DNA of 64,000 nt, taken from positions 1 to 64,000 of the forward strand of contig JAKIUC010000013.1 of the NCBI GenBank assembly GCA_021647785.1, written 5' to 3'. Both the position numbers and the translations under genes were made by a program. Source of the DNA: Melioribacteraceae bacterium (GTDB lineage Bacteria > Bacteroidota > Ignavibacteria > Ignavibacteriales > Melioribacteraceae). Shown in pieces: positions 1 to 64,000 of the stretch; the first letter of the stretch is position 1; every line of letters starts with the position of its first letter. Under the pieces are notes generated by a model. It searched no databases, was not told the DNA's origin, and saw only the letters and a list, made by a program, of their open reading frames with translations.

Positions 1-75
1 TGAAGGTACACACGCTTTCTCCTATTGGATCCCTTTGGGGCAAGCGTGCCAGATAAGCCACTCCTGCACCTCTCC
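1..75 (-). tRNA. tRNA-Ser-like gene, interrupted in the anticodon loop, cut by the window edge
   Basis: Read on the minus strand from 75, the sequence gives a serine tRNA 5' half: acceptor GGAGAGG, TG, a D-arm with CAG/CTG stem and GAGTGG loop, then anticodon stem CACGC/GCGTG. The anticodon loop is TTG, a 21-nt insert (20-40), then GAAA. Removing the insert leaves the 7-nt loop TTGGAAA with anticodon GGA. The variable arm starts GTACCTTCA and runs out of the window. Positions 7-86 match 190-269 with a single mismatch, so this is a tandem copy of the gene at 129-258, but the variable arm differs. It may be a pseudogene or an RNA with an unusual insertion. Confidence 0.6.
20..40 (-). repeat. 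21-nt double mini-hairpin insert in the anticodon loop (upstream copy)
   Basis: On the minus strand it reads CCCCAAAGGGA-TCC-AATA-GGA: a CCC/GGG mini-hairpin followed by a TCC/GGA one. It sits between positions 34 and 35 of the tRNA-Ser-like gene and is identical to 203-223. Confidence 0.6.
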
Positions 76-145
76 GAGCAAAAAAATAATATTTCTTAAC
101 AAACTAAAAAAATGTTTCAAACATTTTGCGGAGGGGGTGGGATTC

Positions 146-167
146 ATCCGAAGGAATCCCTTTGGGA
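146..167 (-). repeat. 22-nt double mini-hairpin insert in the T-loop
   Basis: On the minus strand it reads TCCCAAAGGGATTCC-TTC-GGAT. It aligns with the anticodon-loop insert (203-223) over CCCAAAGGGAT and over the TCC/GGA second hairpin, differing mainly in the second loop (TTC against AATA). The same kind of element therefore occupies two single-stranded loops of one tRNA. Confidence 0.6.
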
Positions 168-202
168 GAATCCACGGTACGCTTTCATGTACACACGCTT
201 TC

Positions 203-223
203 TCCTATTGGATCCCTTTGGGG
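203..223 (-). repeat. 21-nt double mini-hairpin insert in the anticodon loop (downstream copy)
   Basis: Minus strand CCCCAAAGGGA-TCC-AATA-GGA, identical to 20-40. Its exact edges can slide by a base or two because flanking G and A residues are shared with the tRNA loop. Confidence 0.6.
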
Positions 224-270
224 CAAGCGTGCCAGATAAGCCACTCCTGCACCTCTCCAAGCAAAAAATA

Positions 271-304
271 AAAAAGCTCGAATCCAAATGAAAACGAGCT
301 TTTT
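271..304 (-). terminator. Rho-independent terminator after tRNA-Ile2
   Basis: Ten-base arms AAAAAGCTCG (271-280) and CGAGCTTTTT (295-304) form a perfect stem with a 14-nt loop. On the minus strand the stem follows the tRNA at 306-379 directly and ends in a T-rich tract. It could act in both directions. Confidence 0.8.
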
Positions 305-305
305 G

Positions 306-379
306 TGGGCCCACACGGACTCGAACCGCGGACCCTCTGATTATGAGTCAGATGCTCTAACCAACTGAGCTATAGGCCC
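306..379 (-). tRNA. tRNA-Ile2 (CAU, lysidine type)
   Basis: This is a 74-nt cloverleaf: acceptor GGGCCTA/TGGGCCC, D-arm GCTC/GAGC, anticodon stem TCTGA/TCAGA with loop CTCATAA (anticodon CAT), T-arm with TTCGAGT, discriminator A, no encoded CCA. CAU could be elongator Met or Ile2. The C4-G69 and C5-G68 pairs and the U27-A43 pair are those known to be recognised by the lysidine synthetase TilS in E. coli, so Ile2 is preferred. Met is the alternative. Confidence 0.85.
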
Positions 380-548
380 CTAAAACTTAGACTCAAAACT
401 TAATTTTTTATTTGCTATAAATCAAGTTTTTAGTGTAAAATATTATCTTTTCTGTTGCAAAATTTATACTAAACTCATATATTTGGAATTCGTTTTTCAT
501 TAAAACGATGTTTTTGAAGTTCTTATAATTTTGAAAATACCTTTTGTT

Positions 549-634
549 GCCGGGGTGGCGGAATTGGTAGACGCTCTGGACTTAAAATCCAGTGGGACTT
601 TTCTCCCGTGCCGGTTCGAGTCCGGCCCTCGGTA
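549..634 (+). tRNA. tRNA-Leu (UAA)
   Basis: 86-nt class II tRNA with acceptor GCCGGGG/CCTCGGT, anticodon stem CTGGA/TCCAG around loop CTTAAAA (anticodon TAA), a long variable arm GTGGGACTTTTCTCCCGT, and a normal T-arm with TTCGAGT. No CCA is encoded. A small hairpin (ATCCCGC/GCGGGAT, 684-700) lies about 50 nt downstream. Confidence 0.93.
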
Positions 635-702
635 CAACAAATTTTCCTATTTTCAATAATATTTTGATAAACATATACACAACATCCCGCATAGCGGGAT
701 TG

Positions 703-802
703 TTATATACCGATGGTTGCTGAACTTGTTGAAGTACAACTTTCAACTTTAAAAATCCGAAAACCTCTGTAAGAGTCTCAGACATTTCATTGTCGGTATA
801 AT
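703..802 (+). repeat. Dispersed intergenic repeat with TACCGA/TCGGTA ends, copy A
   Basis: The stretch begins TATACCGAT and ends TTTCATTGTCGGTATAAT, so its ends form an inverted repeat. The inner part 728-802 (GTTGAAGTACAAC ... AAATCCGA ... CATTTCATTGTCGGTATAA) matches the minus strand of 31511-31585 at both ends and in the middle. A shorter relative sits at 41220-41268. No ORF is supported here. Confidence 0.6.
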
Positions 803-822
803 TATGAACTTGAAGTTTTTTC

Positions 823-896
823 GGGTTCTTAGCTCAGTTGGTTAGAGTGTCTGCTTGACGTGCAGAAGGTCGGCAGTTCGAATCTGCCAGAACCCA
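823..896 (+). tRNA. tRNA-Val (GAC)
   Basis: 74-nt cloverleaf: acceptor GGGTTCT/AGAACCC, D-arm GCTC/GAGT, anticodon stem TCTGC/GCAGA with loop TTGACGT (anticodon GAC), T-stem GGCAG/CTGCC with loop TTCGAAT, discriminator A. No CCA is encoded. Confidence 0.95.
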
Positions 897-904
897 CAAA
901 TATT

Positions 905-927
905 CGGAGTTATCTCCGTTTTTTTTT
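905..927 (+). terminator. Terminator between tRNA-Val and thrS
   Basis: A short stem CGGAG/CTCCG with TTAT loop is followed by nine T residues (919-927). It lies 9 nt after tRNA-Val and 18 nt before the thrS ATG, so it may also act as a leader attenuator of thrS. Confidence 0.7.
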
Positions 928-944
928 AACACTAATAAAAATTT

Positions 945-2867
945 ATGAGTCAAATAAAAGTTACATTCCCTGATGGAACAGTAAAAGAATTTGAAAAAGG
1001 TATTACCCCTTTTGAGATTGCAAAATCAATTTCAAAAGGTCTTGGAAAAGAAGCACTTGTCGCTGAAGTTAATGGCACACGCCGTGAATTAAATACTCCT
1101 ATCACTGATGATTCAGATGTGAAAATATTTACATTCCAAGATGCTGAAGGGAAAGATACTTATTGGCATTCATCCTCTCACATAATGGCACACGCTGTAA
1201 AAGAGCTTTATCCGGAAGCAAAATTTGGTGTTGGACCTTCTATAGATAACGGCTTCTATTACGATATAGATATAAATACTAATTTAACAGAAGATGATTT
1301 AATTAAGATTGAAAAGAAGATGAAATTTATTATTGATAGAAATGATTCTTTTGTAAGAAGTGAGATGAACAAAAATGAGGCATTAGAATTTTTTAGTGGC
1401 GATGAATATAAAACAGAATTGATTGATGCTCTTGAAAGTGAAACCATTATTAGTACATACGGAGAGGGAACATTTACCGATTTATGTACAGGACCTCATC
1501 TTACTTCAACCAAATATATTAAAGCATTTAAATTGTTAAGTGTTTCTGGTTCCTACTGGCGGGGTGATGAAAAACGTGCGAGATTGCAGCGCATTTATGG
1601 AATATCATTCCCTAAGCAAAATATGCTTGATGAGTATCTTCAGTTTTTGGAAGAAGCTAAAAAACGTGACCACAGAAAACTTGGTAAGGAATTAGACCTT
1701 TTCAGTATTCACGAAGAAGCTGGAGCAGGTTTGATTTATTGGCATCCAAAAGGTGCACGCGTAAGAAATGAGATTGAAGATTTCTGGAAAAAAGAACATC
1801 TCAAAAATGGATATGATTTACTCTATTCACCGCACATTGGCAAGAGCCAACTTTGGGAAACTAGTGGACACTTAGTGCACTTCAAAGAGAATATGTTTGC
1901 ACCAATGAAAATTGATGAGCAAGATTATTATGTGAAGCCAATGAACTGTCCATTTCACATAGAGATTTATAAAACCAAATTACGGTCCTATCGCGATTTA
2001 CCCCTGCGCTGGGCTGAGCTTGGAACAGTTTATCGTTATGAAAAGAGTGGTGTGCTTCACGGACTTTTACGTGTTCGCGGGTTTACTCAAGATGATGCAC
2101 ATATTTTCTGTTCAAAAGAGCAAATTGAAGATGAGATAATTGAAGTAATTAGGTTCTGTAATTTTATGTGGAAACAGTTCGGATTTGAAACTCTTAAATA
2201 TTATGTATCCACACGTCCGGAAAAGGTAACTGGAAATGATGAACTTTGGGAGCAAGCCACACGCTCACTTGAAGTAGCACTTGAGAAAGAAGGTCTTGAG
2301 TACGAAATAGACGAGGGCGGCGGTGCATTCTATGGACCTAAGATTGATATCAAAATTAAAGATGCTTTAAATCGTGAATGGCAAATGAGTACAATTCAAT
2401 TCGATTTTAATTTACCAGAGCGTTTTAATATGAAATATATTGGCGAAGATGGTAAAGAGCACAGACCATTTATGGTGCATAGAGCATTGCTTGGTTCCAT
2501 TGAAAGATTTATGGGAGTTTTGATTGAGCATTATGGCGGAGCATTCCCAGATTGGCTGGCTCCTGTTCAAGTTGCAGTTATTCCAGTTTCACAAAACTAT
2601 TTCGATTATGCTCAAAAAATCGTATCTTTGTTGCTTGATGAAAATATAAGAGTTGAATTTGATAAACGGAACGAAAAAATTGGTTACAAAATTCGCGATT
2701 GGGAGACACAGAAGACTCCTTATATGTTAATTCTCGGCGAAAAAGAAGAGACTAATGGAACTATTTCGGTTCGTAAACACAAGCATGGTGATAAAGGTGA
2801 AATTAGCTTTGATGAATTTATTTCTGCCTTAAAAGAGACTGTGAAAAACAAAATTAATAACAATTAG
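945..2867 (+). CDS. thrS: Threonyl-tRNA synthetase
   Basis: Charges tRNA-Thr with threonine and edits mischarged Ser-tRNA-Thr. The 640-aa product has the family's usual length and order: N-terminal TGS domain (about 1-60), editing domain with H75-x3-H79 and a cysteine in CTGPH, class II catalytic core, and C-terminal anticodon-binding domain. The zinc ligands C335, H386 and H512 are present in the expected places (NCPFH, DDAHIFC, MVHRALLGS). It opens the thrS-infC-rpmI-rplT-pheST cluster. Its TAG stop is in the same reading frame as infC, which starts 12 nt later. A terminator-like hairpin (905-927) precedes it and could mediate control. Confidence 0.98.
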   Translation: MSQIKVTFPDGTVKEFEKGITPFEIAKSISKGLGKEALVAEVNGTRRELNTPITDDSDVKIFTFQDAEGKDTYWHSSSHIMAHAVKELYPEAKFGVGPSIDNGFYYDIDINTNLTEDDLIKIEKKMKFIIDRNDSFVRSEMNKNEALEFFSGDEYKTELIDALESETIISTYGEGTFTDLCTGPHLTSTKYIKAFKLLSVSGSYWRGDEKRARLQRIYGISFPKQNMLDEYLQFLEEAKKRDHRKLGKELDLFSIHEEAGAGLIYWHPKGARVRNEIEDFWKKEHLKNGYDLLYSPHIGKSQLWETSGHLVHFKENMFAPMKIDEQDYYVKPMNCPFHIEIYKTKLRSYRDLPLRWAELGTVYRYEKSGVLHGLLRVRGFTQDDAHIFCSKEQIEDEIIEVIRFCNFMWKQFGFETLKYYVSTRPEKVTGNDELWEQATRSLEVALEKEGLEYEIDEGGGAFYGPKIDIKIKDALNREWQMSTIQFDFNLPERFNMKYIGEDGKEHRPFMVHRALLGSIERFMGVLIEHYGGAFPDWLAPVQVAVIPVSQNYFDYAQKIVSLLLDENIRVEFDKRNEKIGYKIRDWETQKTPYMLILGEKEETNGTISVRKHKHGDKGEISFDEFISALKETVKNKINNN

Positions 2868-2879
2868 CGGAGGTTAGCC

Positions 2880-3434
2880 ATCGGCTTTAATCCAAAGTAC
2901 AACAACAAACCTAAGAAGAAAAATAGAACTAATAGAGAGTTATTAGATTTAAAAGAAGTTAGGCTACTTGATTCTGATGGTAGTGCACTTGGCATTTTTA
3001 CTGCTCAAATAGCCCTTAAAAAGGCTGAGGAGAAAGAACTTGATTTAGTTGAGATTGCACCAAACGCAAAACCTCCTGTTGTTAAGATTATTGATTATGG
3101 TAAATTTGTTTACGAACAACAAAAAAGAGATAAAATTCAGAAAAAGAAACAGCATGTTACAATCTTAAAAGAGATTCGTTTACATCCAAACACAGATACG
3201 CATGATTTGGATTTTAAAGGTCGCCATGCAATTGGTTTTCTTGAAGATGGTAACAAGGTAAAAGTTTCTGTTGTTTTTAAAGGAAGAGAGCTTGCTTATA
3301 AAGATCATGGCAAAAAACTTCTTGAAAAATTCATTGAAAAATTTGATGATATAGCTAAAATTGAGTATCCTATTAAGTTTGAAGGTAGAGCAATGCATAC
3401 AATTTTAGTATCACTTAAAAGTAAGAAAAAATAA
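2880..3434 (+). CDS. infC: Translation initiation factor IF-3, with an ATC start codon
   Basis: IF-3 binds the 30S subunit, blocks 50S joining and proofreads the initiator tRNA-start codon pairing. The 184-aa reading has the basic N-terminal domain (NRELLDLKEVRLLDSDG), lysine-rich linker and C-terminal domain ending near VSLKSKKK. There is no ATG in frame until 3207, deep in the C domain. ATC at 2880 lies 6 nt after a strong GGAGG (2869-2873) and gives the normal N-terminus (IGFNPKYNN). AUU/AUC-type starts on infC are known to allow IF-3 to repress its own translation. The gene follows the thrS stop in the same frame. Confidence 0.95.
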   Translation: MGFNPKYNNKPKKKNRTNRELLDLKEVRLLDSDGSALGIFTAQIALKKAEEKELDLVEIAPNAKPPVVKIIDYGKFVYEQQKRDKIQKKKQHVTILKEIRLHPNTDTHDLDFKGRHAIGFLEDGNKVKVSVVFKGRELAYKDHGKKLLEKFIEKFDDIAKIEYPIKFEGRAMHTILVSLKSKKK

Positions 3435-3453
3435 ATTATAAATAGGTAAAATT

Positions 3454-3645
3454 ATGCCCAAAATGAAAAGTAATCGTGGAGCAGCAAAAACATTTAAAAA
3501 AACTGGTTCAGGAAAAATTAAGCGATTCAAAGCGTATAAAGCTCACATTCTCACAAAGAAAAGTACTAAGAGAAAGAGAAACTTGAGACAGGCTACTTTA
3601 GTATCTAAGGCTGAAGTGAAACGCGTAAAAAGAATGATTTTATAA
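3454..3645 (+). CDS. rpmI: Ribosomal protein bL35
   Basis: 63-aa basic protein beginning [20 protein letters not shown], the canonical bL35 N-terminus, with the [21 protein letters not shown] core. It is a component of the 50S subunit. It sits 19 nt after infC and 28 nt before rplT, in the universal infC-rpmI-rplT order. In other bacteria bL20 represses this operon; no operator was identified here. Confidence 0.98.
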
Positions 3646-3673
3646 ACACACAAAAAACCTATAGGAAAACGGT

Positions 3674-4021
3674 ATGCCAAGAGCAAATCACAAAGTTGCT
3701 TCTCACAAGCGACGCAAAAAAGTCCTCAAAATGGCGAAAGGCTATTGGGGCGCTCGTAGCAACGTTTATACTATTGCAAAACACCATGTGGAAAAGGGTT
3801 TGCAATATGCTTATAGAGATAGAAAAACGAAAAAAAGAACTTTTCGTCGTCTCTGGATAGTAAGAATAAACGCAGCAGCAAGAGTAAATGGAACTACATA
3901 TTCCAAACTTATCAATGCACTTAATGTAAAAGGTGTTGATATTAACAGAAAAATCTTAGCAAGTTTAGCAGTAGAAAATCCGAAAGCATTTTCTGAAATT
4001 GTTAAATTTGTAACAGATTAA
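3674..4021 (+). CDS. rplT: Ribosomal protein bL20
   Basis: 115-aa 50S assembly protein. The N-terminal tail ([16 protein letters not shown]) and the core with [28 protein letters not shown] and Y-KLI-AL are diagnostic. The length is normal. It ends the ribosomal-protein part of the cluster, and a terminator-like hairpin (4066-4114) follows before pheS. Such a hairpin could tune read-through into pheST. Confidence 0.98.
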
Positions 4022-4065
4022 GCTCTGCTTTAGTCTAACATCCTAGACTTATTGTAGATAAATTT

Positions 4066-4114
4066 AATGCCCTCTTGATTTTTTTGCTAACGCTAATTGA
4101 GAGGGTATTTTTTT
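4066..4114 (+). terminator. Terminator or attenuator between rplT and pheS
   Basis: Fifteen-base arms (4066-4080 and 4095-4109) pair through CCCTC/GAGGG with G-U pairs. The stem is followed by TATTTTTTT. It lies 20 nt before the pheS ATG, the position of the pheST attenuator in other bacteria. No Phe-rich leader peptide was found. Confidence 0.8.
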
Positions 4115-4134
4115 AATTAATTAAGGTTATAAAA

Positions 4135-5124
4135 ATGCTCGATAGAATTGAGTTGGCAGAGAAAAATTTCAAAACTGAAATTGAATCTGAAATTGATTTA
4201 GAGAAATTAGAAGAAGTAAGAATAAAATATCTTGGTAGAAAAGGACTTTTTACAGAACTTTTTGAAGAATTTAAGCAACTGCCAAAAGAAGAGAAACCAA
4301 AGTATGGGCAAGTGCTTAACAAAGCAAAATCTTTGGCACAGAAATTATTTGATGAACTTAAAAGTAAATTGGAAAGTTCAGAAGCAGAACAAAAAGAGTA
4401 TATCGATTTAACCCTTGCTGGGCGTGGTGTAAATCTTGGCAGCAAGCATATTCTTACGCAAACACTGGATGAAATTAAAGGTATATTTAAAGGACTTGGG
4501 TTTTCAATTTACGAAGGACCAGAATTAGAATCGGACCACAACAATTTTGAAATGTTGAACTTTCCTGCAGACCATCCCGCACGCGATATGCAAGATACAT
4601 TTTTTGTTAACGATAACTTTTTGCTGCGCACCCACACATCGCCAGTTCAGGTAAGATTGATGGAGAATACAAAACCTCCAATCCGTGCTTTGATGCCTGG
4701 TAAGGTTTATCGTAACGAGGCTATTAGTGCAAAGAGTTATTGTTTGTTTCATCAAGTTGAAGGCTTGTATGTTGATGAAGATGTAACATTTGCAGAACTG
4801 AAAGGAACGCTGGTTGCATTCTTAAAACAATTTTTTGGTGAGGATGTTAAATACAGATTTCGTCCAAGTTTCTTTCCATTTACAGAACCAAGTGCCGAAG
4901 TGGACGTTTGGTGGCAGCAAAAAGGGAAGGAAGGGAAATGGTTGGAAATACTTGGCTGCGGAATGGTTGACCCAAATGTTCTTGAAAATGTAAAGATAGA
5001 TAACGAAAAATATGTTGGCTACGCCTTTGGAATGGGCGTTGAACGTATTGCAATGTTGAAATATGGTGTTGGCGATATTAGAGTATTTTTTGATAATGAT
5101 AAAAGATTTTTAGAGCAATTTTAA
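4135..5124 (+). CDS. pheS: Phenylalanyl-tRNA synthetase alpha subunit
   Basis: Catalytic subunit of the alpha2-beta2 PheRS, charging tRNA-Phe. The 329-aa product has an N-terminal coiled coil (about 1-85), then the class II core: [12 protein letters not shown] and [11 protein letters not shown] (motif 1 region), HTSPVQVR and [18 protein letters not shown] (motif 2), and [18 protein letters not shown] (motif 3). Length and order are normal. pheT follows after 14 nt and is co-transcribed. Confidence 0.98.
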
Positions 5125-5138
5125 TTTGAGGTATTAAA

Positions 5139-7541
5139 GTGAAATTATCACTTAACTGGTTAAAACAATATATAGATTTAGATGGAATTACGACTGAGGA
5201 GGTTGTTGAGAATTTAACAACTGCTGGATTAGAGGTTGATGAAGTAATTGATCAGAAAAAACTTTACGATAATTTTGTTGTTGGATATGTTAAGGAGAGA
5301 GTGAAACATCCAAATGCAGATAAACTTTCTCTTTGTAAAGTGGTGGTTGATGAAGAAGAATATCCTATTGTTTGCGGTGCACCCAATGTTGATGCGGGTC
5401 AGAAGATTATACTTGCAAAAATTGGTGCAAAAATTCCGAATGAAGATTTTACAATATCTAAATCAAAAATACGTGGCGAAGTTTCTATGGGAATGATTTG
5501 CTCGGAACGTGAACTTGGAATTAGCGATGAACACGAGGGTATAATGGTGTTGGATGAGAATATCGAGTCTGGTACTGCATTTAGTGATGCTTTCAGATTA
5601 AATGATGTAATTATTGATATTGATATTACTCCAAACCGTGCTGATGCGTTTAGTCACATTGGTTCAGCACGTGATTTAGCAGCAGTATTTGGACGCAAGT
5701 TAAAATTACCAGAACTGAATTTAACAGAGACGGATGAAGATGTTAACAGTATTGCATCTGTGGAGATTGAGAACGAAGTTGATTGCCCTCGTTACGTAGC
5801 AAAGGTTGTTGAAAATGTTACAATTAAAGAATCTCCAGAATGGTTAAAAAAGAGACTTACAGCAATAGGATTACGTCCAATAAATAATGTAGTTGATGTA
5901 ACAAACTTTGTACTTTACGAAGTTGGTCAGCCATTACACGCTTTTGATTTAGACCAATTAGCCGGAAACAAAATTATAATTCGTTGTGCTGGCAAGGATG
6001 AAAAGTTTGTAACTCTTGATTCTAAAGAGAGAAAATTACTTGAGACCGATTTGCTAATCTGCGATGCTGAGAAAGCCGTTGCTATTGCTGGTGTAATGGG
6101 TGGTGAGAATTCTGAAGTTACAGAAAGCACAAAAAATATTTTAATTGAAAGCGCATACTTCCGTCCATCATCAATTCGTAAAACATCAAAAAAACTTGGA
6201 TTGCAAACCGATGCTTCAATCCGATTTGAACGTGGGTGTGATGTTGATGTAACAATCTTTGCTGCAAAAAGAGCTGCTCAACTTATAGCAGAACTTGGAA
6301 ATGGTGAAATTGCAAAAGGTGAGATTGATGTTTATCCAAATGTAATTGCTAAGAAAAAAGTTTCTTTACGAATTAGCAGAATTAAAAAGATTCTTGGTTT
6401 CGATATACCTACAGAGAAAGTAAAAGAGATTTTTAGTGGTTTAGAATTTGAAATGGTTTCTGAGGCAGACGAAACTTTAACTTATTCAATTCCTACATTC
6501 CGCCATGATATTGAACGGGAAATTGATTTGATTGAAGAGGTAGCCCGCATTTACGGATATGATAATATTCCAGCAATTGCAAAAATTGGAGTATCGGTTG
6601 AAAGACGAGTTGACCACTCAAGTTTTAATGATAATGTTCGTGAAACCCTTTCCAGTCTTGGATTTTATGAGATTATTACAAACTCTCTTTTGAATAAAGA
6701 ACTTGCATCAAGGTTTGGAAACCCTGTAGGAGTATTAAATCCGCAAAGTGTTGAGATGTCGCATATTCGTCCATCTCTTTTGCCTGGATTGCTTTCAACA
6801 ATAAGTCGAAATATAAAAGTAAAAGAGAGCAACCTTAAATTGTACGAAGTTGGACACGTAATTACTAAGCTCAACGATACCATAAATGATTTTTCCGATT
6901 TTGAAGAAACCGAGCATTTACTTTTTGCTATTACAGGATTAGCGAATGAGGATGAATGGTATTCAAAAAAACGTGAATTTGATTTCTACGATTTAAAAGG
7001 TTTTATTTCATCATTTCTAAATTCGGTTACAAACTCATCAAAGGTTAAATTAAAGTATAACAATAGCAACGATGATGGTATATTTGAATATTCGATAGAA
7101 AATTTAATTGCAAAAAATAAAATTGCTGAAGGTGGAAAAGTTAAAAGTTCAATTTTAAAAGAGTTTGGAATTTCTCAGGATGTATTTGCTTTTGACGTTA
7201 ATCTGACAGAACTTAAGAAGATAGAGGTTGAATTAAGCAGTTTCTCCGAGCTATTAAAATTTCCAAAAGTAAAAAAAGATTGTGCATTTATTCTTGATTC
7301 AAATATTGACTACAATTCGGTAGTAAAAATAATTGAATCAAATAGTTCTAAGTTGTTGAAAAACGTTAAGTTATTCGATATCTTTGAAAGTGAAAGTTTA
7401 GGAGTGAACAAGAAAAGCCTTGCTTTTGAACTAAGTTACTTTGATGAAAAGAAAACTCTTACTGAAGAAGAAGTTGAGAAAGAGTTTTGGAAAGCAATTG
7501 AAAGTGTTAAAAACAAATTTAATGCAGAATTAAGAGGCTAA
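5139..7541 (+). CDS. pheT: Phenylalanyl-tRNA synthetase beta subunit
   Basis: 800-aa partner of PheS with the complete bacterial layout: EMAP/OB tRNA-binding domain (about 40-150, with HPNADKLSLCKV), B3/B4 editing domain (NRADAFSHIGSARDLAA; RPINNVVDVTNFVLYE), B5 DNA-binding-like domain, the inactive core-like region, and C-terminal ferredoxin-like anticodon domain (FPKVKKDCAFILD). The start is GTG with GAGGT 8 nt upstream. It has normal length and is followed by a TTG-started coiled-coil gene 3 nt after its stop. Confidence 0.98.
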   Translation: MKLSLNWLKQYIDLDGITTEEVVENLTTAGLEVDEVIDQKKLYDNFVVGYVKERVKHPNADKLSLCKVVVDEEEYPIVCGAPNVDAGQKIILAKIGAKIPNEDFTISKSKIRGEVSMGMICSERELGISDEHEGIMVLDENIESGTAFSDAFRLNDVIIDIDITPNRADAFSHIGSARDLAAVFGRKLKLPELNLTETDEDVNSIASVEIENEVDCPRYVAKVVENVTIKESPEWLKKRLTAIGLRPINNVVDVTNFVLYEVGQPLHAFDLDQLAGNKIIIRCAGKDEKFVTLDSKERKLLETDLLICDAEKAVAIAGVMGGENSEVTESTKNILIESAYFRPSSIRKTSKKLGLQTDASIRFERGCDVDVTIFAAKRAAQLIAELGNGEIAKGEIDVYPNVIAKKKVSLRISRIKKILGFDIPTEKVKEIFSGLEFEMVSEADETLTYSIPTFRHDIEREIDLIEEVARIYGYDNIPAIAKIGVSVERRVDHSSFNDNVRETLSSLGFYEIITNSLLNKELASRFGNPVGVLNPQSVEMSHIRPSLLPGLLSTISRNIKVKESNLKLYEVGHVITKLNDTINDFSDFEETEHLLFAITGLANEDEWYSKKREFDFYDLKGFISSFLNSVTNSSKVKLKYNNSNDDGIFEYSIENLIAKNKIAEGGKVKSSILKEFGISQDVFAFDVNLTELKKIEVELSSFSELLKFPKVKKDCAFILDSNIDYNSVVKIIESNSSKLLKNVKLFDIFESESLGVNKKSLAFELSYFDEKKTLTEEEVEKEFWKAIESVKNKFNAELRG

Positions 7542-7544
7542 AAT

Positions 7545-7850
7545 TTGTCGGAACCAACTACATATGATTTTTTTATGGATGAGCTTCTGGCTCTTGAAAA
7601 ACAAATATATTTAGTTGTTCAAAAGGAAGAGGAAATAGTTGAAGAAAAAACGGCTCTTCTAAAAGAATTGCAAGCCCTTAAAGATGAAAATGAAATCCTC
7701 AGAATTAAATTAGGCGAAGCAGAAAAAAAAGCGGAAATGAGTGGGAATCTTTTCGGTGAATCTGATACGCTTAATACTGAGAGTAAAGAAGTAGTAAAAA
7801 ATAAGATTGATGAATTAATAAATAAAATTGATAATCATTTACGTTCTTAA
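7545..7850 (+). CDS. Small coiled-coil protein between pheT and zapA
   Basis: 101 aa, TTG start 3 nt after the pheT stop; no in-frame ATG would give a longer product. Residues about 15-65 form heptad-rich coiled coil (KEEEIVEEKTALLKELQALKDENEILRIKLGEAEKKAE). A second helical segment closes the C-terminus. There is no signal peptide or membrane segment. Translational coupling to pheT and position just before zapA suggest a ZapB-like partner of ZapA at the division septum. That is inference from context and coiled-coil character only; I do not recognise the family by sequence. Confidence 0.75.
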   Translation: MSEPTTYDFFMDELLALEKQIYLVVQKEEEIVEEKTALLKELQALKDENEILRIKLGEAEKKAEMSGNLFGESDTLNTESKEVVKNKIDELINKIDNHLRS

Positions 7851-7878
7851 TAAAATTGTAAATGGTGGTAAAGAGATA

Positions 7879-8178
7879 ATGACAGAAAAAAAGAAACTTA
7901 AAGTAAATATTTTTGATAAAGAGTATTCTCTATTAGTAGAAAACGAAGATTTAGCTACAGAACTTGCGACGTATGTAAATACTATTATGAATGAAACAAG
8001 AGATGAAATGCCTACCCAACCAACTGAAACGGTTGCAATTATTGCGGCATTAAATATTGCCTACGATCTATACATTGAAAAAAATAAATTTCGAGAATTT
8101 AGTATTCAAGCTACTGATAAAGTCAAAAAAATTAAGCTCCTTCTTAACGAATCTAAGATTATTTCTTCACCATCCTAG
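7879..8178 (+). CDS. zapA: Cell division protein ZapA
   Basis: 99-aa ZapA-family protein that cross-links FtsZ filaments at the division site. Visible features are the N-terminal beta hairpin (KLKVNIFDKEYSLLVENED), the helix with LATYVNTIMNE and TVAIIAALNIAYDLYIEKN, and a C-terminal coiled coil. ATG at 7879 follows GGTGGTAAAGAG. A longer frame from 7828 would add a hydrophobic, atypical N-terminus overlapping the previous gene and is rejected. A candidate 6S RNA follows directly, an arrangement known from Proteobacteria (zapA-ssrS). Confidence 0.92.
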   Translation: MTEKKKLKVNIFDKEYSLLVENEDLATELATYVNTIMNETRDEMPTQPTETVAIIAALNIAYDLYIEKNKFREFSIQATDKVKKIKLLLNESKIISSPS

Positions 8179-8180
8179 TT

Positions 8181-8380
8181 TACCGCACTACCAGAACTAT
8201 TAACTAAGAACTATAGTTAACTTAATAGGGTTCTTGACTTGCGGCGTGTATTACAGGCCTCGTTCCGTTTCGGCGGATGTTATCTTTCGGGATAACCGCT
8301 AGTGGAAGTAAAAAGCGTTGGGCAATTACCCATTGTGCATTTAAAAGTTCTTTAAGTGTAGTTTCTGGTTAGTGCGGATT
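8181..8380 (+). ncRNA. ssrS: Candidate 6S RNA
   Basis: About 200 nt without coding capacity between zapA and rny. The ends pair: CCGCACTA-CCAGAAC (8183-8197) with GTTTCTGG-TTAGTGCGG (8361-8377), giving a long closing stem with two single-base bulges. This is the 6S layout of one long rod with terminal closing stem. The middle holds short pairing segments such as GTTATC/GATAAC and an unpaired A/T-rich bubble. 6S RNA binds the sigma-70 holoenzyme and is classically encoded next to zapA. Identification rests on location, length and closing stem; a covariance search is needed to confirm it. Confidence 0.6.
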
Positions 8381-8407
8381 TTATATATATACTTATTTGG
8401 AGGAATA

Positions 8408-9979
8408 ATGGAAATGTTGGATCCCGTAGTTATTATATCTGCCTCTATTGTACTGATAATTATTGCCTTTATTTTGGGTTGGGTTATAAACTCAAAAATT
8501 GGGAAAAATTCAGTTTCAACAGCGGATGAAAAAGCAAAACAAATCTTAATTGAAGCAGAAAAAGAATCTAAAAATCTTAAAAGAGAAAAAATACTTGAAG
8601 TAAAAGACGAGTGGTACAAGAAGAAACAAGAATTTGATAAAGAAGCAAATACTAAAAAACAGAGATTAGGGAATTTAGAAAGTAAGTTAGAAAAAAGGGA
8701 AGAGAACCTTGACCGAAAATATGATCTTGTTTTATCTAAAGAGAAGGATATTGCTAAACTCTCAAATAATATTGAACGAAAACAAGAGTATTTGAAAGCT
8801 AAAGAAGTAGAAGTAGAAAAGTTAATGTTTGAGCAAAACATTAAGCTCGAAAAAATTGCATCACTAACTTCTGAAGAAGCAAAAAGAATGTTAATGGAAA
8901 ATTTGATTAACAAAGCAAAATCGGAAGCTACGCAGCAAATACAGAAAGTTAGAGATGAAGCTATGATTGAGGCGAAGAAGAATTCGCAAAAAATTATTGT
9001 TCAATCTATTCAAAGAACTGCGGTTGATCATTCTGTTGAAAGTACAGTTTCAGTTGTTCAAATTAAAAATGATGAGATGAAAGGGAGAATTATTGGGCGT
9101 GAGGGAAGAAACATTCGTGCATTTGAAGCTGCCACTGGAGTTGATGTTATTGTGGACGATACTCCTGAAGCTGTAATCCTTTCTGCATTCGATCAGTTTA
9201 GACGCGAGGTTGCAAGAATTGCATTAGAAAAATTGATTGGTGATGGAAGAATTCATCCGGCAAGAATTGAAGAGGTTGTTAAGAAAGTTCAAAGCGAGTT
9301 AGAGGATGAGATATTTAAAGAAGGCGAAAATGCTCTTATACAGCTTGGAATTCATGGGGTTCACAGAGAAATTATTAAACTAATTGGAAGAATGAAATAC
9401 CGTTCGAGCTACGGACAAAATTTGCTGCAGCACTCAATTGAAGTAGCGCACATTACTGGTTTTATGGCATCGGAACTGGGCTTTGATCAATCAATAGCTA
9501 AGCGTGCGGGAATGATGCACGATATTGGTAAGACAGTTGATAAATCAATTGAAGGACCGCATGCGTTACTTGGTTACGATGTAGCAAAACGTTTTAAGGA
9601 ACATCCAATAGTAATAAATGCAGTTGGTTCTCACCACGAAGATATTGAAATGGAGCATCCAATTTCTGCATTAGTGCAGGCAGCCGATGCAATTAGTGGT
9701 GCACGCCCCGGTGCAAGAAGAGAACCATTGGAGAGCTATGTTAAACGATTAGAAAACCTTGAGGAACTCGCTACAAGCTTTGAAGGTGTTGAAAAAACAT
9801 TTGCTATTCAAGCTGGTAGAGAAATTAGAGTAGTTGTTGAACCAGAAAAAGCTGATGATGATTTCTCGAATAAATTAGCTTTTGATATTGCAAAGAAAAT
9901 TGAAGATGATATGGAATATCCTGGGCAAATCAAAGTTACTGTAATTCGTGAAGTTAGAAAAATTGCTTATGCAAAGTAG
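8408..9979 (+). CDS. rny: Ribonuclease Y
   Basis: Membrane-anchored endoribonuclease initiating mRNA decay. The 523-aa product has an N-terminal membrane segment (about 5-27), a long charged coiled coil (about 40-195), a KH domain ([21 protein letters not shown]) and an HD domain ([22 protein letters not shown]). Size and order match the family. ATG 8408 follows GGAGGAAT and is preferred. An upstream ATG at 8372 would begin inside the candidate 6S RNA. A terminator (10014-10038) follows. Confidence 0.97.
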
Positions 9980-10013
9980 ATTTTAAAACTTTTGAAATAT
10001 TATTCCAGAATTT

Positions 10014-10038
10014 AACCCTCGCTTGTCGAGGGTTTTTT
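10014..10038 (+). terminator. Terminator after rny
   Basis: Perfect stem AACCCTCG (10014-10021)/CGAGGGTT (10027-10034) with a 5-nt loop, then a T run. Confidence 0.9.
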
Positions 10039-10183
10039 ATTTGTTTTTTATTTCAAAATAAATTCTATACATTCATCTATAACATTAAGCATTATAGTGA
10101 ATTACAAAAATGATAAAATTGAGAAGGGTACCAGCACATCCTGGTCAAATATAAAAAGAAGAATTCTTAGATGTAATAAAAAT

Positions 10184-11347
10184 ATGAAAACAATCTTCCA
10201 TCTCGATTTAGATACGTTTTTTGTTTCGGTAGAAAGAATACTTGACCCCTCACTAAATGGTAAGCCAGTTATTGTTGGTGCAAATCCGGAGTCCGGTAGG
10301 GGAGTTATCTCTGCGTGTTCATACGAGGCACGTGAGTATGGGCTTCATTCTGCTATGCCAATTAAACAAGCGTACAAACTTTGCCCTAACGGAATATATT
10401 TGCGTGGTACAATGGGGGAGTATTCTCGGTATTCAAAAGAAGTAAAAAAACTCCTCGAAAAATATGCACCTATAATTCAGCAAGCATCCATTGATGAATT
10501 CTATATGGATTTTACAGGTACTCAAAATATCTATGGCTCTATGTTTGCTTTTGGAAAAAAAATGCAAGCTGAAATTAATTCTGAGTTGAACCTGCCTTGT
10601 TCAATTGGTATTGGTTCAAATAAAACAATTGCCAAAATTTGTTCCGATTACGCTAAACCTATGGGTGTAACATACATAATGCCAGGAATGGAAAAGGCTT
10701 TTTTAGCTCCAATGCCTGTTGAAGTTATTCCGGGAGTAGGAAAAGTTATGCTCGAATCACTTCACTCAAAAGGTTTTTATAGAATAAAAGATATTACAAA
10801 AGTATCCGATGAATATTTTGCATTGGCATTTGGCAAGGCTGGTATTGCGTTATGGGATAAAGCCAACGGAAATGGGAGCACAGACTTTACTGTAGATAGA
10901 AAAAGATTAAGCATTTCTAAAGAGAGAACTTATGGCAAAGATGAAGTAAACCAAGAAAGAATTGAAAAAACTCTTTTTGATTTAACTGGGAAGGTGTGTC
11001 AAAAATTACGCGACAAAAATTGGGAGTCAGCTACGGTAAGTATTAAACTGCGATATTCTGATTTTGTAACAATTACAAGAGCTAAAACAATTAGAGCAAC
11101 AAACGATGATAAAATTATTTTTGAAACTGCACTTAAGTTATTCCGAACTGCCTATAATAGAAGGGTTGCGGTACGCTTGATTGGAATACATCTTACAAAA
11201 TTTAGTGAATTTAATGAACAAGAAATTCTTTTTGATAAAGAGAATCTGGATAGAAAAAATATGTTGAAAGCTGTTACTTCAATTAGAGGTAAGTTTGGAT
11301 TTGATTCTATAAAATTTGGAGATAGTTCAAAAAAAAAGGATAAATAA
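10184..11347 (+). CDS. dinB: DNA polymerase IV (Y family)
   Basis: Error-prone translesion polymerase. The 387-aa product has the metal-binding motif FHLDLDTFFVSVE (about 4-16), the fingers region (YGLHSAMPIKQAYKLCP), the SIDEFYMDFTG catalytic motif, the IGIGSNKTIAKICSDYAKP segment, helix-hairpin-helix (VIPGVGKVM) and a little-finger domain. ATG 10184 fits the conserved N-terminus; a GTG at 10097 would add 29 unconserved residues. The C-terminus is KKKDK with no obvious beta-clamp motif. No copy of the lexA operator sequence is seen upstream, so SOS control is not evident. Confidence 0.95.
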   Translation: MKTIFHLDLDTFFVSVERILDPSLNGKPVIVGANPESGRGVISACSYEAREYGLHSAMPIKQAYKLCPNGIYLRGTMGEYSRYSKEVKKLLEKYAPIIQQASIDEFYMDFTGTQNIYGSMFAFGKKMQAEINSELNLPCSIGIGSNKTIAKICSDYAKPMGVTYIMPGMEKAFLAPMPVEVIPGVGKVMLESLHSKGFYRIKDITKVSDEYFALAFGKAGIALWDKANGNGSTDFTVDRKRLSISKERTYGKDEVNQERIEKTLFDLTGKVCQKLRDKNWESATVSIKLRYSDFVTITRAKTIRATNDDKIIFETALKLFRTAYNRRVAVRLIGIHLTKFSEFNEQEILFDKENLDRKNMLKAVTSIRGKFGFDSIKFGDSSKKKDK

Positions 11348-11571
11348 TTTCTTAAAAAATTGTTAAATCTTTGTTGGATAATTAAAATATTTTTGAGAAA
11401 TTTGGTGTGAATAATTTTAAAATATTTATAAGAAGTTTGCGTGAAGAAAAATTCAGTTACATATTTTTACTGTCAAAAAGTAAATCCACTTCTTCTACGC
11501 CCCTGTCCAGATCACTAACCTCGCTTAGTATTAAGCAATCAAAAAAAAATAATTATAAAAAGGAGTAATTT

Positions 11572-13413
11572 ATGTGCGGTATCGTAGGGTATATCGGCGA
11601 AAAAAACTCAATCCCAATTTTAATAGAAGGATTGAAACGACTTGAATATAGAGGATATGACTCAGCAGGAATAGGGGTTATATCAAATGAAAGAAAAGAA
11701 ACAAGAGTAATTAAGAGTCTTGGAAAAGTCTCATTGTTAGAAGATAAAGTTGAGCAAACATCTATTGATGCTTCATCATTAGGGATAGCACACACACGCT
11801 GGGCTACACATGGCGAACCAAGTGTAGTTAATGCACACCCGCACTTCAATAAAGAGGAGACCCTTTATTTAGTTCATAATGGAATAATTGAAAACCACAC
11901 TGAGATAAAGGCAAAGTTGAGTAAAGATGGATATGAGTTTGTATCGGAAACTGACACAGAAGTTTTAGTTCACCTTTTCGATAGCTTAATGAAAAAAGGG
12001 AATTCTCTTTTAAAATCTGTTCAGATAGGATTAAGCGAAGTAAGAGGAACTTACGGGATTAGTGTAATTTCAAAAAATGAACCAGATAAAATAGTTGTTG
12101 CCAAAAAAGGCTCTCCACTTGTTATTGGTATTGGCGATGGTGAACATTACGTAGCTTCCGATGTGAATGCACTTATTGGACATACAAGTAGATGTGTTTA
12201 TTTGGATGATGGTGAAATTGTTGAAATAACAAAAGATAAATTTGTTGCCAGCACTATTGATGATAAAGATATAAAAAAAGAGGTTCATGAAATTAGTGTT
12301 GAACTTGATAAAATAAGTAAAGGGGATTATCCTCACTATATGCTGAAAGAGATTTTTGAACAAGTTAATTCTGTTCGTGATTCTTTTAGAGGCAGAATAC
12401 TTATGAGTGAAGGGACTGCAAAACTTGGTGGAATTGAGAGAATTGCTGAACGCCTTGCAAACTCTAAGCGTCTTCTTCTTTCGGCTTGCGGAACCTCTTG
12501 GCATGCCGGATTGGTGGGGGAATATATGCTTGAGCAGTTTACCGGAATTCCGGTTGAAGTTGATTATGCTTCCGAGTTTAGATATAGAAACCCAATTGTT
12601 GATAGAAACGATTCGATGTTCTTTATTTCGCAGAGTGGGGAGACGGCGGATACTCTTGCAGCAATGAAGGAAGCTAAAAGACGCGATGCCTTAATACTTG
12701 GCTTGTGTAATGTTGTTGGCAGCACTATTGCTCGTGAGAGTGAGGCTGGCGTTTATGTTCACGCTGGTCCTGAAATTGGAGTTGCCTCTACTAAAGCATT
12801 TACTTCGCAGTTAGTTGTCTTCGCTTTAATTTCTGTTTTGATTGGAAGAAAGCGGCATCTCAGTTTAATTGATGGTCAGGAAATACTTCGCGAATTAGAA
12901 GCACTTCCCAAAAAGATTGAAAAAATATTAAAACTAAATGATCAGATTGAAGCAATTGCAGAGAAGTTTGTTGATGCTAAAAACTTTCTTTATCTCGGAA
13001 GAGGATACAACTTTCCTGTAGCGTTGGAAGGTGCATTAAAGATGAAAGAGATTTCATACATCCACGCAGAAGGCTACCCCGCAGCAGAGATGAAGCACGG
13101 ACCCATTGCTTTAATTGATGAAAACATGCCAGTAGTTTTTATTGCTCCGAAAGATTCGGTTTATGATAAAGTAATTACAAACATTGAAGAAGTAAAAGCT
13201 CGCAAAGGAAAAATAATTGCAATAGCAAGTGAGAACGATAACGAAATTGATAAATTGGTTGATTACTCAATAAAAATTCCGGACACAATACGGATGTTAA
13301 TGCCAATACTTTCTGTAATTCCTTTACAGTTACTGGCTTATCATGTTGCTGTGAAAAGGGGACTTAATGTTGATCAGCCTCGAAATCTTGCAAAAAGTGT
13401 AACTGTAGAATAA
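11572..13413 (+). CDS. glmS: Glutamine-fructose-6-phosphate aminotransferase (isomerizing)
   Basis: Makes glucosamine-6-phosphate from fructose-6-phosphate and glutamine for peptidoglycan and LPS. The 613-aa product has an N-terminal glutaminase domain with nucleophile Cys2 (MCGIVGYIG), RLEYRGYDSAGI and HTRWATHG, then two SIS sugar-isomerase domains (SACGTSWHAG, SQSGETADT; GRGYNFPVALEGALKMKEIS) and the C-terminal QPRNLAKSVTVE. AAAAGGAG lies 8 nt before the ATG. No glmS ribozyme is apparent in the 224-nt leader, which is otherwise unannotated. Confidence 0.98.
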   Translation: MCGIVGYIGEKNSIPILIEGLKRLEYRGYDSAGIGVISNERKETRVIKSLGKVSLLEDKVEQTSIDASSLGIAHTRWATHGEPSVVNAHPHFNKEETLYLVHNGIIENHTEIKAKLSKDGYEFVSETDTEVLVHLFDSLMKKGNSLLKSVQIGLSEVRGTYGISVISKNEPDKIVVAKKGSPLVIGIGDGEHYVASDVNALIGHTSRCVYLDDGEIVEITKDKFVASTIDDKDIKKEVHEISVELDKISKGDYPHYMLKEIFEQVNSVRDSFRGRILMSEGTAKLGGIERIAERLANSKRLLLSACGTSWHAGLVGEYMLEQFTGIPVEVDYASEFRYRNPIVDRNDSMFFISQSGETADTLAAMKEAKRRDALILGLCNVVGSTIARESEAGVYVHAGPEIGVASTKAFTSQLVVFALISVLIGRKRHLSLIDGQEILRELEALPKKIEKILKLNDQIEAIAEKFVDAKNFLYLGRGYNFPVALEGALKMKEISYIHAEGYPAAEMKHGPIALIDENMPVVFIAPKDSVYDKVITNIEEVKARKGKIIAIASENDNEIDKLVDYSIKIPDTIRMLMPILSVIPLQLLAYHVAVKRGLNVDQPRNLAKSVTVE

Positions 13414-13438
13414 ATAAAATTAAAAAAGGAATTAAATT

Positions 13439-14758
13439 ATGTCACGCAAAAATGTTCTAATTATGGGTGCCGCTGGGCGCGATTTTCACAATTTTAACGT
13501 CTGTTTTAGAGACAATGAAGAGTATAATATTGTAGCTTTTACCGCAACGCAAATCCCGAATATAGATGGCAGATTGTATCCGGCTGAGTTAGCTGGAAAG
13601 TTATATCCCGAAGGAATAAAAATTTATGATGAATCTGAATTAACAGATTTGATAAAAAAGTTTGATGTTGATGAAGTTATTTTTTCATATTCAGATGTAC
13701 CTTTTAATTATGTTATGACAAAAGCATCTATTGTTAATGCTGCTGGAATTTCTTTCCGTTTACTTGGTGGTGATGAGACAATGGTAAAATCTACAAAACC
13801 AGTTATTTCGGTTGTTGCTGTGCGAACAGGCTGTGGAAAATCGCAAACATCCCGTAAAATTGTTGAGCTGCTTAGAGACGCCGGAAAGAGAGTTGTTTCT
13901 ATTCGCCATCCAATGCCTTATGGCGATTTAGTAAAACAAAAAGTTCAACGCTTTGCAACTTTGGAAGATTTGAAAACCCACGAATGCACAATTGAAGAGA
14001 TTGAAGAGTATGAACCACATATTGCAATGGGTGGTGTAATATACGCTGGTGTTGATTACGAAGCAATTGTTCGTGAAGCAGAAAAAGAGGCTGACGTAAT
14101 TCTTTGGGATGGCGGAAATAATGATATGTCATTCTACAAACCAGATTTAACAATTACTGTTGTTGACCCGCATAGACCTGGGCATGAAATGAATTACTAT
14201 CCAGGTAATACATCTCTACGTATGGCTGATGTTGTAGTAATTAATAAAATGGAAACAGCAGATGGTGCTGATATTTTAACAGTAATGAACAATGTTAGAA
14301 ACGTGAACCCCAACGCTGCAATTATTGAAGGTGCTTCACCACTTACTGTTGAGCATCCTGAATTGGTTACGGGCAAAAGAGTACTTGTTGTTGAAGATGG
14401 ACCAACGCTAACACACGGTGAAATGAAATATGGTGCTGGTACTGTTGCTGCTCAAAAACTTAATGCTTCAGAAATTGTTGACCCGCGTCCATATACAGTT
14501 AATTCAATTACAGCTACTTACGAAAAATATCCGAACATCGGAATTCTCTTGCCAGCAATGGGTTATGGTGAAGAACAGATGAAAGATTTAGAAGAAACAA
14601 TTAATAAAGTTGATTGTGATTCGGTTGTAATTGGTACGCCTATTGACCTTGGCAGAATATTGAAAATCAATAAACCATCAACTCGTGTTCAGTATGATTT
14701 GCAAGAGATTGGTGCTGTTACCTTAAAAAGCATTTTAAAAAACAAAGGATTTATTTAA
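13439..14758 (+). CDS. P-loop protein of the cyclic 2,3-diphosphoglycerate synthetase family
   Basis: 439 aa. An N-terminal Rossmann-like domain (MGAAGRDFHNFN) precedes a P-loop NTPase domain with VRTGCGKSQTSR (G131, K134), a DGGNND segment and VVINKMETAD. The family is named after archaeal cyclic 2,3-diphosphoglycerate synthetase, but most bacterial members have no proven function. The next gene is carbamate kinase and the two are probably co-transcribed, so a role in nitrogen or carbamoyl-phosphate metabolism is as plausible as 2,3-DPG chemistry. There is no membrane segment. It starts 25 nt after glmS with AAAAAGGA as ribosome site. Confidence 0.8.
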   Translation: MSRKNVLIMGAAGRDFHNFNVCFRDNEEYNIVAFTATQIPNIDGRLYPAELAGKLYPEGIKIYDESELTDLIKKFDVDEVIFSYSDVPFNYVMTKASIVNAAGISFRLLGGDETMVKSTKPVISVVAVRTGCGKSQTSRKIVELLRDAGKRVVSIRHPMPYGDLVKQKVQRFATLEDLKTHECTIEEIEEYEPHIAMGGVIYAGVDYEAIVREAEKEADVILWDGGNNDMSFYKPDLTITVVDPHRPGHEMNYYPGNTSLRMADVVVINKMETADGADILTVMNNVRNVNPNAAIIEGASPLTVEHPELVTGKRVLVVEDGPTLTHGEMKYGAGTVAAQKLNASEIVDPRPYTVNSITATYEKYPNIGILLPAMGYGEEQMKDLEETINKVDCDSVVIGTPIDLGRILKINKPSTRVQYDLQEIGAVTLKSILKNKGFI

Positions 14759-14813
14759 TTAGATACTGGATACTTGTGGCTGGATAAAAGATTTTTAATT
14801 ATCCATCATCTAA

Positions 14814-14855
14814 TATCCAGTATCCAGTATCCAGTATCCAGTATCCAGTATCCAG
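14814..14855 (+). repeat. Six tandem copies of a 7-bp unit abutting arcC
   Basis: The unit TATCCAG is repeated six times without error, ending 3 nt before the arcC ATG (14859). Inverted copies (CTGGATA) lie at 14766-14772 and 14780-14786, so the RNA can fold into alternative hairpins covering the start. No Shine-Dalgarno is visible inside the array. Unit length not divisible by 3 matters little here because the array is outside the gene, but copy number would change leader folding. Confidence 0.9.
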
Positions 14856-14858
14856 CAT

Positions 14859-15800
14859 ATGAAAAAAATAGCAGTTATAGCATTAGGAGGAAACGCACTC
14901 TTGCGTGCATCAGAAACAGGAACAATAGATCAGCAGGAAACAAATGCGTACGAAACCCTCGCCAAACTTTTGGAACTTATTCGGAGTGGTTATAATATTG
15001 TAATCACTCACGGAAATGGACCTCAGGTAGGTAATATTATGCTTCGTAACGAAGCTGGTTTTGAAAAATATAAAATTCCAAAAATGCCTTTGGATATCTG
15101 TGTTGCAGATTCGCAAGGTGGTATTGGATATATGCTTGAACGCCAAATGCGAAATGTGTTTAATGATTTCAAAATAGAGAAAAATGTTGTTTCATTAATT
15201 ACTCAAGTATTAGTAGATATCAATGACCCAGCATTTCAAAACCCTACAAAACCAATAGGCTCATTTTATATAAAAGAGGAAGCCGATTTGTTAGCCAAAG
15301 TTAATAATTGGAAATTCAAAGAGGATTCTGCAAAAAGAGGCTGGCGTAGAATTGTTCCATCGCCTGCTCCGCAAGATATAATGAATAAACAAATAATTGA
15401 AGAGCTTGTACTAAATGGGCATGTTGTTATTGCTGTTGGTGGTGGGGGAGTTCCAATTTACAGGCACGAGAACAAATATCTTGAAGCAATTGAAGCAGTT
15501 ATCGATAAGGATAGTGCTTCATCTTTATTAGCTCTACAAATTGGTGCAGAAGTACTTTACATTATTACAGATGTTCCTAAAGTTTGTATTAACTATGGCA
15601 AGCCTACCCAAAAATCGCTTGATGTTATAACAGTTACCGAAGCTGAAAAGTATATGGCTGATAATCAGTTTGCTGCAGGTAGTATGAAACCAAAAGTATT
15701 GGCTGCAATTAATTTTATAAAAAATGGCGGTGCTAAAGCAGTTATTACTTCGGAAGATGAAATTGGTAAAGAGCATGGCGGTACGCAAATAATTTCATGA
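14859..15800 (+). CDS. arcC: Carbamate kinase
   Basis: Interconverts carbamoyl phosphate plus ADP with carbamate/ammonia plus ATP. The 313-aa amino-acid-kinase fold shows GGNALL at the N-terminus, THGNGPQVGNI, GGGGVP, DKDSASSLLA and FAAGSMKPKVLAAI near the C-terminus, all typical of ArcC. The length is normal. No ornithine carbamoyltransferase or arginine deiminase lies nearby; its partner here is the P-loop protein upstream. The ATG directly follows the TATCCAG array. Confidence 0.95.
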   Translation: MKKIAVIALGGNALLRASETGTIDQQETNAYETLAKLLELIRSGYNIVITHGNGPQVGNIMLRNEAGFEKYKIPKMPLDICVADSQGGIGYMLERQMRNVFNDFKIEKNVVSLITQVLVDINDPAFQNPTKPIGSFYIKEEADLLAKVNNWKFKEDSAKRGWRRIVPSPAPQDIMNKQIIEELVLNGHVVIAVGGGGVPIYRHENKYLEAIEAVIDKDSASSLLALQIGAEVLYIITDVPKVCINYGKPTQKSLDVITVTEAEKYMADNQFAAGSMKPKVLAAINFIKNGGAKAVITSEDEIGKEHGGTQIIS

Positions 15801-15851
15801 TGATTTGTTTGTTGTTTTTATTTTGTAAAACTATTTAGAGAGTGTAACAGC

Positions 15852-16538
15852 ATGTCAGATAAATCGAAACTTTGGTATTTAGAGAATTTTAATCTCTTCG
15901 AAATAATGGGTAAATCGGAAATGATGGAGTTAGATTCTATAACTTCGATGCGGGAGGTTAAAAAATCTCAGCCAATATATTTTGCCGAAGATCCATCAAA
16001 CTCAATCTTTTTTTTGAAGAAGGGAAGGGTTAAGTTAACCAGAATGTCGCCGGAAGGGAAGGAGTTGATTGTTGCTTTAATTAATCCTGGTGATGTTTTT
16101 GGAGAAATGTCAATATTAGATATTGGTGAGCGAACTGATTTTGCAACAACAATGGACGAATCTTTAGTCTGTGCAATTAGTAAAAATGATTTCAAAAATT
16201 TTGTTGAAAAAAATCCGAAACTCAATCTGGAAATTACAAAACTCATCGGTTTTAAAATGAGAAAATATAGTGAACGCATAGAGGAGTTGGTTTTCAAAGA
16301 TGCAGAGCAAAGAGTTGTTTCGTTTATTTATAATCTTGCTTTAGAGCAGGGTAAACGAATTGGAGATGAAATTTTCTTAAAACCATTTTTAACACATCAA
16401 AACATTGCTGAACTTACTGCATGTACTCGACAAACCGTAAACTCAATTTTAACTGACTTACGAGAAAAGGGAATAATTAATTTTGATAGAAAAAAATTGA
16501 TAATTCACGATGAAGTTAAATTGAAGAAATTAAAATAA
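15852..16538 (+). CDS. Crp/Fnr-family transcription regulator
   Basis: 228 aa: N-terminal cyclic-nucleotide-binding-type beta barrel (about 25-125; GRVKLTRMSPEGKELIVALINPGDVFGEMSI), dimerisation helix, and C-terminal winged helix (LTHQNIAELTACTRQTVNSILTDLREKGII). The FGEMSILDIGERT stretch resembles the nucleotide-binding cassette of Crp. No N-terminal cysteine cluster is present, so it is not an Fe-S Fnr. Effector and targets cannot be told from sequence. It stands alone between arcC and a small redox gene. Confidence 0.88.
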   Translation: MSDKSKLWYLENFNLFEIMGKSEMMELDSITSMREVKKSQPIYFAEDPSNSIFFLKKGRVKLTRMSPEGKELIVALINPGDVFGEMSILDIGERTDFATTMDESLVCAISKNDFKNFVEKNPKLNLEITKLIGFKMRKYSERIEELVFKDAEQRVVSFIYNLALEQGKRIGDEIFLKPFLTHQNIAELTACTRQTVNSILTDLREKGIINFDRKKLIIHDEVKLKKLK

Positions 16539-16617
16539 AACTATGTCAGCAGTACGACAATAATTATTCGGTGCAATTTCTAATTTACATGTAGAGAAAA
16601 ACAACCGTTGGTAAAAC

Positions 16618-16851
16618 ATGAAATTTGATTTAGTAGTTACTGAAAACTGTAGAACTTGTAAAAGCGTAGAAGAAATTTTGAAAGATTATTTTACAAATAA
16701 AAAATCGGTCTCTTTTAATGTTTTACTTCACAATAACTTTGAAAAAAATGTTGCAATTGTTCCGGCTCTATTTATGGAAGGAAAACTTTTTGCATACGGA
16801 GATGTTGATTTACAAAAATTAGATGATATAATTAAAGGAGTATTAAACTAA
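16618..16851 (+). CDS. Small thioredoxin/glutaredoxin-fold protein
   Basis: 77 aa with an N-terminal redox-type motif C11-R-T-C14 after a beta strand (MKFDLVVTEN), a helix, and the cis-proline-like segment AIVPALFMEGK followed by FAYGDVD. This is the minimal thioredoxin-fold layout. It is predicted cytoplasmic with no signal peptide. Its 3' end overlaps the convergent nitrilase gene by 9 nt. The specific substrate is unknown. Confidence 0.75.
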   Translation: MKFDLVVTENCRTCKSVEEILKDYFTNKKSVSFNVLLHNNFEKNVAIVPALFMEGKLFAYGDVDLQKLDDIIKGVLN

Positions 16852-17613
16852 TTTTATATCTTCAAGAAATGGGAGTTTACTTCTCGTTTCTCTCACCATT
16901 TCAGAATCTATTTCAACTATTAAGATTGACTCTGTTTTATTTAAACCAAGCACATTTCCCATTGGGTCAATAACTGAACTGTTGCCTGGATATTCTAAGT
17001 GTGGGTCATTCCCAATTCTGTTAACTCCAATCATATAGCTTTGGTTTTCTATAGCACGAGCTTGCAGAAGTAAATTCCAATGGTTAATTCGTGCAGCAGG
17101 CCAATTTGCAATATTCACAAGTACGTCAATTTTTTGCTTACCATAAATTCTGTATAATTCTGGAAACCGTAAATCGTAACAGATTGAAAGTCCGAACGAT
17201 ATTTTGTTGATGCTTGTTACAAATGGTTTATTCCCAGCAGAGTAATTCCTGTTCTCATTAGCAAAACTAAATGGATGTATCTTTCTATATATTGCCCGTA
17301 TTAAACTTTTATCATCAAAGTGGATTAAAGAATTAAAAATGTTTTTATCATCACGTTCAATAATGCCAGCAAAGATATTTGTTTTTAATCTGCGAGCTAA
17401 TTGCATAAAATAGAGGAAGGAAACACCATCCATCTCTTCGGCAAATATTTTGGAATTCATTGTAAATCCTGTTAGTGCCATTTCAGGAAATATCAAAAGT
17501 GATACATCTGTTAAATCACTCTTTTCAATTAGCGACTCAATAACTTCAATTGTCTTTACAGGGTCTTCCCATACTGGTGAATACTGCACTAAAGCTATTT
17601 TTATTATACTCAT
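16843..17613 (-). CDS. Carbon-nitrogen hydrolase (nitrilase superfamily, omega-amidase-like)
   Basis: 256 aa with the complete catalytic triad: E44 (FPEMALTGF), K111 (YRKIHPF) and C145 (SICYDLRFPELYR). The RFPELYR context and short length place it near the omega-amidase/YafV branch that hydrolyses alpha-ketoglutaramate or ketosuccinamate; NIT2-type deaminated-glutathione amidase is an alternative. It is cytoplasmic and single-gene, convergent with the small redox gene. Confidence 0.88.
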   Translation of the reverse strand: MSIIKIALVQYSPVWEDPVKTIEVIESLIEKSDLTDVSLLIFPEMALTGFTMNSKIFAEEMDGVSFLYFMQLARRLKTNIFAGIIERDDKNIFNSLIHFDDKSLIRAIYRKIHPFSFANENRNYSAGNKPFVTSINKISFGLSICYDLRFPELYRIYGKQKIDVLVNIANWPAARINHWNLLLQARAIENQSYMIGVNRIGNDPHLEYPGNSSVIDPMGNVLGLNKTESILIVEIDSEMVRETRSKLPFLEDIKLV

Positions 17614-17728
17614 TTCTTTGCTGAATAATTATGAATTATTTAAAATAAAGATAAGGATGATTTCTTAATTATTCACTTATTATTTATTAAATTACGTTAT
17701 TAAAACAATACTAATAATTGAGGAAATT

Positions 17729-19360
17729 ATGCTCAACTATGTTTGGCTCGGACTTATAATTCTCGGAATTGGAACTGCAATTACAACTGATATAATGAAT
17801 CAGGCTGATAATAAATTCCGAAATAGTGACCCACTCCCAATCGAAATTATTTTTGATGATTCTACATCTCTCCAAAGTGATGGTGCTTACAATGGCAAAA
17901 TAAAAGTCCGCTCAGATGATTTTAATGAATTTTATAGTACTTTACTCAATAATGATGTATTTGTTAAAGCAAAAATTTCTGTAAATATGGAAGAAGATAA
18001 AATTGGAATCTTTTTCAAAATAGATGAGAATACACCGGAAATGTGGAAGTATATGGCAAAAGTTTCTGGCAAAGATGATGATTTAATGGGAGTATTCAAA
18101 CTAAGAGAAATCAAAAATGGCAAATTGGTAAGTGGCGATTTAATACTTGAAGAGATAGCATTCACTAAAATGAAGGATGTTACTAATTCAGCTTTAGAGT
18201 ACGCTGGCATTGCTGTAAACATTGCTCTTGGTTTAATAGGCATTATGGCTCTTTGGCTCGGTGTTATGAAAGTAGCCGAAAATGCTGGCTTAATAAAAAT
18301 AATTGCAAATTCTGTAAAACCAATTACAAAATTTCTCTTCCCCGATGTTCCACCCGACCATCCGGCAATGGGTTCAATTATTATGAATATGGCTGCAAAT
18401 ATGCTTGGGCTTGGAAATGCTGCCACTCCATTTGGTTTAAAAGCTATGGAAGAATTGCAGACTTTGAACAAAGATAAAAATACGGCAACAAATGCGATGG
18501 TAACATTTCTGGCTGTAAATACTGCCGGACTCACTTTAATTCCTGTAACAGCAATAGCTATTAGGGCTGCTGCGGGCAGCAGCAATCCTGCAATAATTAT
18601 TGGAACTGCAATCTTCGGGGCAACATGTGCAACTATTGTTGGAATAACTGCAACAAAGATTCTCGAAAAATTTCCAATTAAGAAAGGGGAATATGGAGCG
18701 TGGTTGAAATCGTACAAAAAAGGATTAATTATTGCTATATCTATTGTTACTCTAATTACAATTCTTGCAACTACCGGAGTTCTCTCAGCGGTGTTTTCTA
18801 AATTAACATTCCTAAATCCGGATTTATTTAAAGGAATTATAAATGTAATTTCAATACTTGCTATACCTGGCTTGATATTTCTCTTTATTGGATATGGAGC
18901 AATTAAAAAAGTTAAGGTTTACGAAGTATTTGTTGAAGGAGCAAAAGAGGGTTTTGATGTTGCTGTTAGAATTATACCTTACCTTGTTGCAATGCTTGTT
19001 GCAATAGGAATTTTTAGAGCTGGTGGCGGAATGCAAATCTTAGTTACTGCTTTAGAACCAATCACAAGTTTAATTGGAATGCCGGCAGAGGCTTTGCCAA
19101 TGGCTATAATGCGTCCACTTTCCGGTAGCGGCTCGCTTGGAATTATGGCTGAGATAATTGCAACTCACGGTCCCGATTCATTTATCGGTATTCTTGTTTC
19201 CACCTTCTTCGGAAGTACCGAAACAACATTCTACGTACTTGCAGTCTATTTTGGGTCAGTTAATATTAGAAATACACGGCACGCACTCCCTGCCGGATTA
19301 CTCGCTGATATTGCCGGCATTCTTGGTGCAGTCTTTATTGTAAAATTATTATTTGGGTAA
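17729..19360 (+). CDS. Fused SpmA-SpmB nucleoside-recognition (Gate) membrane protein
   Basis: 543-aa polytopic membrane protein. After one N-terminal segment and a soluble insertion (about 30-150), two Gate-domain halves follow: an SpmA-like half (GVMKVAENAGLIKIIANSV, NMAANMLGLGNAATPFGLKAM) and an SpmB-like half (PYLVAMLVAIGIFRAGGGM, MRPLSGSGSLGIM, FFGSTETTFYV). In Bacillus SpmA and SpmB are separate and affect spore core dehydration. In non-sporing Bacteroidota the fused form is common and its role is unknown. The soluble insertion between the first membrane segment and the SpmA part looks longer than in Bacillus SpmA. Confidence 0.88.
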   Translation: MLNYVWLGLIILGIGTAITTDIMNQADNKFRNSDPLPIEIIFDDSTSLQSDGAYNGKIKVRSDDFNEFYSTLLNNDVFVKAKISVNMEEDKIGIFFKIDENTPEMWKYMAKVSGKDDDLMGVFKLREIKNGKLVSGDLILEEIAFTKMKDVTNSALEYAGIAVNIALGLIGIMALWLGVMKVAENAGLIKIIANSVKPITKFLFPDVPPDHPAMGSIIMNMAANMLGLGNAATPFGLKAMEELQTLNKDKNTATNAMVTFLAVNTAGLTLIPVTAIAIRAAAGSSNPAIIIGTAIFGATCATIVGITATKILEKFPIKKGEYGAWLKSYKKGLIIAISIVTLITILATTGVLSAVFSKLTFLNPDLFKGIINVISILAIPGLIFLFIGYGAIKKVKVYEVFVEGAKEGFDVAVRIIPYLVAMLVAIGIFRAGGGMQILVTALEPITSLIGMPAEALPMAIMRPLSGSGSLGIMAEIIATHGPDSFIGILVSTFFGSTETTFYVLAVYFGSVNIRNTRHALPAGLLADIAGILGAVFIVKLLFG

Positions 19361-19421
19361 TTGATAGACTAAATTTTATAAATAATTATTTGCTTTCTAA
19401 TTTATTATTCTTTAAAATAGA

Positions 19422-19439
19422 ACCATACAAATGTATGGT
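19422..19439. promoter_or_regulatory. Candidate LexA operator (SOS box)
   Basis: An 18-bp palindrome ACCATACAAATGTATGGT, with 8-bp arms ACCATACA and TGTATGGT and 2-bp centre, ends 29 nt before the lexA ATG. Autoregulation of lexA through an upstream palindrome is the rule in bacteria, and no other perfect dyad lies in this leader. Confidence 0.7.
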
Positions 19440-19468
19440 ATGTATAAAAATTAAAATTAGAGCTAATT

Positions 19469-20089
19469 ATGCAAAAAGAATTAACAAAGATTCAGCAGAA
19501 TATTTTAGATTATCTTGTTGAGCAAAGGAGCAAAAGCAGAACTCCAACGCTTGCCGAAATTGCAAAACATTTTGGATATAAAAATCGTTCAACAGTGCAG
19601 CAGCATTTGCAGGCAATTGAAAGGAAAGGATTTATCAAACGTAATCCTAAAATTTCACGTGGAATTGAGCTAACATTTGAGAACAACTATTTTATTCCAC
19701 ATCCAGTTCTTGGCGAGGTTGCTGCCGGTAATCCCCTCACAATTTACCCCGATTCAATTGATACTGTTGAGTTACCAACAATTGCTCACGTTCCAAACGA
19801 TTCATTCCTACTTAAAGTAAAAGGGGATAGCCTAAAAGATGCCTATATTTTTACTGGTGATATCGTTATTGTAAATCCGAATATGGAAGCGGAGAGTGGG
19901 CAGTTTGTTGTTGCAGTTTTAGATAACGAAGCAGTAGTAAAGCGATTAATCAAAAAAGAAAATGTAATTGAACTCCATTCAGAAAACCCAGAATATGAAC
20001 CAATTAAAATAGAGAAAACACATTCAAATTTTCAGTTAGTCGGTGTTGTAATTGGAGTTTATAGAACAATGGCAAAGAAAGTAGGATAG
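19469..20089 (+). CDS. lexA: SOS repressor LexA
   Basis: 206-aa autocleaving repressor. N-terminal winged helix (about 1-70; TLAEIAKHFGYKNRSTVQQHLQAIERKG), cleavage site A86-G87 (GEVAAGNP), and the S24 peptidase dyad Ser121 (KGDSLKDA) and Lys158 (NEAVVKRL). The GDSL context replaces the more usual GDSM. Length is normal. The palindrome at 19422-19439 is its likely operator. No SOS gene adjoins it; dinB lies 8 kb away without this operator. Confidence 0.96.
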   Translation: MQKELTKIQQNILDYLVEQRSKSRTPTLAEIAKHFGYKNRSTVQQHLQAIERKGFIKRNPKISRGIELTFENNYFIPHPVLGEVAAGNPLTIYPDSIDTVELPTIAHVPNDSFLLKVKGDSLKDAYIFTGDIVIVNPNMEAESGQFVVAVLDNEAVVKRLIKKENVIELHSENPEYEPIKIEKTHSNFQLVGVVIGVYRTMAKKVG

Positions 20090-20166
20090 AAAAAAAGACA
20101 ATTCAAAAATAAGTTGTAACTTTGCAATTGGCATACTGCTTTTTTTATTAAAACTGGAGGTTTAAA

Positions 20167-20247
20167 ATGTTACTTAAATATATTGATATTGTAATGAAAA
20201 ATGCTAAATATGAAATTTTAATTGAAAACAATAAAGGAGTAAATATT
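20167..20247 (+). pseudogene. In-frame head of a second HicB-type antitoxin, fused to hicB
   Basis: 27 codons starting at an ATG with GGAGG upstream encode MLLKYIDIVMKNAKYEILIE, which resembles the start of a different HicB-type family (M-L-KYI--AMK-A-YEI). The body of that protein is missing and the frame runs straight into the next hicB. It is probably a deletion remnant; it could be expressed as an N-terminal extension. Confidence 0.5.
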
Positions 20248-20472
20248 ATGTTTCGCAAAGTTAATATAATTATTGAAAAAGATAATGATGGGTATTATGC
20301 TTATTCTCCTGAATTAGAAGGATGCCAATCGCAAGGTAATTCTTTTGATGAAGCATTGAAAAATATTAAAGAGGCTATAGAATTATATATTGAGACTTTA
20401 AGTGAAGATGACAGAAATAAGATCAATACAAAAGAGATAATCACTACAAGTTACGAGATAAAAGTTGCCTAA
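20248..20472 (+). CDS. hicB: HicB-type antitoxin
   Basis: 74 aa of partial RNase-H fold: FRKVNIIIEKDNDGYYAYSPELEGCQSQG followed by a helix (FDEALKNIKEAIELYIETL). It neutralises HicA. ATG 20248 has AAAGGAG 6-7 nt upstream and begins at the family N-terminus; an in-frame ATG at 20167 would add 27 residues from another HicB. There is no DNA-binding C-terminal domain. Its end overlaps the hicA TTG start by 8 nt, implying translational coupling, with the antitoxin first. Confidence 0.85.
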   Translation: MFRKVNIIIEKDNDGYYAYSPELEGCQSQGNSFDEALKNIKEAIELYIETLSEDDRNKINTKEIITTSYEIKVA

Positions 20473-20659
20473 GCATCCACGTTGGGAAGCTAAAGATGCT
20501 GAGAAGCAACTACTAGCATACGGATTTGATTTAATTCGTACAAAAGGAAGCCACAGAATTTACTATAAAAATAATGTGAGAGTTGTAATACCATTTCATA
20601 GCGGTAGGATACTTCATCCTAAAATAATTAAACAAGTTCTTAAGGCAACAGAACAATAA
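20465..20659 (+). CDS. hicA: HicA-type mRNA interferase toxin
   Basis: 64-aa small basic dsRBD-like toxin with the conserved catalytic histidine in TKGSHRIYYKN, preceded by WEAKDAEKQLLAYGFDLIR and followed by VVIPFHSGRILHPKIIKQVLK. It cleaves mRNA in a translation-independent way. The TTG start lies inside the end of hicB. The reading frame is intact, unlike the RelE and HEPN toxins elsewhere in the window. Confidence 0.88.
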   Translation: MPKHPRWEAKDAEKQLLAYGFDLIRTKGSHRIYYKNNVRVVIPFHSGRILHPKIIKQVLKATEQ

Positions 20660-20678
20660 ATTCGGATTATTAAGAGTT

Positions 20679-21176
20679 TTGAACAACTACACAACATATC
20701 TAAAATCCCCTATCGGGCAACTTAAAATAACTGCTGATGAGAATTTTATAAATTCAATATTTTTTGTTTTTGATAATACAGAAATGACACCCGAAAAGAG
20801 CAACGAAGTTTTGGAAATCTGCACACAACAACTCAATGAATATTTTGCCGGAGAGAGAAAAGAATTTGATGTAAGCTTCAATCAAGAAGGGACAGAGTTT
20901 CAGCAAAAAGTTTGGACTGAATTAATGAAAATTCCGCACGGGAAAACTGTAAGCTACAATTACATAGCCGAAAGAGTTGGAGGGAAAAACATGATGCGTG
21001 CAGTTGGTTCTGCAAATGGAAAGAATCAAATATCAATACTTGTTCCTTGCCACAGAGTAATTGGTAGTGATGGCAGTTTAACAGGCTACGCAGGGGGAAT
21101 GTGGAGGAAGGAATGGCTTTTAAAACATGAGGATAAATATTCTAGTGAGGAGAGACAGTTGGGATTATTTGGCTGA
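20679..21176 (+). CDS. ogt: Methylated-DNA-protein-cysteine methyltransferase
   Basis: Suicide repair enzyme removing O6-alkylguanine. The 165-aa product has an N-terminal ribonuclease-like domain and the C-terminal DNA-binding domain with FQQKVWTELMKIPHGKTVSY, RAVGSANGKN, and the active-site motif PCHRVIGSDGSLTGYAGG (Cys124). The start is TTG. No Ada-type methylphosphotriester domain is present, so Ogt rather than Ada. It stands 19 nt after hicA. Confidence 0.95.
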   Translation: MNNYTTYLKSPIGQLKITADENFINSIFFVFDNTEMTPEKSNEVLEICTQQLNEYFAGERKEFDVSFNQEGTEFQQKVWTELMKIPHGKTVSYNYIAERVGGKNMMRAVGSANGKNQISILVPCHRVIGSDGSLTGYAGGMWRKEWLLKHEDKYSSEERQLGLFG

Positions 21177-21190
21177 AGCCGTCATTATTA

Positions 21191-21300
21191 GTCATTTGTT
21201 TCGCTTCGCTCAACGTCATTTATTCCGCAAGCGGAATGTCATTATTGGTCATTAGTTTCGCTACGCTCAACGTCATTTATTCTGCAAGCGGAATGTCATT
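21191..21300 (+). repeat. Two tandem 53-bp GTCATT-flanked hairpin repeats
   Basis: Copies at 21191-21243 and 21248-21300 differ at three positions. Each reads GTCATT ... TTTCGCT-CGCT ... and contains a hairpin ATTCCGC-AA-GCGGAAT (21222-21237 in copy 1, TCTGC variant in copy 2) bounded by GTCATT. The mirror-image motif AATGAC recurs after the next gene (21730-21800). Confidence 0.85.
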
Positions 21301-21355
21301 GGTTGTTGTTATTAGTATTTAAGATTTATTTTATAAAATATTTTGGAGGAAAGAG

Positions 21356-21706
21356 ATGAAACTTGAAGAACTTAGAGTCTATAATATGTCAATGGATATG
21401 GGTGAGAGAGTTTGGGAAATAGTTAACAAGTGGGATTACTTTACAAGAGATACAATAGGTAAGCAATTGGTAAGATCTGCTGATTCAGTTGCTGCAAATT
21501 TAAGCGAAGGTTTTGGAAGATACCATTATAAAGAAACTAAGAATTTTAGCTATTATTCAAGAGGTTCTCTATATGAGACCAAAACTTGGTTAACAAAAGC
21601 GAAAAATAGAAATTTTATTACGCAAGATGATTTTATAGAATTTGAAAAGGAAATAAATTCTATTGGTGTTAAATTAAATAATTATATTAATTCAATAGGC
21701 AAATAA
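21356..21706 (+). CDS. Four-helix bundle protein (23S rRNA intervening-sequence protein family)
   Basis: 116 aa with the family hallmarks: ELRVYNMSMDMGERVWEIV, FTRDTIGKQLVRSADSVAANLSEGFGR, and YYSRGSLYETKTWL. Relatives are encoded inside 23S rRNA intervening sequences or serve as Avd accessory proteins in diversity-generating retroelements; most chromosomal copies have no known function. GGAGG precedes the ATG. The gene is flanked by GTCATT/AATGAC hairpin repeats on both sides, as if carried in a small mobile cassette. Confidence 0.88.
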   Translation: MKLEELRVYNMSMDMGERVWEIVNKWDYFTRDTIGKQLVRSADSVAANLSEGFGRYHYKETKNFSYYSRGSLYETKTWLTKAKNRNFITQDDFIEFEKEINSIGVKLNNYINSIGK

Positions 21707-21721
21707 AAGTATAACTTAACC

Positions 21722-21802
21722 CTGCTCTAAATGACAATTTGCGAAGCAAATTAAATGACGAACAATGACAATAAATGACAATTAATAACCATAAATGACT
21801 TT
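21722..21802 (+). repeat. AATGAC repeat cluster after the four-helix bundle gene
   Basis: AATGAC occurs six times in about 80 bp, and a hairpin AATTTGC-GAA-GCAAATT sits at 21736-21752. It mirrors the GTCATT hairpins upstream of the gene (21191-21300), in inverted orientation. Confidence 0.75.
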
Positions 21803-21808
21803 TTAAAT

Positions 21809-22228
21809 ATGATACTTCAAAAAGAAATAACACTGATAGCAAAAAACCGCGGCTTTCATATTATTACAAATGAAATTCTAAATCAAATACCAGAAATTGC
21901 AAAAGTAAAAACTGGAATTGCAAATTTATTCATCAAACATACATCTGCTTCATTAACAATTAATGAAAATGTTTCATCTGATGTGTTAAGAGATATGGAG
22001 AGGCATTTCAATAAATTTGTTCCGGAAGATGCTCCATATTACGAACATATTTATGAAGGAAGTGATGATATGCCTGCTCATATTAAATCATCTACTATTG
22101 GAGTCTCTTTATCAATTCCTATTACAGATGGAAGATTGAACCTTGGAACATGGCAGGGAATTATTCTTGGTGAGCACAGAGATTATGGTGGAGCGAGAAA
22201 AATAGTTGTTACAATAATTGGTGAGTAA
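21809..22228 (+). CDS. yjbQ: YjbQ family protein (UPF0047)
   Basis: 139 aa with the family signatures: [48 protein letters not shown], and the C-terminal [20 protein letters not shown]. Some members are annotated as secondary thiamine-phosphate synthase because they complement thiE mutants; the physiological role is unsettled. The length is normal. It lies alone between the repeat cluster and an antitoxin gene. Confidence 0.9.
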
Positions 22229-22287
22229 AAAATATTATTTAAATATCGTTATATTTATTAGTATTCATTAATAAAATAAAGTTTTAA

Positions 22288-22503
22288 ATGGAAAACATTT
22301 CAAATATAATTAAGGAAACTTCATCTCTATCCCCAACTGAAAGAATTTATATAGTGAATGCTTTGCTAGAAAGTCTGGATAAACCCGATGAGAAAATCGA
22401 AAAATTATGGGTTAAAGAGTCTGAAGTTAGATATGAAGCTTATAAGAAAGGTGAACTTAAATCTGTTAGCTGGAATGAAATAAAAGTGAAATATGAAAGC
22501 TAG
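22288..22503 (+). CDS. Addiction-module antitoxin (RelB/StbD-like small protein)
   Basis: 71 aa matching the short addiction-module family: SSLSPTERIYIVNALLESLDKPDEKIEKLWVKESE-R--AYKKGELKSVSW-E. It is predicted to bind and neutralise a RelE/ParE toxin. The reading frame is intact. The toxin gene that overlaps its end (22493-22645) has lost its middle, so the antitoxin is probably an orphan. Confidence 0.82.
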   Translation: MENISNIIKETSSLSPTERIYIVNALLESLDKPDEKIEKLWVKESEVRYEAYKKGELKSVSWNEIKVKYES

Positions 22504-22645
22504 ATTTCTTTCAATCGCAGAAAGAGAGCTTGAAGAGGCAATCTATTATGTTAATGATGAAAATGAAATTGTAGTTGTTTCTATTGCGCATCTTCATCGT
22601 AAACCAGAAAAATATGAAAGTAGAATAATTAGAAAAATTGAGTGA
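22493..22645 (+). pseudogene. RelE/ParE toxin with an internal deletion
   Basis: The 50-codon frame starts with the family N-terminus (MKARFLSIAERELEEAIYYVND) and jumps in frame to the family C-terminus (ENEIVVVSIAHLHRKPEKYESR). Intact relatives are about 95 aa, so roughly 45 central codons with the core sheet are missing. It overlaps the antitoxin gene by 11 nt, as normal for the pair. Toxin activity is very unlikely. Confidence 0.75.
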
Positions 22646-22670
22646 GAGAATATACATTATAGTATTACAA

Positions 22671-22719
22671 CCTAAATCCTTGTTTTTTATGTTAAGAAAT
22701 TTCAAATGATAAAAAACAA
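22671..22719 (+). repeat. Left arm of a 49-bp perfect inverted repeat around sthA
   Basis: The 49 bases are the exact reverse complement of 24337-24385. Similarity continues at lower identity about 10 bases outward. The arm is followed to 22800 by low-complexity AAATAAC/CAAACAA text like that at 24252-24340 and 25611-25760. Confidence 0.92.
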
Positions 22720-22870
22720 TGACCAAACAACAAATAAATCTCAATACTCAAATACAAAATAACAAACAATAAGTTTTGAATTTAGGTGTTGTAATTTGTC
22801 CGTAGGACTCTGTGAGAAATTTGTTTGTTTTTTAGGAATTGTGTTTTGGAATTTGCACCGTAGGAGCGAT

Positions 22871-24232
22871 ATGGATTATGAAGTAATAGTAATTGGGAGT
22901 GGACCTGGGGGCGAAGGTGCAGCAATGAAATCTGTGAAAGCTGGTAAAAAAGTTGCATTGTGTGATAGCTTTGCAAATATTGGTGGAAACTGTACTCATC
23001 GGGGAACAATTCCGAGTAAGGCATTAAGGCACGCCACACAGATATTGGAAAACAGAAATGATTTTAGAAATGTAAATTATCAAGATTTACTATCAACTGC
23101 AGAGTCTGTAATTAAGAGTCAGATGGAATTGCGTAAAGGGTTTTACGATAGAAATTGGGTTGATATATTAGATGGCTTTGCAACTTTTGTTGACAAAAAC
23201 AGAATTGAAGTACACCACACAAATGGTGAAGTTAAAGAATATAGTGCTGAGTATTTTGTAATTGCAACTGGTTCACGCCCATATCATCCGGAGGATATCG
23301 ATTTTTCTCATCCGAGAATTGTAGATAGTGATACTGTGCTTGATCTTAAAGACCACCCGCAATCAATTTCAATATATGGTGCGGGAATTATTGGCTGCGA
23401 GTATGCATCAATATTTCGCGGACTTCGTACAAAAGTAAACTTAATAAATACACGCTCAAAACTTCTCTCTTTTTTGGATGATGAAATTGTTGATGCTCTT
23501 GCATATCATCTTCGTGAAAACGGCGTTATTATTAGGCATAATGAAGAGTACGCTAAAGTAGAAGCTGACGATAAAGGAGTTACAATTTATCTTAAATCGA
23601 ACAAAAAAATTAGAACTGATTATCTCTTGTGGGCACAAGGTAGAACTGGAAATTCTGATAAAATTGGTCTTGATAAATTGGGACTTGAAGTTGATTACAA
23701 AGGCTCGATAAAAGTGAACGAAAATCACCAAACTAATGTTCCAAACATTTATGCTGTGGGAGATATTGTTGGGTATCCAAGCCTGGCAAGTGCTTCGTAC
23801 GACCAAGGACGTTTTGCAGCTACCCACATTGTTGAAGGACATACTGACTATCAGCTTGTAGAAAATATTCCAACAGGAATTTATACTTTGCCAGAAATTA
23901 GTTCTATTGGAAAGACAGAGAAGGAACTTACAGATGAAAAAATACCGTACGAATTAGGGCGTTCGTTTTTTAAACATCTTGCACGAGCACAAATTACGGG
24001 CAACACAACCGGGATGCTTAAAATTCTTTTCCACCGAGATACATTAGAGATACTTGGCATCCACTGCTTTGGTTTTGGTGCTGCTGAAATTATCCATATT
24101 GGACAGGCAATAATGTCTCAAGAGAATGATAAAAATAATTTAATGTATTTTGCGAATACAACATTCAATTACCCCACAATGGCTGAAGCCTACCGAGTTG
24201 CTGCTTTAAATGGGTTGAATAGGGTGGAGTAG
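22871..24232 (+). CDS. sthA: Soluble pyridine nucleotide transhydrogenase
   Basis: Flavoprotein exchanging reducing equivalents between NADPH and NAD. The 453-aa product follows E. coli SthA closely: [14 protein letters not shown] motif, [15 protein letters not shown] (one cysteine where dihydrolipoamide dehydrogenases have two), [18 protein letters not shown] motif, [21 protein letters not shown], and C-terminal [23 protein letters not shown] 22871 follows TAGGAG; the longer frame from 22796 adds an unconserved tail. The gene sits between arms of a perfect inverted repeat (22671-22719, 24337-24385), which hints at acquisition or at a transposable unit. Confidence 0.93.
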
Positions 24233-24238
24233 CATATG

Positions 24239-24327
24239 GCGGCAAAGCCGCAAACGACAAAAATCAAATTATAAATAACAAATTGAGAACCAAGAAATTA
24301 AATTTTGAAATTTGATTTTTGTCGTTT
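24239..24327 (+). repeat. Hairpins after sthA, including 19-bp perfect arms
   Basis: GCGGC-AAA-GCCGC (24239-24251) is followed by perfect 19-base arms at 24252-24270 and 24309-24327, enclosing 38 A/T-rich bases. The pair would form a strong cruciform or RNA hairpin and may terminate sthA transcription. It lacks a typical T-run end. Confidence 0.85.
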
Positions 24328-24336
24328 ATTTGTTAT

Positions 24337-24385
24337 TTGTTTTTTATCATTTGAAATTTCTTAACATAAAAAACAAGGATTTAGG
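24337..24385 (-). repeat. Right arm of the 49-bp inverted repeat around sthA
   Basis: Exact reverse complement of 22671-22719. The two arms enclose sthA and its downstream hairpin, about 1.7 kb. Confidence 0.92.
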
Positions 24386-24445
24386 TGGTAATACTATAGA
24401 TTAAACTATATTCTCAGAGTAGCTTGAGAATTTGATGTAAGTTGT

Positions 24446-25534
24446 TTACTTCTCCAGCGATAAAATAACAGCATCATAAACTTTAGGTCTTGTACTTTTT
24501 ATTGATGCTTTATCATCTGGATAAACTCTATTTGTTAAAAAAATTGCATAGATTTTGCGAACAGGGTCAATCCAGATTGATGTACCAGTGTAACCGAGAT
24601 GACCGTAAGTTCCTGAACTAAAGTATTTGCCTGATGAAGAATTACCACCTTCCGAACGGGTATCAAACCCAATGGCTCTGCTGCTTTGAGGTGAGTATTG
24701 TTTAGTGAAATGTGCAACAACCTCTTCACTCAAATATCTTTTATTGTTGTAAACCCCTTTGTTTAATAGTAGTTGGCAAAGTATTGATAAATCTTCAGTT
24801 GTTGAAAATAGACCGGCGTTCCCGCTTAGCCCTTCTAATCCGCGTGCTAATGGGTCATGCACAATACCTTGTAAATTGGGGGTTGTTGGTGTGCATAGTT
24901 TTTTAATTTCATCATCAGGAGCAAACATTGTTCTTTTCATTCCAAGTGGAAATGTAAAATTATCAGTATAGAACTTGTACATAGGTTCATCAATTATCGA
25001 TTCAACTACCATCATTGTTGTAACAAGATTAAGACAACTGTAAACGGTTTTAACTCCGGTTTTATAACTTAGATTAAGTGTTTTAATTGTATCAAGAATA
25101 TGCTCTCTTTTTTCATTCTCCATTGGAGTGTAGTACGATTGCAATCCACTTTCGTGAATCAATAAATCAGCAACTTTAATATTCTCTTTATTATTAATCG
25201 CAAACTTTGGAAGATAAGATGCAATTGGTTTTTCAATATCAAGTTTTCCTTCATCCACCAACTTCATTACACAGAATGTAGTGGCGAAAGCCTTTGTCAC
25301 CGAAGCTAAATCAAAGAGAGTATTGTTTTCAACTTTTGGGGATGATACTTCGTATGTATAATGCCCATAAGCATTTTTATAAAGTATCTCCTTTTCGTTT
25401 CCAATTAGTATTGCTGCTCCTGGGAAGATAGAATCTGAAATTGCAGTGTTAATAGCTTTATCAACGAGTGAAAAGTTTTGACTCTGAATTGAAATTGATA
25501 ACAGGAAGAATAAAATGGTAAAGAGAGTTTTCAT
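24446..25534 (-). CDS. Secreted serine hydrolase, beta-lactamase class C/ PBP-like fold
   Basis: 362 aa with a signal peptide (MKTLFTILFFLLSISIQSQ). The catalytic set of the family is present: S78-V-T-K81, a YSCLN tyrosine motif in the middle, and HLGYTGTS near the C-terminus in place of KTG. Such proteins act as esterases, peptidases or peptidoglycan-recycling enzymes; true beta-lactamase activity is not implied. It is probably periplasmic. The gene stands alone, bracketed by the A/T-rich palindromic repeats. Confidence 0.88.
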   Translation of the reverse strand: MKTLFTILFFLLSISIQSQNFSLVDKAINTAISDSIFPGAAILIGNEKEILYKNAYGHYTYEVSSPKVENNTLFDLASVTKAFATTFCVMKLVDEGKLDIEKPIASYLPKFAINNKENIKVADLLIHESGLQSYYTPMENEKREHILDTIKTLNLSYKTGVKTVYSCLNLVTTMMVVESIIDEPMYKFYTDNFTFPLGMKRTMFAPDDEIKKLCTPTTPNLQGIVHDPLARGLEGLSGNAGLFSTTEDLSILCQLLLNKGVYNNKRYLSEEVVAHFTKQYSPQSSRAIGFDTRSEGGNSSSGKYFSSGTYGHLGYTGTSIWIDPVRKIYAIFLTNRVYPDDKASIKSTRPKVYDAVILSLEK

Positions 25535-25610
25535 AACATCCTATAGTATTGTCAGTTAAATCCTCTCCGCATAAAGAGCGGAGCAGATGTTTTTTTTTGC
25601 AAGAAAATAA

Positions 25611-25760
25611 AAGCACTAAAAGACAAAATCCAAACAACAAATAAACTCCAGATCTCAAATTAAAAATTTCAAACATTATCGAATTTGGGATTTAAACTTT
25701 GCTGTTTGGAATTTATTTGTCATTTATTATTTGGTTTTTGTTATTTGCAACTTCGTTGCA
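25611..25760 (+). repeat. Low-complexity imperfect palindrome (CAAACAACAAATAAA type)
   Basis: The left half (CCAAACAACAAATAAACTCC...AAATTTCAAA) and right half (GAATTTGGGATTT...GCTGTTTGGAATTTATTTG...) are imperfect reverse complements. The same word style occurs at 22720-22800 and 24252-24340, marking a repeat family confined to intergenic DNA. The rest of the 25535-25857 gap shows nothing else I recognise. Confidence 0.65.
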
Positions 25761-25857
25761 CTATGTAATAGTGTAAAATTATTTCAGTTTTAATTATAAA
25801 TCTAATAACCTATATTATAAGGTATTAAAATCTACAGAATATTGTTTGAGGAAGTTA

Positions 25858-26778
25858 ATGAAAAAAATAGTTATTGCAATATATTTCTTTGCAGGAATAA
25901 TATTTGCACAGGAAATATCGGTTATTTCCATTACACCAATTACAAGTTTGGAAGATGGTGAGTTTTACTATCCTGTTGGGAATATTGATGATTCAAAGAT
26001 TATATTTTCAAGTGAGACTTACAAAGGTTTATGGATGTTGGATAACGAAACAGGGAGTATCGGAAAGTTAAATGATTACTACTCGGCTGGCTATGAACCT
26101 GCATTTACAAATGATAATAAAATAATTCACAGAAAAGATGATTTCAGAAATAACAAAAGATTTATTTCAATTTATGAGTATAATATTTCTGAAAGGAGTG
26201 AGAGAATAATTGAAGATGAGCTTAGAGGTATTGCTCAAATAAAAGTTGTTAATGGAAATGAAATCAATTATTCCAGAAAACAAAGTTTGTTAGAGATTAA
26301 ATCAAATAATAAAATTGTTAAAACTGCTGCAAATAATTTACCAATTGTGATGATTGAAAATTCTAATTTAATTTTATATCAAAATGGAGAGAGAAAAGTT
26401 GTTAATCCGAAGGGTGATGGAAATTATCTTTGGGCTTCTATTTCGCCAGATGGAAGTAAACTCCTTTTTACTTTTTCAGGGGAGGGAAGTTTTATCTCAG
26501 ATTTATCAGGAAAAATTATTACCACGATGGGTTATGCCCACTATCCACAATGGTCAAACAGTGGTGAGTGGATTCTTTACATGAAAGATTATGACGATGG
26601 CGAAAGAGTGATTGAATCTGATTTGTACATTTCCTCAATTGATGGATTGAAAGAATTTAAAATTACAGATACAAAAGATATACATGAAATGTATCCGGTT
26701 TGGTCAAAATCAGAAGATGCGGTTTATTGTAATTCCACAGAAGGAATAATTTACAAAATTGAATTAAAGTTAAATTAG
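25858..26778 (+). CDS. Secreted TolB-like beta-propeller protein
   Basis: 306 aa. ATG 25858 follows TTGAGGAAG and gives a clean signal peptide (MKKIVIAIYFFAGIIFAQ). The rest contains repeated blades typical of WD40-like/TolB propellers (SPDGSKLLFTFSGEG, PQWSNSGEWILYMKDYDDGE, YPVWSKSEDAVYCNS). It is probably periplasmic and non-enzymatic. It starts a two-gene unit with the amidase 11 nt downstream, so a cell-wall or envelope role is plausible but unproven. Confidence 0.78.
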   Translation: MKKIVIAIYFFAGIIFAQEISVISITPITSLEDGEFYYPVGNIDDSKIIFSSETYKGLWMLDNETGSIGKLNDYYSAGYEPAFTNDNKIIHRKDDFRNNKRFISIYEYNISERSERIIEDELRGIAQIKVVNGNEINYSRKQSLLEIKSNNKIVKTAANNLPIVMIENSNLILYQNGERKVVNPKGDGNYLWASISPDGSKLLFTFSGEGSFISDLSGKIITTMGYAHYPQWSNSGEWILYMKDYDDGERVIESDLYISSIDGLKEFKITDTKDIHEMYPVWSKSEDAVYCNSTEGIIYKIELKLN

Positions 26779-26789
26779 GAATATTAAAA

Positions 26790-29219
26790 ATGAAAATATA
26801 TAAATTACTATTTCTATTATTTGTTACAACAACATTAACATTATCTCAATCATTGGATGGAATAAAAATTTGTGTTGACCCTGGACATGGTGGTAATGAC
26901 CCTGCTAATGATAGACATATGATTGAAGCAGATTTTTGGGAATCGGCGGGTAATTTTTATAAAGCTCTCCATGCAGATGAAATTCTAAAATCTCTTGGTG
27001 CTACTGTAATACTTACTCGCTTTGGGAATAGCAACTCAGATGAAATTGCTCTTTCAGTTCGTGCTGGAATTGCAAACTCAAATAATGTTGATTTATTCCA
27101 CTCAATACATTCTAATGCAACTGGAACATCAAACAGAGTTAATTTCTCGCTAATGCTTTACAGAGGTTATACAGATGCCCCAGTATTTCCCGCAGCAAAA
27201 ACTTATGCAGCAAAATTGTATAGAAATTTTGAAAAAGTGAACCATGTTACAGATAAAACATGGGATGTAATTTATGGTGATTGGACTTTTTATCCAAGCT
27301 GGGGTACGTCTGGGCTTGGTGTTCTCCGTTCACTAACAATGCCAGGCGTTCTTTCGGAAGGCTCATTTCATGATTATATACCAGAGGCTTGGAGATTAAA
27401 AAACGATGGATATTTACGACATGAAGCGTGGGCAATTACTCGTGCAATATTAGAGCATTTTGGTGCATGCACTTTGCAAAACGGAAATGTTGCGGGCGTA
27501 CTTCGCGATCCATTTTCAAATGTACCCTCAAGCTATCAACCAATTTCAGAATTAGGAGATAACAAAAAACCAGTGAATCATGTAAAGGCAACTTTGCAGC
27601 CTGGTAATTTTGTTTACAATGGAGATGATCAAAACAATGGTTACTTTTTCTTTGATGAAATTACACCAGGCGACTACACTTTATACATTGAAGCAGAGGA
27701 TTATTCAATAGATTCAATTGACATTACTGTAGCAGCAAATAAATCACTTTTTGTAAATAGAAATTTATCATTAATCCCTAACGAGAATAATCCGAATGTG
27801 GTAGAGAGCGTACCAGCAAACAACGAAGAAGGATTTAGTAATGCTGCAAATATTGAAGTTCAGTTTGATATACGAATGGATAAGACTTCCACAGAAGATG
27901 CATTCTCAATTACTCCAACTGTAACTGGTACTTTCTCTTGGGAGGATAATCAGAAACGATTAATTTTTAATCCAGCAAGTAATTTAACTGCGGGTGAAAG
28001 TTATCAGGTTTCAATTTCAAATAGTGCACAAACAATTTTTGATAAGAACTTACTTTTCGGATATAACTTCCAATTTTCAACACGCTCTAAGTTGAATTTA
28101 ATAAGTGCATACCCCGCTAATGGTGAAGTTGATATTAGCCAGTCTGTACAAGTTAAATTACTCTTCGATCAAGCAATTAAAAACACAACGCTTGCAGGAA
28201 ACATTAGCTTTGAAGATTCGGAAGGAAATTTTGTAAGTCTCGCAGTTGACCAAGCTACCTATTCACAAGGTCTAATCTCATTTGTTTCTACTTCTCGTTT
28301 GGTTAATGGTGCAAGTTATAAAGTAATACTTGGCGAAGGCATCGGAGATATTGAGGGAGTTACATTTCAAGAGAATGTTGAAATTATTTTTACTGTTGAA
28401 AGTGAAATATATACCGAAGGTGAATTGGTTGACGATTTTGAAACCACAGGTAATTGGGATTCTCCTCTTGAAAATAGTTTTTCAAATGGATTAGATATTA
28501 ATTCAAGTTTTAGTATAAGTATGTCTAAAAGATACGATGGATTTTATGCTGGCAAAATTAATTATTCATTTAATAAAGTTGAAGGATATTATAAAATTAG
28601 TCGTGTAAACCCAGTATCGGTGGGCAATAACGGAGAATCCATTTTTGGATTATGGATATGGGGAGACCTAAGTTTTAATATAATTGAGTATTGGTTCACT
28701 GATTCAGAATCTAATTATTATTCAATAGAAGTTGATACCCTTGATTTTACTGGCTGGAAAATGAAATCAGTGAAATTAACTGATGTTGCAAGTGGCGAAC
28801 TAAAATTTGAAGGCTTTGGAATTAAGCACAATTCCTCTGCCGATTCATCCGGTCTATTTTATATTGATAATGCACAGTATGATTTTACAACACCAGTTAA
28901 AGAACCAAAACATGAATTACCAACAGAATATTCTTTATCTCAAAACTATCCAAATCCATTTAATCCAAGTACCACAATAAAATATTCAATACCATTTGTT
29001 CAAACTCCCCTCTTGGGAGGGGTTGGGGGTGGGTTAGTAACTCTTAAAGTTTACGACATACTTGGAAGGGAAGTAGCAACACTTGTAAACAAAAATCAAA
29101 AAGCTGGAAATTATGAAGTGAAATTTTCCGCCACAGGCGGATTAACTTCTGGAATTTATTTTTACCGATTACAAGCTAATGAGTTTTCTGAAAGTAGAAA
29201 AATGTTATTACTAAAATAG
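26790..29219 (+). CDS. Secreted N-acetylmuramoyl-L-alanine amidase with T9SS sorting domain
   Basis: 809 aa: signal peptide (1-20); amidase_3 zinc domain (about 23-230) with H33 in VDPGHGG, glutamate in MIEADFWES, histidine in HSIHSNA, and glutamate in VLSEGSFHDY; a carboxypeptidase-regulatory-like domain; two Big/SbsA-type Ig-like repeats (PANNEEGFSNAANIEVQFD and YPANGEVDISQSVQVKLLFD); a carbohydrate-binding-like region; and a type A sorting domain (LSQNYPNPFNPSTTIKYSIP ... GREVATLVN ... SGIYFYRL). It cleaves peptidoglycan stems and is exported by T9SS. The sorting domain carries an odd in-frame insert, QTPLLGGVGGG, encoded by a GC-rich palindromic repeat (29002-29036). Confidence 0.93.
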   Translation: MKIYKLLFLLFVTTTLTLSQSLDGIKICVDPGHGGNDPANDRHMIEADFWESAGNFYKALHADEILKSLGATVILTRFGNSNSDEIALSVRAGIANSNNVDLFHSIHSNATGTSNRVNFSLMLYRGYTDAPVFPAAKTYAAKLYRNFEKVNHVTDKTWDVIYGDWTFYPSWGTSGLGVLRSLTMPGVLSEGSFHDYIPEAWRLKNDGYLRHEAWAITRAILEHFGACTLQNGNVAGVLRDPFSNVPSSYQPISELGDNKKPVNHVKATLQPGNFVYNGDDQNNGYFFFDEITPGDYTLYIEAEDYSIDSIDITVAANKSLFVNRNLSLIPNENNPNVVESVPANNEEGFSNAANIEVQFDIRMDKTSTEDAFSITPTVTGTFSWEDNQKRLIFNPASNLTAGESYQVSISNSAQTIFDKNLLFGYNFQFSTRSKLNLISAYPANGEVDISQSVQVKLLFDQAIKNTTLAGNISFEDSEGNFVSLAVDQATYSQGLISFVSTSRLVNGASYKVILGEGIGDIEGVTFQENVEIIFTVESEIYTEGELVDDFETTGNWDSPLENSFSNGLDINSSFSISMSKRYDGFYAGKINYSFNKVEGYYKISRVNPVSVGNNGESIFGLWIWGDLSFNIIEYWFTDSESNYYSIEVDTLDFTGWKMKSVKLTDVASGELKFEGFGIKHNSSADSSGLFYIDNAQYDFTTPVKEPKHELPTEYSLSQNYPNPFNPSTTIKYSIPFVQTPLLGGVGGGLVTLKVYDILGREVATLVNKNQKAGNYEVKFSATGGLTSGIYFYRLQANEFSESRKMLLLK
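29002..29036 (+). repeat. GC-rich palindromic repeat inserted in the T9SS sorting domain
   Basis: The G/C-rich tract ACTCCCCTC-TTGG-GAGGGG followed by TTGGGGGTGGGTT stands out in AT-rich coding sequence. It interrupts the conserved CTD between TIKYSIP and VTLKVYDILGREVA and adds about 12 residues without breaking the frame. Elements of this type are scattered in Bacteroidota intergenic DNA. Confidence 0.8.
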
Positions 29220-29248
29220 TTAATACCTAAATTGGCTAACAACAAAAA

Positions 29249-30262
29249 TTAATTTTCAAACTCATCTAGTTGTTTAATCATTTCAGCTTTTCTTTCAGCA
29301 TCAGCAAAACTCGCTTCAAACGAATTTTTAACAAGTGTGTAAATATCATCTTTCGATAATTTAAGAGCGTTTGCAGTTTGGATAAAGTTCTCGTTTATGT
29401 AGCCGCCAAAGTAAGCGGGATCGTCTGAGTTTACTGTTGCTTTAATCCCTTTATCTAACATTATTTTTAGCGGATGATTTTTCAAATCATCAACAACTTT
29501 TAATTTTAAATTGGATAGGGGACAGACGGTTAGGGCAATTTGTTCATCAATAATTCTTTGGGTTAATTTTGCATCTTCAAGCGAGCGGTTTCCGTGGTCT
29601 ATTCTGTTCACTTTTAGAATATCCAATGCCTCCCATACATATTCCGGAGGACCTTCTTCGCCAGCATGGGCAGTTAGATTAAGTCCATCATTAAATGCTC
29701 TGTTATAAACTTCAGCAAATTTAGCCGGAGGGTTTCCAACTTCGGATGAATCTAATCCGATAAGAGCAATTTTATCTTTATGATTATAAAAATTCTCGTA
29801 AGTTTCAAATGCATCATCTTGCGGCAAATGGCGTAGGAATGACATAATTAATTTTGAAGTTATTCCAAACTTTTTCTCTGCATCTTTTAATGCTGAGCTA
29901 ATCCCATTTATTGCTGTGTCAAAAGAGATTCCTCTCTCAGTATGGGTTTGAGGGTCAAACATTATTTCTGTATGTATTACATTATCGGCATTTGCTCTTT
30001 CGAGATACGCCCAAGTAAGGTCGTAAAAATCTTGTTCTGTTATTAATACTTTTGCACCAGCATAATAGATATCTAAAAACTCTTGCAAATTATTGAAATC
30101 GTATGCTGCTCTAAGCTCTTCTACAGAATCGAAATCAATTTTTATTCCATTGCGCTGTGCAATTTTGAACATCAATTCGGGTTCAAATGTACCTTCAATG
30201 TGTAGGTGTAATTCTGCTTTTGGAATTTTGTTTATATACTCTTTAAGTGAAATGTTTTCCAT
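29249..30262 (-). CDS. Adenine deaminase (adenosine-deaminase-like, Aah1/PA0148 type)
   Basis: Converts adenine to hypoxanthine in purine salvage. The 337-aa TIM barrel has the zinc motif AELHLHIEGT, the conserved glutamate and histidine in AHAGEEGPPEYVWEAL, RIDHGNRS, CPLSNLKL and NSDDPAYFGGY. FNNLQEFLDIYYAGA and FDPQTHTERG are characteristic of adenine deaminases such as Pseudomonas PA0148, not of adenosine deaminases. Adenosine deaminase is the fallback call. It is transcribed alone on the minus strand. Confidence 0.88.
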   Translation of the reverse strand: MENISLKEYINKIPKAELHLHIEGTFEPELMFKIAQRNGIKIDFDSVEELRAAYDFNNLQEFLDIYYAGAKVLITEQDFYDLTWAYLERANADNVIHTEIMFDPQTHTERGISFDTAINGISSALKDAEKKFGITSKLIMSFLRHLPQDDAFETYENFYNHKDKIALIGLDSSEVGNPPAKFAEVYNRAFNDGLNLTAHAGEEGPPEYVWEALDILKVNRIDHGNRSLEDAKLTQRIIDEQIALTVCPLSNLKLKVVDDLKNHPLKIMLDKGIKATVNSDDPAYFGGYINENFIQTANALKLSKDDIYTLVKNSFEASFADAERKAEMIKQLDEFEN

Positions 30263-30349
30263 AATAAACCTTTTGTTTTTTGATGATAAAAATAGATAAG
30301 ATTTCTGAAATTCGGAAATAAAATTCAGTAATCAATTCCTAATAAACCA

Positions 30350-30607
30350 CGATGCTCAGCGATTCAGAGTCAAATATAAAGTGCAATAAAACACATGTAC
30401 CGCTCGCGTGTAACACATTAAGAGTGTAGCAAAAAATATTTTTTCAGTTATTTGAATGGATGAAAACCAGTAAACTGGTTATGTTTTCATCTTTTTTTTT
30501 ATTTACCAACGACTTAAGTCGTTGGTTAGCAATAAGTTAGCGTTTTCTTTAACCGTTTCAACGGTTTTAAAGAATATTAATTTACACCCCGAATCGCTGA
30601 CGATGCT
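30350..30607. repeat. Intergenic element with three successive hairpins and inverted ends
   Basis: The 450-bp gap 30263-30712 has no gene. Inverted ends TCAGCGATTC (30356-30365) and GAATCGCTGA (30591-30600) enclose three palindromes: 30459-30491 (GATGAAAACCAGT arm, followed by nine T, so also terminator-like), a perfect 22-bp palindrome 30505-30526 centred on CTTAAG, and AACCGTT-TC-AACGGTT (30551-30566). CGATGCT occurs beside both ends. This resembles REP/BIME or MITE-like DNA. Confidence 0.7.
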
Positions 30608-30712
30608 TTTAGAAATTCAATTCAAGTATTAAAATGTGTATTTTTGAGTTGTGTATTGTGCAACTTCACAAACTTTACATTTTAGAATAAATTATATTAA
30701 AGGATTATAAAA

Positions 30713-31483
30713 ATGGATAGACTTTCAAACAAAGAATTTTTTAATGATGTTTCTCAATTTTATGATGAGATGATTAATTTTACCCAAACATTGGAGAGAA
30801 AAACAAATAATCTAAAAGAGTTTTTATCGCCTCACAGAGTCTTACAGACAAATATTAGAACTGCGGCAGATATTGGATGCGGTAGTGGAATTGATTCTAT
30901 TGCTTTGGCTTCGCTTGGAGTTGATGTTTCTGGTTTTGACTCATCCAAAATGATGGTAAAAAAAGCGGAGGAGAATTCTAAACGGATAAATAAAAAAATA
31001 AATTTTTATAATTATACAGCTCAAAATATTCCAGATTCTTTCAATTCAAAATTTGATTTTATTTGCTCACTCGGTAACACGGCTGCAAATATTCCTCCAA
31101 AAGATATACCCGCAACAATAAATAGGTTTGCTGAACTTTTGGATGAAAATGGGAAACTGCTTTTCCATATTTTAAATTATGAAAAAATAATTAGAGTGAA
31201 TGAAAGAATAGTCAATATCAATAAGGGTGAAAGTGATTATTTAATTAGGTTCTACGATTTTGAAAAAGACTTTATAAATTTTAACATCTTAAAATTTGCA
31301 GTAAATAATCCGAAGGAAAGAGAGTTGATTTCAACAAAGGTCTATCCACACTCTTTAGAATTGTTTTTGAAATTATTAGAAGAAAATAATTTTATAAATG
31401 TGGAAGTTTATCAAGACTTAAAGAAAACTCGTTTTAATTCTGAAACTTCTAATGATATTTATTTCTATGCTGAAAAGGCTTAA
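30713..31483 (+). CDS. Class I SAM-dependent methyltransferase
   Basis: 256 aa. The glycine-rich SAM motif AADIGCGSGIDSIALASLGVDVSGFDSS (about 50-77) and the post-motif SKFDFICSLGNTAANIP (motif IV region) define the Rossmann methyltransferase fold. The substrate cannot be predicted; relatives act on small molecules. It is cytoplasmic and monocistronic, following the palindromic element. Confidence 0.88.
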   Translation: MDRLSNKEFFNDVSQFYDEMINFTQTLERKTNNLKEFLSPHRVLQTNIRTAADIGCGSGIDSIALASLGVDVSGFDSSKMMVKKAEENSKRINKKINFYNYTAQNIPDSFNSKFDFICSLGNTAANIPPKDIPATINRFAELLDENGKLLFHILNYEKIIRVNERIVNINKGESDYLIRFYDFEKDFINFNILKFAVNNPKERELISTKVYPHSLELFLKLLEENNFINVEVYQDLKKTRFNSETSNDIYFYAEKA

Positions 31484-31510
31484 TATTATTTTGTTACCAT
31501 AATATCGCTT

Positions 31511-31585
31511 ATTATACCGACAATGAAATGGTTTTTCCGAAAACGGAACAGGTCGGAATTTCCAAAGTAGATGTTGTACTTCAAC
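31511..31585 (-). repeat. Dispersed TACCGACA-ended repeat, copy B
   Basis: On the minus strand GTTGAAGTACAAC ... ATTCCGA ... CATTTCATTGTCGGTATAAT matches 728-802. Its outer end forms the last bases and stop codon of the small ORF 31581-31718. Confidence 0.65.
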
Positions 31586-31718
31586 ATTTCGACATGCTGA
31601 TATTATAATATTGATAATCGGGGTAAAACATTCCAAGCAAAACTTTAGAACCCGTTACTACTGCCATTACTCCAATAATAGATGATAGTAGAGCAATAAT
31701 TTTAATAATTAGCTGCAT
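31581..31718 (-). CDS. Small membrane protein, probably truncated by a repeat
   Basis: 45 codons too short for most callers. ATG 31718 has GAGGA (31724-31728) at good spacing. The product begins MQLIIKIIALLSSIIGVMAVV, a single membrane helix, then TGSKVLLGMFYPDYQYYN. The stop codon and the last few residues (MSKC) come from the dispersed repeat at 31511-31585, so the original protein was probably longer. No function is known. Confidence 0.5.
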   Translation of the reverse strand: MQLIIKIIALLSSIIGVMAVVTGSKVLLGMFYPDYQYYNISMSKC

Positions 31719-31747
31719 ATAAATCCTCGTATAAATTGATATTTTAA

Positions 31748-33142
31748 TTATAAATAAAATTTGGTATAAATTCTAAAAAAAGCATTTGAGATATAAATAT
31801 TAGAAAAAATGTCATATTTTCCATATCGCTCGTAGAAAATAATATCTGATCCAATTGATATTCTATCAGAAAGTTTATAGAGTACGCCAAAATTAAATAT
31901 ACCTATAAACTCATCACCGTTAATACCATTCATAATATGAATCCAAAATTGGCTGTAATTTAAATTAACTGTAAGTTTCCGATAAAGTTGAAAACTAGAA
32001 AAGACTCTAATTCCTAAACCTGGTCCTAAGTTATAATCTTTACCAACTAAAGTTGCGTAAATTGAATTTGTTGCACCAACAAATATGCCTGAGAATCCTA
32101 AAGAGCCCTGAAATGAAAGGTATGAAGAAAAACTATATTTTGTGGATAGATTAGTTGATAAGCTTGTAGCAGTAAATTTATAAACATTGTTTAAATAGAG
32201 GTCAAATTCTTTATATAATCCGGCGATACTTTTATTACTTGAAAGTGTTTTAAACTTTGTATCCCACAAAACCCCACTTGCGGAGATTCCAATTACATTA
32301 TCTTGTGAGGCAAAATTGAATTCGCTGTTAACTCTGAAATAATCAAACGGAGTTTTGTGACGAGATGTTGCGAATTTATTTCCATAGTCCATTTCAAACT
32401 TTGCCAATAAGTACAAATAGTTACTTGATATCTCCCTCTTTACAAAGAGACTACTTACACCTAATGATAACATGATTTGTGTTTCAGAATTTTTCTTTTT
32501 CACTCCACTTTTCCACATATTTCCTTTAATCAATCTGTTAAACCCTTTTATAGGATTAATAAGCAGAGAAGCAACCTCACGTGAAAACCGTTCAAACCCA
32601 CTTGTGCTTTCATCAATTATTAAATCAGAAACTCGATATGTTATCTCTCCCAAAATGATTCCGCTAATTGTTGTATTTAGAAGGTCATTATAAGATGGTG
32701 GTTCATTTTCCATAAGATATTCCCACATTAAACTACCGCCAAATACATAAGGTGCAGATTCCCAAAATGTTAATCCATTTGATCTTGCAGCATTAAAATA
32801 AGCAGCCCCATGATACGGGTGAAGGAATTGGTTCATTGTAAAACTATCGCTATCCCATGTAAAACCGTGTTTAATATTTTCTTTTATTGTACTGGCACTT
32901 ATATCCGCCCAATCTTGCTTTGCCAAGTATTTACTATTAGCCCAAACTAAAACATTTATTCCTACTACTTCAGTTGCAGCTAACCAATAGTTTTTTTCTT
33001 CAAGGGAAATGTTGTAATTTATCGCACTATTATTTTTCTTCACATCAGAATTGAAAGGAATTATTTTTGTTTGATTAAAAACTTCGATAGGGTTTATCAT
33101 TAAAAATAAAGTGGCAAATATTGTTCTCCATTTTCTTTTCAT
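31748..33142 (-). CDS. DUF3943 outer-membrane-type protein
   Basis: 464 aa with an N-terminal signal-like segment (MKRKWRTIFATLFLMINPIEVFNQ). The DUF3943 block is clear: MNQFLHPYHGAAYFNAARSNGLTFWESAPYVFGGSLMWEY, then EPPSYNDLLNTTISGIILGE. The C-terminal half is rich in alternating aromatic strands and ends RIYTKFYL, suggesting a beta-barrel. It is the last gene of the minus-strand operon 31748-39678. No molecular function is established for the family. Confidence 0.83.
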   Translation of the reverse strand: MKRKWRTIFATLFLMINPIEVFNQTKIIPFNSDVKKNNSAINYNISLEEKNYWLAATEVVGINVLVWANSKYLAKQDWADISASTIKENIKHGFTWDSDSFTMNQFLHPYHGAAYFNAARSNGLTFWESAPYVFGGSLMWEYLMENEPPSYNDLLNTTISGIILGEITYRVSDLIIDESTSGFERFSREVASLLINPIKGFNRLIKGNMWKSGVKKKNSETQIMLSLGVSSLFVKREISSNYLYLLAKFEMDYGNKFATSRHKTPFDYFRVNSEFNFASQDNVIGISASGVLWDTKFKTLSSNKSIAGLYKEFDLYLNNVYKFTATSLSTNLSTKYSFSSYLSFQGSLGFSGIFVGATNSIYATLVGKDYNLGPGLGIRVFSSFQLYRKLTVNLNYSQFWIHIMNGINGDEFIGIFNFGVLYKLSDRISIGSDIIFYERYGKYDIFSNIYISNAFFRIYTKFYL

Positions 33143-33196
33143 AAATTATCCTTGTCTGCATCAAAAAAGATGGAAGGAAACACATAATTCTTCCAA

Positions 33197-33703
33197 TTAA
33201 TCGGAACTAATTTTAATTACTTTATTTCTGTTTTTAAAAAAATGTGCTGTATCAATTCTTACTAACTCAACTGTTATGGAGAAAATAAAAAATGAAATTT
33301 CAATATTTAGATGGTTTTTATCTACAAGTGTAAAATCTGGCTCTACTTCAATACCTTTCTTAGCTGCATAAAAAGTTCCATTATCCCACAAATTTTCACC
33401 ATCATATTTATAATTGGACATAACTTTTAAGCCAGCAAGTTCGCGGTTTTGTAAACTATCTATAGGGTTATTTTTGTCCTTAAGTGGTGAGCCATCTTCT
33501 TCAGTTTCTTTCATCCAAAGAATTTTGCCACTATAAAATTCTCCATCTTTACTTATTTCAATAATACCTTCATCTTCTGGCATTAACCAAGTTCCAATAA
33601 TTGCATCAGCTTCTATTTCTGTGCTTTGTGAAGGTGCAATATTTATGTATAACATAAATAGAACGAGTGTAATTAGTTTTTCTATTCTAATCATTTTATT
33701 CAT
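33197..33703 (-). CDS. DUF2147 family exported protein
   Basis: 168 aa with an N-terminal hydrophobic signal (about 10-25). The conserved body is IIGTWLMPEDEGIIEISKDGEFYSGKILWMKE, DPIDSLQ-like NPIDSLQNRELAGLKVMSNYKYDGENLW-NGTFYAAKKG, all typical of DUF2147, a small periplasmic lipocalin-like family found beside outer-membrane lipid genes. It starts 9 nt after the barrel gene upstream, so the two are coupled. Confidence 0.82.
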   Translation of the reverse strand: MNKMIRIEKLITLVLFMLYINIAPSQSTEIEADAIIGTWLMPEDEGIIEISKDGEFYSGKILWMKETEEDGSPLKDKNNPIDSLQNRELAGLKVMSNYKYDGENLWDNGTFYAAKKGIEVEPDFTLVDKNHLNIEISFFIFSITVELVRIDTAHFFKNRNKVIKISSD

Positions 33704-33712
33704 TTGCTTTTT

Positions 33713-34951
33713 TTAGAAACTATAAATAATTTTTCCGTAAATCATATCATTTTTATTGTACTGTCCAAACATTCCTTCTGTGCCTGTAAAGATATTTGCT
33801 CCAAATTGGAGGTTGATGGTGTCAGAAAAATCGTACAACATTCTTGGACGAATTAATGCATCGTCAAATTCAAAATCGTAATAGGAAAATAATTCAAGGT
33901 CTAAAGTTTCATTTAACATCGAGTAACGTGCAAGGAATGTCATCATATTGCTATACTCACCATTAAATAGTTGGTTTGATACAATTATATCTTCATAATC
34001 CATTATAACTTTTTGTATAAACTGCATGCTAAAGTTTACATCAAATAAATTAAAATCTGTTCCAACCATGTAATGAATATAATCTTTCTGAACCACACCT
34101 TGGTTTATTGTTGGATTATTAGTATTGAAATATTTTCCAAAATAGAACGCACTTTCACCACGCACTACAAGTGGACCAAGTGTTGTGCTAAAACTACCAC
34201 CTACAAGTGAGAGTCTTTTGTGTTCTGGCGAAATAACTAAATTCATACTTCCTGCACTATCTGGAACAAAAGAAGAGAACATAGTTGGGTCATCATCCCA
34301 CATATAACCACCCATAATTTCGTAATCAATATACTCGGTTAATGCAGAGTATTTAAGAAAGAGTTCACTATTTTCTAGTGAAGATTGTACACGTAACTTT
34401 GACCGATCAAAGGTTGGAGTAATTGGAAACGTTGGTGTTACTGCCCATACAGAGTTTGGGGCAGCAAATTTTGTAGGAGTAAAAACTGGAAGCCAAACAA
34501 TTTCAAATGTGTTATTTCCAACATAATAATTAAACTTTGCTCCTTCTACTCCAATCCTTATCTCATCAAATTCAGGAAGCAAAAACTCGAATAGATCTTT
34601 TGGGGAGACAATATCTGTGATAAAAACTCCATCGGCTTTGCCCCAAACTATTTGTTGCTTACCAACTCGTAAATCGAAATTATCAAAGTATAAATCGATA
34701 TAGGCTTCGCGTAATCTGAAATATAGGCTATCAGAGTAGTTGTGATAAATCATGGGATTAACTTTAAACGAGGAGTTATCAAAACTCTTTTCAATATTTA
34801 AATTAAATGTGTTTTGTAAAATTACAAAATCGTTTGAGCCATTGCCCACAAGCATACCAGGGTAGTTTCTAACATATCCTGAAAAATCGACACTTTGCGC
34901 AAATATGGAATAACTAAATGTTATAAGCATTATTAAAAATATTTTTCTCAT
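33713..34951 (-). CDS. Porin-like outer-membrane protein (DUF1302-like)
   Basis: 412 aa. ATG 34951 follows AAAGGA and gives the signal peptide MRKIFLIMLITFSYSIFAQ; the frame extends 8 codons further to a TTG that is not needed. The mature part is rich in amphipathic strands and includes FDLRVGKQQIVWGKADGVFITDIVSPKDL, a block characteristic of DUF1302 proteins, which often accompany RND exporters and lipid-handling proteins. The C-terminus ends in the aromatic IIYSF typical of barrels. It is likely the outer-membrane channel or receptor of the operon. Confidence 0.75.
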   Translation of the reverse strand: MRKIFLIMLITFSYSIFAQSVDFSGYVRNYPGMLVGNGSNDFVILQNTFNLNIEKSFDNSSFKVNPMIYHNYSDSLYFRLREAYIDLYFDNFDLRVGKQQIVWGKADGVFITDIVSPKDLFEFLLPEFDEIRIGVEGAKFNYYVGNNTFEIVWLPVFTPTKFAAPNSVWAVTPTFPITPTFDRSKLRVQSSLENSELFLKYSALTEYIDYEIMGGYMWDDDPTMFSSFVPDSAGSMNLVISPEHKRLSLVGGSFSTTLGPLVVRGESAFYFGKYFNTNNPTINQGVVQKDYIHYMVGTDFNLFDVNFSMQFIQKVIMDYEDIIVSNQLFNGEYSNMMTFLARYSMLNETLDLELFSYYDFEFDDALIRPRMLYDFSDTINLQFGANIFTGTEGMFGQYNKNDMIYGKIIYSF

Positions 34952-34975
34952 TTTTTTTTGTCCTTTATTTATCAA

Positions 34976-35926
34976 TTAAAATCTGAACTGTTCTGTCATA
35001 AAACCAATTCTAATTATATCCCGAGTTTTGGGAAAATATATATTATAGTAATCTTGCCCGTGATAGTATTGAACAAATAATCCGATATCTTCCAAAAAAG
35101 AGGGATGATAATAAAACGTTACACTTGCAATTATTCTATCGAAAGAGAAAAATTTCCAATTATTAACATCTCCAAAAAGCCAAGTAAAATATCCTTTTAG
35201 TGAAAAGTTTGCTTTCTCTTTTTTGTTATTCCTCTTTTCAAAGGGAAGTTTGAAAATTGCAAATTCTGTATTCCATCTGTACAAACTGTAAATACCCTTT
35301 AACTCTTTTATTGATAAAGGTTCTGGATGAACCTGAAATGAAGTACTAAAAAATTGTGCTGCATTTAACGTTCTATCAAAAAAAGTTTTTATTACACCCA
35401 CTTCAAAATAGTTTGTTGAAAAGTTACCTGATTTATAGTTAATCTCTCCATTTTCAAGATAGAAATTATCCTGTTGTCCGTTTGAATGATGAGCAATTTT
35501 ACCGAACATTGTAAAGTTGTTTATAGAAAGTTCTTTACCAATGGAATAATAGAGCGTAATCTGTGGCATATAACTTGGTGTTTGTACCGGGAGTGATTCC
35601 TCATTGTACATCCTCAAAATTATTTGAGGTGTTAGAACACCCATTAATTTTGCATCTTTGTTAGTTCTAAGAATAAAATTAGGAATTAAGTTTGCTTCAA
35701 AAATCAGTGATTCAATATTACCAAATCCGCCACCAGCTGTAACATAACTATTTCCGCTATGAACTTCAGAGATAAGTGAAAGATCAAAGTTGTATTCAAA
35801 CTCAGAATCAGTTTGCGAAAAAATAGGAATACTTAATAAAACATTAATAATAATTAGGTTTACATATCTTCCTAAAATAATATTTATCTTTTCATTATTC
35901 ATATTTTTAATGTTAATAAAGTTCAT
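34976..35926 (-). CDS. OMPLA-like outer-membrane phospholipase A
   Basis: 316 aa. A signal segment (about 18-38) precedes a beta-barrel. The catalytic signature of OMPLA, H-x-S-N-G, is present as H146-H-S148-N-G in KIAHHSNGQQDNFYLENG. Amphipathic strands run to a terminal phenylalanine (EQFRF), the mark of barrel assembly. It would hydrolyse outer-membrane phospholipids. It sits inside an RND/LolA-like operon, pointing to lipid turnover or export. The overall sequence is divergent from enterobacterial PldA. Confidence 0.78.
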   Translation of the reverse strand: MNFINIKNMNNEKINIILGRYVNLIIINVLLSIPIFSQTDSEFEYNFDLSLISEVHSGNSYVTAGGGFGNIESLIFEANLIPNFILRTNKDAKLMGVLTPQIILRMYNEESLPVQTPSYMPQITLYYSIGKELSINNFTMFGKIAHHSNGQQDNFYLENGEINYKSGNFSTNYFEVGVIKTFFDRTLNAAQFFSTSFQVHPEPLSIKELKGIYSLYRWNTEFAIFKLPFEKRNNKKEKANFSLKGYFTWLFGDVNNWKFFSFDRIIASVTFYYHPSFLEDIGLFVQYYHGQDYYNIYFPKTRDIIRIGFMTEQFRF

Positions 35927-35975
35927 AGTCTTTAAAATTAAAAGTAGATTTAATAATTATTCTACAATTAATAAT

Positions 35976-36758
35976 CTAAATTCCTCTTGTCATAATTCGT
36001 TCTGTAAATTTCGATTTTGAAATTCCAGTATTAATTTCAATGTTTTTCAATTCCATAATTGTTTTATGATTCTTTTGCACATTCTTCATTTCAGTATGGC
36101 TAATTATCAAAAATCCTTTTATATCTTCATATTTTTCAACAGTTAAAGTTTTCAATAAATCTTCATCTTCATCGTAGAAATCTTTTTTAAGTCCAATCCA
36201 TTTATCCTTAATAATCCAAGTGATAGTTTTGGAGTACATATAATCTTCATCCTTAGGAATTGATTCAACAACGTAACAAGCTTCTCCATTCAGTTCTTCT
36301 TCACGTAGAATTGTATGAGTATCTTGTGTTGGATGGCGGTCACCAAGATCATCGTATGTAAAATCTGACCCCATAAAGTAATCACTCTTGCTATCACTAG
36401 AGATTCGTTTAGTTTTCTTTAATGCAGGAAGGTATATCCATTGGTCATCATCTTTTCCTTCTTCGTCATAACCCCAAGTCATAAATGAAGTGTTTTTTAC
36501 ATCTGCTGGTTTTACAAAGAACATTATTTTCTTTTCAATTTCACCAAAGTCTCTTGAAAATTGTTTGATAGTTCTAACTCTCTCTTTCCCAGATGAGTTA
36601 ATAAGCGTCATGGTTAAATCGGCAGTCATATCTTCACCTACCGGACGGTTATAAACATTTTCCACTACTTGTAATCCGGTTACACTTTGTGAAAAAATTG
36701 ATGTGTTAGCAAATAAAAAAATTATTAAAGTAATTGATAATATTTTTAGATTTTTCAT
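35976..36758 (-). CDS. LolA-like outer-membrane lipoprotein-sorting protein
   Basis: 260 aa. ATG 36758 follows AAAGGAG and yields a clean signal peptide (MKNLKILSITLIIFLFANTSIFSQ). The body is the family often annotated as outer membrane lipoprotein-sorting protein next to MMPL exporters: NSSGKERVRTIKQFSRDFG, DVKNTSFMTWGYD, DDQWIYLPALKKTKRISS, SDFTYDDLGDR. It likely shuttles a lipid through the periplasm for the exporter encoded 4 nt upstream. The cargo is unknown. Confidence 0.88.
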   Translation of the reverse strand: MKNLKILSITLIIFLFANTSIFSQSVTGLQVVENVYNRPVGEDMTADLTMTLINSSGKERVRTIKQFSRDFGEIEKKIMFFVKPADVKNTSFMTWGYDEEGKDDDQWIYLPALKKTKRISSDSKSDYFMGSDFTYDDLGDRHPTQDTHTILREEELNGEACYVVESIPKDEDYMYSKTITWIIKDKWIGLKKDFYDEDEDLLKTLTVEKYEDIKGFLIISHTEMKNVQKNHKTIMELKNIEINTGISKSKFTERIMTRGI

Positions 36759-36762
36759 TTTA

Positions 36763-39057
36763 TTATTCTCCTTTGTTTTTTTTCTCAAAATAGATATTAA
36801 ATCTGTATAATAGATTAAGCATAATTGTTACCGTTCCAACAAAACTAAGGAACATATTAAGTGAAACTAACGTTCCAAGTTCTCTGTTTGGAGGGAATAC
36901 GGAAAACAGGAGAACTAAGAAACCTGCAATTACCACAACCGCATTAAAGAGAATAGCTCTTCCCGAATGAGCCATTGTTTTTTGAGCTGTAAGTAGTTTA
37001 TTACCCGAAGTAGAGTTGAGTTTGTATTGTTCAATAAAATGAACAGCGTAATCAATTCCAATACCTATTGCGATACTTGAGAGAAGTGCAGTAGTTGTGT
37101 TAAGCGCAATATCAAACCATCCCATAATTCCAAAACTAACTATGGCTGTAATAATAATTGGAACTGCTCCGATAAATCCAAGTTTGATATTTTTAAACAT
37201 AACCCCAAGTAAGACAATAACAATAATAAGAGAGAGAACTAAACTCATTATTTGTCCTTCAAGAATCAAGTCTGTAAATATTAATGCTTTGTAGCCAGAG
37301 CCAGCATAGTTCATCTTTACACCCAATTTTGCAAAATCATCTTCAAAAGATTCAATCTCTGAAAGAACAGAATTTATTGCTTTTGAGTTATCACTTTTAA
37401 CTTGAAAGTTTACATTGAGTTTTGCATAATCGTAATCAACAACTTTCCATAAATTTTCAGGATCACCCGACATTTCGTAGAGCAATAAATATTGTGCAAT
37501 TAAATCTGAGTCGTCCGGAATTGTATTGTATGCCTCATCATCAGCATTCATTACTTTATTCATCCGTTTAACGTAATCTGTTAATGTGAATGAATTGCCA
37601 GCTATTGCAAGATTTCCTACAACATCTTGTTGCATTTTATCAACAAGTCTTAAAACTTCTGGGTTTTTGAATGCATCGTTGCTATCACTATCAAGAATAA
37701 GATTTATTGTTGAAGTTCCACCAAAGTGTTCATTTATAAATTGGTCGGTTAAAACTATATCGCTATCCTTCTCAAATTTGTCAAGGAAGCTAGAGTTAAT
37801 CCAAACTTTGCTAATTCCAACAATAGATAAAACTATAATAGCAACGGTGATAATCATTGATGCTACTCTATATTTAATAACCTTTTCAGCAAAGTTAAAT
37901 GCAAATTGATGATTGTTTTCTTTCTCTTTTTTTATTTTCATTTTAGGTAAACCAAAAATCATTATTCCGGCAGGAATTATTGTTAAAGAGAAAAGCATAG
38001 CAGTAAGAACTCCGAATGCTGTGAATAATCCAAAGTATTTAATTGGATAAACTTGAGATGTTAGTAGGGAAACAAACCCCACGGCAGTTGTAATTGAAGT
38101 CATAACTACGGGAGACCACATATATTTAATCATATCCATCACGGCTTCTTTCTTTTTGGCTGCTGGATTTTCCATCATAAAGAGGTGTAAGTGGCTGTAG
38201 AGATGAATTCCATCGGCAACCCCAATAGCAATGAGCATTACAGGAATCATAGTAGATACCGCATAGATTGGGATGTTCACCACTGCCATTAAACCAAATG
38301 CCCACAGTGTACTGAACAAAACAACTAACATTGTTAAAATAGTACTCCTTATACTTCGAAGAATAAAATAAAGAACAAACACAATTATAAGCAATACAAT
38401 GGGAACCATTTTTTTCATATCTGCTGGTCCAAGTAGTGCCATTGTCCCTTCAATTATTGGTCTTCCGGCAACGTGAAGTATTACGTTTTCAGTTTGAAAT
38501 TCATCCGCTGTTTCAAGAATGTGATTATAAAACTCTTGAGTAAATACATCTTTATTAATAGCTGCAATAATTATTGTTACGCTTTCATCCGTAGAAACAA
38601 GTCTTCCGTAAACCATTTCATTAGTTTTTACTTTTTGCCGAAGTTCTTCAAATTTTTCGGCTGTTTTAGGAGTCTTTTTATAGAATGCTTTTACATCCAT
38701 TCCATCTTCAGTTCCCACTATATTATCAGCAGTATAAAGGGAAGTAACATCAGCCTTTTCTATTTCCGGCATCTTTTGAAATCTCTTAGTTAATGCTTTT
38801 ACAATATCGAGTGTTTCTTTATTGTAAATTCCCTTTTTATTTTCAACGGCAATAATAATTCCATCCTTAATGTTAAACCACTCTTCAGCTTGATCGCTAT
38901 AAATAAATGCCGGATGTTCTTCTGGCATATATTTATCAAGATTCGTTTCCATTCTGGTATTATCCATCATCTTCATTAAGAAGATAACTGAAATTACTAT
39001 TGATAGCGCCATAACTATATAGGGCACTTTCAATAATTTGTTTAATATCTTTTCCAT
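36763..39057 (-). CDS. RND-superfamily exporter (MMPL/HAE3 type)
   Basis: 764-aa inner-membrane transporter with two repeated halves, each a membrane segment, a large periplasmic loop and a five-to-six helix bundle. Typical stretches are ETNLDKYMPEEHPAF after the first helix, PVMLIAIGVADGIHLYSHL in the first bundle, and SSIAIGIGIDYAVHFIEQY in the second. Members export lipids, sterols or hopanoids. Together with the LolA-like, OMPLA-like and porin-like genes downstream it should form an envelope lipid-handling system. Confidence 0.93.
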   Translation of the reverse strand: MEKILNKLLKVPYIVMALSIVISVIFLMKMMDNTRMETNLDKYMPEEHPAFIYSDQAEEWFNIKDGIIIAVENKKGIYNKETLDIVKALTKRFQKMPEIEKADVTSLYTADNIVGTEDGMDVKAFYKKTPKTAEKFEELRQKVKTNEMVYGRLVSTDESVTIIIAAINKDVFTQEFYNHILETADEFQTENVILHVAGRPIIEGTMALLGPADMKKMVPIVLLIIVFVLYFILRSIRSTILTMLVVLFSTLWAFGLMAVVNIPIYAVSTMIPVMLIAIGVADGIHLYSHLHLFMMENPAAKKKEAVMDMIKYMWSPVVMTSITTAVGFVSLLTSQVYPIKYFGLFTAFGVLTAMLFSLTIIPAGIMIFGLPKMKIKKEKENNHQFAFNFAEKVIKYRVASMIITVAIIVLSIVGISKVWINSSFLDKFEKDSDIVLTDQFINEHFGGTSTINLILDSDSNDAFKNPEVLRLVDKMQQDVVGNLAIAGNSFTLTDYVKRMNKVMNADDEAYNTIPDDSDLIAQYLLLYEMSGDPENLWKVVDYDYAKLNVNFQVKSDNSKAINSVLSEIESFEDDFAKLGVKMNYAGSGYKALIFTDLILEGQIMSLVLSLIIVIVLLGVMFKNIKLGFIGAVPIIITAIVSFGIMGWFDIALNTTTALLSSIAIGIGIDYAVHFIEQYKLNSTSGNKLLTAQKTMAHSGRAILFNAVVVIAGFLVLLFSVFPPNRELGTLVSLNMFLSFVGTVTIMLNLLYRFNIYFEKKNKGE

Positions 39058-39102
39058 ACATTTCCCTTTTATTTGTGAACACTTATTAGTTTTTATAAAA
39101 AA

Positions 39103-39678
39103 TTATATCTTAATTAGTATTTCTATAGACTTCCAAAAATACGCTCCTTCTTTTTCAAGATTAAAAGAACAACCTGAAAGTCGCCACTTTGTTACAATAA
39201 GTCTTATTGCACCAATAATAATAAGAGTTAACTGGTCTGCAGTTACATCCTTTTTTATTACTGATAATTTTTGTCCTGCTTTAATAATTTGTACAAATAT
39301 TTTTTGATTCTCTTTCATTATTTCAAATACTTTTTCAGAAAGCAGAGGGTCATTTCTGAACAATTCTTCTGAAAAAATAACTGAAGCAATTGCACGGTTT
39401 TTTGCGAAATATTTAAACCTCATTTTAACTAACAATTTTAATTGCTCTAAGGGATTAGAGGTTTCATCTTGAAGAAATTTAGAAAAAATTTCTTTATTAT
39501 TTTCGAAAAGAGATAAAATACCTAACAGAATTTTTTGCTTATTCTCAAAATGTCTGTAAATTGCTGGTTCTGTTACACCAATTGCATTTGCCAAGTTCTT
39601 CATTGTTAAACCTTGAATTCCCTTATCAGCAATAAGTTTTATTGATTCTTGTAATATTTCAGATTGTCGTTGTGTCAT
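39103..39678 (-). CDS. TetR/AcrR-family repressor
   Basis: 191 aa with an N-terminal helix-turn-helix (GIQGLTMKNLANAIGVTEPAIYRHFENKQKILLGILSLF, about 18-56) and a helical ligand-binding domain. It heads the minus-strand operon, 45 nt before the RND gene, and a 9-bp-arm palindrome lies 28 nt upstream of its ATG. It probably represses its own operon until a lipophilic ligand binds. Confidence 0.93.
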   Translation of the reverse strand: MTQRQSEILQESIKLIADKGIQGLTMKNLANAIGVTEPAIYRHFENKQKILLGILSLFENNKEIFSKFLQDETSNPLEQLKLLVKMRFKYFAKNRAIASVIFSEELFRNDPLLSEKVFEIMKENQKIFVQIIKAGQKLSVIKKDVTADQLTLIIIGAIRLIVTKWRLSGCSFNLEKEGAYFWKSIEILIKI

Positions 39679-39706
39679 ATTTGTTCTGTGTGCTTTTATT
39701 GTTTTG

Positions 39707-39732
39707 TAAGTTAGTTAATAATCACTAACTTA
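39707..39732. promoter_or_regulatory. Candidate TetR operator
   Basis: Perfect 9-bp arms TAAGTTAGT (39707-39715) and ACTAACTTA (39724-39732) with an 8-bp spacer stand just upstream of the TetR gene. This is the usual place and size for an autoregulatory operator. Confidence 0.75.
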
Positions 39733-39814
39733 ATTTAGCAAAAAAAAACTTTATGTCAAATTTTTTCTAAAAGTATTAGAAGTATCACTGTTTTAATACT
39801 CCTAAATATTGAGT

Positions 39815-40492
39815 TTACCAACCTCCGCCTCTCTCATGCGGAGAGTTGATTATCGAATCAAATAATTCTTGAGTAATAAACTGTGCTTCGTAAGTTCCAC
39901 CATTTTGTAATGCTTGTCTGTTGTATGCACGTAAGTGGTTTCTTGAACCTTTTGTTAAATTATTGTAAACTAAAATTATATCTTCGCTTTCAACGTTTTC
40001 AGTAAATTCCATTAAATCACGAATATCAAGATCCTCAATTGTTAAACCAACTTTAAGAGCTTCTACTAAACTAACATTACCAGCTACAGTTAATTGTGTA
40101 TATAACCCTGCAAGCATTTCGTTTTGGAAAATGCCAATTTCATCGTTTATTATTGGGTCTTTAATATCATATTTATCAAGTAGAATTTTTATTGCTGCCA
40201 TGTGAGTACTTTCTGCTTTTGCAATATTGCTGAAAATTCTCATCCCATATTTTTCGTAAAAGTATAAATAAACATCGCGAGCTAACTTCTCTTCTTCACG
40301 CATAAAAACGATACCCTCTTTTTCAGCATCGGATAAATCATTTGTCGGAAGATTTCCTATAGAATCGGCTATCAGTTGAATTCCATTATTTTGAGTTGTA
40401 TCATCTGCTGCAACAAGTGAGTTGCTTTCTTTACATCCAACAAATATTAATGCAAAAACAAAAGTGGCTATCATTAAATTCCTCTTTTTCAT
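39815..40492 (-). CDS. DUF2202 lipoprotein (ferritin-like)
   Basis: 225 aa. Signal peptide II with lipobox FVGC (Cys20) predicts a lipoprotein. The DUF2202 core carries spaced acidic and histidine residues: FMREEEKLARDVYLYFYEKYG, IFSNIAKAESTHMAAIKILLDKY, GLTIEDLDIRDL, GSRNHLRAYNRQ. The EE and E-x2-H pattern is like a di-iron ferritin-type bundle, so metal binding is likely but unproven. It is divergent from the Gly-rich gene at 40776, and both share a TTGGCACG element and one dyad site in the spacer. Confidence 0.9.
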   Translation of the reverse strand: MKKRNLMIATFVFALIFVGCKESNSLVAADDTTQNNGIQLIADSIGNLPTNDLSDAEKEGIVFMREEEKLARDVYLYFYEKYGMRIFSNIAKAESTHMAAIKILLDKYDIKDPIINDEIGIFQNEMLAGLYTQLTVAGNVSLVEALKVGLTIEDLDIRDLMEFTENVESEDIILVYNNLTKGSRNHLRAYNRQALQNGGTYEAQFITQELFDSIINSPHERGGGW

Positions 40493-40535
40493 TTTGTTTC
40501 TCCTTTGTTTGTGATAATAATTTGCAACTACCAGC

Positions 40536-40551
40536 TCTACAATCGTGCCAA
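40536..40551 (-). promoter_or_regulatory. Candidate sigma-54-type -24 element upstream of the DUF2202 gene
   Basis: The minus strand reads TTGGCACGATTGTAGA. TTGGCACG is the exact sigma-54 -24 consensus, but the -12 element is TAGA rather than TTGC, so the match is partial. The same TTGGCACGAT-GT word occurs on the plus strand at 40712. Confidence 0.45.
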
Positions 40552-40613
40552 AAGGACATTAACTCTTATATCGTAATTATATGCACTATTTCTAATTTTC
40601 TTTTTTACTACTT

Positions 40614-40629
40614 TCGCCCATTAAGACGA
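40614..40629. promoter_or_regulatory. 16-bp dyad, site 1 (candidate activator-binding site)
   Basis: TCGCCCATTAAGACGA fits the consensus TCGYC-N6-GWCGW shared with 41343-41358 and 41365-41380. It lies between the divergent DUF2202 and Gly-rich genes, about 60-85 bp from each TTGGCACG element. Confidence 0.6.
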
Positions 40630-40711
40630 CCCTTTCGACACAGATGTAAATTTCAACATATTTGTACAGTTATAATAGTTTGTTTTTGTCCTAAAATTGC
40701 AATAAATAGGT

Positions 40712-40727
40712 TTGGCACGATAGTTAA
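40712..40727 (+). promoter_or_regulatory. Candidate sigma-54-type -24 element upstream of the 126-aa secreted protein
   Basis: TTGGCACGATAGTTAA: perfect -24 word, non-consensus -12 (TTAA). It lies 49 nt before the ATG at 40776 and 83 bp after dyad site 1, spacing suited to an NtrC-type enhancer. Confidence 0.45.
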
Positions 40728-40775
40728 ATAGCACTTCGCAACAACTATTTAGTAAACTAAAATCGAGGTAACAAA

Positions 40776-41156
40776 ATGAAAAACTTAATGAATCTTTCAA
40801 TTGCACTTTTAGTGCTAACATTTTTAACAACAACAATGCTCGCTCAATCAAATCCTAATGGAAAAGGATTGAATGGAAAAAATATTCAATCTCAATGGGT
40901 CGATTCTAATGGCGATGGTATTTGTGATAACTTTGGAACAGATAAACAAGGTAGTAAAAATGCTGTTAATGGGAAAATGGGGAAATCTGGTAGAAGAATG
41001 GGTGACGGTACTGGAAGCGGAAATGGATTTGGCGATGGTAGTGGTGTAAGACCACAGGATGGAACAGGTTTTGGAAGAAAAAATGGTGATGGTACTGGAA
41101 CAGGAAATTGTGATGGTTCAGGTCCTAAAGGAAACGGAAAACGTGGCAATAAATAA
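40776..41156 (+). CDS. Secreted Gly-rich protein with a calcium-loop motif
   Basis: 126 aa with signal peptide (MKNLMNLSIALLVLTFLTTTMLAQ). One EF-hand-like loop, WVDSNGDGICDNFG (D-x-N-x-D-G-x-C-D), is followed by Gly/Asn/Asp-rich repeats (GDGTGSGNGFGDGSG, NGDGTGTGNCDGSG). Two cysteines are present in the mature part. It is probably periplasmic or surface-exposed and may bind metal ions. Similar small proteins occur beside DUF2202 genes. Its own terminator (41183-41213) follows, so it is monocistronic. Confidence 0.82.
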   Translation: MKNLMNLSIALLVLTFLTTTMLAQSNPNGKGLNGKNIQSQWVDSNGDGICDNFGTDKQGSKNAVNGKMGKSGRRMGDGTGSGNGFGDGSGVRPQDGTGFGRKNGDGTGTGNCDGSGPKGNGKRGNK

Positions 41157-41182
41157 TTAAGCGTTATTAGATATCTGTTTTT

Positions 41183-41213
41183 AAAAAGGAGTGTTTTGCA
41201 CTCCTTTTTTTTT
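41183..41213 (+). terminator. Terminator after the Gly-rich gene
   Basis: Perfect 11-base arms AAAAAGGAGTG (41183-41193) and CACTCCTTTTT (41199-41209) with a 5-nt loop and continued T run. Confidence 0.92.
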
Positions 41214-41219
41214 ATTATA

Positions 41220-41268
41220 TACCGACATTGAAATGATTATCGGAATTTTAACTGCTAAGTTGTCGGTA
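41220..41268 (+). repeat. Dispersed TACCGACA-ended repeat, short copy C
   Basis: Ends TACCGACA (41220-41227) and TGTCGGTA (41261-41268) are perfect 8-bp inverted repeats. The inner start ATTGAAATG matches the ends of copies A (703-802) and B (31511-31585). Confidence 0.65.
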
Positions 41269-41342
41269 AACTATTCTGGTTACGTTCATTTTATTTATGA
41301 ACTATTGAGGTAAGAGTTTAGATAAAGATAGTTAATACGATG

Positions 41343-41380
41343 TCGCCCATTATGTCGTTCTAATTCGTCCATTATGACGT
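41343..41380. promoter_or_regulatory. 16-bp dyads, sites 2 and 3
   Basis: TCGCCCATTATGTCGT (41343-41358) and TCGTCCATTATGACGT (41365-41380) repeat site 1 with 22-bp centre spacing, two helical turns. They lie 70-107 bp upstream of the TTGGTATT element at 41450. Tandem dyads on one face of the helix are typical of NtrC-type activators. Confidence 0.6.
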
Positions 41381-41449
41381 GTGCTCTAATTTGAATTTTA
41401 ACTAAATATCAATTTTAACCTAAAATAGAATAATAAACAAAAAATTAAC

Positions 41450-41465
41450 TTGGTATTCAATTTGT
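41450..41465 (+). promoter_or_regulatory. Candidate sigma-54-type promoter of the barrel/TCS genes
   Basis: TTGGTATTCAATTTGT has TTGG and TTGT at the -24/-12 spacing (consensus TTGGCACG-N4-TTGC). An ATG at 41466 follows at once and would lie upstream of the transcription start, favouring ATG 41493 as the real start of the next gene. Confidence 0.4.
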
Positions 41466-41492
41466 ATGCTAATAGTAAAAAATGAAAAAGTA

Positions 41493-41906
41493 ATGATTAA
41501 AATAATTACAAAAATACTTTCTTTTACAGTTCTATTTCTTTTCTTATCAAGTAGCTTATTTGCTCAAGATTCATCAAAAGTGAGAAGTAGTAGTGTTGAT
41601 AATAATAAAAACAGAAAATTCATTGATAAGGATGGAGATGGATATAACGACAATGCTCCTGATCACGATGGTGATGGTATTCCAAATGGATTAGACCCAG
41701 ATTATTTGAAGCTAAAGAAACGGAAACATATAGAATATGTTGATGCTGATGGTGATGGAATTAATGATAATTTATTATTTAATGGCAAGTATCAAAACAA
41801 AATGAAGTTTAGAAAAAAGATGAATCTTAAACCTCAAGATGGATCGAATTATAAGGGGGGAAAGGGAAAACAAAAAGGTAAGGGTAAAGGTAGAGGTGGT
41901 GGATGA
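41493..41906 (+). CDS. Secreted Asp-rich protein with DxDGDG calcium loops
   Basis: 137 aa with signal peptide (MIKIITKILSFTVLFLFLSSSLFAQ). Three Asp-rich loops, DKDGDGYNDN, DHDGDGIPNGLDPD and DADGDGINDN, resemble EF-hand/thrombospondin type 3 calcium sites. The C-terminus is Lys/Gly-rich (GGKGKQKGKGKGRGGG). ATG 41466 is an alternative start adding 9 residues. Its stop overlaps the ATG of the barrel gene (ATGA), so both are translated together. It is likely a surface or periplasmic cation binder. Confidence 0.8.
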   Translation: MIKIITKILSFTVLFLFLSSSLFAQDSSKVRSSSVDNNKNRKFIDKDGDGYNDNAPDHDGDGIPNGLDPDYLKLKKRKHIEYVDADGDGINDNLLFNGKYQNKMKFRKKMNLKPQDGSNYKGGKGKQKGKGKGRGGG

Positions 41907-43021
41907 AAACTAATGTAAAAGTTATATCCCTTTTTTTACTGTTATCTCAAGTGCTGTTTTCTGGTGATGTTTTTTCTCAATGGAATTTTTCATTATCAAC
42001 AAATCAAGAATTTAATAGTAACCCTTTCCGCTCAGTAACTTCAGGTAGCGACTTTATTTCAACTTACGAGCTTGGTATTGAAAAAGAGTTTAATGGTTTT
42101 AATATTCTTTATTATGGGAGTTATAATACTTTTAGAACTGCTGTGGATATAGATTATTATTGGCATCAGGGTGGTATTTATAGTAGAACAGAAAACAGAA
42201 TTATTGGTACATACTTTGAACAACGTATAAATAAAGAGGCAAACAATTATTTTGACTATCAAAATTATGCAGCATACGCAAAAAACACATTTAGCTTTTT
42301 AAGCTTAAAATGGAATACTGGAATAAACTTAAACTATATGAATTATTCTAACTTAAGTGATTTTAATAATTGGATTGTTTCAGCAAATATCAGAAGTTCA
42401 AAAAGCTTTCAAACAAAAACAACTTTAATTGGTGCATTTACATTTAATTACAAAGGGTTTAAAGATTTTAGTTCCTACACAGATTCGTTAAACGAAGGTA
42501 ACACAACTCAAAATAATTCGGGTAATGTTAATGTTTCGCAAATTGAATTTAATGGAAGAGTTGCACAATCGATATTTGATAATACAGGATTGGCACTTAA
42601 TTTTAATGCGAAGAAAATTATTTCAGGTAGTGGTTTTGGAGCAAGCTTGTTTGAATCGACCTATGGGGATATGGAATTGTATGATGATCCAATTAGCCAA
42701 GAGGGTTTTTCTGTTGGTGCAATGTTAACGCAAGTATTTAGTAACGATATAGTGTTCAAACTTCGTTATTTTTATTTTTATAAGTCATATCCATCACAAG
42801 GTATTTATCATTCAGAAACAGAATATGATAAAAATATTTCTCGCTTGGATAATCAAAGTCAATTATCTTCAACATTAACAAAAACTTTTTTAATAGGAAG
42901 TTCTTCAGAATCTGCAATACATTTATCTTTAAACATATTCTTAATAAATAATAATTCAAATAGTTACTATTATAATTATAAAAATGATTTATTTTCAATA
43001 TCACTTAATTATCAATTTTAA
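41903..43021 (+). CDS. Outer-membrane beta-barrel protein of unknown family
   Basis: 372 aa with signal peptide (MKTNVKVISLFLLLSQVLFSGDVFSQ). The mature part consists of alternating aromatic strands (YELGIEKEFNGFNILYYGSYNTF, FKLRYFYFYKSYPSQ) and ends FSISLNYQF, with the terminal phenylalanine of barrel proteins. I do not recognise a family. It is translationally coupled to the Asp-rich gene upstream and followed by the sensor kinase after 57 nt, suggesting that the envelope proteins and the sensor form one unit. Confidence 0.78.
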   Translation: MKTNVKVISLFLLLSQVLFSGDVFSQWNFSLSTNQEFNSNPFRSVTSGSDFISTYELGIEKEFNGFNILYYGSYNTFRTAVDIDYYWHQGGIYSRTENRIIGTYFEQRINKEANNYFDYQNYAAYAKNTFSFLSLKWNTGINLNYMNYSNLSDFNNWIVSANIRSSKSFQTKTTLIGAFTFNYKGFKDFSSYTDSLNEGNTTQNNSGNVNVSQIEFNGRVAQSIFDNTGLALNFNAKKIISGSGFGASLFESTYGDMELYDDPISQEGFSVGAMLTQVFSNDIVFKLRYFYFYKSYPSQGIYHSETEYDKNISRLDNQSQLSSTLTKTFLIGSSSESAIHLSLNIFLINNNSNSYYYNYKNDLFSISLNYQF

Positions 43022-43078
43022 AAGAATTTTTGTATATCTCCAATTGAAATTGAAATAGTATAAGGATTAACAAAATAA

Positions 43079-45085
43079 TTGAACATATTTAATAATATAT
43101 CAATTCGTCCAAGGTTTCTTTTGCTAATTTTTATAGCCGTAGCAACTTTAGTAATTTCATCGGCATATTATGAGTTAAAAGAGAGTGAAAAGGAGATGCT
43201 TCAGTTGATGTCAAACGAAGCACAGTCACTATTAGAAACTGTTCTAGTCTCCTCTCAAGAAGTTCTTTATGCATCAAATGAAGTTGAGGAAGAGATTCAA
43301 AAAAGATTACTAAATAATGCTAATATTATAAAAATACTACTTGAAAACAAGAGTATTAACAATACAATTCTTGAACGAATTGCTACTGAAAATGAAATAA
43401 ATAGAATAAATATATTTAACAAAAATGCTGAAAAAATATTTTCAAATAATGTTAAAAACCAATACAAAGATGTTCCAGCGGAATACGTTAAAAATAATTT
43501 ATTGCCAATATTTAATGATGAAAGTGATACACTAATTATAGGATTTAAAAAGTCTCGAGCAGAACAAGGCGTTAGATATGTAGTAGCAATTGCAAGTAAT
43601 AATAATGATGCAATTGTCCTAAATCTTGATGCAGAAAAATTACTTGAATTTAAACAACGAATTGGATTCGGAGTTTTAATTAAACGACTTACTGAAAATA
43701 AGGGCGTTATATACGCTGCTTTAGAAAACTATGAAGGAATACTTGCAGCATCAGGACTAATTGAAAATATAGATGCTATAAATGAAACTCCATTCCTATT
43801 AAATGCAATAAATGATTCAACTTACGCATGGAGAATTACAGAGTTAGATAACGAAGAATATTTAGAAGCTGTTTATCCCTTTACTTTAGAGGGTAATATT
43901 ATTGGGTTATATAGAATTGGTTTAAGTCTAGAACCACTAAATTTAATTAATAAAAGATTATCTAGACGAATTATAGTTATTACAATTATACTATTTTTGT
44001 TTGGTTCAGTAATGCTTACCTTACTTTTTGTTAGGCAAAACTTAGCTATTGTAAAAAAACAATATCAAACAATTGAAACATATTCCAATAAGCTAATTAA
44101 GAGTGTTAGTGATGCAATTGTGGTAATTGATAATAAATATCAGGTAAAAGAGATTAACGAAGCAGCAACAATTCTTTTTGGCTGGCAATATGAAAATGCA
44201 ATAGGTAGTAAAATTTGCAGCATATTAAGTGATGATAATTGTAATGAAATATTTTCTGATATTACAGCAATGAAGCAAATTACGTGCAGTATAAAGGGGC
44301 ATCAAAAACATTTACTAATATCTAAAAGCACATTTATTGATGAAAAGGAAGTTGAAAATGTTGTTTTAATTATTAAGGATTTAACCGAGATTAAAAAATT
44401 AGAAAGACAAATTGCACGTAGTGAGCAGATGAATGCAATGGGGCAGTTAGCTTCCGGAGTAGCTCACGAAATAAGAAATCCACTAAATTCCATTGCAACA
44501 ATTGTTCAACAGTTAGATAAAGACTTTGAACCTGTTGAAAATAAAGATGAATACCACTCTCTTGCAAAAATTGTTTATAAAGAAGTAAGAAGAATGAACA
44601 ACACAATTCAGAATTTTTTAAGATTTTCAAAACCAGAGCCAGTTGTTAAAAAGAGATTTCAATTGAGCGAATTAATTAGAAGTGTTGAAAAACAATACAA
44701 AACGCTGATGAAAGAGAAATCAATAGAACTAATTATTGAACAAAAATGGGATGGAATGGTTAATTGGGATAATGATAAAATTAAACAAGTACTTATTAAT
44801 TTAATTCAAAATTCTATTGTAGCAATAGAAAAGAGTGGTGAAGTAAAAATTAAAACTAGTAAAGAAAAAAATAATATTGTAATTGAAGTAAGTGATACTG
44901 GAAGTGGAATTGCAAAAGAGAATATCCAGAGAATATTTAACTTATATTACACAACCAAAGCTACTGGTACTGGAATTGGACTTGGCATTATTCAAAGAAT
45001 TATTAATGAACATGACGGAACTGTAACAGTAAAAAGTGAAGTAAATAAAGGCACTTCGTTTATTATTACAATTCCACAAAATTAG
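43079..45085 (+). CDS. Membrane sensor histidine kinase
   Basis: 668 aa, TTG start. An N-terminal membrane helix (about 12-30), a large periplasmic sensor (about 31-300), a second helix (about 305-325), a PAS domain (SDAIVVIDNKYQVKEINEAATILFGW), HisKA with H463 in SGVAHEIRNPLNSI, and a HATPase domain (LINLIQNSIVAIEKSG, DTGSGIAKENIQRIFNLYYTTKATGTGIGLGI). It is the NtrB/ZraS-like architecture partnered with the sigma-54 activator 9 nt downstream. The signal is probably envelope-borne. Confidence 0.95.
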   Translation: MNIFNNISIRPRFLLLIFIAVATLVISSAYYELKESEKEMLQLMSNEAQSLLETVLVSSQEVLYASNEVEEEIQKRLLNNANIIKILLENKSINNTILERIATENEINRINIFNKNAEKIFSNNVKNQYKDVPAEYVKNNLLPIFNDESDTLIIGFKKSRAEQGVRYVVAIASNNNDAIVLNLDAEKLLEFKQRIGFGVLIKRLTENKGVIYAALENYEGILAASGLIENIDAINETPFLLNAINDSTYAWRITELDNEEYLEAVYPFTLEGNIIGLYRIGLSLEPLNLINKRLSRRIIVITIILFLFGSVMLTLLFVRQNLAIVKKQYQTIETYSNKLIKSVSDAIVVIDNKYQVKEINEAATILFGWQYENAIGSKICSILSDDNCNEIFSDITAMKQITCSIKGHQKHLLISKSTFIDEKEVENVVLIIKDLTEIKKLERQIARSEQMNAMGQLASGVAHEIRNPLNSIATIVQQLDKDFEPVENKDEYHSLAKIVYKEVRRMNNTIQNFLRFSKPEPVVKKRFQLSELIRSVEKQYKTLMKEKSIELIIEQKWDGMVNWDNDKIKQVLINLIQNSIVAIEKSGEVKIKTSKEKNNIVIEVSDTGSGIAKENIQRIFNLYYTTKATGTGIGLGIIQRIINEHDGTVTVKSEVNKGTSFIITIPQN

Positions 45086-45094
45086 GGAAGTAAA

Positions 45095-46468
45095 ATGAAT
45101 GAACTATCAATTCTATTAATAGATGACGAAGAATCAATTTTAATTTCGTTAAAAAGTTTTTTATCAAGACGTGGGCACAATATTTACACTGCAAATAATG
45201 GTGCAAAGGGAATTGAAATAATTAATGAAAATGTTATCGATTTGGTTTTGACAGATTACAGAATGCCAGAAAAAAACGGGCTTGAAGTTTTAGAAGAAAC
45301 GAAAAAAATAAATCCTAACATTGATGTAGTTGTTATTACAGCATTTGGAAATATTGATGAAGCTGTTGGAATAATGAAAAGTGGAGCATACGATTATCTA
45401 ACGAAACCAATAGACTTGAACGAGTTAGAAAATATGATTAAAAGAATTAGTGAAAAAAAAATACTTAAATATGAGAATAAAAAACTTCGTGAACAGCTGC
45501 AAGAAAAGTTTAAAATTAATTCCGTAATATCTCAAAGTAGTGAAATGGAAAATGTTTTAAATATTGTTGGTAGGGTTGCAAACAGCAAGGCTACTGTAAT
45601 GATTCGCGGAGAGAGTGGAAGCGGTAAAGAAGTAATTGCTAAAGCTATTCATTTTGCAAGTGACAGAAAAGAGATGCCCTTTGTGGCAGTTAACGTAGCA
45701 TCCCTTTCGGAAAATTTAATGGAAAGCGAATTGTTCGGACACGAAAAAGGTGCATTTACTGGGGCAATAAATCAACGAAAAGGGAGATTTGAAGAAGCCG
45801 ATGGAGGTACACTTTTTATTGATGAAGTAGGTGATATCCCTTTATCCATGCAAGTAAAACTGCTACGTGCTGTTCAGTTTGGAGAAATACAAAGGTTAGG
45901 TAGTAGCACTACTGTAAAAGTAAATGTTAGAATATTAGCAGCAACTCATCAAAATTTAGAAGAGATGATAGAGAGCAAAGAGTTTAGAGAGGATTTGTAT
46001 TATAGATTAAATGTAGTGTCGGTAAGGTTGCCGAGCTTAAGAGAGCGAAGAGGAGACATCCCATTATTGATTGAGCATTTTATTAGGAAGTTTTCGGCAA
46101 TAAATGAGAAAGAGATTAGTGGAATTAACTTGGATGCGCTCGATAAATTAATGAAGTATAACTATCCAGGTAATGTAAGAGAGTTAGAAAATATAATTGA
46201 ACACTCCATTATTTTTAGTAGAGGAGAAAATATTGCTATTGAAGATTTACCATTACAAGTTGAAGTTTCAGCCGATAAATTGATTTTAGACCCTAAAAAC
46301 TTGGATAATGAATATAATGAAAAAATGAAAACTTTTGAAAGTGAAATGATTAAAGAAGCACTTAGGAGAACAGAAGGAAATCAAAGTGCAGCTGCTCGTA
46401 TTTTAAATATTACTGAAAGACATCTACGTTCAAGATTAGAACGATTGGGGTTAAAAAGAAAAAATTAA
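45095..46468 (+). CDS. NtrC-type sigma-54-dependent response regulator
   Basis: 457 aa: receiver domain with DDEES and phospho-acceptor Asp in DLVLTDYRMPEKNG (about residue 54), AAA+ domain with Walker A GESGSGKEVIAKAI, sigma-54-contacting GAFTGA and Walker B GGTLFIDEVGD, and a C-terminal Fis-type HTH (NQSAAARILNITERHLRSRLERLGL). It should activate sigma-54 promoters on phosphorylation by the kinase upstream. The dyads at 40614, 41343 and 41365 are its best candidate binding sites. Confidence 0.96.
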   Translation: MNELSILLIDDEESILISLKSFLSRRGHNIYTANNGAKGIEIINENVIDLVLTDYRMPEKNGLEVLEETKKINPNIDVVVITAFGNIDEAVGIMKSGAYDYLTKPIDLNELENMIKRISEKKILKYENKKLREQLQEKFKINSVISQSSEMENVLNIVGRVANSKATVMIRGESGSGKEVIAKAIHFASDRKEMPFVAVNVASLSENLMESELFGHEKGAFTGAINQRKGRFEEADGGTLFIDEVGDIPLSMQVKLLRAVQFGEIQRLGSSTTVKVNVRILAATHQNLEEMIESKEFREDLYYRLNVVSVRLPSLRERRGDIPLLIEHFIRKFSAINEKEISGINLDALDKLMKYNYPGNVRELENIIEHSIIFSRGENIAIEDLPLQVEVSADKLILDPKNLDNEYNEKMKTFESEMIKEALRRTEGNQSAAARILNITERHLRSRLERLGLKRKN

Positions 46469-46608
46469 AAATTACTTCATAATTTTTCGGTTATATAGAA
46501 AATGTTGCCATGCACTCCTATTTTGAAATCTATCTTTACTATTAATTTGCAAATGTACTTCTAACCTTATACATTAAAACCAATCAAAAAAAAAAGAAAA
46601 GTGCCAAG

Positions 46609-48807
46609 ATGAAAAAGATTGAAGAACTGGACAAAATAGCATTAATAGTAAAATCGCATAAACTATTAAAAAAATTATTGAAAGAGAATCCGAAACTTGA
46701 AGAGATTATGCGTTATGCACGTAATGAGACCGAAGCATTAGTTGGCGTTAGAAACTGGGTGCTGGAGTATCTTCAAGATAAACCGAATGCATTAAAATAT
46801 TATAAAGAGAAGTCGGTCGGTCGTAAAGTTTTTGAATCACTTGAATGGCGTGACTATGCTGCGATAAGAATTCTAGATTACATTGATAATGCCGGTAGAG
46901 AATTTGAGGACTTAAATTTAAGAGGAGCAATAGCTGTTAGTAATCCAATAAAACTAATTTGGCTTGGGGTAACTTACGGAACAGGTGGTGCAAAGCCAGC
47001 TTTTTTTGAAGATATGCTCAATCTTTTTGAACAATTTTCAGGGAAGAAGGAGAGGAAATTACCTTCGAAAGAGGATGTGGAAAACTGGATGGAAAGATAT
47101 CCTTCAGGGTTAGACCCAAGAATAATAAAACTGCGGGAAGAGAACCGTGATAGAATTATAAATGTAATAATAAGTAAAATTGATACGGGTGAAATAACTG
47201 ATTCAAAATATAAGTTTGAACCTAAAATGTCTTCCGAGCAAAAATATCTTCGTGTGTTGGAATGGTGGAAGGAGAAAGTGTTTCATTTACGATTTGCAAT
47301 CCGTTCTGCCAATCTTCTTAATGAAATGCTTGGGTATTCCTTAGACCCAGATACAATGGATATACTTTATGATGCTGAGAAAGCTGGGATTCCTTTTTTT
47401 ATAAATCCTTATTATTTATCGCTGCTTCATGTGCGCGTTCCTTACTTTGCAATAGGAGCCGATTTAGCAATTAGAGATTATATAATTTATAGTAAAAAAT
47501 TAATTGATGAATTCGGTCAAATTGTTGCCTGGGAAAAAGAAGATATTGTTGAACCGGGGAAACCTAACGCTGCTGGCTGGATACTTCCATCACACCACAA
47601 TGTTCATAGGCGTTACCCTGAAGTAGCTATCTTAATTCCGGATACTGTTGGGCGTGCTTGCGGAGGGCTTTGTTCTTCGTGCCAGCGGATGTATGATTTT
47701 CAACGAGGCAACCTTAATTTTAATCTGGATAAATTAGAACCAACCGAAAAATGGGATGATAAACTAAAACGCTTAATGGATTATTTTGAAAATGACTCGC
47801 AGCTTAGGGATATACTTATTACTGGTGGAGATGCTTTAATGAGTGGTGATTTATCTTTAGAGAAAATACTTAATTCAGTTTATGAGATGGCAAAAAGGAA
47901 ACATGAAAAAAATATAGAAAAACCGGAGAAAGAAAAGATTGCAGAAATTGTGAGGGTAAGGCTTGGCTCAAGACTTCCTGTTTATCTTCCTCAAAGAATA
48001 ACGGATAGCTTAGCAAAAATATTGGCTGACTTTAAAACCAGAGCTGAAGAGATTGGTATTAAACAATTTGTGATACAAACACATATCGAATCGCCAATGG
48101 AAATTACACCCGAAGCAAGGGATGGAATTAAAAAAATGATAGAAGCGGGTTGGATAGTTACAAATCAACATGTTTTTAGTGCTGCTGCTTCCCGCCGCGG
48201 ACATAATGCAAAATTACGAAAAGTGCTTTCAGAAATTGGAGTTTTACCCTATTATACATTTTCTGTTAAAGGGTATATGGAAAACAACCATAACTTCTCT
48301 CCGAATGCAAGATCAGTACAAGAGGAGTTTGAGGAGAAAGTTTTCGGTAAAATTCCTGAAGAATATTATGAAACAATTAAAAATTTTCCGACAGATGCAG
48401 AATTGATGGTTGATAAAATTAATGACTTGAAAAATAAAACAGGGTTACCATTTCTTGCCACAGATAGAAATGTTTTAAACTTACCTGGTGTGGGAAAAAG
48501 TTTAACATACAGAGTTATTGGTATTACAAGATACGGCAGAAGAATTTTGGAATTTGACCACGACAATACTAGGGTACACAGTCCAATTATTCATAAAATG
48601 GGTAAAGTTGTTATTATAGAATCTAAATCTATAAGCGAATATCTAAAACAATTAGAAGATATGGGTGAAGAAATTTCGGAATATGAAGACCTTTACGGAT
48701 ATTCAATTGGTGAAACTGAAAGCCGTATGACCATTTACGAGTACCCTGAATATGAATACAAAGTTACCGATAAAATCACTAATCTTGAACTTAATGAAGT
48801 TGCTTAA
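46609..48807 (+). CDS. KamA-family radical SAM protein (lysine 2,3-aminomutase-like)
   Basis: 732 aa. The radical SAM cluster motif C351-x3-C355-x2-C358 is in GRACGGLCSSCQRMYDFQRG. Downstream ITGGDALMSGDLSLEKIL and RLGSRLPVYLPQRI match lysine 2,3-aminomutase family blocks. Typical KamA enzymes are about 400-470 aa; this one has about 300 extra N-terminal residues, mostly helical (RNETEALVGVRNWVLEYLQ; WVER-like WMERYPSGLDPR). The substrate is therefore uncertain. It is monocistronic after the two-component genes. Confidence 0.85.
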   Translation: MKKIEELDKIALIVKSHKLLKKLLKENPKLEEIMRYARNETEALVGVRNWVLEYLQDKPNALKYYKEKSVGRKVFESLEWRDYAAIRILDYIDNAGREFEDLNLRGAIAVSNPIKLIWLGVTYGTGGAKPAFFEDMLNLFEQFSGKKERKLPSKEDVENWMERYPSGLDPRIIKLREENRDRIINVIISKIDTGEITDSKYKFEPKMSSEQKYLRVLEWWKEKVFHLRFAIRSANLLNEMLGYSLDPDTMDILYDAEKAGIPFFINPYYLSLLHVRVPYFAIGADLAIRDYIIYSKKLIDEFGQIVAWEKEDIVEPGKPNAAGWILPSHHNVHRRYPEVAILIPDTVGRACGGLCSSCQRMYDFQRGNLNFNLDKLEPTEKWDDKLKRLMDYFENDSQLRDILITGGDALMSGDLSLEKILNSVYEMAKRKHEKNIEKPEKEKIAEIVRVRLGSRLPVYLPQRITDSLAKILADFKTRAEEIGIKQFVIQTHIESPMEITPEARDGIKKMIEAGWIVTNQHVFSAAASRRGHNAKLRKVLSEIGVLPYYTFSVKGYMENNHNFSPNARSVQEEFEEKVFGKIPEEYYETIKNFPTDAELMVDKINDLKNKTGLPFLATDRNVLNLPGVGKSLTYRVIGITRYGRRILEFDHDNTRVHSPIIHKMGKVVIIESKSISEYLKQLEDMGEEISEYEDLYGYSIGETESRMTIYEYPEYEYKVTDKITNLELNEVA

Positions 48808-48891
48808 GTTTGTAAATTTTACCATCAAACAAGTCAACTCCAGACTATACTTTCAACTAGTGTTACGTTAAGTATGTAATGTCGTATTAAA

Positions 48892-49258
48892 AACCTTCGA
48901 GGTGGGGTGTAATAAATCCACGTTATATTTAACCCCACTTTTATAAAAACTTCTCTAAGTGAGTCCTTCGGACAAGCCTTCTTTTTAATAATTTTTAAGT
49001 ACATTGTGCCCCCACAAAAAAGGGGCAGGCTGTGCCGACGGCACTTATCTCTTCTACTATTCTTTTATATTTACCATAATTTCGTGCCTCTAGCACTAAA
49101 AGAAATATTAGCTCCATAGGAGCGACATTATGGTAACAACCCATAAAAGTAATTAAAAGAAAGTCCCAGAGGGACGACACTAAACAAATTTAATTCAATT
49201 TTGGAACGTAGAATAAAAACACAAAACTAAGTATTTATTACACCCCACCTCGAAGGTT
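48892..49258. mobile_element. 367-bp MITE-like element with 26-bp perfect terminal inverted repeats
   Basis: The ends AACCTTCGAGGTGGGGTG... (48892-48917) and the exact reverse complement (49233-49258) enclose about 315 bp with no ORF. Inside are several mini-palindromes with short spacers: GTCCTTCGGAC, GTGCCGACGGCAC, GTGCCTCTAGCAC, CTCCATAGGAG and GTCCCAGAGGGAC. It fills most of the 552-bp gap between the radical SAM gene and the TonB receptor terminator. No transposase matching these ends is in the window. Confidence 0.8.
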
Positions 49259-49304
49259 GGGTCTATTAGTCATTTTATGATTAACAAAACAATAGAGCAA
49301 AAAA

Positions 49305-49336
49305 AAAGCTGACTCACAAATTTGTGAGTCAGCTTT
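49305..49336 (-). terminator. Terminator of the TonB receptor gene
   Basis: Perfect 16-base arms (49305-49320 and 49321-49336) around GACTCACAAATTTGTGAGTC. On the minus strand the stem ends in at least nine T, 23 nt after the receptor stop. Confidence 0.92.
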
Positions 49337-49359
49337 AAAGAATGGAGAATTTGTATAAC

Positions 49360-52080
49360 TTACAATTTCATTCTAAATCCACCATAGTAGTAACCACCAT
49401 ACATACCGTACTGAGTTACTCTTCTACTGTAAATAAATCTTTCGTTACTTCTGTTGTTTGGCTGATGCTCATCAGGGAATGTGTTAAGAATATTGTTTGC
49501 ACCTAATACCAATTCAAGTCCTTCAAACAAAGCGTATGATCCTTCAAGGTCAAATAATAATTTTGCACCAAAAGTTTGGTCATTAGCCATATTTGTTGGC
49601 TTATATTCGATACTTCCGTAGTAGTTTGCTCTCGCAGTTAAACCAAATGCTTTCTCACCATAGGTAAGAGTTAAACTACCTTTTTGTTGAGGAAGTGCAT
49701 CTTCTAATCTGTTTCTTTCTTCTCTGTTAAATATTGTTGATTCAACAGCAGCTAAGTCACCGCCAGCAAATTTATCGGCAACAGATTGTGGAACATTGAT
49801 ATTTTCAACTTCTGTTTTTGTGTAGTTAGCAACGGCAGTTATTGAAAGGCTTCCATTTCCTAAAAGCATTGAATAACTTAATGCAAAATCAATACCCATT
49901 GTTTTAGTATCAACAGCATTAGTGAAGAACTGAGCTTGGCTAACACCATCAGCAGCAAATGGTTCTAAAATTTTTGCCACTATAGGGTCCTTATCAGTGA
50001 ATCTACTTGTTAATACTATACGATCTTTAATAGTAATATAATAGATATCGGTTGAAACAGAGAATCCTGAAAATGGTTTAAGCATAAAACCAGCACTAAA
50101 ATTTATTGAAGATTCAGCATCCAATTTAGGCATACCAAAAGCTTTGGCAACTGCACTATTATTATGTGCCGTCATTACTTGCTTTGGTACAAGGTCACCA
50201 TTATCATCAAACACAAACTGTGTACTTACATTATTGAACCAAACTTGATGTAATGAAGGAGCTCTAAAACCAGTACTAAAAGCACCACGAAGAGCAAATG
50301 CTTTTGAAATTTCGTAACGTGTTGCAACTTTACCAATTACAACGCTTCCAAAATCGTTATAGTTTTCGAAACGTGCACCTAAATCAACTAAAAATTTATC
50401 ACTAAATACAGTCTCTAAACCAGCATAAAAAGCAACACTATTTCTAGTTCTGTTCACTTCATTCTGGGGTTGAAAACCGGGAAATACTTGTGAGCCAGCT
50501 GCTTTTGGGGAGCCGGTTGATGTAGTATCAAAGTTTCCTTGTCCATCACCTAACATCCAAGATGCATCTTCACCAGCATTTATCTGGTAATTTTCAACTC
50601 TAAACTCTGAACCAATAGCAAAGGTTAATGATTTAACAGCACCATCAGTATCAATTAATCTTGTAATATCTAAATTACCAGTAGTTTGACCAAATCTCAA
50701 ATTACCAGCATCAAAAGAGATTGGGCTAGAAGCACCCATTGAAGCATTGTTTGTATTTTCAATATTGTATTGGAATGAGTTGCTACCATGTGTTACACTA
50801 AGGTCAACATCCCATCCGTTAAATGAACCTCTAATACCGGCTGCCACAGATTGATCACCAATTTGTGTATGAATTTCAGGTAAAAATCCGTTTGGATATA
50901 ATGAGGGAACAACACGAGCTTCCGAGTTTGGTAATCGGAAAAATCCAGTTGCCATACCACTTCTCGAAGAAAAACCACCAAAAGTATAAAGTTCTGCATT
51001 ACCTGCTAAAGGTATTGCTGCATTAAAGAAAATCATACCAAAGGTACCAGAACCTTGCCCTGTTTTCATTGAAAAATCTCTTCGTGTTAATCCTCTATTT
51101 GCTAACTCTGCATCTGTTGCAGCAGTTCCAGAAATACCAGGAAATATGTCACCAGTCCAAGCACCTGATCTGTCTGTTCTTTCTTTGTTTGTGAAATCAC
51201 CGGAGATATTAAAATATCCTCTATCACCAATTTTAAAACCATAGTTAACACCGGTTTGAACTTTCTGACCATCACCTTCGCCAGAGATACCAGCGTTTCC
51301 TGAAATTTGCAGAGAATTTGTTTGTTTCTTCAAAACAATATTAATTACACCAGCAATTGCATCAGAACCGTACTGAGCTGCAGCACCATCTCTAAGTACT
51401 TCAATTCTCTCAATAGCTGAAAGAGGAATAGCATTTAAATCAACACCAACTGTTCCACGACCGAAAGTACCATTTACATTAACGAGAGCACTTGAGTGTC
51501 TTCTTTTTCCATTAAGTAAAACCAAAACTTGATCTGGTCCTAAACCACGTAAACTTGCAGGCATAATATGATCTGTACCATCCGAAATAGTTTGTTGCGA
51601 TGCATTAAAGGAAGGAGCCAAAGTTCTTAATACTTGATTAAGTTCTGTGTGACCAGCGTCCTCAATATCTTTAGCAGTAATAATATCAACAGGTACTGGA
51701 GTTTCTGTTACAGAGCGGACTGTTCTTGAACCCAAAACAACGAGTTCTTCTCCCAAATCGAGTGGGGTTGCTTCCATTTTAAAATCTAAAACTACTGTTT
51801 CTTCTGCATTTAAAGTAAAAGATTGTTTAGCAGTTTTGTACCCAACATAGCTTACCATTAAAGTGTAAGAGCCAGGTTGAAATGATAATGTGTAGTTACC
51901 ATCTAAATCAGAAGCAGTTCCTGTGTTACTTCCTTGAACGAAAATGTTAACACCAATTAGTGGTTCGCCTGAGCTACTTTCGGAAATATTTCCCTTAAGT
52001 GTTCCACTATTTTGTGCAAAAATTAATGATGTTGAAAAAATTAGAATTGCGAAAAAATAAAAATATTTTCCAATTTTCAT
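49360..52080 (-). CDS. TonB-dependent outer-membrane receptor
   Basis: 906 aa: signal peptide (about 1-22), a carboxypeptidase-regulatory-like domain (GTLKGNISESSSGEPLIGVNIFVQGS ... GNYTLSFQPGSYTLMVSYVGYKT), a plug domain (TPVPVDIITAKDIEDAG, SLRGLGPDQVLVLLNGKRRH, IERIEVLRDGAAAQYGSDAIAGVINIVLK) and a long beta-barrel ending FRMKL. The layout is that of SusC-like and other Bacteroidota receptors, but no SusD partner lies next to it. The cargo is unknown. It is transcribed alone. Confidence 0.95.
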   Translation of the reverse strand: MKIGKYFYFFAILIFSTSLIFAQNSGTLKGNISESSSGEPLIGVNIFVQGSNTGTASDLDGNYTLSFQPGSYTLMVSYVGYKTAKQSFTLNAEETVVLDFKMEATPLDLGEELVVLGSRTVRSVTETPVPVDIITAKDIEDAGHTELNQVLRTLAPSFNASQQTISDGTDHIMPASLRGLGPDQVLVLLNGKRRHSSALVNVNGTFGRGTVGVDLNAIPLSAIERIEVLRDGAAAQYGSDAIAGVINIVLKKQTNSLQISGNAGISGEGDGQKVQTGVNYGFKIGDRGYFNISGDFTNKERTDRSGAWTGDIFPGISGTAATDAELANRGLTRRDFSMKTGQGSGTFGMIFFNAAIPLAGNAELYTFGGFSSRSGMATGFFRLPNSEARVVPSLYPNGFLPEIHTQIGDQSVAAGIRGSFNGWDVDLSVTHGSNSFQYNIENTNNASMGASSPISFDAGNLRFGQTTGNLDITRLIDTDGAVKSLTFAIGSEFRVENYQINAGEDASWMLGDGQGNFDTTSTGSPKAAGSQVFPGFQPQNEVNRTRNSVAFYAGLETVFSDKFLVDLGARFENYNDFGSVVIGKVATRYEISKAFALRGAFSTGFRAPSLHQVWFNNVSTQFVFDDNGDLVPKQVMTAHNNSAVAKAFGMPKLDAESSINFSAGFMLKPFSGFSVSTDIYYITIKDRIVLTSRFTDKDPIVAKILEPFAADGVSQAQFFTNAVDTKTMGIDFALSYSMLLGNGSLSITAVANYTKTEVENINVPQSVADKFAGGDLAAVESTIFNREERNRLEDALPQQKGSLTLTYGEKAFGLTARANYYGSIEYKPTNMANDQTFGAKLLFDLEGSYALFEGLELVLGANNILNTFPDEHQPNNRSNERFIYSRRVTQYGMYGGYYYGGFRMKL

Positions 52081-52530
52081 TGTTCCTCCAATTAGTTAAT
52101 AAGATGAATTAATTAAACAAATTAAGTTTGAGTGATTAATTACTAATTTGATAACTTAAACAGTTATAGTTCACTCAATAATATTTGCTAACAAGGAAGT
52201 TATTAAAAATAAGATTTAAGGTCAAATTATATAAAAATAAATTTCTCACAAATTATTAATAAAATTTTGAACTAATGAGAAGAATGTTTTTTAAATAGGA
52301 GAATGTGTCCAATTATAAAATTATAGCTAAGAACAAGATTCCAAAATTCAATTTATTATGAATAGATATCTGCCAGTAATACCAAAGGGAAAAGAAAATT
52401 TTTTTGCTGATGTGTTTGGAAGGTTCTGAATAAAATTTCTAATTAAATAATATTTGTTGATAAAAAATATGTAATAATTTAATTGACAACCATATTTTTG
52501 AAAATGAGATATGAAAATAAAAGCTCTCTG
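52081..52530. other. Gene-free leader region upstream of the TonB receptor
   Basis: About 450 bp of very AT-rich DNA with no credible ORF. GGAGGAACA on the minus strand just before the receptor ATG is its ribosome site. A weak inverted repeat TTGAGTGA (52128-52135)/TCACTCAA (52171-52178) may be regulatory; otherwise I see nothing in it. Confidence 0.4.
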
Positions 52531-52604
<74 letters not shown>

Positions 52605-52816
52605 AAAATTTACGTATGCAAATTAATAAAATTAGTAAATGAAAAAAATATTTTTTTAAAAAGAATAGTGATGGTTACCTATATTTTAAAAATAAACAAG
52701 TAGTTAAAACTTAAATATAAAAAGAGGTAGTATAAAAATTTTAGAAAAAGATTCGATGATTGTTAAAGAAAAAATTACTAAGTTTTATATTTAACATTCA
52801 TTTTTTACGAGGAACA

Positions 52817-53716
52817 ATGGAGTTTCATAAAATATCGGTTGAAGTTTCTGAGGGTGAATCTGCAAATATTAAAAAATTTATTGTGTCTCTTGGAGATATC
52901 AGAAGTTCAGTAAGTGTAAAAAAATCTGAGAGTAATAAAGACCTGAAAACTTCATTTTATACATTTAGTATTGAGACTGACGTAATAAAAGATTTTCTTC
53001 TTAAGTTCAACAAAGCACACCTTAAAGCTGTTTCACAAGACGAGATGAATGAAAAATTAAGAACGTCTATTCAGAGCAATGCAGCCTATAATTCAGCGGT
53101 GAATTCTGCTGTGAGTTCGGACGATCTAAAAGGTATTAGAAAGCGAAAGACACTTGATGATTTCATTTCGGAGGGTAATTATGCAGTTCTGCTTGACATG
53201 ATTAGAAATATTAGATTAGAGGAGAACAAAAGACACAGAGCTGAGATGGGAATTCCGACAGCAGTTAAAAGAGCAATAGAAATAAGTTTTGAAGAGGGGG
53301 AAAGTGGAAAAAGAGGGGCAAGTAGTGCTTTGGAGGAGTTGATAAATATTGCCACAAATGCTCAATTAAAGAATCTTAGATTAAACCATATTTTAATAAA
53401 TGCCGGTCAGAAAGCGATTGAAATTTGCACCTTGTATGAAGACTTTGCTGATGAGTTAATTAAGATTGGTAATAATATTAAAATGCCAAATATTATTAGT
53501 ATTAATTCGGTTGTTAAGTTTTCTTCAATTACTCTGCGAGATGATAGAAATTTTAAGCCAGAATATGAAGCCGATATTAATATTGCTATTAAAAATACAA
53601 ATCTAAGATGGTTAAGAATGGCATACGATAGTGTTGAACATGAAATTAGTGATGAGGATAAAAAACTGTATGAAAGATTTATTAGCTTTATTGAATATAA
53701 AAAGTTAGGTAATTAA
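52817..53716 (+). CDS. Unrecognised 299-aa cytoplasmic protein
   Basis: ATG 52817 follows GAGGAAC; a TTG at 52760 would add 19 hydrophobic residues that look like leader noise. The protein has an N-terminal alpha/beta region (about 1-70), a basic segment (SSDDLKGIRKRKTLDDFISEGNY), and a helical C-terminal two-thirds (ALEELINIATNAQLKNLRLNHILINAGQKAIEI). No signal peptide, membrane segment or catalytic motif is visible. It is convergent with the 566-aa gene and shares its terminator. I cannot assign a function. Confidence 0.7.
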   Translation: MEFHKISVEVSEGESANIKKFIVSLGDIRSSVSVKKSESNKDLKTSFYTFSIETDVIKDFLLKFNKAHLKAVSQDEMNEKLRTSIQSNAAYNSAVNSAVSSDDLKGIRKRKTLDDFISEGNYAVLLDMIRNIRLEENKRHRAEMGIPTAVKRAIEISFEEGESGKRGASSALEELINIATNAQLKNLRLNHILINAGQKAIEICTLYEDFADELIKIGNNIKMPNIISINSVVKFSSITLRDDRNFKPEYEADINIAIKNTNLRWLRMAYDSVEHEISDEDKKLYERFISFIEYKKLGN

Positions 53717-53723
53717 TAAATCT

Positions 53724-53763
53724 AGAATAGTTGAAGCCTTTGGACAAGGGCTTCAACTATTCT
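53724..53763. terminator. Bidirectional terminator
   Basis: Perfect 15-base arms AGAATAGTTGAAGCC (53724-53738) and GGCTTCAACTATTCT (53749-53763) with a 10-nt loop lie between two convergent genes. Confidence 0.85.
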
Positions 53764-53788
53764 ATTCCAGATTTATTTTTGTATTTTT

Positions 53789-55489
53789 TTACGCTTTCAT
53801 TCTAAGTCCACGTTCTTCGTGAGTAAAAATCCAGCTAACCACTTTACCGATATCAATTTTTCCAAAATTATTCCAATATTCTTTATTCCGTATATGCATC
53901 GAACTTGTATCTTCAATAGAAATTGACTCTGCTTCATCCATTAAATTGGTCAACCTTTTTTGCCATTTCTCAATATTTGAAACTCTTAAATCGAGCCATC
54001 CATCCATTGCCCATAGGTTAATATTCTCTGGAGTTATTTCCAATTCATCTTCTCCGTGGTTTGGTGGTATCTTCATTATATTTCCACGTAACAACTGTTT
54101 TCCATCGGGATAAAGTATTGGAATACCAATAGAAATAATTTCACTTCGCAGTTTGCTATCTCCTTTTAGAAGTAAATATATTTTTTCAGAAAGAGTGGAA
54201 GCGTTACTCGCCACAATCTCCTTCATTGTGTTAGCAACATAACTAAGCAAATTAATTTCATGCAGTAATTTTGATAATCTTGGAGGACCAAGTAATTCGA
54301 ACGCAACACTTCTAATACTATGTTTTTCTTCAAGTTGTTTTAATTTTTTAACAGCATAGTTTTGCATAAACCCTGCTCTATAGGTTGGCTCCATTGTAGC
54401 ATTATCAAGAGCATTAATAATATCATGCCCAGTGTTACCACCTTTTATTTCATAAATAATTGTTTTTGAAATCTCTTCAGGTGTAACAAACTCCATTTGT
54501 CCCTGTCCGGTTATGGCTTCAAATTCTCCACGTGAGAAAGTTCCATTTTCACCAGTATCAATAAAAACAGACTTAAGATTTTCTCCGGTAGTAGGAAATT
54601 TGTGATCAAGTTTAAGTTTCAATTTATCATCTAACTCAATTGATTTTTCGAATGGGATATCTACCAACTCAATTGGTTTGCCACCTTTTTTAACTTCGCC
54701 ATACACAATTTTTTTCCAAGCTATGGCTGCGGTTGGTTTAATCTCCTTTGTAATTGGACCATCCGGAGTTCTTCCCATAAGGAACAGTAGTAAAGTGTGT
54801 GCACCAGCAACTGACGATTTACTAAGTAAAACCCTCGAAGGCTTCTCCTCGCTATGTGTATAAGGGATATTTAAACCCATTCCGCCAGTTCCACTAGTTC
54901 CAATTTTCACATACATCTTTGTATTAAATTCAAACATTGAGGCATATAAAATTTGAATATGCCTAATCAATTGGGGGATGTATTGATTACACAATAACTT
55001 TTCTGTTTCCACAATCATCGAGTCGGCAGTAGGCATTTCACTAATTTTCTTTCGAATGTTGCGATATGTTGTGTAAATATCTTGGTATGCAATTCCTGTT
55101 GCAGCATTTACACTATCAATAATTATTTCAGGTTTATATTCCGAAAGTAACTTGTAAATTGATGAGTTGTGAAGTATATCATCACTAAGCTCATCCATTG
55201 TATCTCTTAGTAAAATTTGCCGTGTATCTTTTTCTTCAAGAAGTTCAAAACGATTAGTATCTTTAAAATCGTGGCGGACAAAAATATTGCCCCAACAAGG
55301 AATAAAATAACCATCAGGCAAATGTGGAAAATCTTTTTTGAGGTTTTCTACTTGCTCCTCTGCCTCAGATTTTCTTAGTGATGAAATAATAATTCTCTTT
55401 GGTCCTTCTCTAATTAAATTGCGGGATAAACTATTTCCAACAAGCCCCCACCCACCAAAGAGCAATACTGTTTTGTTTTTAATATCCAT
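53789..55489 (-). CDS. Unrecognised NAD(P)-binding Rossmann protein
   Basis: 566 aa. The N-terminus TVLLFGGWGLVGNSLSRNLI is a dinucleotide-binding GGxGxxG motif of short-chain dehydrogenase/epimerase type; the next region (PEIIIDSVNAATGIAYQDIY) fits the same fold. The long C-terminal part (VKIGTSGTGGMGLNIPYTHSE, GKQLLRGNIMKIPP, NINLWAMDGWLDLRVSNIEKW) is not a family I know. No signal peptide is present. It is transcribed alone, convergent with the 299-aa gene. The enzyme activity is unknown. Confidence 0.75.
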   Translation of the reverse strand: MDIKNKTVLLFGGWGLVGNSLSRNLIREGPKRIIISSLRKSEAEEQVENLKKDFPHLPDGYFIPCWGNIFVRHDFKDTNRFELLEEKDTRQILLRDTMDELSDDILHNSSIYKLLSEYKPEIIIDSVNAATGIAYQDIYTTYRNIRKKISEMPTADSMIVETEKLLCNQYIPQLIRHIQILYASMFEFNTKMYVKIGTSGTGGMGLNIPYTHSEEKPSRVLLSKSSVAGAHTLLLFLMGRTPDGPITKEIKPTAAIAWKKIVYGEVKKGGKPIELVDIPFEKSIELDDKLKLKLDHKFPTTGENLKSVFIDTGENGTFSRGEFEAITGQGQMEFVTPEEISKTIIYEIKGGNTGHDIINALDNATMEPTYRAGFMQNYAVKKLKQLEEKHSIRSVAFELLGPPRLSKLLHEINLLSYVANTMKEIVASNASTLSEKIYLLLKGDSKLRSEIISIGIPILYPDGKQLLRGNIMKIPPNHGEDELEITPENINLWAMDGWLDLRVSNIEKWQKRLTNLMDEAESISIEDTSSMHIRNKEYWNNFGKIDIGKVVSWIFTHEERGLRMKA

Positions 55490-55743
55490 AAATTCCTCGT
55501 TATTATTTTTTACTTATGAGTGTAAACTAAGATATTGGAGTATTTGAGACAAGTGAATTATGCAATAAATATATGCTATTTTTTTTGAAAATAGTTCTTG
55601 AAAAATAGGAATAGAATAGAGGCTTCATTAAATTTAGAATTGATAAAAAATAAAATAATTTGTGGTTTGAACAAACAAAATTTAAGCTGTTGTATTCAAA
55701 ATAATTTTACAAAATAGATAGAATTGAAAATAAAGAATAAAGT

Positions 55744-56217
55744 ATGAAACTAACTGAAATATTAAAATTAGATAAAATAAAAATTGATTTCAACGGAACA
55801 ACAAAAGAGGAAATCATTAATGAGATGATTGATTTGTTTAAGGGAGATGAAAGGGTTACTGATATTGAAACTATTAGAACAGTAGTTCTTGAGCGAGAAA
55901 AAATTATGTCAACTGGGGTTGGTAACGGATTCGCAATCCCTCATGGTAAAACAAATATGGTTACTGAAATGGTTGCTGGGTTTGGTCTTCTAAAAAATCC
56001 TATTGATTTTGAAGCCTTGGATGGTAAACCAGTAAATCTTATTTTTATGTTAATTGGGCAGGAAGATTCTGTCGGTCAGCATATAAAGATGCTAAGTAGA
56101 ATTTCCAGAATTATGAATCAAGAATTGGTTAGAAAAAAACTTTTAAATGCCTCTTCAACTAAGGAGATATTCCAAATATTTGAAGATGAAGAGAGTAAGT
56201 ATTTGGAAATTTCATAA
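55744..56217 (+). CDS. ptsN: PTS EIIA-like protein (PtsN type)
   Basis: 157 aa of the fructose/nitrogen EIIA fold: REKIMSTGVGNGFAIPHGKT with phospho-acceptor His67, then VNLIFMLIGQED and HIKMLSRISRIM. It is a regulatory phosphocarrier in the PTS-Ntr type systems or part of a sugar PTS; no EIIB/EIIC lies near, favouring a regulatory role. It begins a block with hisS 23 nt downstream and rlmB next. Confidence 0.85.
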   Translation: MKLTEILKLDKIKIDFNGTTKEEIINEMIDLFKGDERVTDIETIRTVVLEREKIMSTGVGNGFAIPHGKTNMVTEMVAGFGLLKNPIDFEALDGKPVNLIFMLIGQEDSVGQHIKMLSRISRIMNQELVRKKLLNASSTKEIFQIFEDEESKYLEIS

Positions 56218-56240
56218 ACGAAAACTCACGATTAAAAACT

Positions 56241-57473
56241 ATGATAAAAGCTATTACAGGAACAAAAGATATTCTGCCTAATGAAATTCCAAATTGGAAT
56301 AATCTTGAAGATATTGTATGCAATGCAATGAAAGCCTTTAACTACAAGGAGATACGCACGCCAATATTTGAAGAGACTCGTCTTTTTAGCCGTGGCATTG
56401 GGGAAGCTACTGATATTGTTGGCAAGGAGATGTACACATTTCTTGACAGAAGCGAGACCAGTATTACGTTGAAACCTGAAATGACAGCCTCTGTAGTACG
56501 AGCTTTGTTAGAACATTCGTTAGACAAACAGAATCAATTAAATAAATTATTTTATATCTCCCCAATGTTTCGCCAAGAGAGACCGCAGGCTGGGCGTTTC
56601 AGACAATTTAACCAGTTTGGTGCCGAAGCCCTTGGCAGCATTAGCCCAGCCCTCGATGCAGAGATGATTTTGTTAGCTTATCAAATATTAAAGAGATTGG
56701 GGTTATCCAATTTTGTTGTGAAAATAAATTCACTTGGTGTACCATCATCGCGTGAGAATTATAAAAATTTGCTGAAAGAATATTTGTCCGATAAACTAAA
56801 TGACTTATCGGAAGAGAGTCAGAAAAGATATGAGACAAATATACTCCGCCTCTTTGATAGCAAGGATAGAGATGACCAAAAGATAATGGAACACGCACCA
56901 TTGTTGATTGAACACTTGGATGACGAATCACTCGAACATTTTGAAGAAGTAAAGCAAATGCTACTCAGTGCTGGTGTACCATTTGAAGTGGACCCAAAAT
57001 TAGTTCGCGGATTGGATTACTACACTCATACAACTTTTGAACTTGTGAGTGGGAGTGTTGGTTCGCAATCGGCACTGTGCGGCGGTGGGCGTTACGATTT
57101 GCTTGTAAAACAACTTGGTGAACGTGATGTACCTGGAGTTGGCTTTGCAGCTGGCATTGAAAGAATTCTACTTGCAATGGAGAATGAAAAAGTAATGCCA
57201 GAGTTTATACCGCAAATTGATTATTACATTGTACGACTTGAAAAAGAATTAAGCAAAAAAGTATTTGAGATTGCCAATAATCTACGCAAAGAGAAATCGG
57301 TTGAATTCGATTACACACAGCGGAGTGTTAAAGCTCAAATGCGAGAGGCTAATAGACTTGGAGCTAAAAAAGTATTAATGATTGGCGGCAGCGAATATGA
57401 ACGAGGAATGGTGGTGTTAAAAAATATGTCTGATGGCTCGCAAGAAGAGATAGCGATAAAAGAATTTGAATAA
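56241..57473 (+). CDS. hisS: Histidyl-tRNA synthetase
   Basis: 410-aa class II synthetase. Motif 1 region (FEETRLFSRGIGEATDIVGKEMYTF), TLKPEMTASVVRALLEH, motif 2 (FRQERPQAGRFRQFNQFGAEALG), the HisRS-specific LVRGLDYYTHTTFE, motif 3 (GVGFAAGIERILLAM) and a C-terminal anticodon-binding domain are all present. Length is normal. rlmB follows after 12 nt. Confidence 0.98.
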   Translation: MIKAITGTKDILPNEIPNWNNLEDIVCNAMKAFNYKEIRTPIFEETRLFSRGIGEATDIVGKEMYTFLDRSETSITLKPEMTASVVRALLEHSLDKQNQLNKLFYISPMFRQERPQAGRFRQFNQFGAEALGSISPALDAEMILLAYQILKRLGLSNFVVKINSLGVPSSRENYKNLLKEYLSDKLNDLSEESQKRYETNILRLFDSKDRDDQKIMEHAPLLIEHLDDESLEHFEEVKQMLLSAGVPFEVDPKLVRGLDYYTHTTFELVSGSVGSQSALCGGGRYDLLVKQLGERDVPGVGFAAGIERILLAMENEKVMPEFIPQIDYYIVRLEKELSKKVFEIANNLRKEKSVEFDYTQRSVKAQMREANRLGAKKVLMIGGSEYERGMVVLKNMSDGSQEEIAIKEFE

Positions 57474-57485
57474 AGGTTTATTGGC

Positions 57486-58217
57486 ATGAGAAAAGTAATT
57501 GGACGAAAACCCGTTTTAGAGGCTATCAATTCTGGTGAAGAAATAGATAGAATTATGATATCCTACGGACAAAAGGGGAGTATCATTGAATCAATATTAA
57601 ATGCTGCGAAGAAACGAAAAATAAAAATATCACAACTCTCTCCGCATAAATTTAAGGAGAGTGAAAAGGGCTTAAATACACAGGGTGTTATAGCTTTTAT
57701 CAACGACCTGAACATGTGGGAAGCAGAAACACTAATTGCCCAATCAAAAAAAAGTGAGAACCCGCTAATTTTAATTTTGGATGAAATTCAAGATACACAT
57801 AATATGGGAGCAATTTTCAGAAGTGCCGAAGCAAGTGGAGTTGATGGTGTAATTATTACACAGCGAAATACTGCACCTTTAAATGAAACAGTTGAGAAAA
57901 CTTCTGCTGGGGCAATATCGCATTTAAAAATATCACAAGTTTCAAATCTGTTTCAAGCTATGGAGTTACTGAAAGATAATGGCTTCTGGATTTATGGTTC
58001 ATCGCTTGGGAAGAATTCGCAAAATTATACCGAGCATAGTTATAAAGGTGCGGTGGCAATTGTTGTTGGCAATGAGGAGAAGGGAATTAGGAAAAGTGTG
58101 GCAGAAAATTGTGACCACTTAATTCAAATTCCAATGCTGGGTAAAACGCAATCGCTTAATGTATCAGTTGCAACTGGGATTATACTTTACGAGGTTGTTA
58201 GGCAGAGAGGAAATTAA
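57486..58217 (+). CDS. rlmB: TrmH-family 23S rRNA (guanosine-2'-O)-methyltransferase RlmB
   Basis: 243-aa SPOUT methyltransferase. An N-terminal substrate-binding domain (GRKPVLEAINSGEEIDRI) precedes the knotted catalytic domain with LILDEIQDTHNMGAIFRSAEASGVDGVI, VVGNEEKGIRKSVAENCD and IPMLGKTQSLNVSVATGIILYEV. RlmB methylates G2251 in E. coli 23S rRNA; tRNA-modifying TrmH relatives are possible but the N-terminal domain favours RlmB. It is co-transcribed with hisS. Confidence 0.92.
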   Translation: MRKVIGRKPVLEAINSGEEIDRIMISYGQKGSIIESILNAAKKRKIKISQLSPHKFKESEKGLNTQGVIAFINDLNMWEAETLIAQSKKSENPLILILDEIQDTHNMGAIFRSAEASGVDGVIITQRNTAPLNETVEKTSAGAISHLKISQVSNLFQAMELLKDNGFWIYGSSLGKNSQNYTEHSYKGAVAIVVGNEEKGIRKSVAENCDHLIQIPMLGKTQSLNVSVATGIILYEVVRQRGN

Positions 58218-58218
58218 A

Positions 58219-58542
58219 TTAAGCAGCAATCTCTTCTCCTTTAGCTTTTACTAAATCTAACAATGGAGAAAATTCATTACTATTAAAAAATTTTTCTCCA
58301 ACTCCAATTGGTTCAATTATAAAATCAACAACTTCAGTAGCTAACCAAAGTTTTGCTGAATATTTTCCGCTATCTATATTGTCAAATTGTGGAGATACAA
58401 TCAATAAATCAATATCGCTTTCTCTATTTGGTTTCCCATACGCATGGCTACCATAGAGAAATACTTTTGAAATATTTAATCCATTTTTCTCTAATTCTGA
58501 TATATATTTTCGTATTATTTCTCTAACTTTTTTTGTAACCAT
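58219..58542 (-). CDS. MNT-type nucleotidyltransferase (antitoxin of a HEPN-MNT module)
   Basis: 107 aa with the minimal nucleotidyltransferase motif GSHAYGKPNRESDIDLLIVS (G-S-x-A-x-G and D-x-D). In active modules MNT proteins AMPylate and silence the HEPN RNase toxin. The gene is intact and overlaps the end of the HEPN frame (58515-58542), typical of the pair. Its HEPN partner is broken, so it is probably an orphan antitoxin. It is convergent with rlmB, one base apart. Confidence 0.88.
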   Translation of the reverse strand: MVTKKVREIIRKYISELEKNGLNISKVFLYGSHAYGKPNRESDIDLLIVSPQFDNIDSGKYSAKLWLATEVVDFIIEPIGVGEKFFNSNEFSPLLDLVKAKGEEIAA

Positions 58543-58800
58543 ATTAAAGTCTCTTTAGTTTTCTCTACTATTTCTAATGCTATTTTATAATTTGGTGCTG
58601 GCAAAGTTAATTCAGGGTATCTTCCTTCTAATTGAAAATTCATCAGTTCTGAAAAAACTAATTTTATTTCATTGCTGATTTCTATCCCAATATTATCAGC
58701 CAAATGAAGTTTTTCTTTTTGCAATTAAAATTTCTGCTGTTTCAATTGATTCAATAGCCCCATTTTGCCAATGGTCAATATGCTTATCGAAATTTTCCAT
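58515..58800 (-). pseudogene. HEPN-domain toxin with deletion and frameshift
   Basis: From ATG 58800 the frame gives a HEPN N-terminus (MENFDKHIDHWQNGAIESIETAEILIAK) and stops at 58696. The HEPN C-terminus (LHLADNIGIEISNE ... NFQLEGRYPELTLP ... TKETLIWLQKKLE) continues in another frame from about 58724. Compared with intact relatives the centre, including the helix carrying the RNase motif, is missing. The join lies at an A-rich run (58708-58722). Confidence 0.8.
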
Positions 58801-59088
58801 ACTTTAATATATAAAAAATATTGACAAGATTTTATTTAGTTCCTCCTCCATGGTAGTACTTTGGACAAAGGAACTTTATCTACAAAGACTGACAACATTT
58901 TACTTTAAGTATTGTGGAAATATTTTAGAAAAAGAAAAAGGGAATGATGCTTAGTAATATTTCATAAATAAGACAAACAACACAATAATCTAAAAACAAT
59001 GGAAAATATTGAAATAACAGCTAAATTCTAATCTTGATATTTAATTCCAGTTTGATTAAGTTTGGAATGTAATTAGAAAGGAATAGAA

Positions 59089-60567
59089 ATGAGTGATGAA
59101 ACAAGCATTAAAAAAGATGACTTGCAAGCTGATGAAAAAGATTTAATAAATGAATTGACCGATTCTGAATATAAATGGGGATTTGTTACTGATATTGAGG
59201 AAGAAGAATTTCCAAAAGGATTGAGTGAAGATATTGTTCGTAGAATATCAAAAATAAAGAATGACCCTAAGTGGATGACAGAATATAGAGTAAAGGCTTA
59301 TAAACATTGGTTAACATTAAAAGAACCTAAGTGGGCAAAGGTAAAGTACCCGAAGATAGATTTCCAAAATATCCGATACTATTCAGCACCAAAACAAAAA
59401 GAGCAGTTAGAAAGTTTAGATGATGTTGACCCGGAACTATTAAAAACATTTGAGAAACTTGGGATTCCAATTGAGGAGCAGAAAAAACTCTCCAATGTAG
59501 CTGTAGATGCTGTGTTTGATTCTGTTTCTGTTAAAACAACATTTCAAGATACGTTGATGGAGAAGGGGATAATTTTTTCTCCACTTTCGGAGGCAATTAA
59601 AAATCATCCCGAGTTAGTGAAAGAGTATTTTGGCTCTGTTGTGCCATACACGGATAATTATTATGCCGCTTTGAATGCAGCAGTTTTTAGTGAGGGTTCT
59701 TTCGTCTATATTCCAAAGGGTGTTCGATGCCCAATGGAGCTTTCCACTTACTTCAGAATTAATGCAATGGATACCGGTCAATTTGAGCGAACTATTGTTA
59801 TTGCTGATGAAGGTGCGTATGTGAGTTATCTTGAAGGATGTACAGCTCCTATGCGCGATAACAATCAGTTACATGCAGCAGTGGTAGAGTTAGTTGCAAA
59901 AAAAGGGGCACAGATTAAATACTCCACAGTTCAAAATTGGTACCCTGGTGATAAAGATGGGAAAGGCGGAATTTATAATTTTGTAACAAAGCGTGGAGTT
60001 TGTGAAGAGAGTGCAAAAATCTCTTGGACACAAGTGGAGACTGGCTCTGCAATTACTTGGAAGTACCCAAGCACTATTCTAAAAGGAGATAACTCCGTTG
60101 GCGAATTCTATTCGGTTGCAGTTACAAACAATTATCAGCAAGCAGATACTGGAACAAAGATGGTACATCTTGGGAAAAATACAAAGAGTACAATTGTATC
60201 AAAAGGTATTTCTGCTGGTCATAGTAATAACTCATACAGAGGATTAGTGAAAATTGGCAAGCATGCCGATGGTGCAAGAAATTTTTCTCAATGCGATTCG
60301 ATGTTAATGAGTGATAAATGTGGTGCACACACTTTCCCATATATTGAAATAGATAATAAGAATTCAATAGTTGAGCATGAAGCCACGACTTCTAAAATTA
60401 GTGAAGACCAAATATTTTATTTGAACCAAAGAGGAATTTCCACTGAAGATGCTGTGAGTATGATTGTGAATGGATTTTGTAAAGAAGTATTCAAAGAGCT
60501 ACCTATGGAGTTTGCGGTAGAAGCTACAAAGTTGTTAGCACTTAGTCTAGAAGGAAGCGTTGGGTAA
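59089..60567 (+). CDS. sufB: Fe-S cluster scaffold SufB
   Basis: 492-aa core of the SufBC2D scaffold that assembles iron-sulfur clusters. Family blocks include [79 protein letters not shown], and the C-terminal [19 protein letters not shown]. Length is normal. It begins sufB-sufC-sufD-sufS; no IscR/SufR regulator is adjacent. The 288-bp leader (58801-59088) is AT-rich and shows no gene. Confidence 0.98.
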
Positions 60568-60603
60568 TAATTGAAAATTAGGAATAGAAAATTAGGAAAT
60601 AAA

Positions 60604-61353
60604 ATGATATCAATAAAAAATTTAAAAGCTAAAATTGACGGCAAAGAGATTTTGCAGGGGATTAATTTAGAAGTAAATGCGGGTGAAGTGCATGCTATAA
60701 TGGGACCGAATGGTTCAGGAAAATCGACACTTGCTAATGTTTTAACCGGACACGAAAAGTATGAACCTACAGGAGGCGAGGTAATTTTTAATGGAAAGAA
60801 CTTGTTAGACCTCTCGCCGGAGGATAGAGCGAGGGAAGGATTGTTTTTAGGCTTTCAATATCCGGTTGAAATTCCGGGTGTAAGTAATGCAACATTTTTG
60901 CAGACTGCTATAAATGAAATTCACAAATACAATAATGAAGCTGAGTTAACTCCAAAAGAATTTTTAGATAGAATGAAAGAGAAAGCAAAAGTTGTTGGGA
61001 TGGATAACTCATTAATTAGTCGTTCTGTTAATACTGGTTTTTCGGGTGGCGAAAAAAAGAAAAATGAAATATTCCAACTCTTGATGTTAAATCCTAAACT
61101 TGCAATATTGGATGAAACCGACTCTGGGCTTGATATAGATGCACTTCGAGTAGTATCGAATGGAGTAAATGAATTTAGGAATGAAAATAATGCTGTAATT
61201 TTAGTTACGCATTACCAACGTCTGCTCGATTATATTGTGCCGGATTTCATCCATGTTATATATCAAGGTGAAATTATTAAATCTGGTGGCAAAGAATTAG
61301 CACTTGAACTTGAAGCAAAAGGGTACGATTGGATTACGAATGGTGAAGCATAA
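60604..61353 (+). CDS. sufC: Fe-S assembly ATPase SufC
   Basis: 249-aa ABC ATPase of the SufBCD complex. Walker A GPNGSGKSTLANVLTGH (about 35-51), signature FSGGEKKKNEIFQ and Walker B LAILDETDSGLDIDALR are complete; the YNPKYEPT-like KYEPTGGEV insert is typical of SufC. ATG 60604 after TTAGGAAAT is preferred; the frame opens earlier at a TTG (60571). Its stop overlaps the sufD ATG. Confidence 0.97.
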   Translation: MISIKNLKAKIDGKEILQGINLEVNAGEVHAIMGPNGSGKSTLANVLTGHEKYEPTGGEVIFNGKNLLDLSPEDRAREGLFLGFQYPVEIPGVSNATFLQTAINEIHKYNNEAELTPKEFLDRMKEKAKVVGMDNSLISRSVNTGFSGGEKKKNEIFQLLMLNPKLAILDETDSGLDIDALRVVSNGVNEFRNENNAVILVTHYQRLLDYIVPDFIHVIYQGEIIKSGGKELALELEAKGYDWITNGEA

Positions 61354-62684
61354 TGAGTGTTGAAGTTAAAAAAATGGATGCAGTGGAGCGTTATACTGCA
61401 AGTGCTGAAAAAATTATTGCACGAAATAAAAATTCGTTTCTTTCGCAATTGCAGAGTGAAGCAAAAGTTAAGTTAAGTGAAATGAAGTTTCCAACCCTAA
61501 AGACGGAGGAATGGAAATATACGAACCTAAAGAGACTTTTAAGTAGTGAGCTAATTCATTCATCCGAAATAGATGAAATTACCATCACCAGTGATGACGT
61601 GGAGAAATGCAAGTTCAATAACTTTGAGCATTATCTGTTGGTTTTTGTGAATGGAGTATTTAATGAAGAACTTTCAGATTATGAAGAACTTAAAAATGAG
61701 ATTGTTATTAGCACCATTCTAAAGGCAGCAGAAAAAGATAAAAAACTAATAGAGAGTTATTTTTCAAAAATTGCTGTTAATAAAACTGCGTTTGATCATC
61801 TAAACCTTGCAAACTTTACTGATGGATTGTTTATAAAAATACCAAATGGGAAAATTTTAAGAAAACCAATTCAAATCCTATATATCAGTGATGGCAAGGG
61901 TGATATGACTTTTACTCCTTTCCGAAATTTATTTGTTGTTGGGGAAAATAGCGAAACATCAATTATTCAAAAGTATGTTGGGCAAGATGGCAGTAAGTAT
62001 TTCAATAACATTTCAACTGAAATATTTATTGGGCAGAATGGAATTATGAATATTTACAAAGTAGAACTTGAAAATGAAGACTCGTATCACATCAATAAAA
62101 CTGATGTAACTCAAAGTAGAGATACACAATTTAATCATTTCAATTTTACTTTTGGAGGCAAGTTAATTCGTAATGATATCAACACAGAGCTGGATGGTGA
62201 AAATATTGAGTGTACTCTAAATGGATTATATATCGGCAATGGCAATCAGCATATTGATAACAATACATATATAAATCATGCAAAGCCGCACTCTACAAGT
62301 AACGAATTATACAAAGGTATTTTGGATGGAAGTTCACGAGGTGTATTTTGTGGGAAAATATTGGTTGATAGAGATGCACAATTAACTAATGCGTATCAGA
62401 ATAATAATACAATTATCCTCTCTGATACTGCAACTGTTGATACAAAACCGCAGCTTGAAATTTATGCTGATGATGTAAAGTGTACGCACGGTGCAACGGT
62501 TGGGCAGCTTGATGAAACGGCATTGTTTTATATTCTATCTCGCGGCATTCCAAGGGATAAAGCAAAATCGATGTTGATAAATGCGTTTGCTGAAAGTGTG
62601 GTTGATAGTGTAAAGATTGAGGGATTGCGTGATGAGATAAATAGCTTAATCTATGAACATCTAAATAGAGATAATGTTTTATGA
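61353..62684 (+). CDS. sufD: Fe-S assembly protein SufD
   Basis: 443-aa paralogue of SufB. The N-terminal helical region (FPTLKTEEWKYTNLK) and the beta-helix core end with KCTHGATVGQLDETALFYILSRGIPRDKAKSMLINAFAESV, the SufD hallmark. It overlaps sufC by 1 base and sufS by 4 (ATGA), indicating coupled translation of the whole operon. Confidence 0.97.
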   Translation: MSVEVKKMDAVERYTASAEKIIARNKNSFLSQLQSEAKVKLSEMKFPTLKTEEWKYTNLKRLLSSELIHSSEIDEITITSDDVEKCKFNNFEHYLLVFVNGVFNEELSDYEELKNEIVISTILKAAEKDKKLIESYFSKIAVNKTAFDHLNLANFTDGLFIKIPNGKILRKPIQILYISDGKGDMTFTPFRNLFVVGENSETSIIQKYVGQDGSKYFNNISTEIFIGQNGIMNIYKVELENEDSYHINKTDVTQSRDTQFNHFNFTFGGKLIRNDINTELDGENIECTLNGLYIGNGNQHIDNNTYINHAKPHSTSNELYKGILDGSSRGVFCGKILVDRDAQLTNAYQNNNTIILSDTATVDTKPQLEIYADDVKCTHGATVGQLDETALFYILSRGIPRDKAKSMLINAFAESVVDSVKIEGLRDEINSLIYEHLNRDNVL

Positions 62685-63946
62685 TACAAAAATTGAAAAT
62701 TGAAAATAGAGTAATTGGTTTTAGAAAATTTGATATAAACGAAATCAGGAAAGATTTTCCAATACTATCGCGAGAAGTAAATGGAAAACCTTTAGTCTAT
62801 TTTGATAATGCAGCAACAACTCAGAAGCCAAATGTTGTTATAGATAGTATAGGTCATTACTACCGATACGAAAACGCCAATATCCATAGAGGTTTGCACT
62901 TCCTTAGTGAAGTTGCAACTGAGCAGTATGAAAACTCGCGACTTAAGGTTAAAGAGTTTATAAACTCAATGTCTGCATCAGAAATTATTTTTACAAAAGG
63001 AACAACAGATGGTATAAATTTACTTGCCAATACTATGTGGCGTGCTAATATGCTTAATGAGGGTGATGAAATTATAATATCGCATATGGAGCATCATGCT
63101 AATATTGTACCTTGGCAATTGCTCGGTGATAGAAAAAAAATAGTACTGAAAGTTATTCCAATTAATGATGATGGTGAAATAATAATGGATGAATATAAAA
63201 AGCTGATTTCATCCAAAACAAAACTTGTGTCTATTGTGCACACATCAAATACGCTTGGAACAATTAATCCGATAAAGGAGATAATTGATATTGCTCACGA
63301 TAATAAAATTCCAGTTCTTATTGATGCTGCCCAAGCTGTCTCTCATCAAAAGGTGGATGTGCAAGAATTGGACTGTGACTTTCTTGTCTTTTCGGGACAT
63401 AAATTATTTGGTCCAACGGGAATAGGTGTTTTATATGGTAAGGCAGAATTATTGAACAAACTTCCTCCGTATCAAGGTGGTGGTGATATGATACGTACAG
63501 TAACTTTTGAGGAGACCACATTTGAGGATATTCCAAATAAGTTTGAAGCGGGAACGCCGAATATTGTTGGCAGCATTGGACTTGGAGTAGCTATAAAATA
63601 TTTAAATATGTTTAATTTTAATGATATTGCAGAATATGAAAATGAACTATTGCAATATGCAACTAATAAAATATTAGAGATTAATGGAATTAGAATTATT
63701 GGAACTGCGAAAAACAAAGCATCTGTAATCTCATTCACTGTTGATGGAATTCATCCATACGATATTGGAACCATTATTGACACTGACGGAATAGCAATAA
63801 GGACTGGGCATCACTGTACACAACCAATAATGAAGCGATATAATGTACCAGCTACTGCGAGAGCATCATTTGCTTTCTATAATACGAAAGAAGAAGTTGA
63901 TGTTTTCATTAAGGCACTGCATAAGGTAATTAAGATGTTTAGTTGA
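62681..63946 (+). CDS. sufS: Cysteine desulfurase SufS
   Basis: 421-aa PLP enzyme that removes sulfur from cysteine for cluster assembly. YFDNAATTQKP, SHMEHHANIVPWQ, the PLP-lysine in FSGHKLFGPTG (K241) and the group II active-site cysteine in RTGHHCTQP (C379) are all present. It closes the suf operon in this window. A possible next ORF begins at ATG 63982 (MKDKEF...) but is cut by the window end, so SufE or SufU cannot be checked. Confidence 0.97.
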   Translation: MIQKLKIENRVIGFRKFDINEIRKDFPILSREVNGKPLVYFDNAATTQKPNVVIDSIGHYYRYENANIHRGLHFLSEVATEQYENSRLKVKEFINSMSASEIIFTKGTTDGINLLANTMWRANMLNEGDEIIISHMEHHANIVPWQLLGDRKKIVLKVIPINDDGEIIMDEYKKLISSKTKLVSIVHTSNTLGTINPIKEIIDIAHDNKIPVLIDAAQAVSHQKVDVQELDCDFLVFSGHKLFGPTGIGVLYGKAELLNKLPPYQGGGDMIRTVTFEETTFEDIPNKFEAGTPNIVGSIGLGVAIKYLNMFNFNDIAEYENELLQYATNKILEINGIRIIGTAKNKASVISFTVDGIHPYDIGTIIDTDGIAIRTGHHCTQPIMKRYNVPATARASFAFYNTKEEVDVFIKALHKVIKMFS

Positions 63947-64000
63947 GAAAATTAAGTAAGGTAAAAATAAAAGACAAAATTATGAAAGACAAAGAATTTT

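Follow-up and report, generated by a model that had tools for sequence, protein, structure and literature searches.

The tRNA-Ser(GGA)-like sequences at the start of contig C25 of genome G000 (4.25 Mb, 99 contigs) are best read, on comparison with related genomes, as the edge of a tandem array that a mobile cassette targeting the tRNA-Ser(GGA) gene has left behind. The window analyzed here is the first 64 kb of that contig (64,000 nucleotides). The cassette is in turn best interpreted, from the same sequence comparisons, as a GIY-YIG open reading frame (ORF) of 80-90 aa together with a partial or full copy of a tRNA. It probably represents a tRNA-specific homing element resembling the phage nuclease gene segB, which would keep one tRNA intact and produce a displaced copy, in many cases with a hairpin in the loop where the cut is presumed to fall.

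The tRNA-Ser(GGA) array on contigs C25 and C7

Copy A (129..258, minus strand) is a tRNA-Ser(GGA)-like sequence that, by sequence comparison, contains two loop inserts: a 21-nt hairpin in the anticodon loop, placed after TTG (203..223, minus strand), and a 22-nt double hairpin that divides the T-loop as TTC^GAA (146..167, minus strand). The original prediction, a minus-strand tRNA-Ser(GGA) body split at these two places by hairpin inserts that preserve the stems, holds to the base: ARAGORN reports no tRNA in copy A as it stands, none when a single insert is removed, and tRNA-Ser(gga) once both are taken out. Window-wide runs of ARAGORN and Rfam did not report copy A. The second hairpin of its T-loop insert has one mismatch at the base, and the insert matches most T-loop inserts of relatives in length, position and architecture. 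Compared with the intact tRNA-Ser(GGA) of a congener, copy A shows six differences, five of them in the variable arm. The acceptor mismatch, raised earlier as a possible sign of decay, is not specific to this copy, the congener's intact tRNA (L070) having the same first seven bases; an A in the T-stem (GTGGA for GTGGG) is peculiar to copy A among copies A, C and D.

Copy A is a member of a tandem array, not a single gene. A second tRNA-Ser(GGA)-like sequence, copy B (1..75, minus strand), is cut by the contig start and contains, as read from the sequence, a 21-nt anticodon-loop insert (20..40, minus strand) with the same sequence as in copy A. An intact tRNA-Met (305..379, minus strand) lies immediately upstream of the array and is followed by a terminator-like hairpin at ~271-304. 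The pattern seen in copy A exceeds chance: with up to one mismatch, CCCAAAGGGAT has four matches in the window, against 0.84 expected and a count of four reached in none of 100 shuffles, and its three exact matches there all lie inside the Ser(GGA) array. A scan of the window for further double-hairpin junctions returned two, both on the plus strand, a count near chance (0.5 expected per strand, largest 2) from which the array's own inserts are missing because they carry mismatches. Elsewhere in the window, the spacer between tRNA-Leu and tRNA-Val (660-800) holds palindromes (ATCCCGC..GCGGGAT, GTCTGTGAGACTCT-like) in common with L004 on C26, near tRNA-Gly/tRNA-Cys.

BLAST of the region against the genome places the remainder of the array at the end of contig C7. 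There, an 81-aa ORF stands between copies C and D; before copy C comes the 3' end of a further copy, its T-loop plain, and after copy D a 3' fragment. Inserts are present in both the anticodon loop and the T-loop of copy C and in the anticodon loop only of copy D; all four copies of the genome with a visible anticodon arm have the anticodon-loop insert. Stripped of their inserts, copies C and D differ from the congener's intact tRNA (L070) at 2 of 88 bases. In G004, a genome of the same genus, the 3' part of tRNA-Met and the same terminator-like hairpin are followed by an intact tRNA-Ser(GGA), present once, and then by the gene next to the C7 array, an order that supports joining C25 and C7 and shows the locus free of an array. 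For this site (L088, G004:C101 ~82788), the tRNA-Met region has its main match 40 kb off on the same contig, the 3' part before tRNA-Ser(GGA) perhaps reflecting an earlier event at tRNA-Met. The GIY-YIG ORF was invisible to a first reading of the window because it is located beyond the contig end; the pseudogene considered in that reading is formally the right term for copy A, and misses the cassette.

No intact tRNA-Ser(GGA) was found in the assembly, in which contigs break inside the array, among the candidates scored (150 of 309 from Rfam, 40 of 57 from BLAST). The 36 tRNAs called by ARAGORN around Rfam hits (150 of the 309 candidates scored) include no Ser(GGA), Ile(GAT) or Ala(TGC), and the absence of the latter two is consistent with repeats that failed to assemble. 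We predict that the working tRNA-Ser(GGA) of this genome lies where the array failed to assemble; a candidate for it is the plain-T-loop copy with whose 3' end C7 begins, the anticodon arm being out of view. Among relatives, Ser(GGA) is intact in 22 of the 29 loci examined, also beside insert-bearing copies (L069).

GIY-YIG nucleases beside tRNA genes

The 81-aa ORF on C7 contains the GIY-YIG domain PF01541 at residues 3-67 (Pfam, which found the domain in all three proteins tested), and NCBIfam offers no name for it. Cassette nucleases are stand-alone proteins of 80-90 aa, encoded on the strand of the tRNA. Y6 is conserved in 110 of 110 sequences, Y17 in 112 of 112, G19 in 110 of 112, R27 in 111 of 112 and E63 in 109 of 112; Y17, G19, R27 and E63 are, we assume, the catalytic residues of the GIY-YIG family. 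The near-invariance of these residues, together with dN/dS values of 0.06-0.34 in 18 hand-picked pairs (tandem copies included), points to selection on a working enzyme.

Within the order Ignavibacteriales, 101 of 146 genomes match the nuclease at E<=1e-12. We examined 86 loci (30 + 56) in rank order of similarity to the G000 nuclease among the matches listed; some loci share a genome, L131 and L184 overlap, and the census leaves out sites inside loci already fetched as well as the genome's own tRNA-linked copy on C83. An intact tRNA lies within 500 nt in 77 of the 86 loci, on the strand of the ORF in all 77 and within 62 nt of it in 68. In 73 of the 86 there is sequence that matches a portion of an intact tRNA in the same stretch, a count that includes cross-matches between similar tRNAs (e.g. 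L186). tRNA fragments are also present in six of the nine loci that lack an intact tRNA, with none in L152, L170 and L181.

By a strict rule, loop inserts are present in 39 of the 86 loci, and 34 of the 73 loci with fragments show none; these counts depend on the fetched stretch containing a like tRNA in intact form, and loci at contig ends are therefore missed. The same requirement makes it partly a matter of construction that insert-bearing copies in relatives mostly adjoin an intact tRNA of their own kind. As a control, 30 partly overlapping tRNA loci of G000 yielded nine with fragment matches and none with inserts; three of the nine lie around the G000 GIY-YIG/tRNA-Gly locus, four in one cluster of similar tRNAs, and two elsewhere. 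A GIY-YIG ORF is present in 11 of the 29 loci found by pattern, counting L107, where it is >3 kb away, and L113, which has a 29-aa partial match on the other strand. The second tRNA-linked nuclease of G000 (L128, G000:C83:53156-53362) directly follows tRNA-Gly(TCC); inspection by eye shows an incomplete tRNA-Gly copy upstream whose anticodon arm has a hairpin. In a wider search, 45 of 198 genomes match at E<=1e-15; all 21 loci examined outside the order contain an intact tRNA within 600 nt together with fragments of it, under a looser fragment rule.

The partner tRNAs comprise Ser (four anticodons), Glu, Cys, Arg, Gly, Lys, Asn, Leu, Met, Gln, Ala and Pro. When 112 nucleases are placed in a tree (rows of <60 aa and six duplicate-contig rows dropped; L147_0 relabelled by hand from the nearer Gln to Glu, after the fragments that flank its ORF), 24 changes of label occur among the 82 rows assigned to a tRNA (18 labels), against a mean of 59.7 and a lowest value of 55 in 200 shuffles. 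Nuclease lineages thus stay for the most part with a single tRNA. Phage GIY-YIG proteins account for 16 similar records, all below 60% identity, in a comparison that does not contain SegB. Carriage by phages or plasmids was considered and rejected, the searches returning only distant GIY-YIG proteins of <60% identity (16, 4 and 5 records), and one scan of viral contigs found no relative of the nuclease.

Cassette forms, hairpin inserts and empty alleles

The cassettes take two forms. In the 3' form, an intact tRNA is followed by the ORF and by a displaced 3' part whose start falls in the D-loop, the anticodon loop or beyond. The 5' form begins with a displaced 5' part, which commonly ends near positions 34-41 and commonly bears a D-loop hairpin, and continues with the ORF and the intact tRNA. 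Units may be repeated in tandem, with three ORFs in L145 and two each in L141, L119 and L069, and unit lengths of 306 and 390 nt between the repeated ORFs of L145 and L069. Rfam tRNA hits in seven loci all fall on intact tRNAs called by ARAGORN (7/7). The split between intact tRNA and copy is not clean at L087, where Rfam missed an intact tRNA-Ser and ARAGORN called one D-loop-marked copy a tRNA. Displaced copies plainly without an insert are found at L160, L178 and L203. In four loci of the 5' form (L157, L166, L187 and L188), the nuclease frame enters the intact tRNA-Ser, the first bases of which encode the last residues, WQSG.

Related inserts, suggested at the outset as something to look for, are present in tRNA-like copies of relatives. 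Of the 50 distinct inserts, the T-loop has 24, the D-loop 14, the anticodon loop 9 and other places 3; they are 10-56 nt long, with a mode of 22 nt in the T-loop. Inserts often occupy set positions: in the T-loop they follow TTC, in the D-loop positions 15-22, and in the anticodon loop of Ser(TGA) copies in relatives CTTG, the point at which copy A is split too. The T-loop inserts split the motif RAWTSGAAC, the reverse complement of such T-loop sequences as GTTCGAATC. Two consecutive hairpins, mostly of 11+11 nt and also of 9+9 or 15+15 nt, are found in 22 of the 24 T-loop inserts, against 0.94 in shuffles; the two-hairpin parse fits four of the nine anticodon-loop inserts (0.33 expected) and none of the 14 in the D-loop (0.38 expected).

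Among 32 distinct T-loop inserts of 22 nt, 97.4% of cells are paired, against 87.0 in shuffles. Both sides have changed in seven of the eight hairpin pairs of the T-loop inserts, with the three TTC/GAA pairs invariant, as in none of 500 shuffles; this covariation count covers 22-nt T-loop inserts only (47 of 63), from a pool that mixes loci chosen by protein with loci found by pattern, in which the share of the first hairpin is raised because the locus pattern contains GGTTCTCCCAAAGGGAYTCC. The paired share and the covariation score were unmatched in 500 shuffles, the number of pair types was reached by five, and slid controls were at most 66.5% paired. The covarying pairs therefore indicate that the two-hairpin structure is kept while its letters change; as read from the sequence, both halves of many inserts could instead pair as one longer hairpin. 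In L125 and L104, the T-loop inserts are enlarged inside the second hairpin (42 vs 22 nt), as if by a further insertion.

Presence of the cassette is optional at a fixed site, as for free-standing homing endonuclease genes. At tRNA-Glu(CTC) in genus g2, the ten genomes comprise three empty alleles, two filled ones, one remnant and four cases outside this simple scheme. In the empty allele (G058, G045 and G005), the tRNA is followed by its flank, with a clear terminator-like hairpin in G058 and G045. In the filled allele (G069 and G086), a 308-nt insertion gives the order intact tRNA, spacer, GIY-YIG ORF, tRNA positions 38-57, 22-nt double hairpin, positions 58-75 and the same flank, and the ORF precedes the tRNA's terminator-like hairpin. 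The insertion point is ambiguous over 18 nt because positions 58-75 are repeated; one limit of this range is TTC^GAC in the T-loop, and if placed there the hairpin is the last piece of the element. The remnant, in G128, is without the nuclease, and both of its hairpins differ from the filled ones by paired changes. As to the exceptions, flanks are rearranged in G051 and G084, and degenerate copies lie at contig ends in G091 and G130, that of G130 with a hairpin in the anticodon loop. At Ser(GGA), G003 is empty and G002 has two units before the intact tRNA, the flanks of the two genomes matching over 572 nt at 79% downstream and only briefly upstream; a third pair is formed by the single intact tRNA of G004 and the array of G000.

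Repeats of related structure also occur apart from nuclease genes. L071 (G037:C1 ~3452970-3453654) consists of nine tandem 3' parts of tRNA-Cys at 92-nt spacing after an intact tRNA-Cys, each with the T-loop double hairpin, in a unit without a nuclease ORF. The same hairpins recur in repeats of ~112 nt at L214 (G037:C1:2802700-2804500), where the unit is not evidently part of a tRNA and a tRNA-Thr lies nearby on the other strand. In G000, six of the seven sites of CCCAAAGGGATNCC fall, by eye, outside tRNA copies (L001, L003-L007; contigs C16, C25, C26, C37, C44 and C88), those of L001 and L007 within a larger inverted repeat, and a dispersed form of this hairpin seems to exist too.

Proposed homing into tRNA genes, competing readings and known systems

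In the mechanism that we propose, the nuclease would cut an unoccupied tRNA gene at a loop, and repair of the break from a cassette-bearing allele would insert the ORF with part of the tRNA while regenerating the tRNA itself; the hairpin would then disrupt the site of cutting in the displaced part. Further rounds of cutting, with recombination among the copies, would lead to arrays such as that at Ser(GGA), so that copies A-D may be seen as masked by-products. Several observations run counter to this scheme. The protein is little more than its catalytic domain, four of the ten g2 genomes depart from the simple pattern of empty and filled alleles, and in G000 every copy with a visible anticodon arm has the insert, with no intact Ser(GGA) among the candidates scored. 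The intact tRNA keeps the same loop and should be recut unless the native flank is recognised; recognition reaching into that flank would keep a cassette-flanked intact tRNA safe. Masking, for its part, has to contend with the many displaced parts without a hairpin and with D-loop inserts that are not double hairpins of the T-loop type. With slightly more confidence than doubt, we would extend the homing reading to a phylum-wide set of minimal selfish cassettes (~300-400 nt), which would home into individual tRNA genes, regenerate the tRNA and place a self-protection hairpin of conserved structure in the displaced copy, at the D, anticodon or T loop where cutting is presumed, yielding tandem tRNA/nuclease arrays as well as nuclease-free hairpin-tRNA repeats.

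The size of the protein bears on how it might find its target. Typical homing endonucleases have a separate DNA-binding part; 81 aa leave little room for a second, DNA-binding domain, and the nearest solved relatives by sequence are two UPF0213 proteins. The GIY-YIG protein could instead recognise the branched or cruciform DNA of tRNA arms, the double hairpin being its recognition end and not a mask. Such a structure-directed cassette would accord with a hairpin architecture conserved through changes of its letters, with the hairpin-bearing tRNA-Cys repeats of L071, whose unit has no GIY-YIG ORF, and with the GIY-less copy of G128, where the changes in both stems are paired. We nevertheless regard it as unlikely, since some lineages have no hairpin and nuclease clades follow tRNA identity, which points to sequence recognition.

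The CCCAAAGGGATNCC sites outside tRNA copies, and the double-hairpin elements described in mitochondrial genomes (PMC7218506, PMC2800124, in the passages cited), would suit a dispersed family of palindromic repeats that lands in the loops of decaying tRNA copies, the GIY-YIG genes being independent neighbours. This is quite improbable given that 77 of the 86 GIY-YIG loci lie beside a tRNA, all on one strand, and that the same loop positions are hit in different tRNAs; the comparison of empty and filled alleles, in which ORF and hairpin occur together, had already weakened it. A dispersed repeat alone is rejected as a full account because of the tie between tRNA and GIY-YIG gene.

A working tRNA-Ser(GGA) gene, with inserts tolerated in the RNA or removed from it as first proposed, could draw on the near-perfect bodies of copies C and D outside their inserts and on the lack of an intact Ser(GGA) among the assembly candidates scored. 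It is very improbable: contigs break inside the array, the gene is intact in most of the relative loci examined and even beside insert-bearing copies (L069), and inserts occur in all three loops and in truncated 5' or 3' parts that cannot be tRNAs, many copies being such parts around a GIY-YIG ORF; moreover, 21-22 nt are far below the length of a group I intron, and Rfam finds none. Hardly credible is a domesticated RNA role, in which the masked copy, as a structured element at the 5' or 3' side of the GIY-YIG transcript, would serve processing or stability and the nuclease would have a host function, an idea that fits an ORF sharing the strand of the tRNA and lying no more than 62 nt from it in 68 of 77 loci, its place before the terminator-like hairpin at the Glu locus and the low dN/dS, but not the optional presence within a genus, the tandem amplification, the 5'/3' mirror forms, the varied truncations or the unmarked copies.

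The homing cassette may be set beside several known systems. Rickettsia palindromic elements, offered earlier as a parallel, are palindromic inserts in genes, including RNA genes, and the likeness is only loose: they measure roughly 100-150 nt, whereas the inserts here are 10-56 nt long, and we know of no tie between them and a nuclease or duplicated tRNA parts. Integrative elements at tRNA 3' ends also regenerate the tRNA and leave a displaced tRNA end; in the present case, by contrast, 5' and 3' mirror forms occur and a hairpin lies in the displaced part. An integrase-type element was rejected at the level of the units, which are too short for an integrase gene (306 and 390 nt, and 308 nt for the Glu insertion).

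Group I introns in bacterial tRNA genes are described in the cited part of PMC3984707 as mobile elements with homing endonucleases, and they resemble the present case in targeting a tRNA gene and interrupting it with a loop insert; here, however, the inserts are 21-22 nt long without a ribozyme, and the tRNA is kept by duplication and not by splicing. A group I intron or other known RNA was rejected on the grounds that Rfam at the gathering threshold gives only tRNA in the window and seven loci and that the insert has 21-22 nt. The double-hairpin elements of Allomyces mitochondria share with the cassettes two adjacent short hairpins and optional insertion (PMC7218506, PMC2800124), a likeness that extends to the T-loop inserts (22/24) and not to those of the D-loop (0/14); the passages cited from these papers mention no nuclease partner, and in the cassettes the hairpins occupy a fixed loop position in tRNA copies.

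A close parallel in the sources cited is SegB of the T-even phages, in phage T6 a GIY-YIG homing endonuclease encoded in a tRNA array (PMC13096335, PMC2988022). According to the relevant parts of PMC13096335, SegB prefers RAWTSGAAC, a motif present at 23 of 83 sites that enhances cleavage and is not required for it; cleavage peaks occur inside tRNA genes, and a unit of tRNA-Tyr and segB undergoes tandem amplification only with an active SegB nuclease. The likeness to the cassettes lies in the GIY-YIG core, the position of the gene among tRNA genes, the match between RAWTSGAAC and the T-loop, and the tandem tRNA-nuclease repeats (PMC13096335, PMC2988022, in the parts cited). In contrast to SegB, the present nucleases are found on bacterial chromosomes, are 80-90 aa long, form clades tied to particular tRNAs and are accompanied by a displaced part that is often hairpin-marked; the survey in PMC13096335 covers phage and archaeal-virus proteins and, in the part cited, reports no favoured isotype. 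A free-standing GIY-YIG homing gene among tRNA genes is thus known from phages, and the chromosomal, tRNA-keeping, hairpin-marked form is, as far as the literature was searched, a new variant. Among the open-access PMC papers listed, we recognised no description of chromosomal cassettes of GIY-YIG genes with displaced, hairpin-marked tRNAs.

If the homing reading is correct, solo GIY-YIG nucleases, small proteins widespread in bacteria, would gain a concrete target and life style, each lineage parasitising one tRNA gene, and a nuclease of ~80 aa would offer many natural specificities (18 tRNA labels in the tree). The cassettes would also account for tRNA-like fragments and for tandem arrays, features that can interrupt assemblies and lead tRNA annotation astray. 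The phage finding (SegB, the T-loop motif and tandem tRNA amplification) would be linked to bacterial chromosomes, and there would be a testable idea of how a selfish gene uses an essential gene without destroying it.
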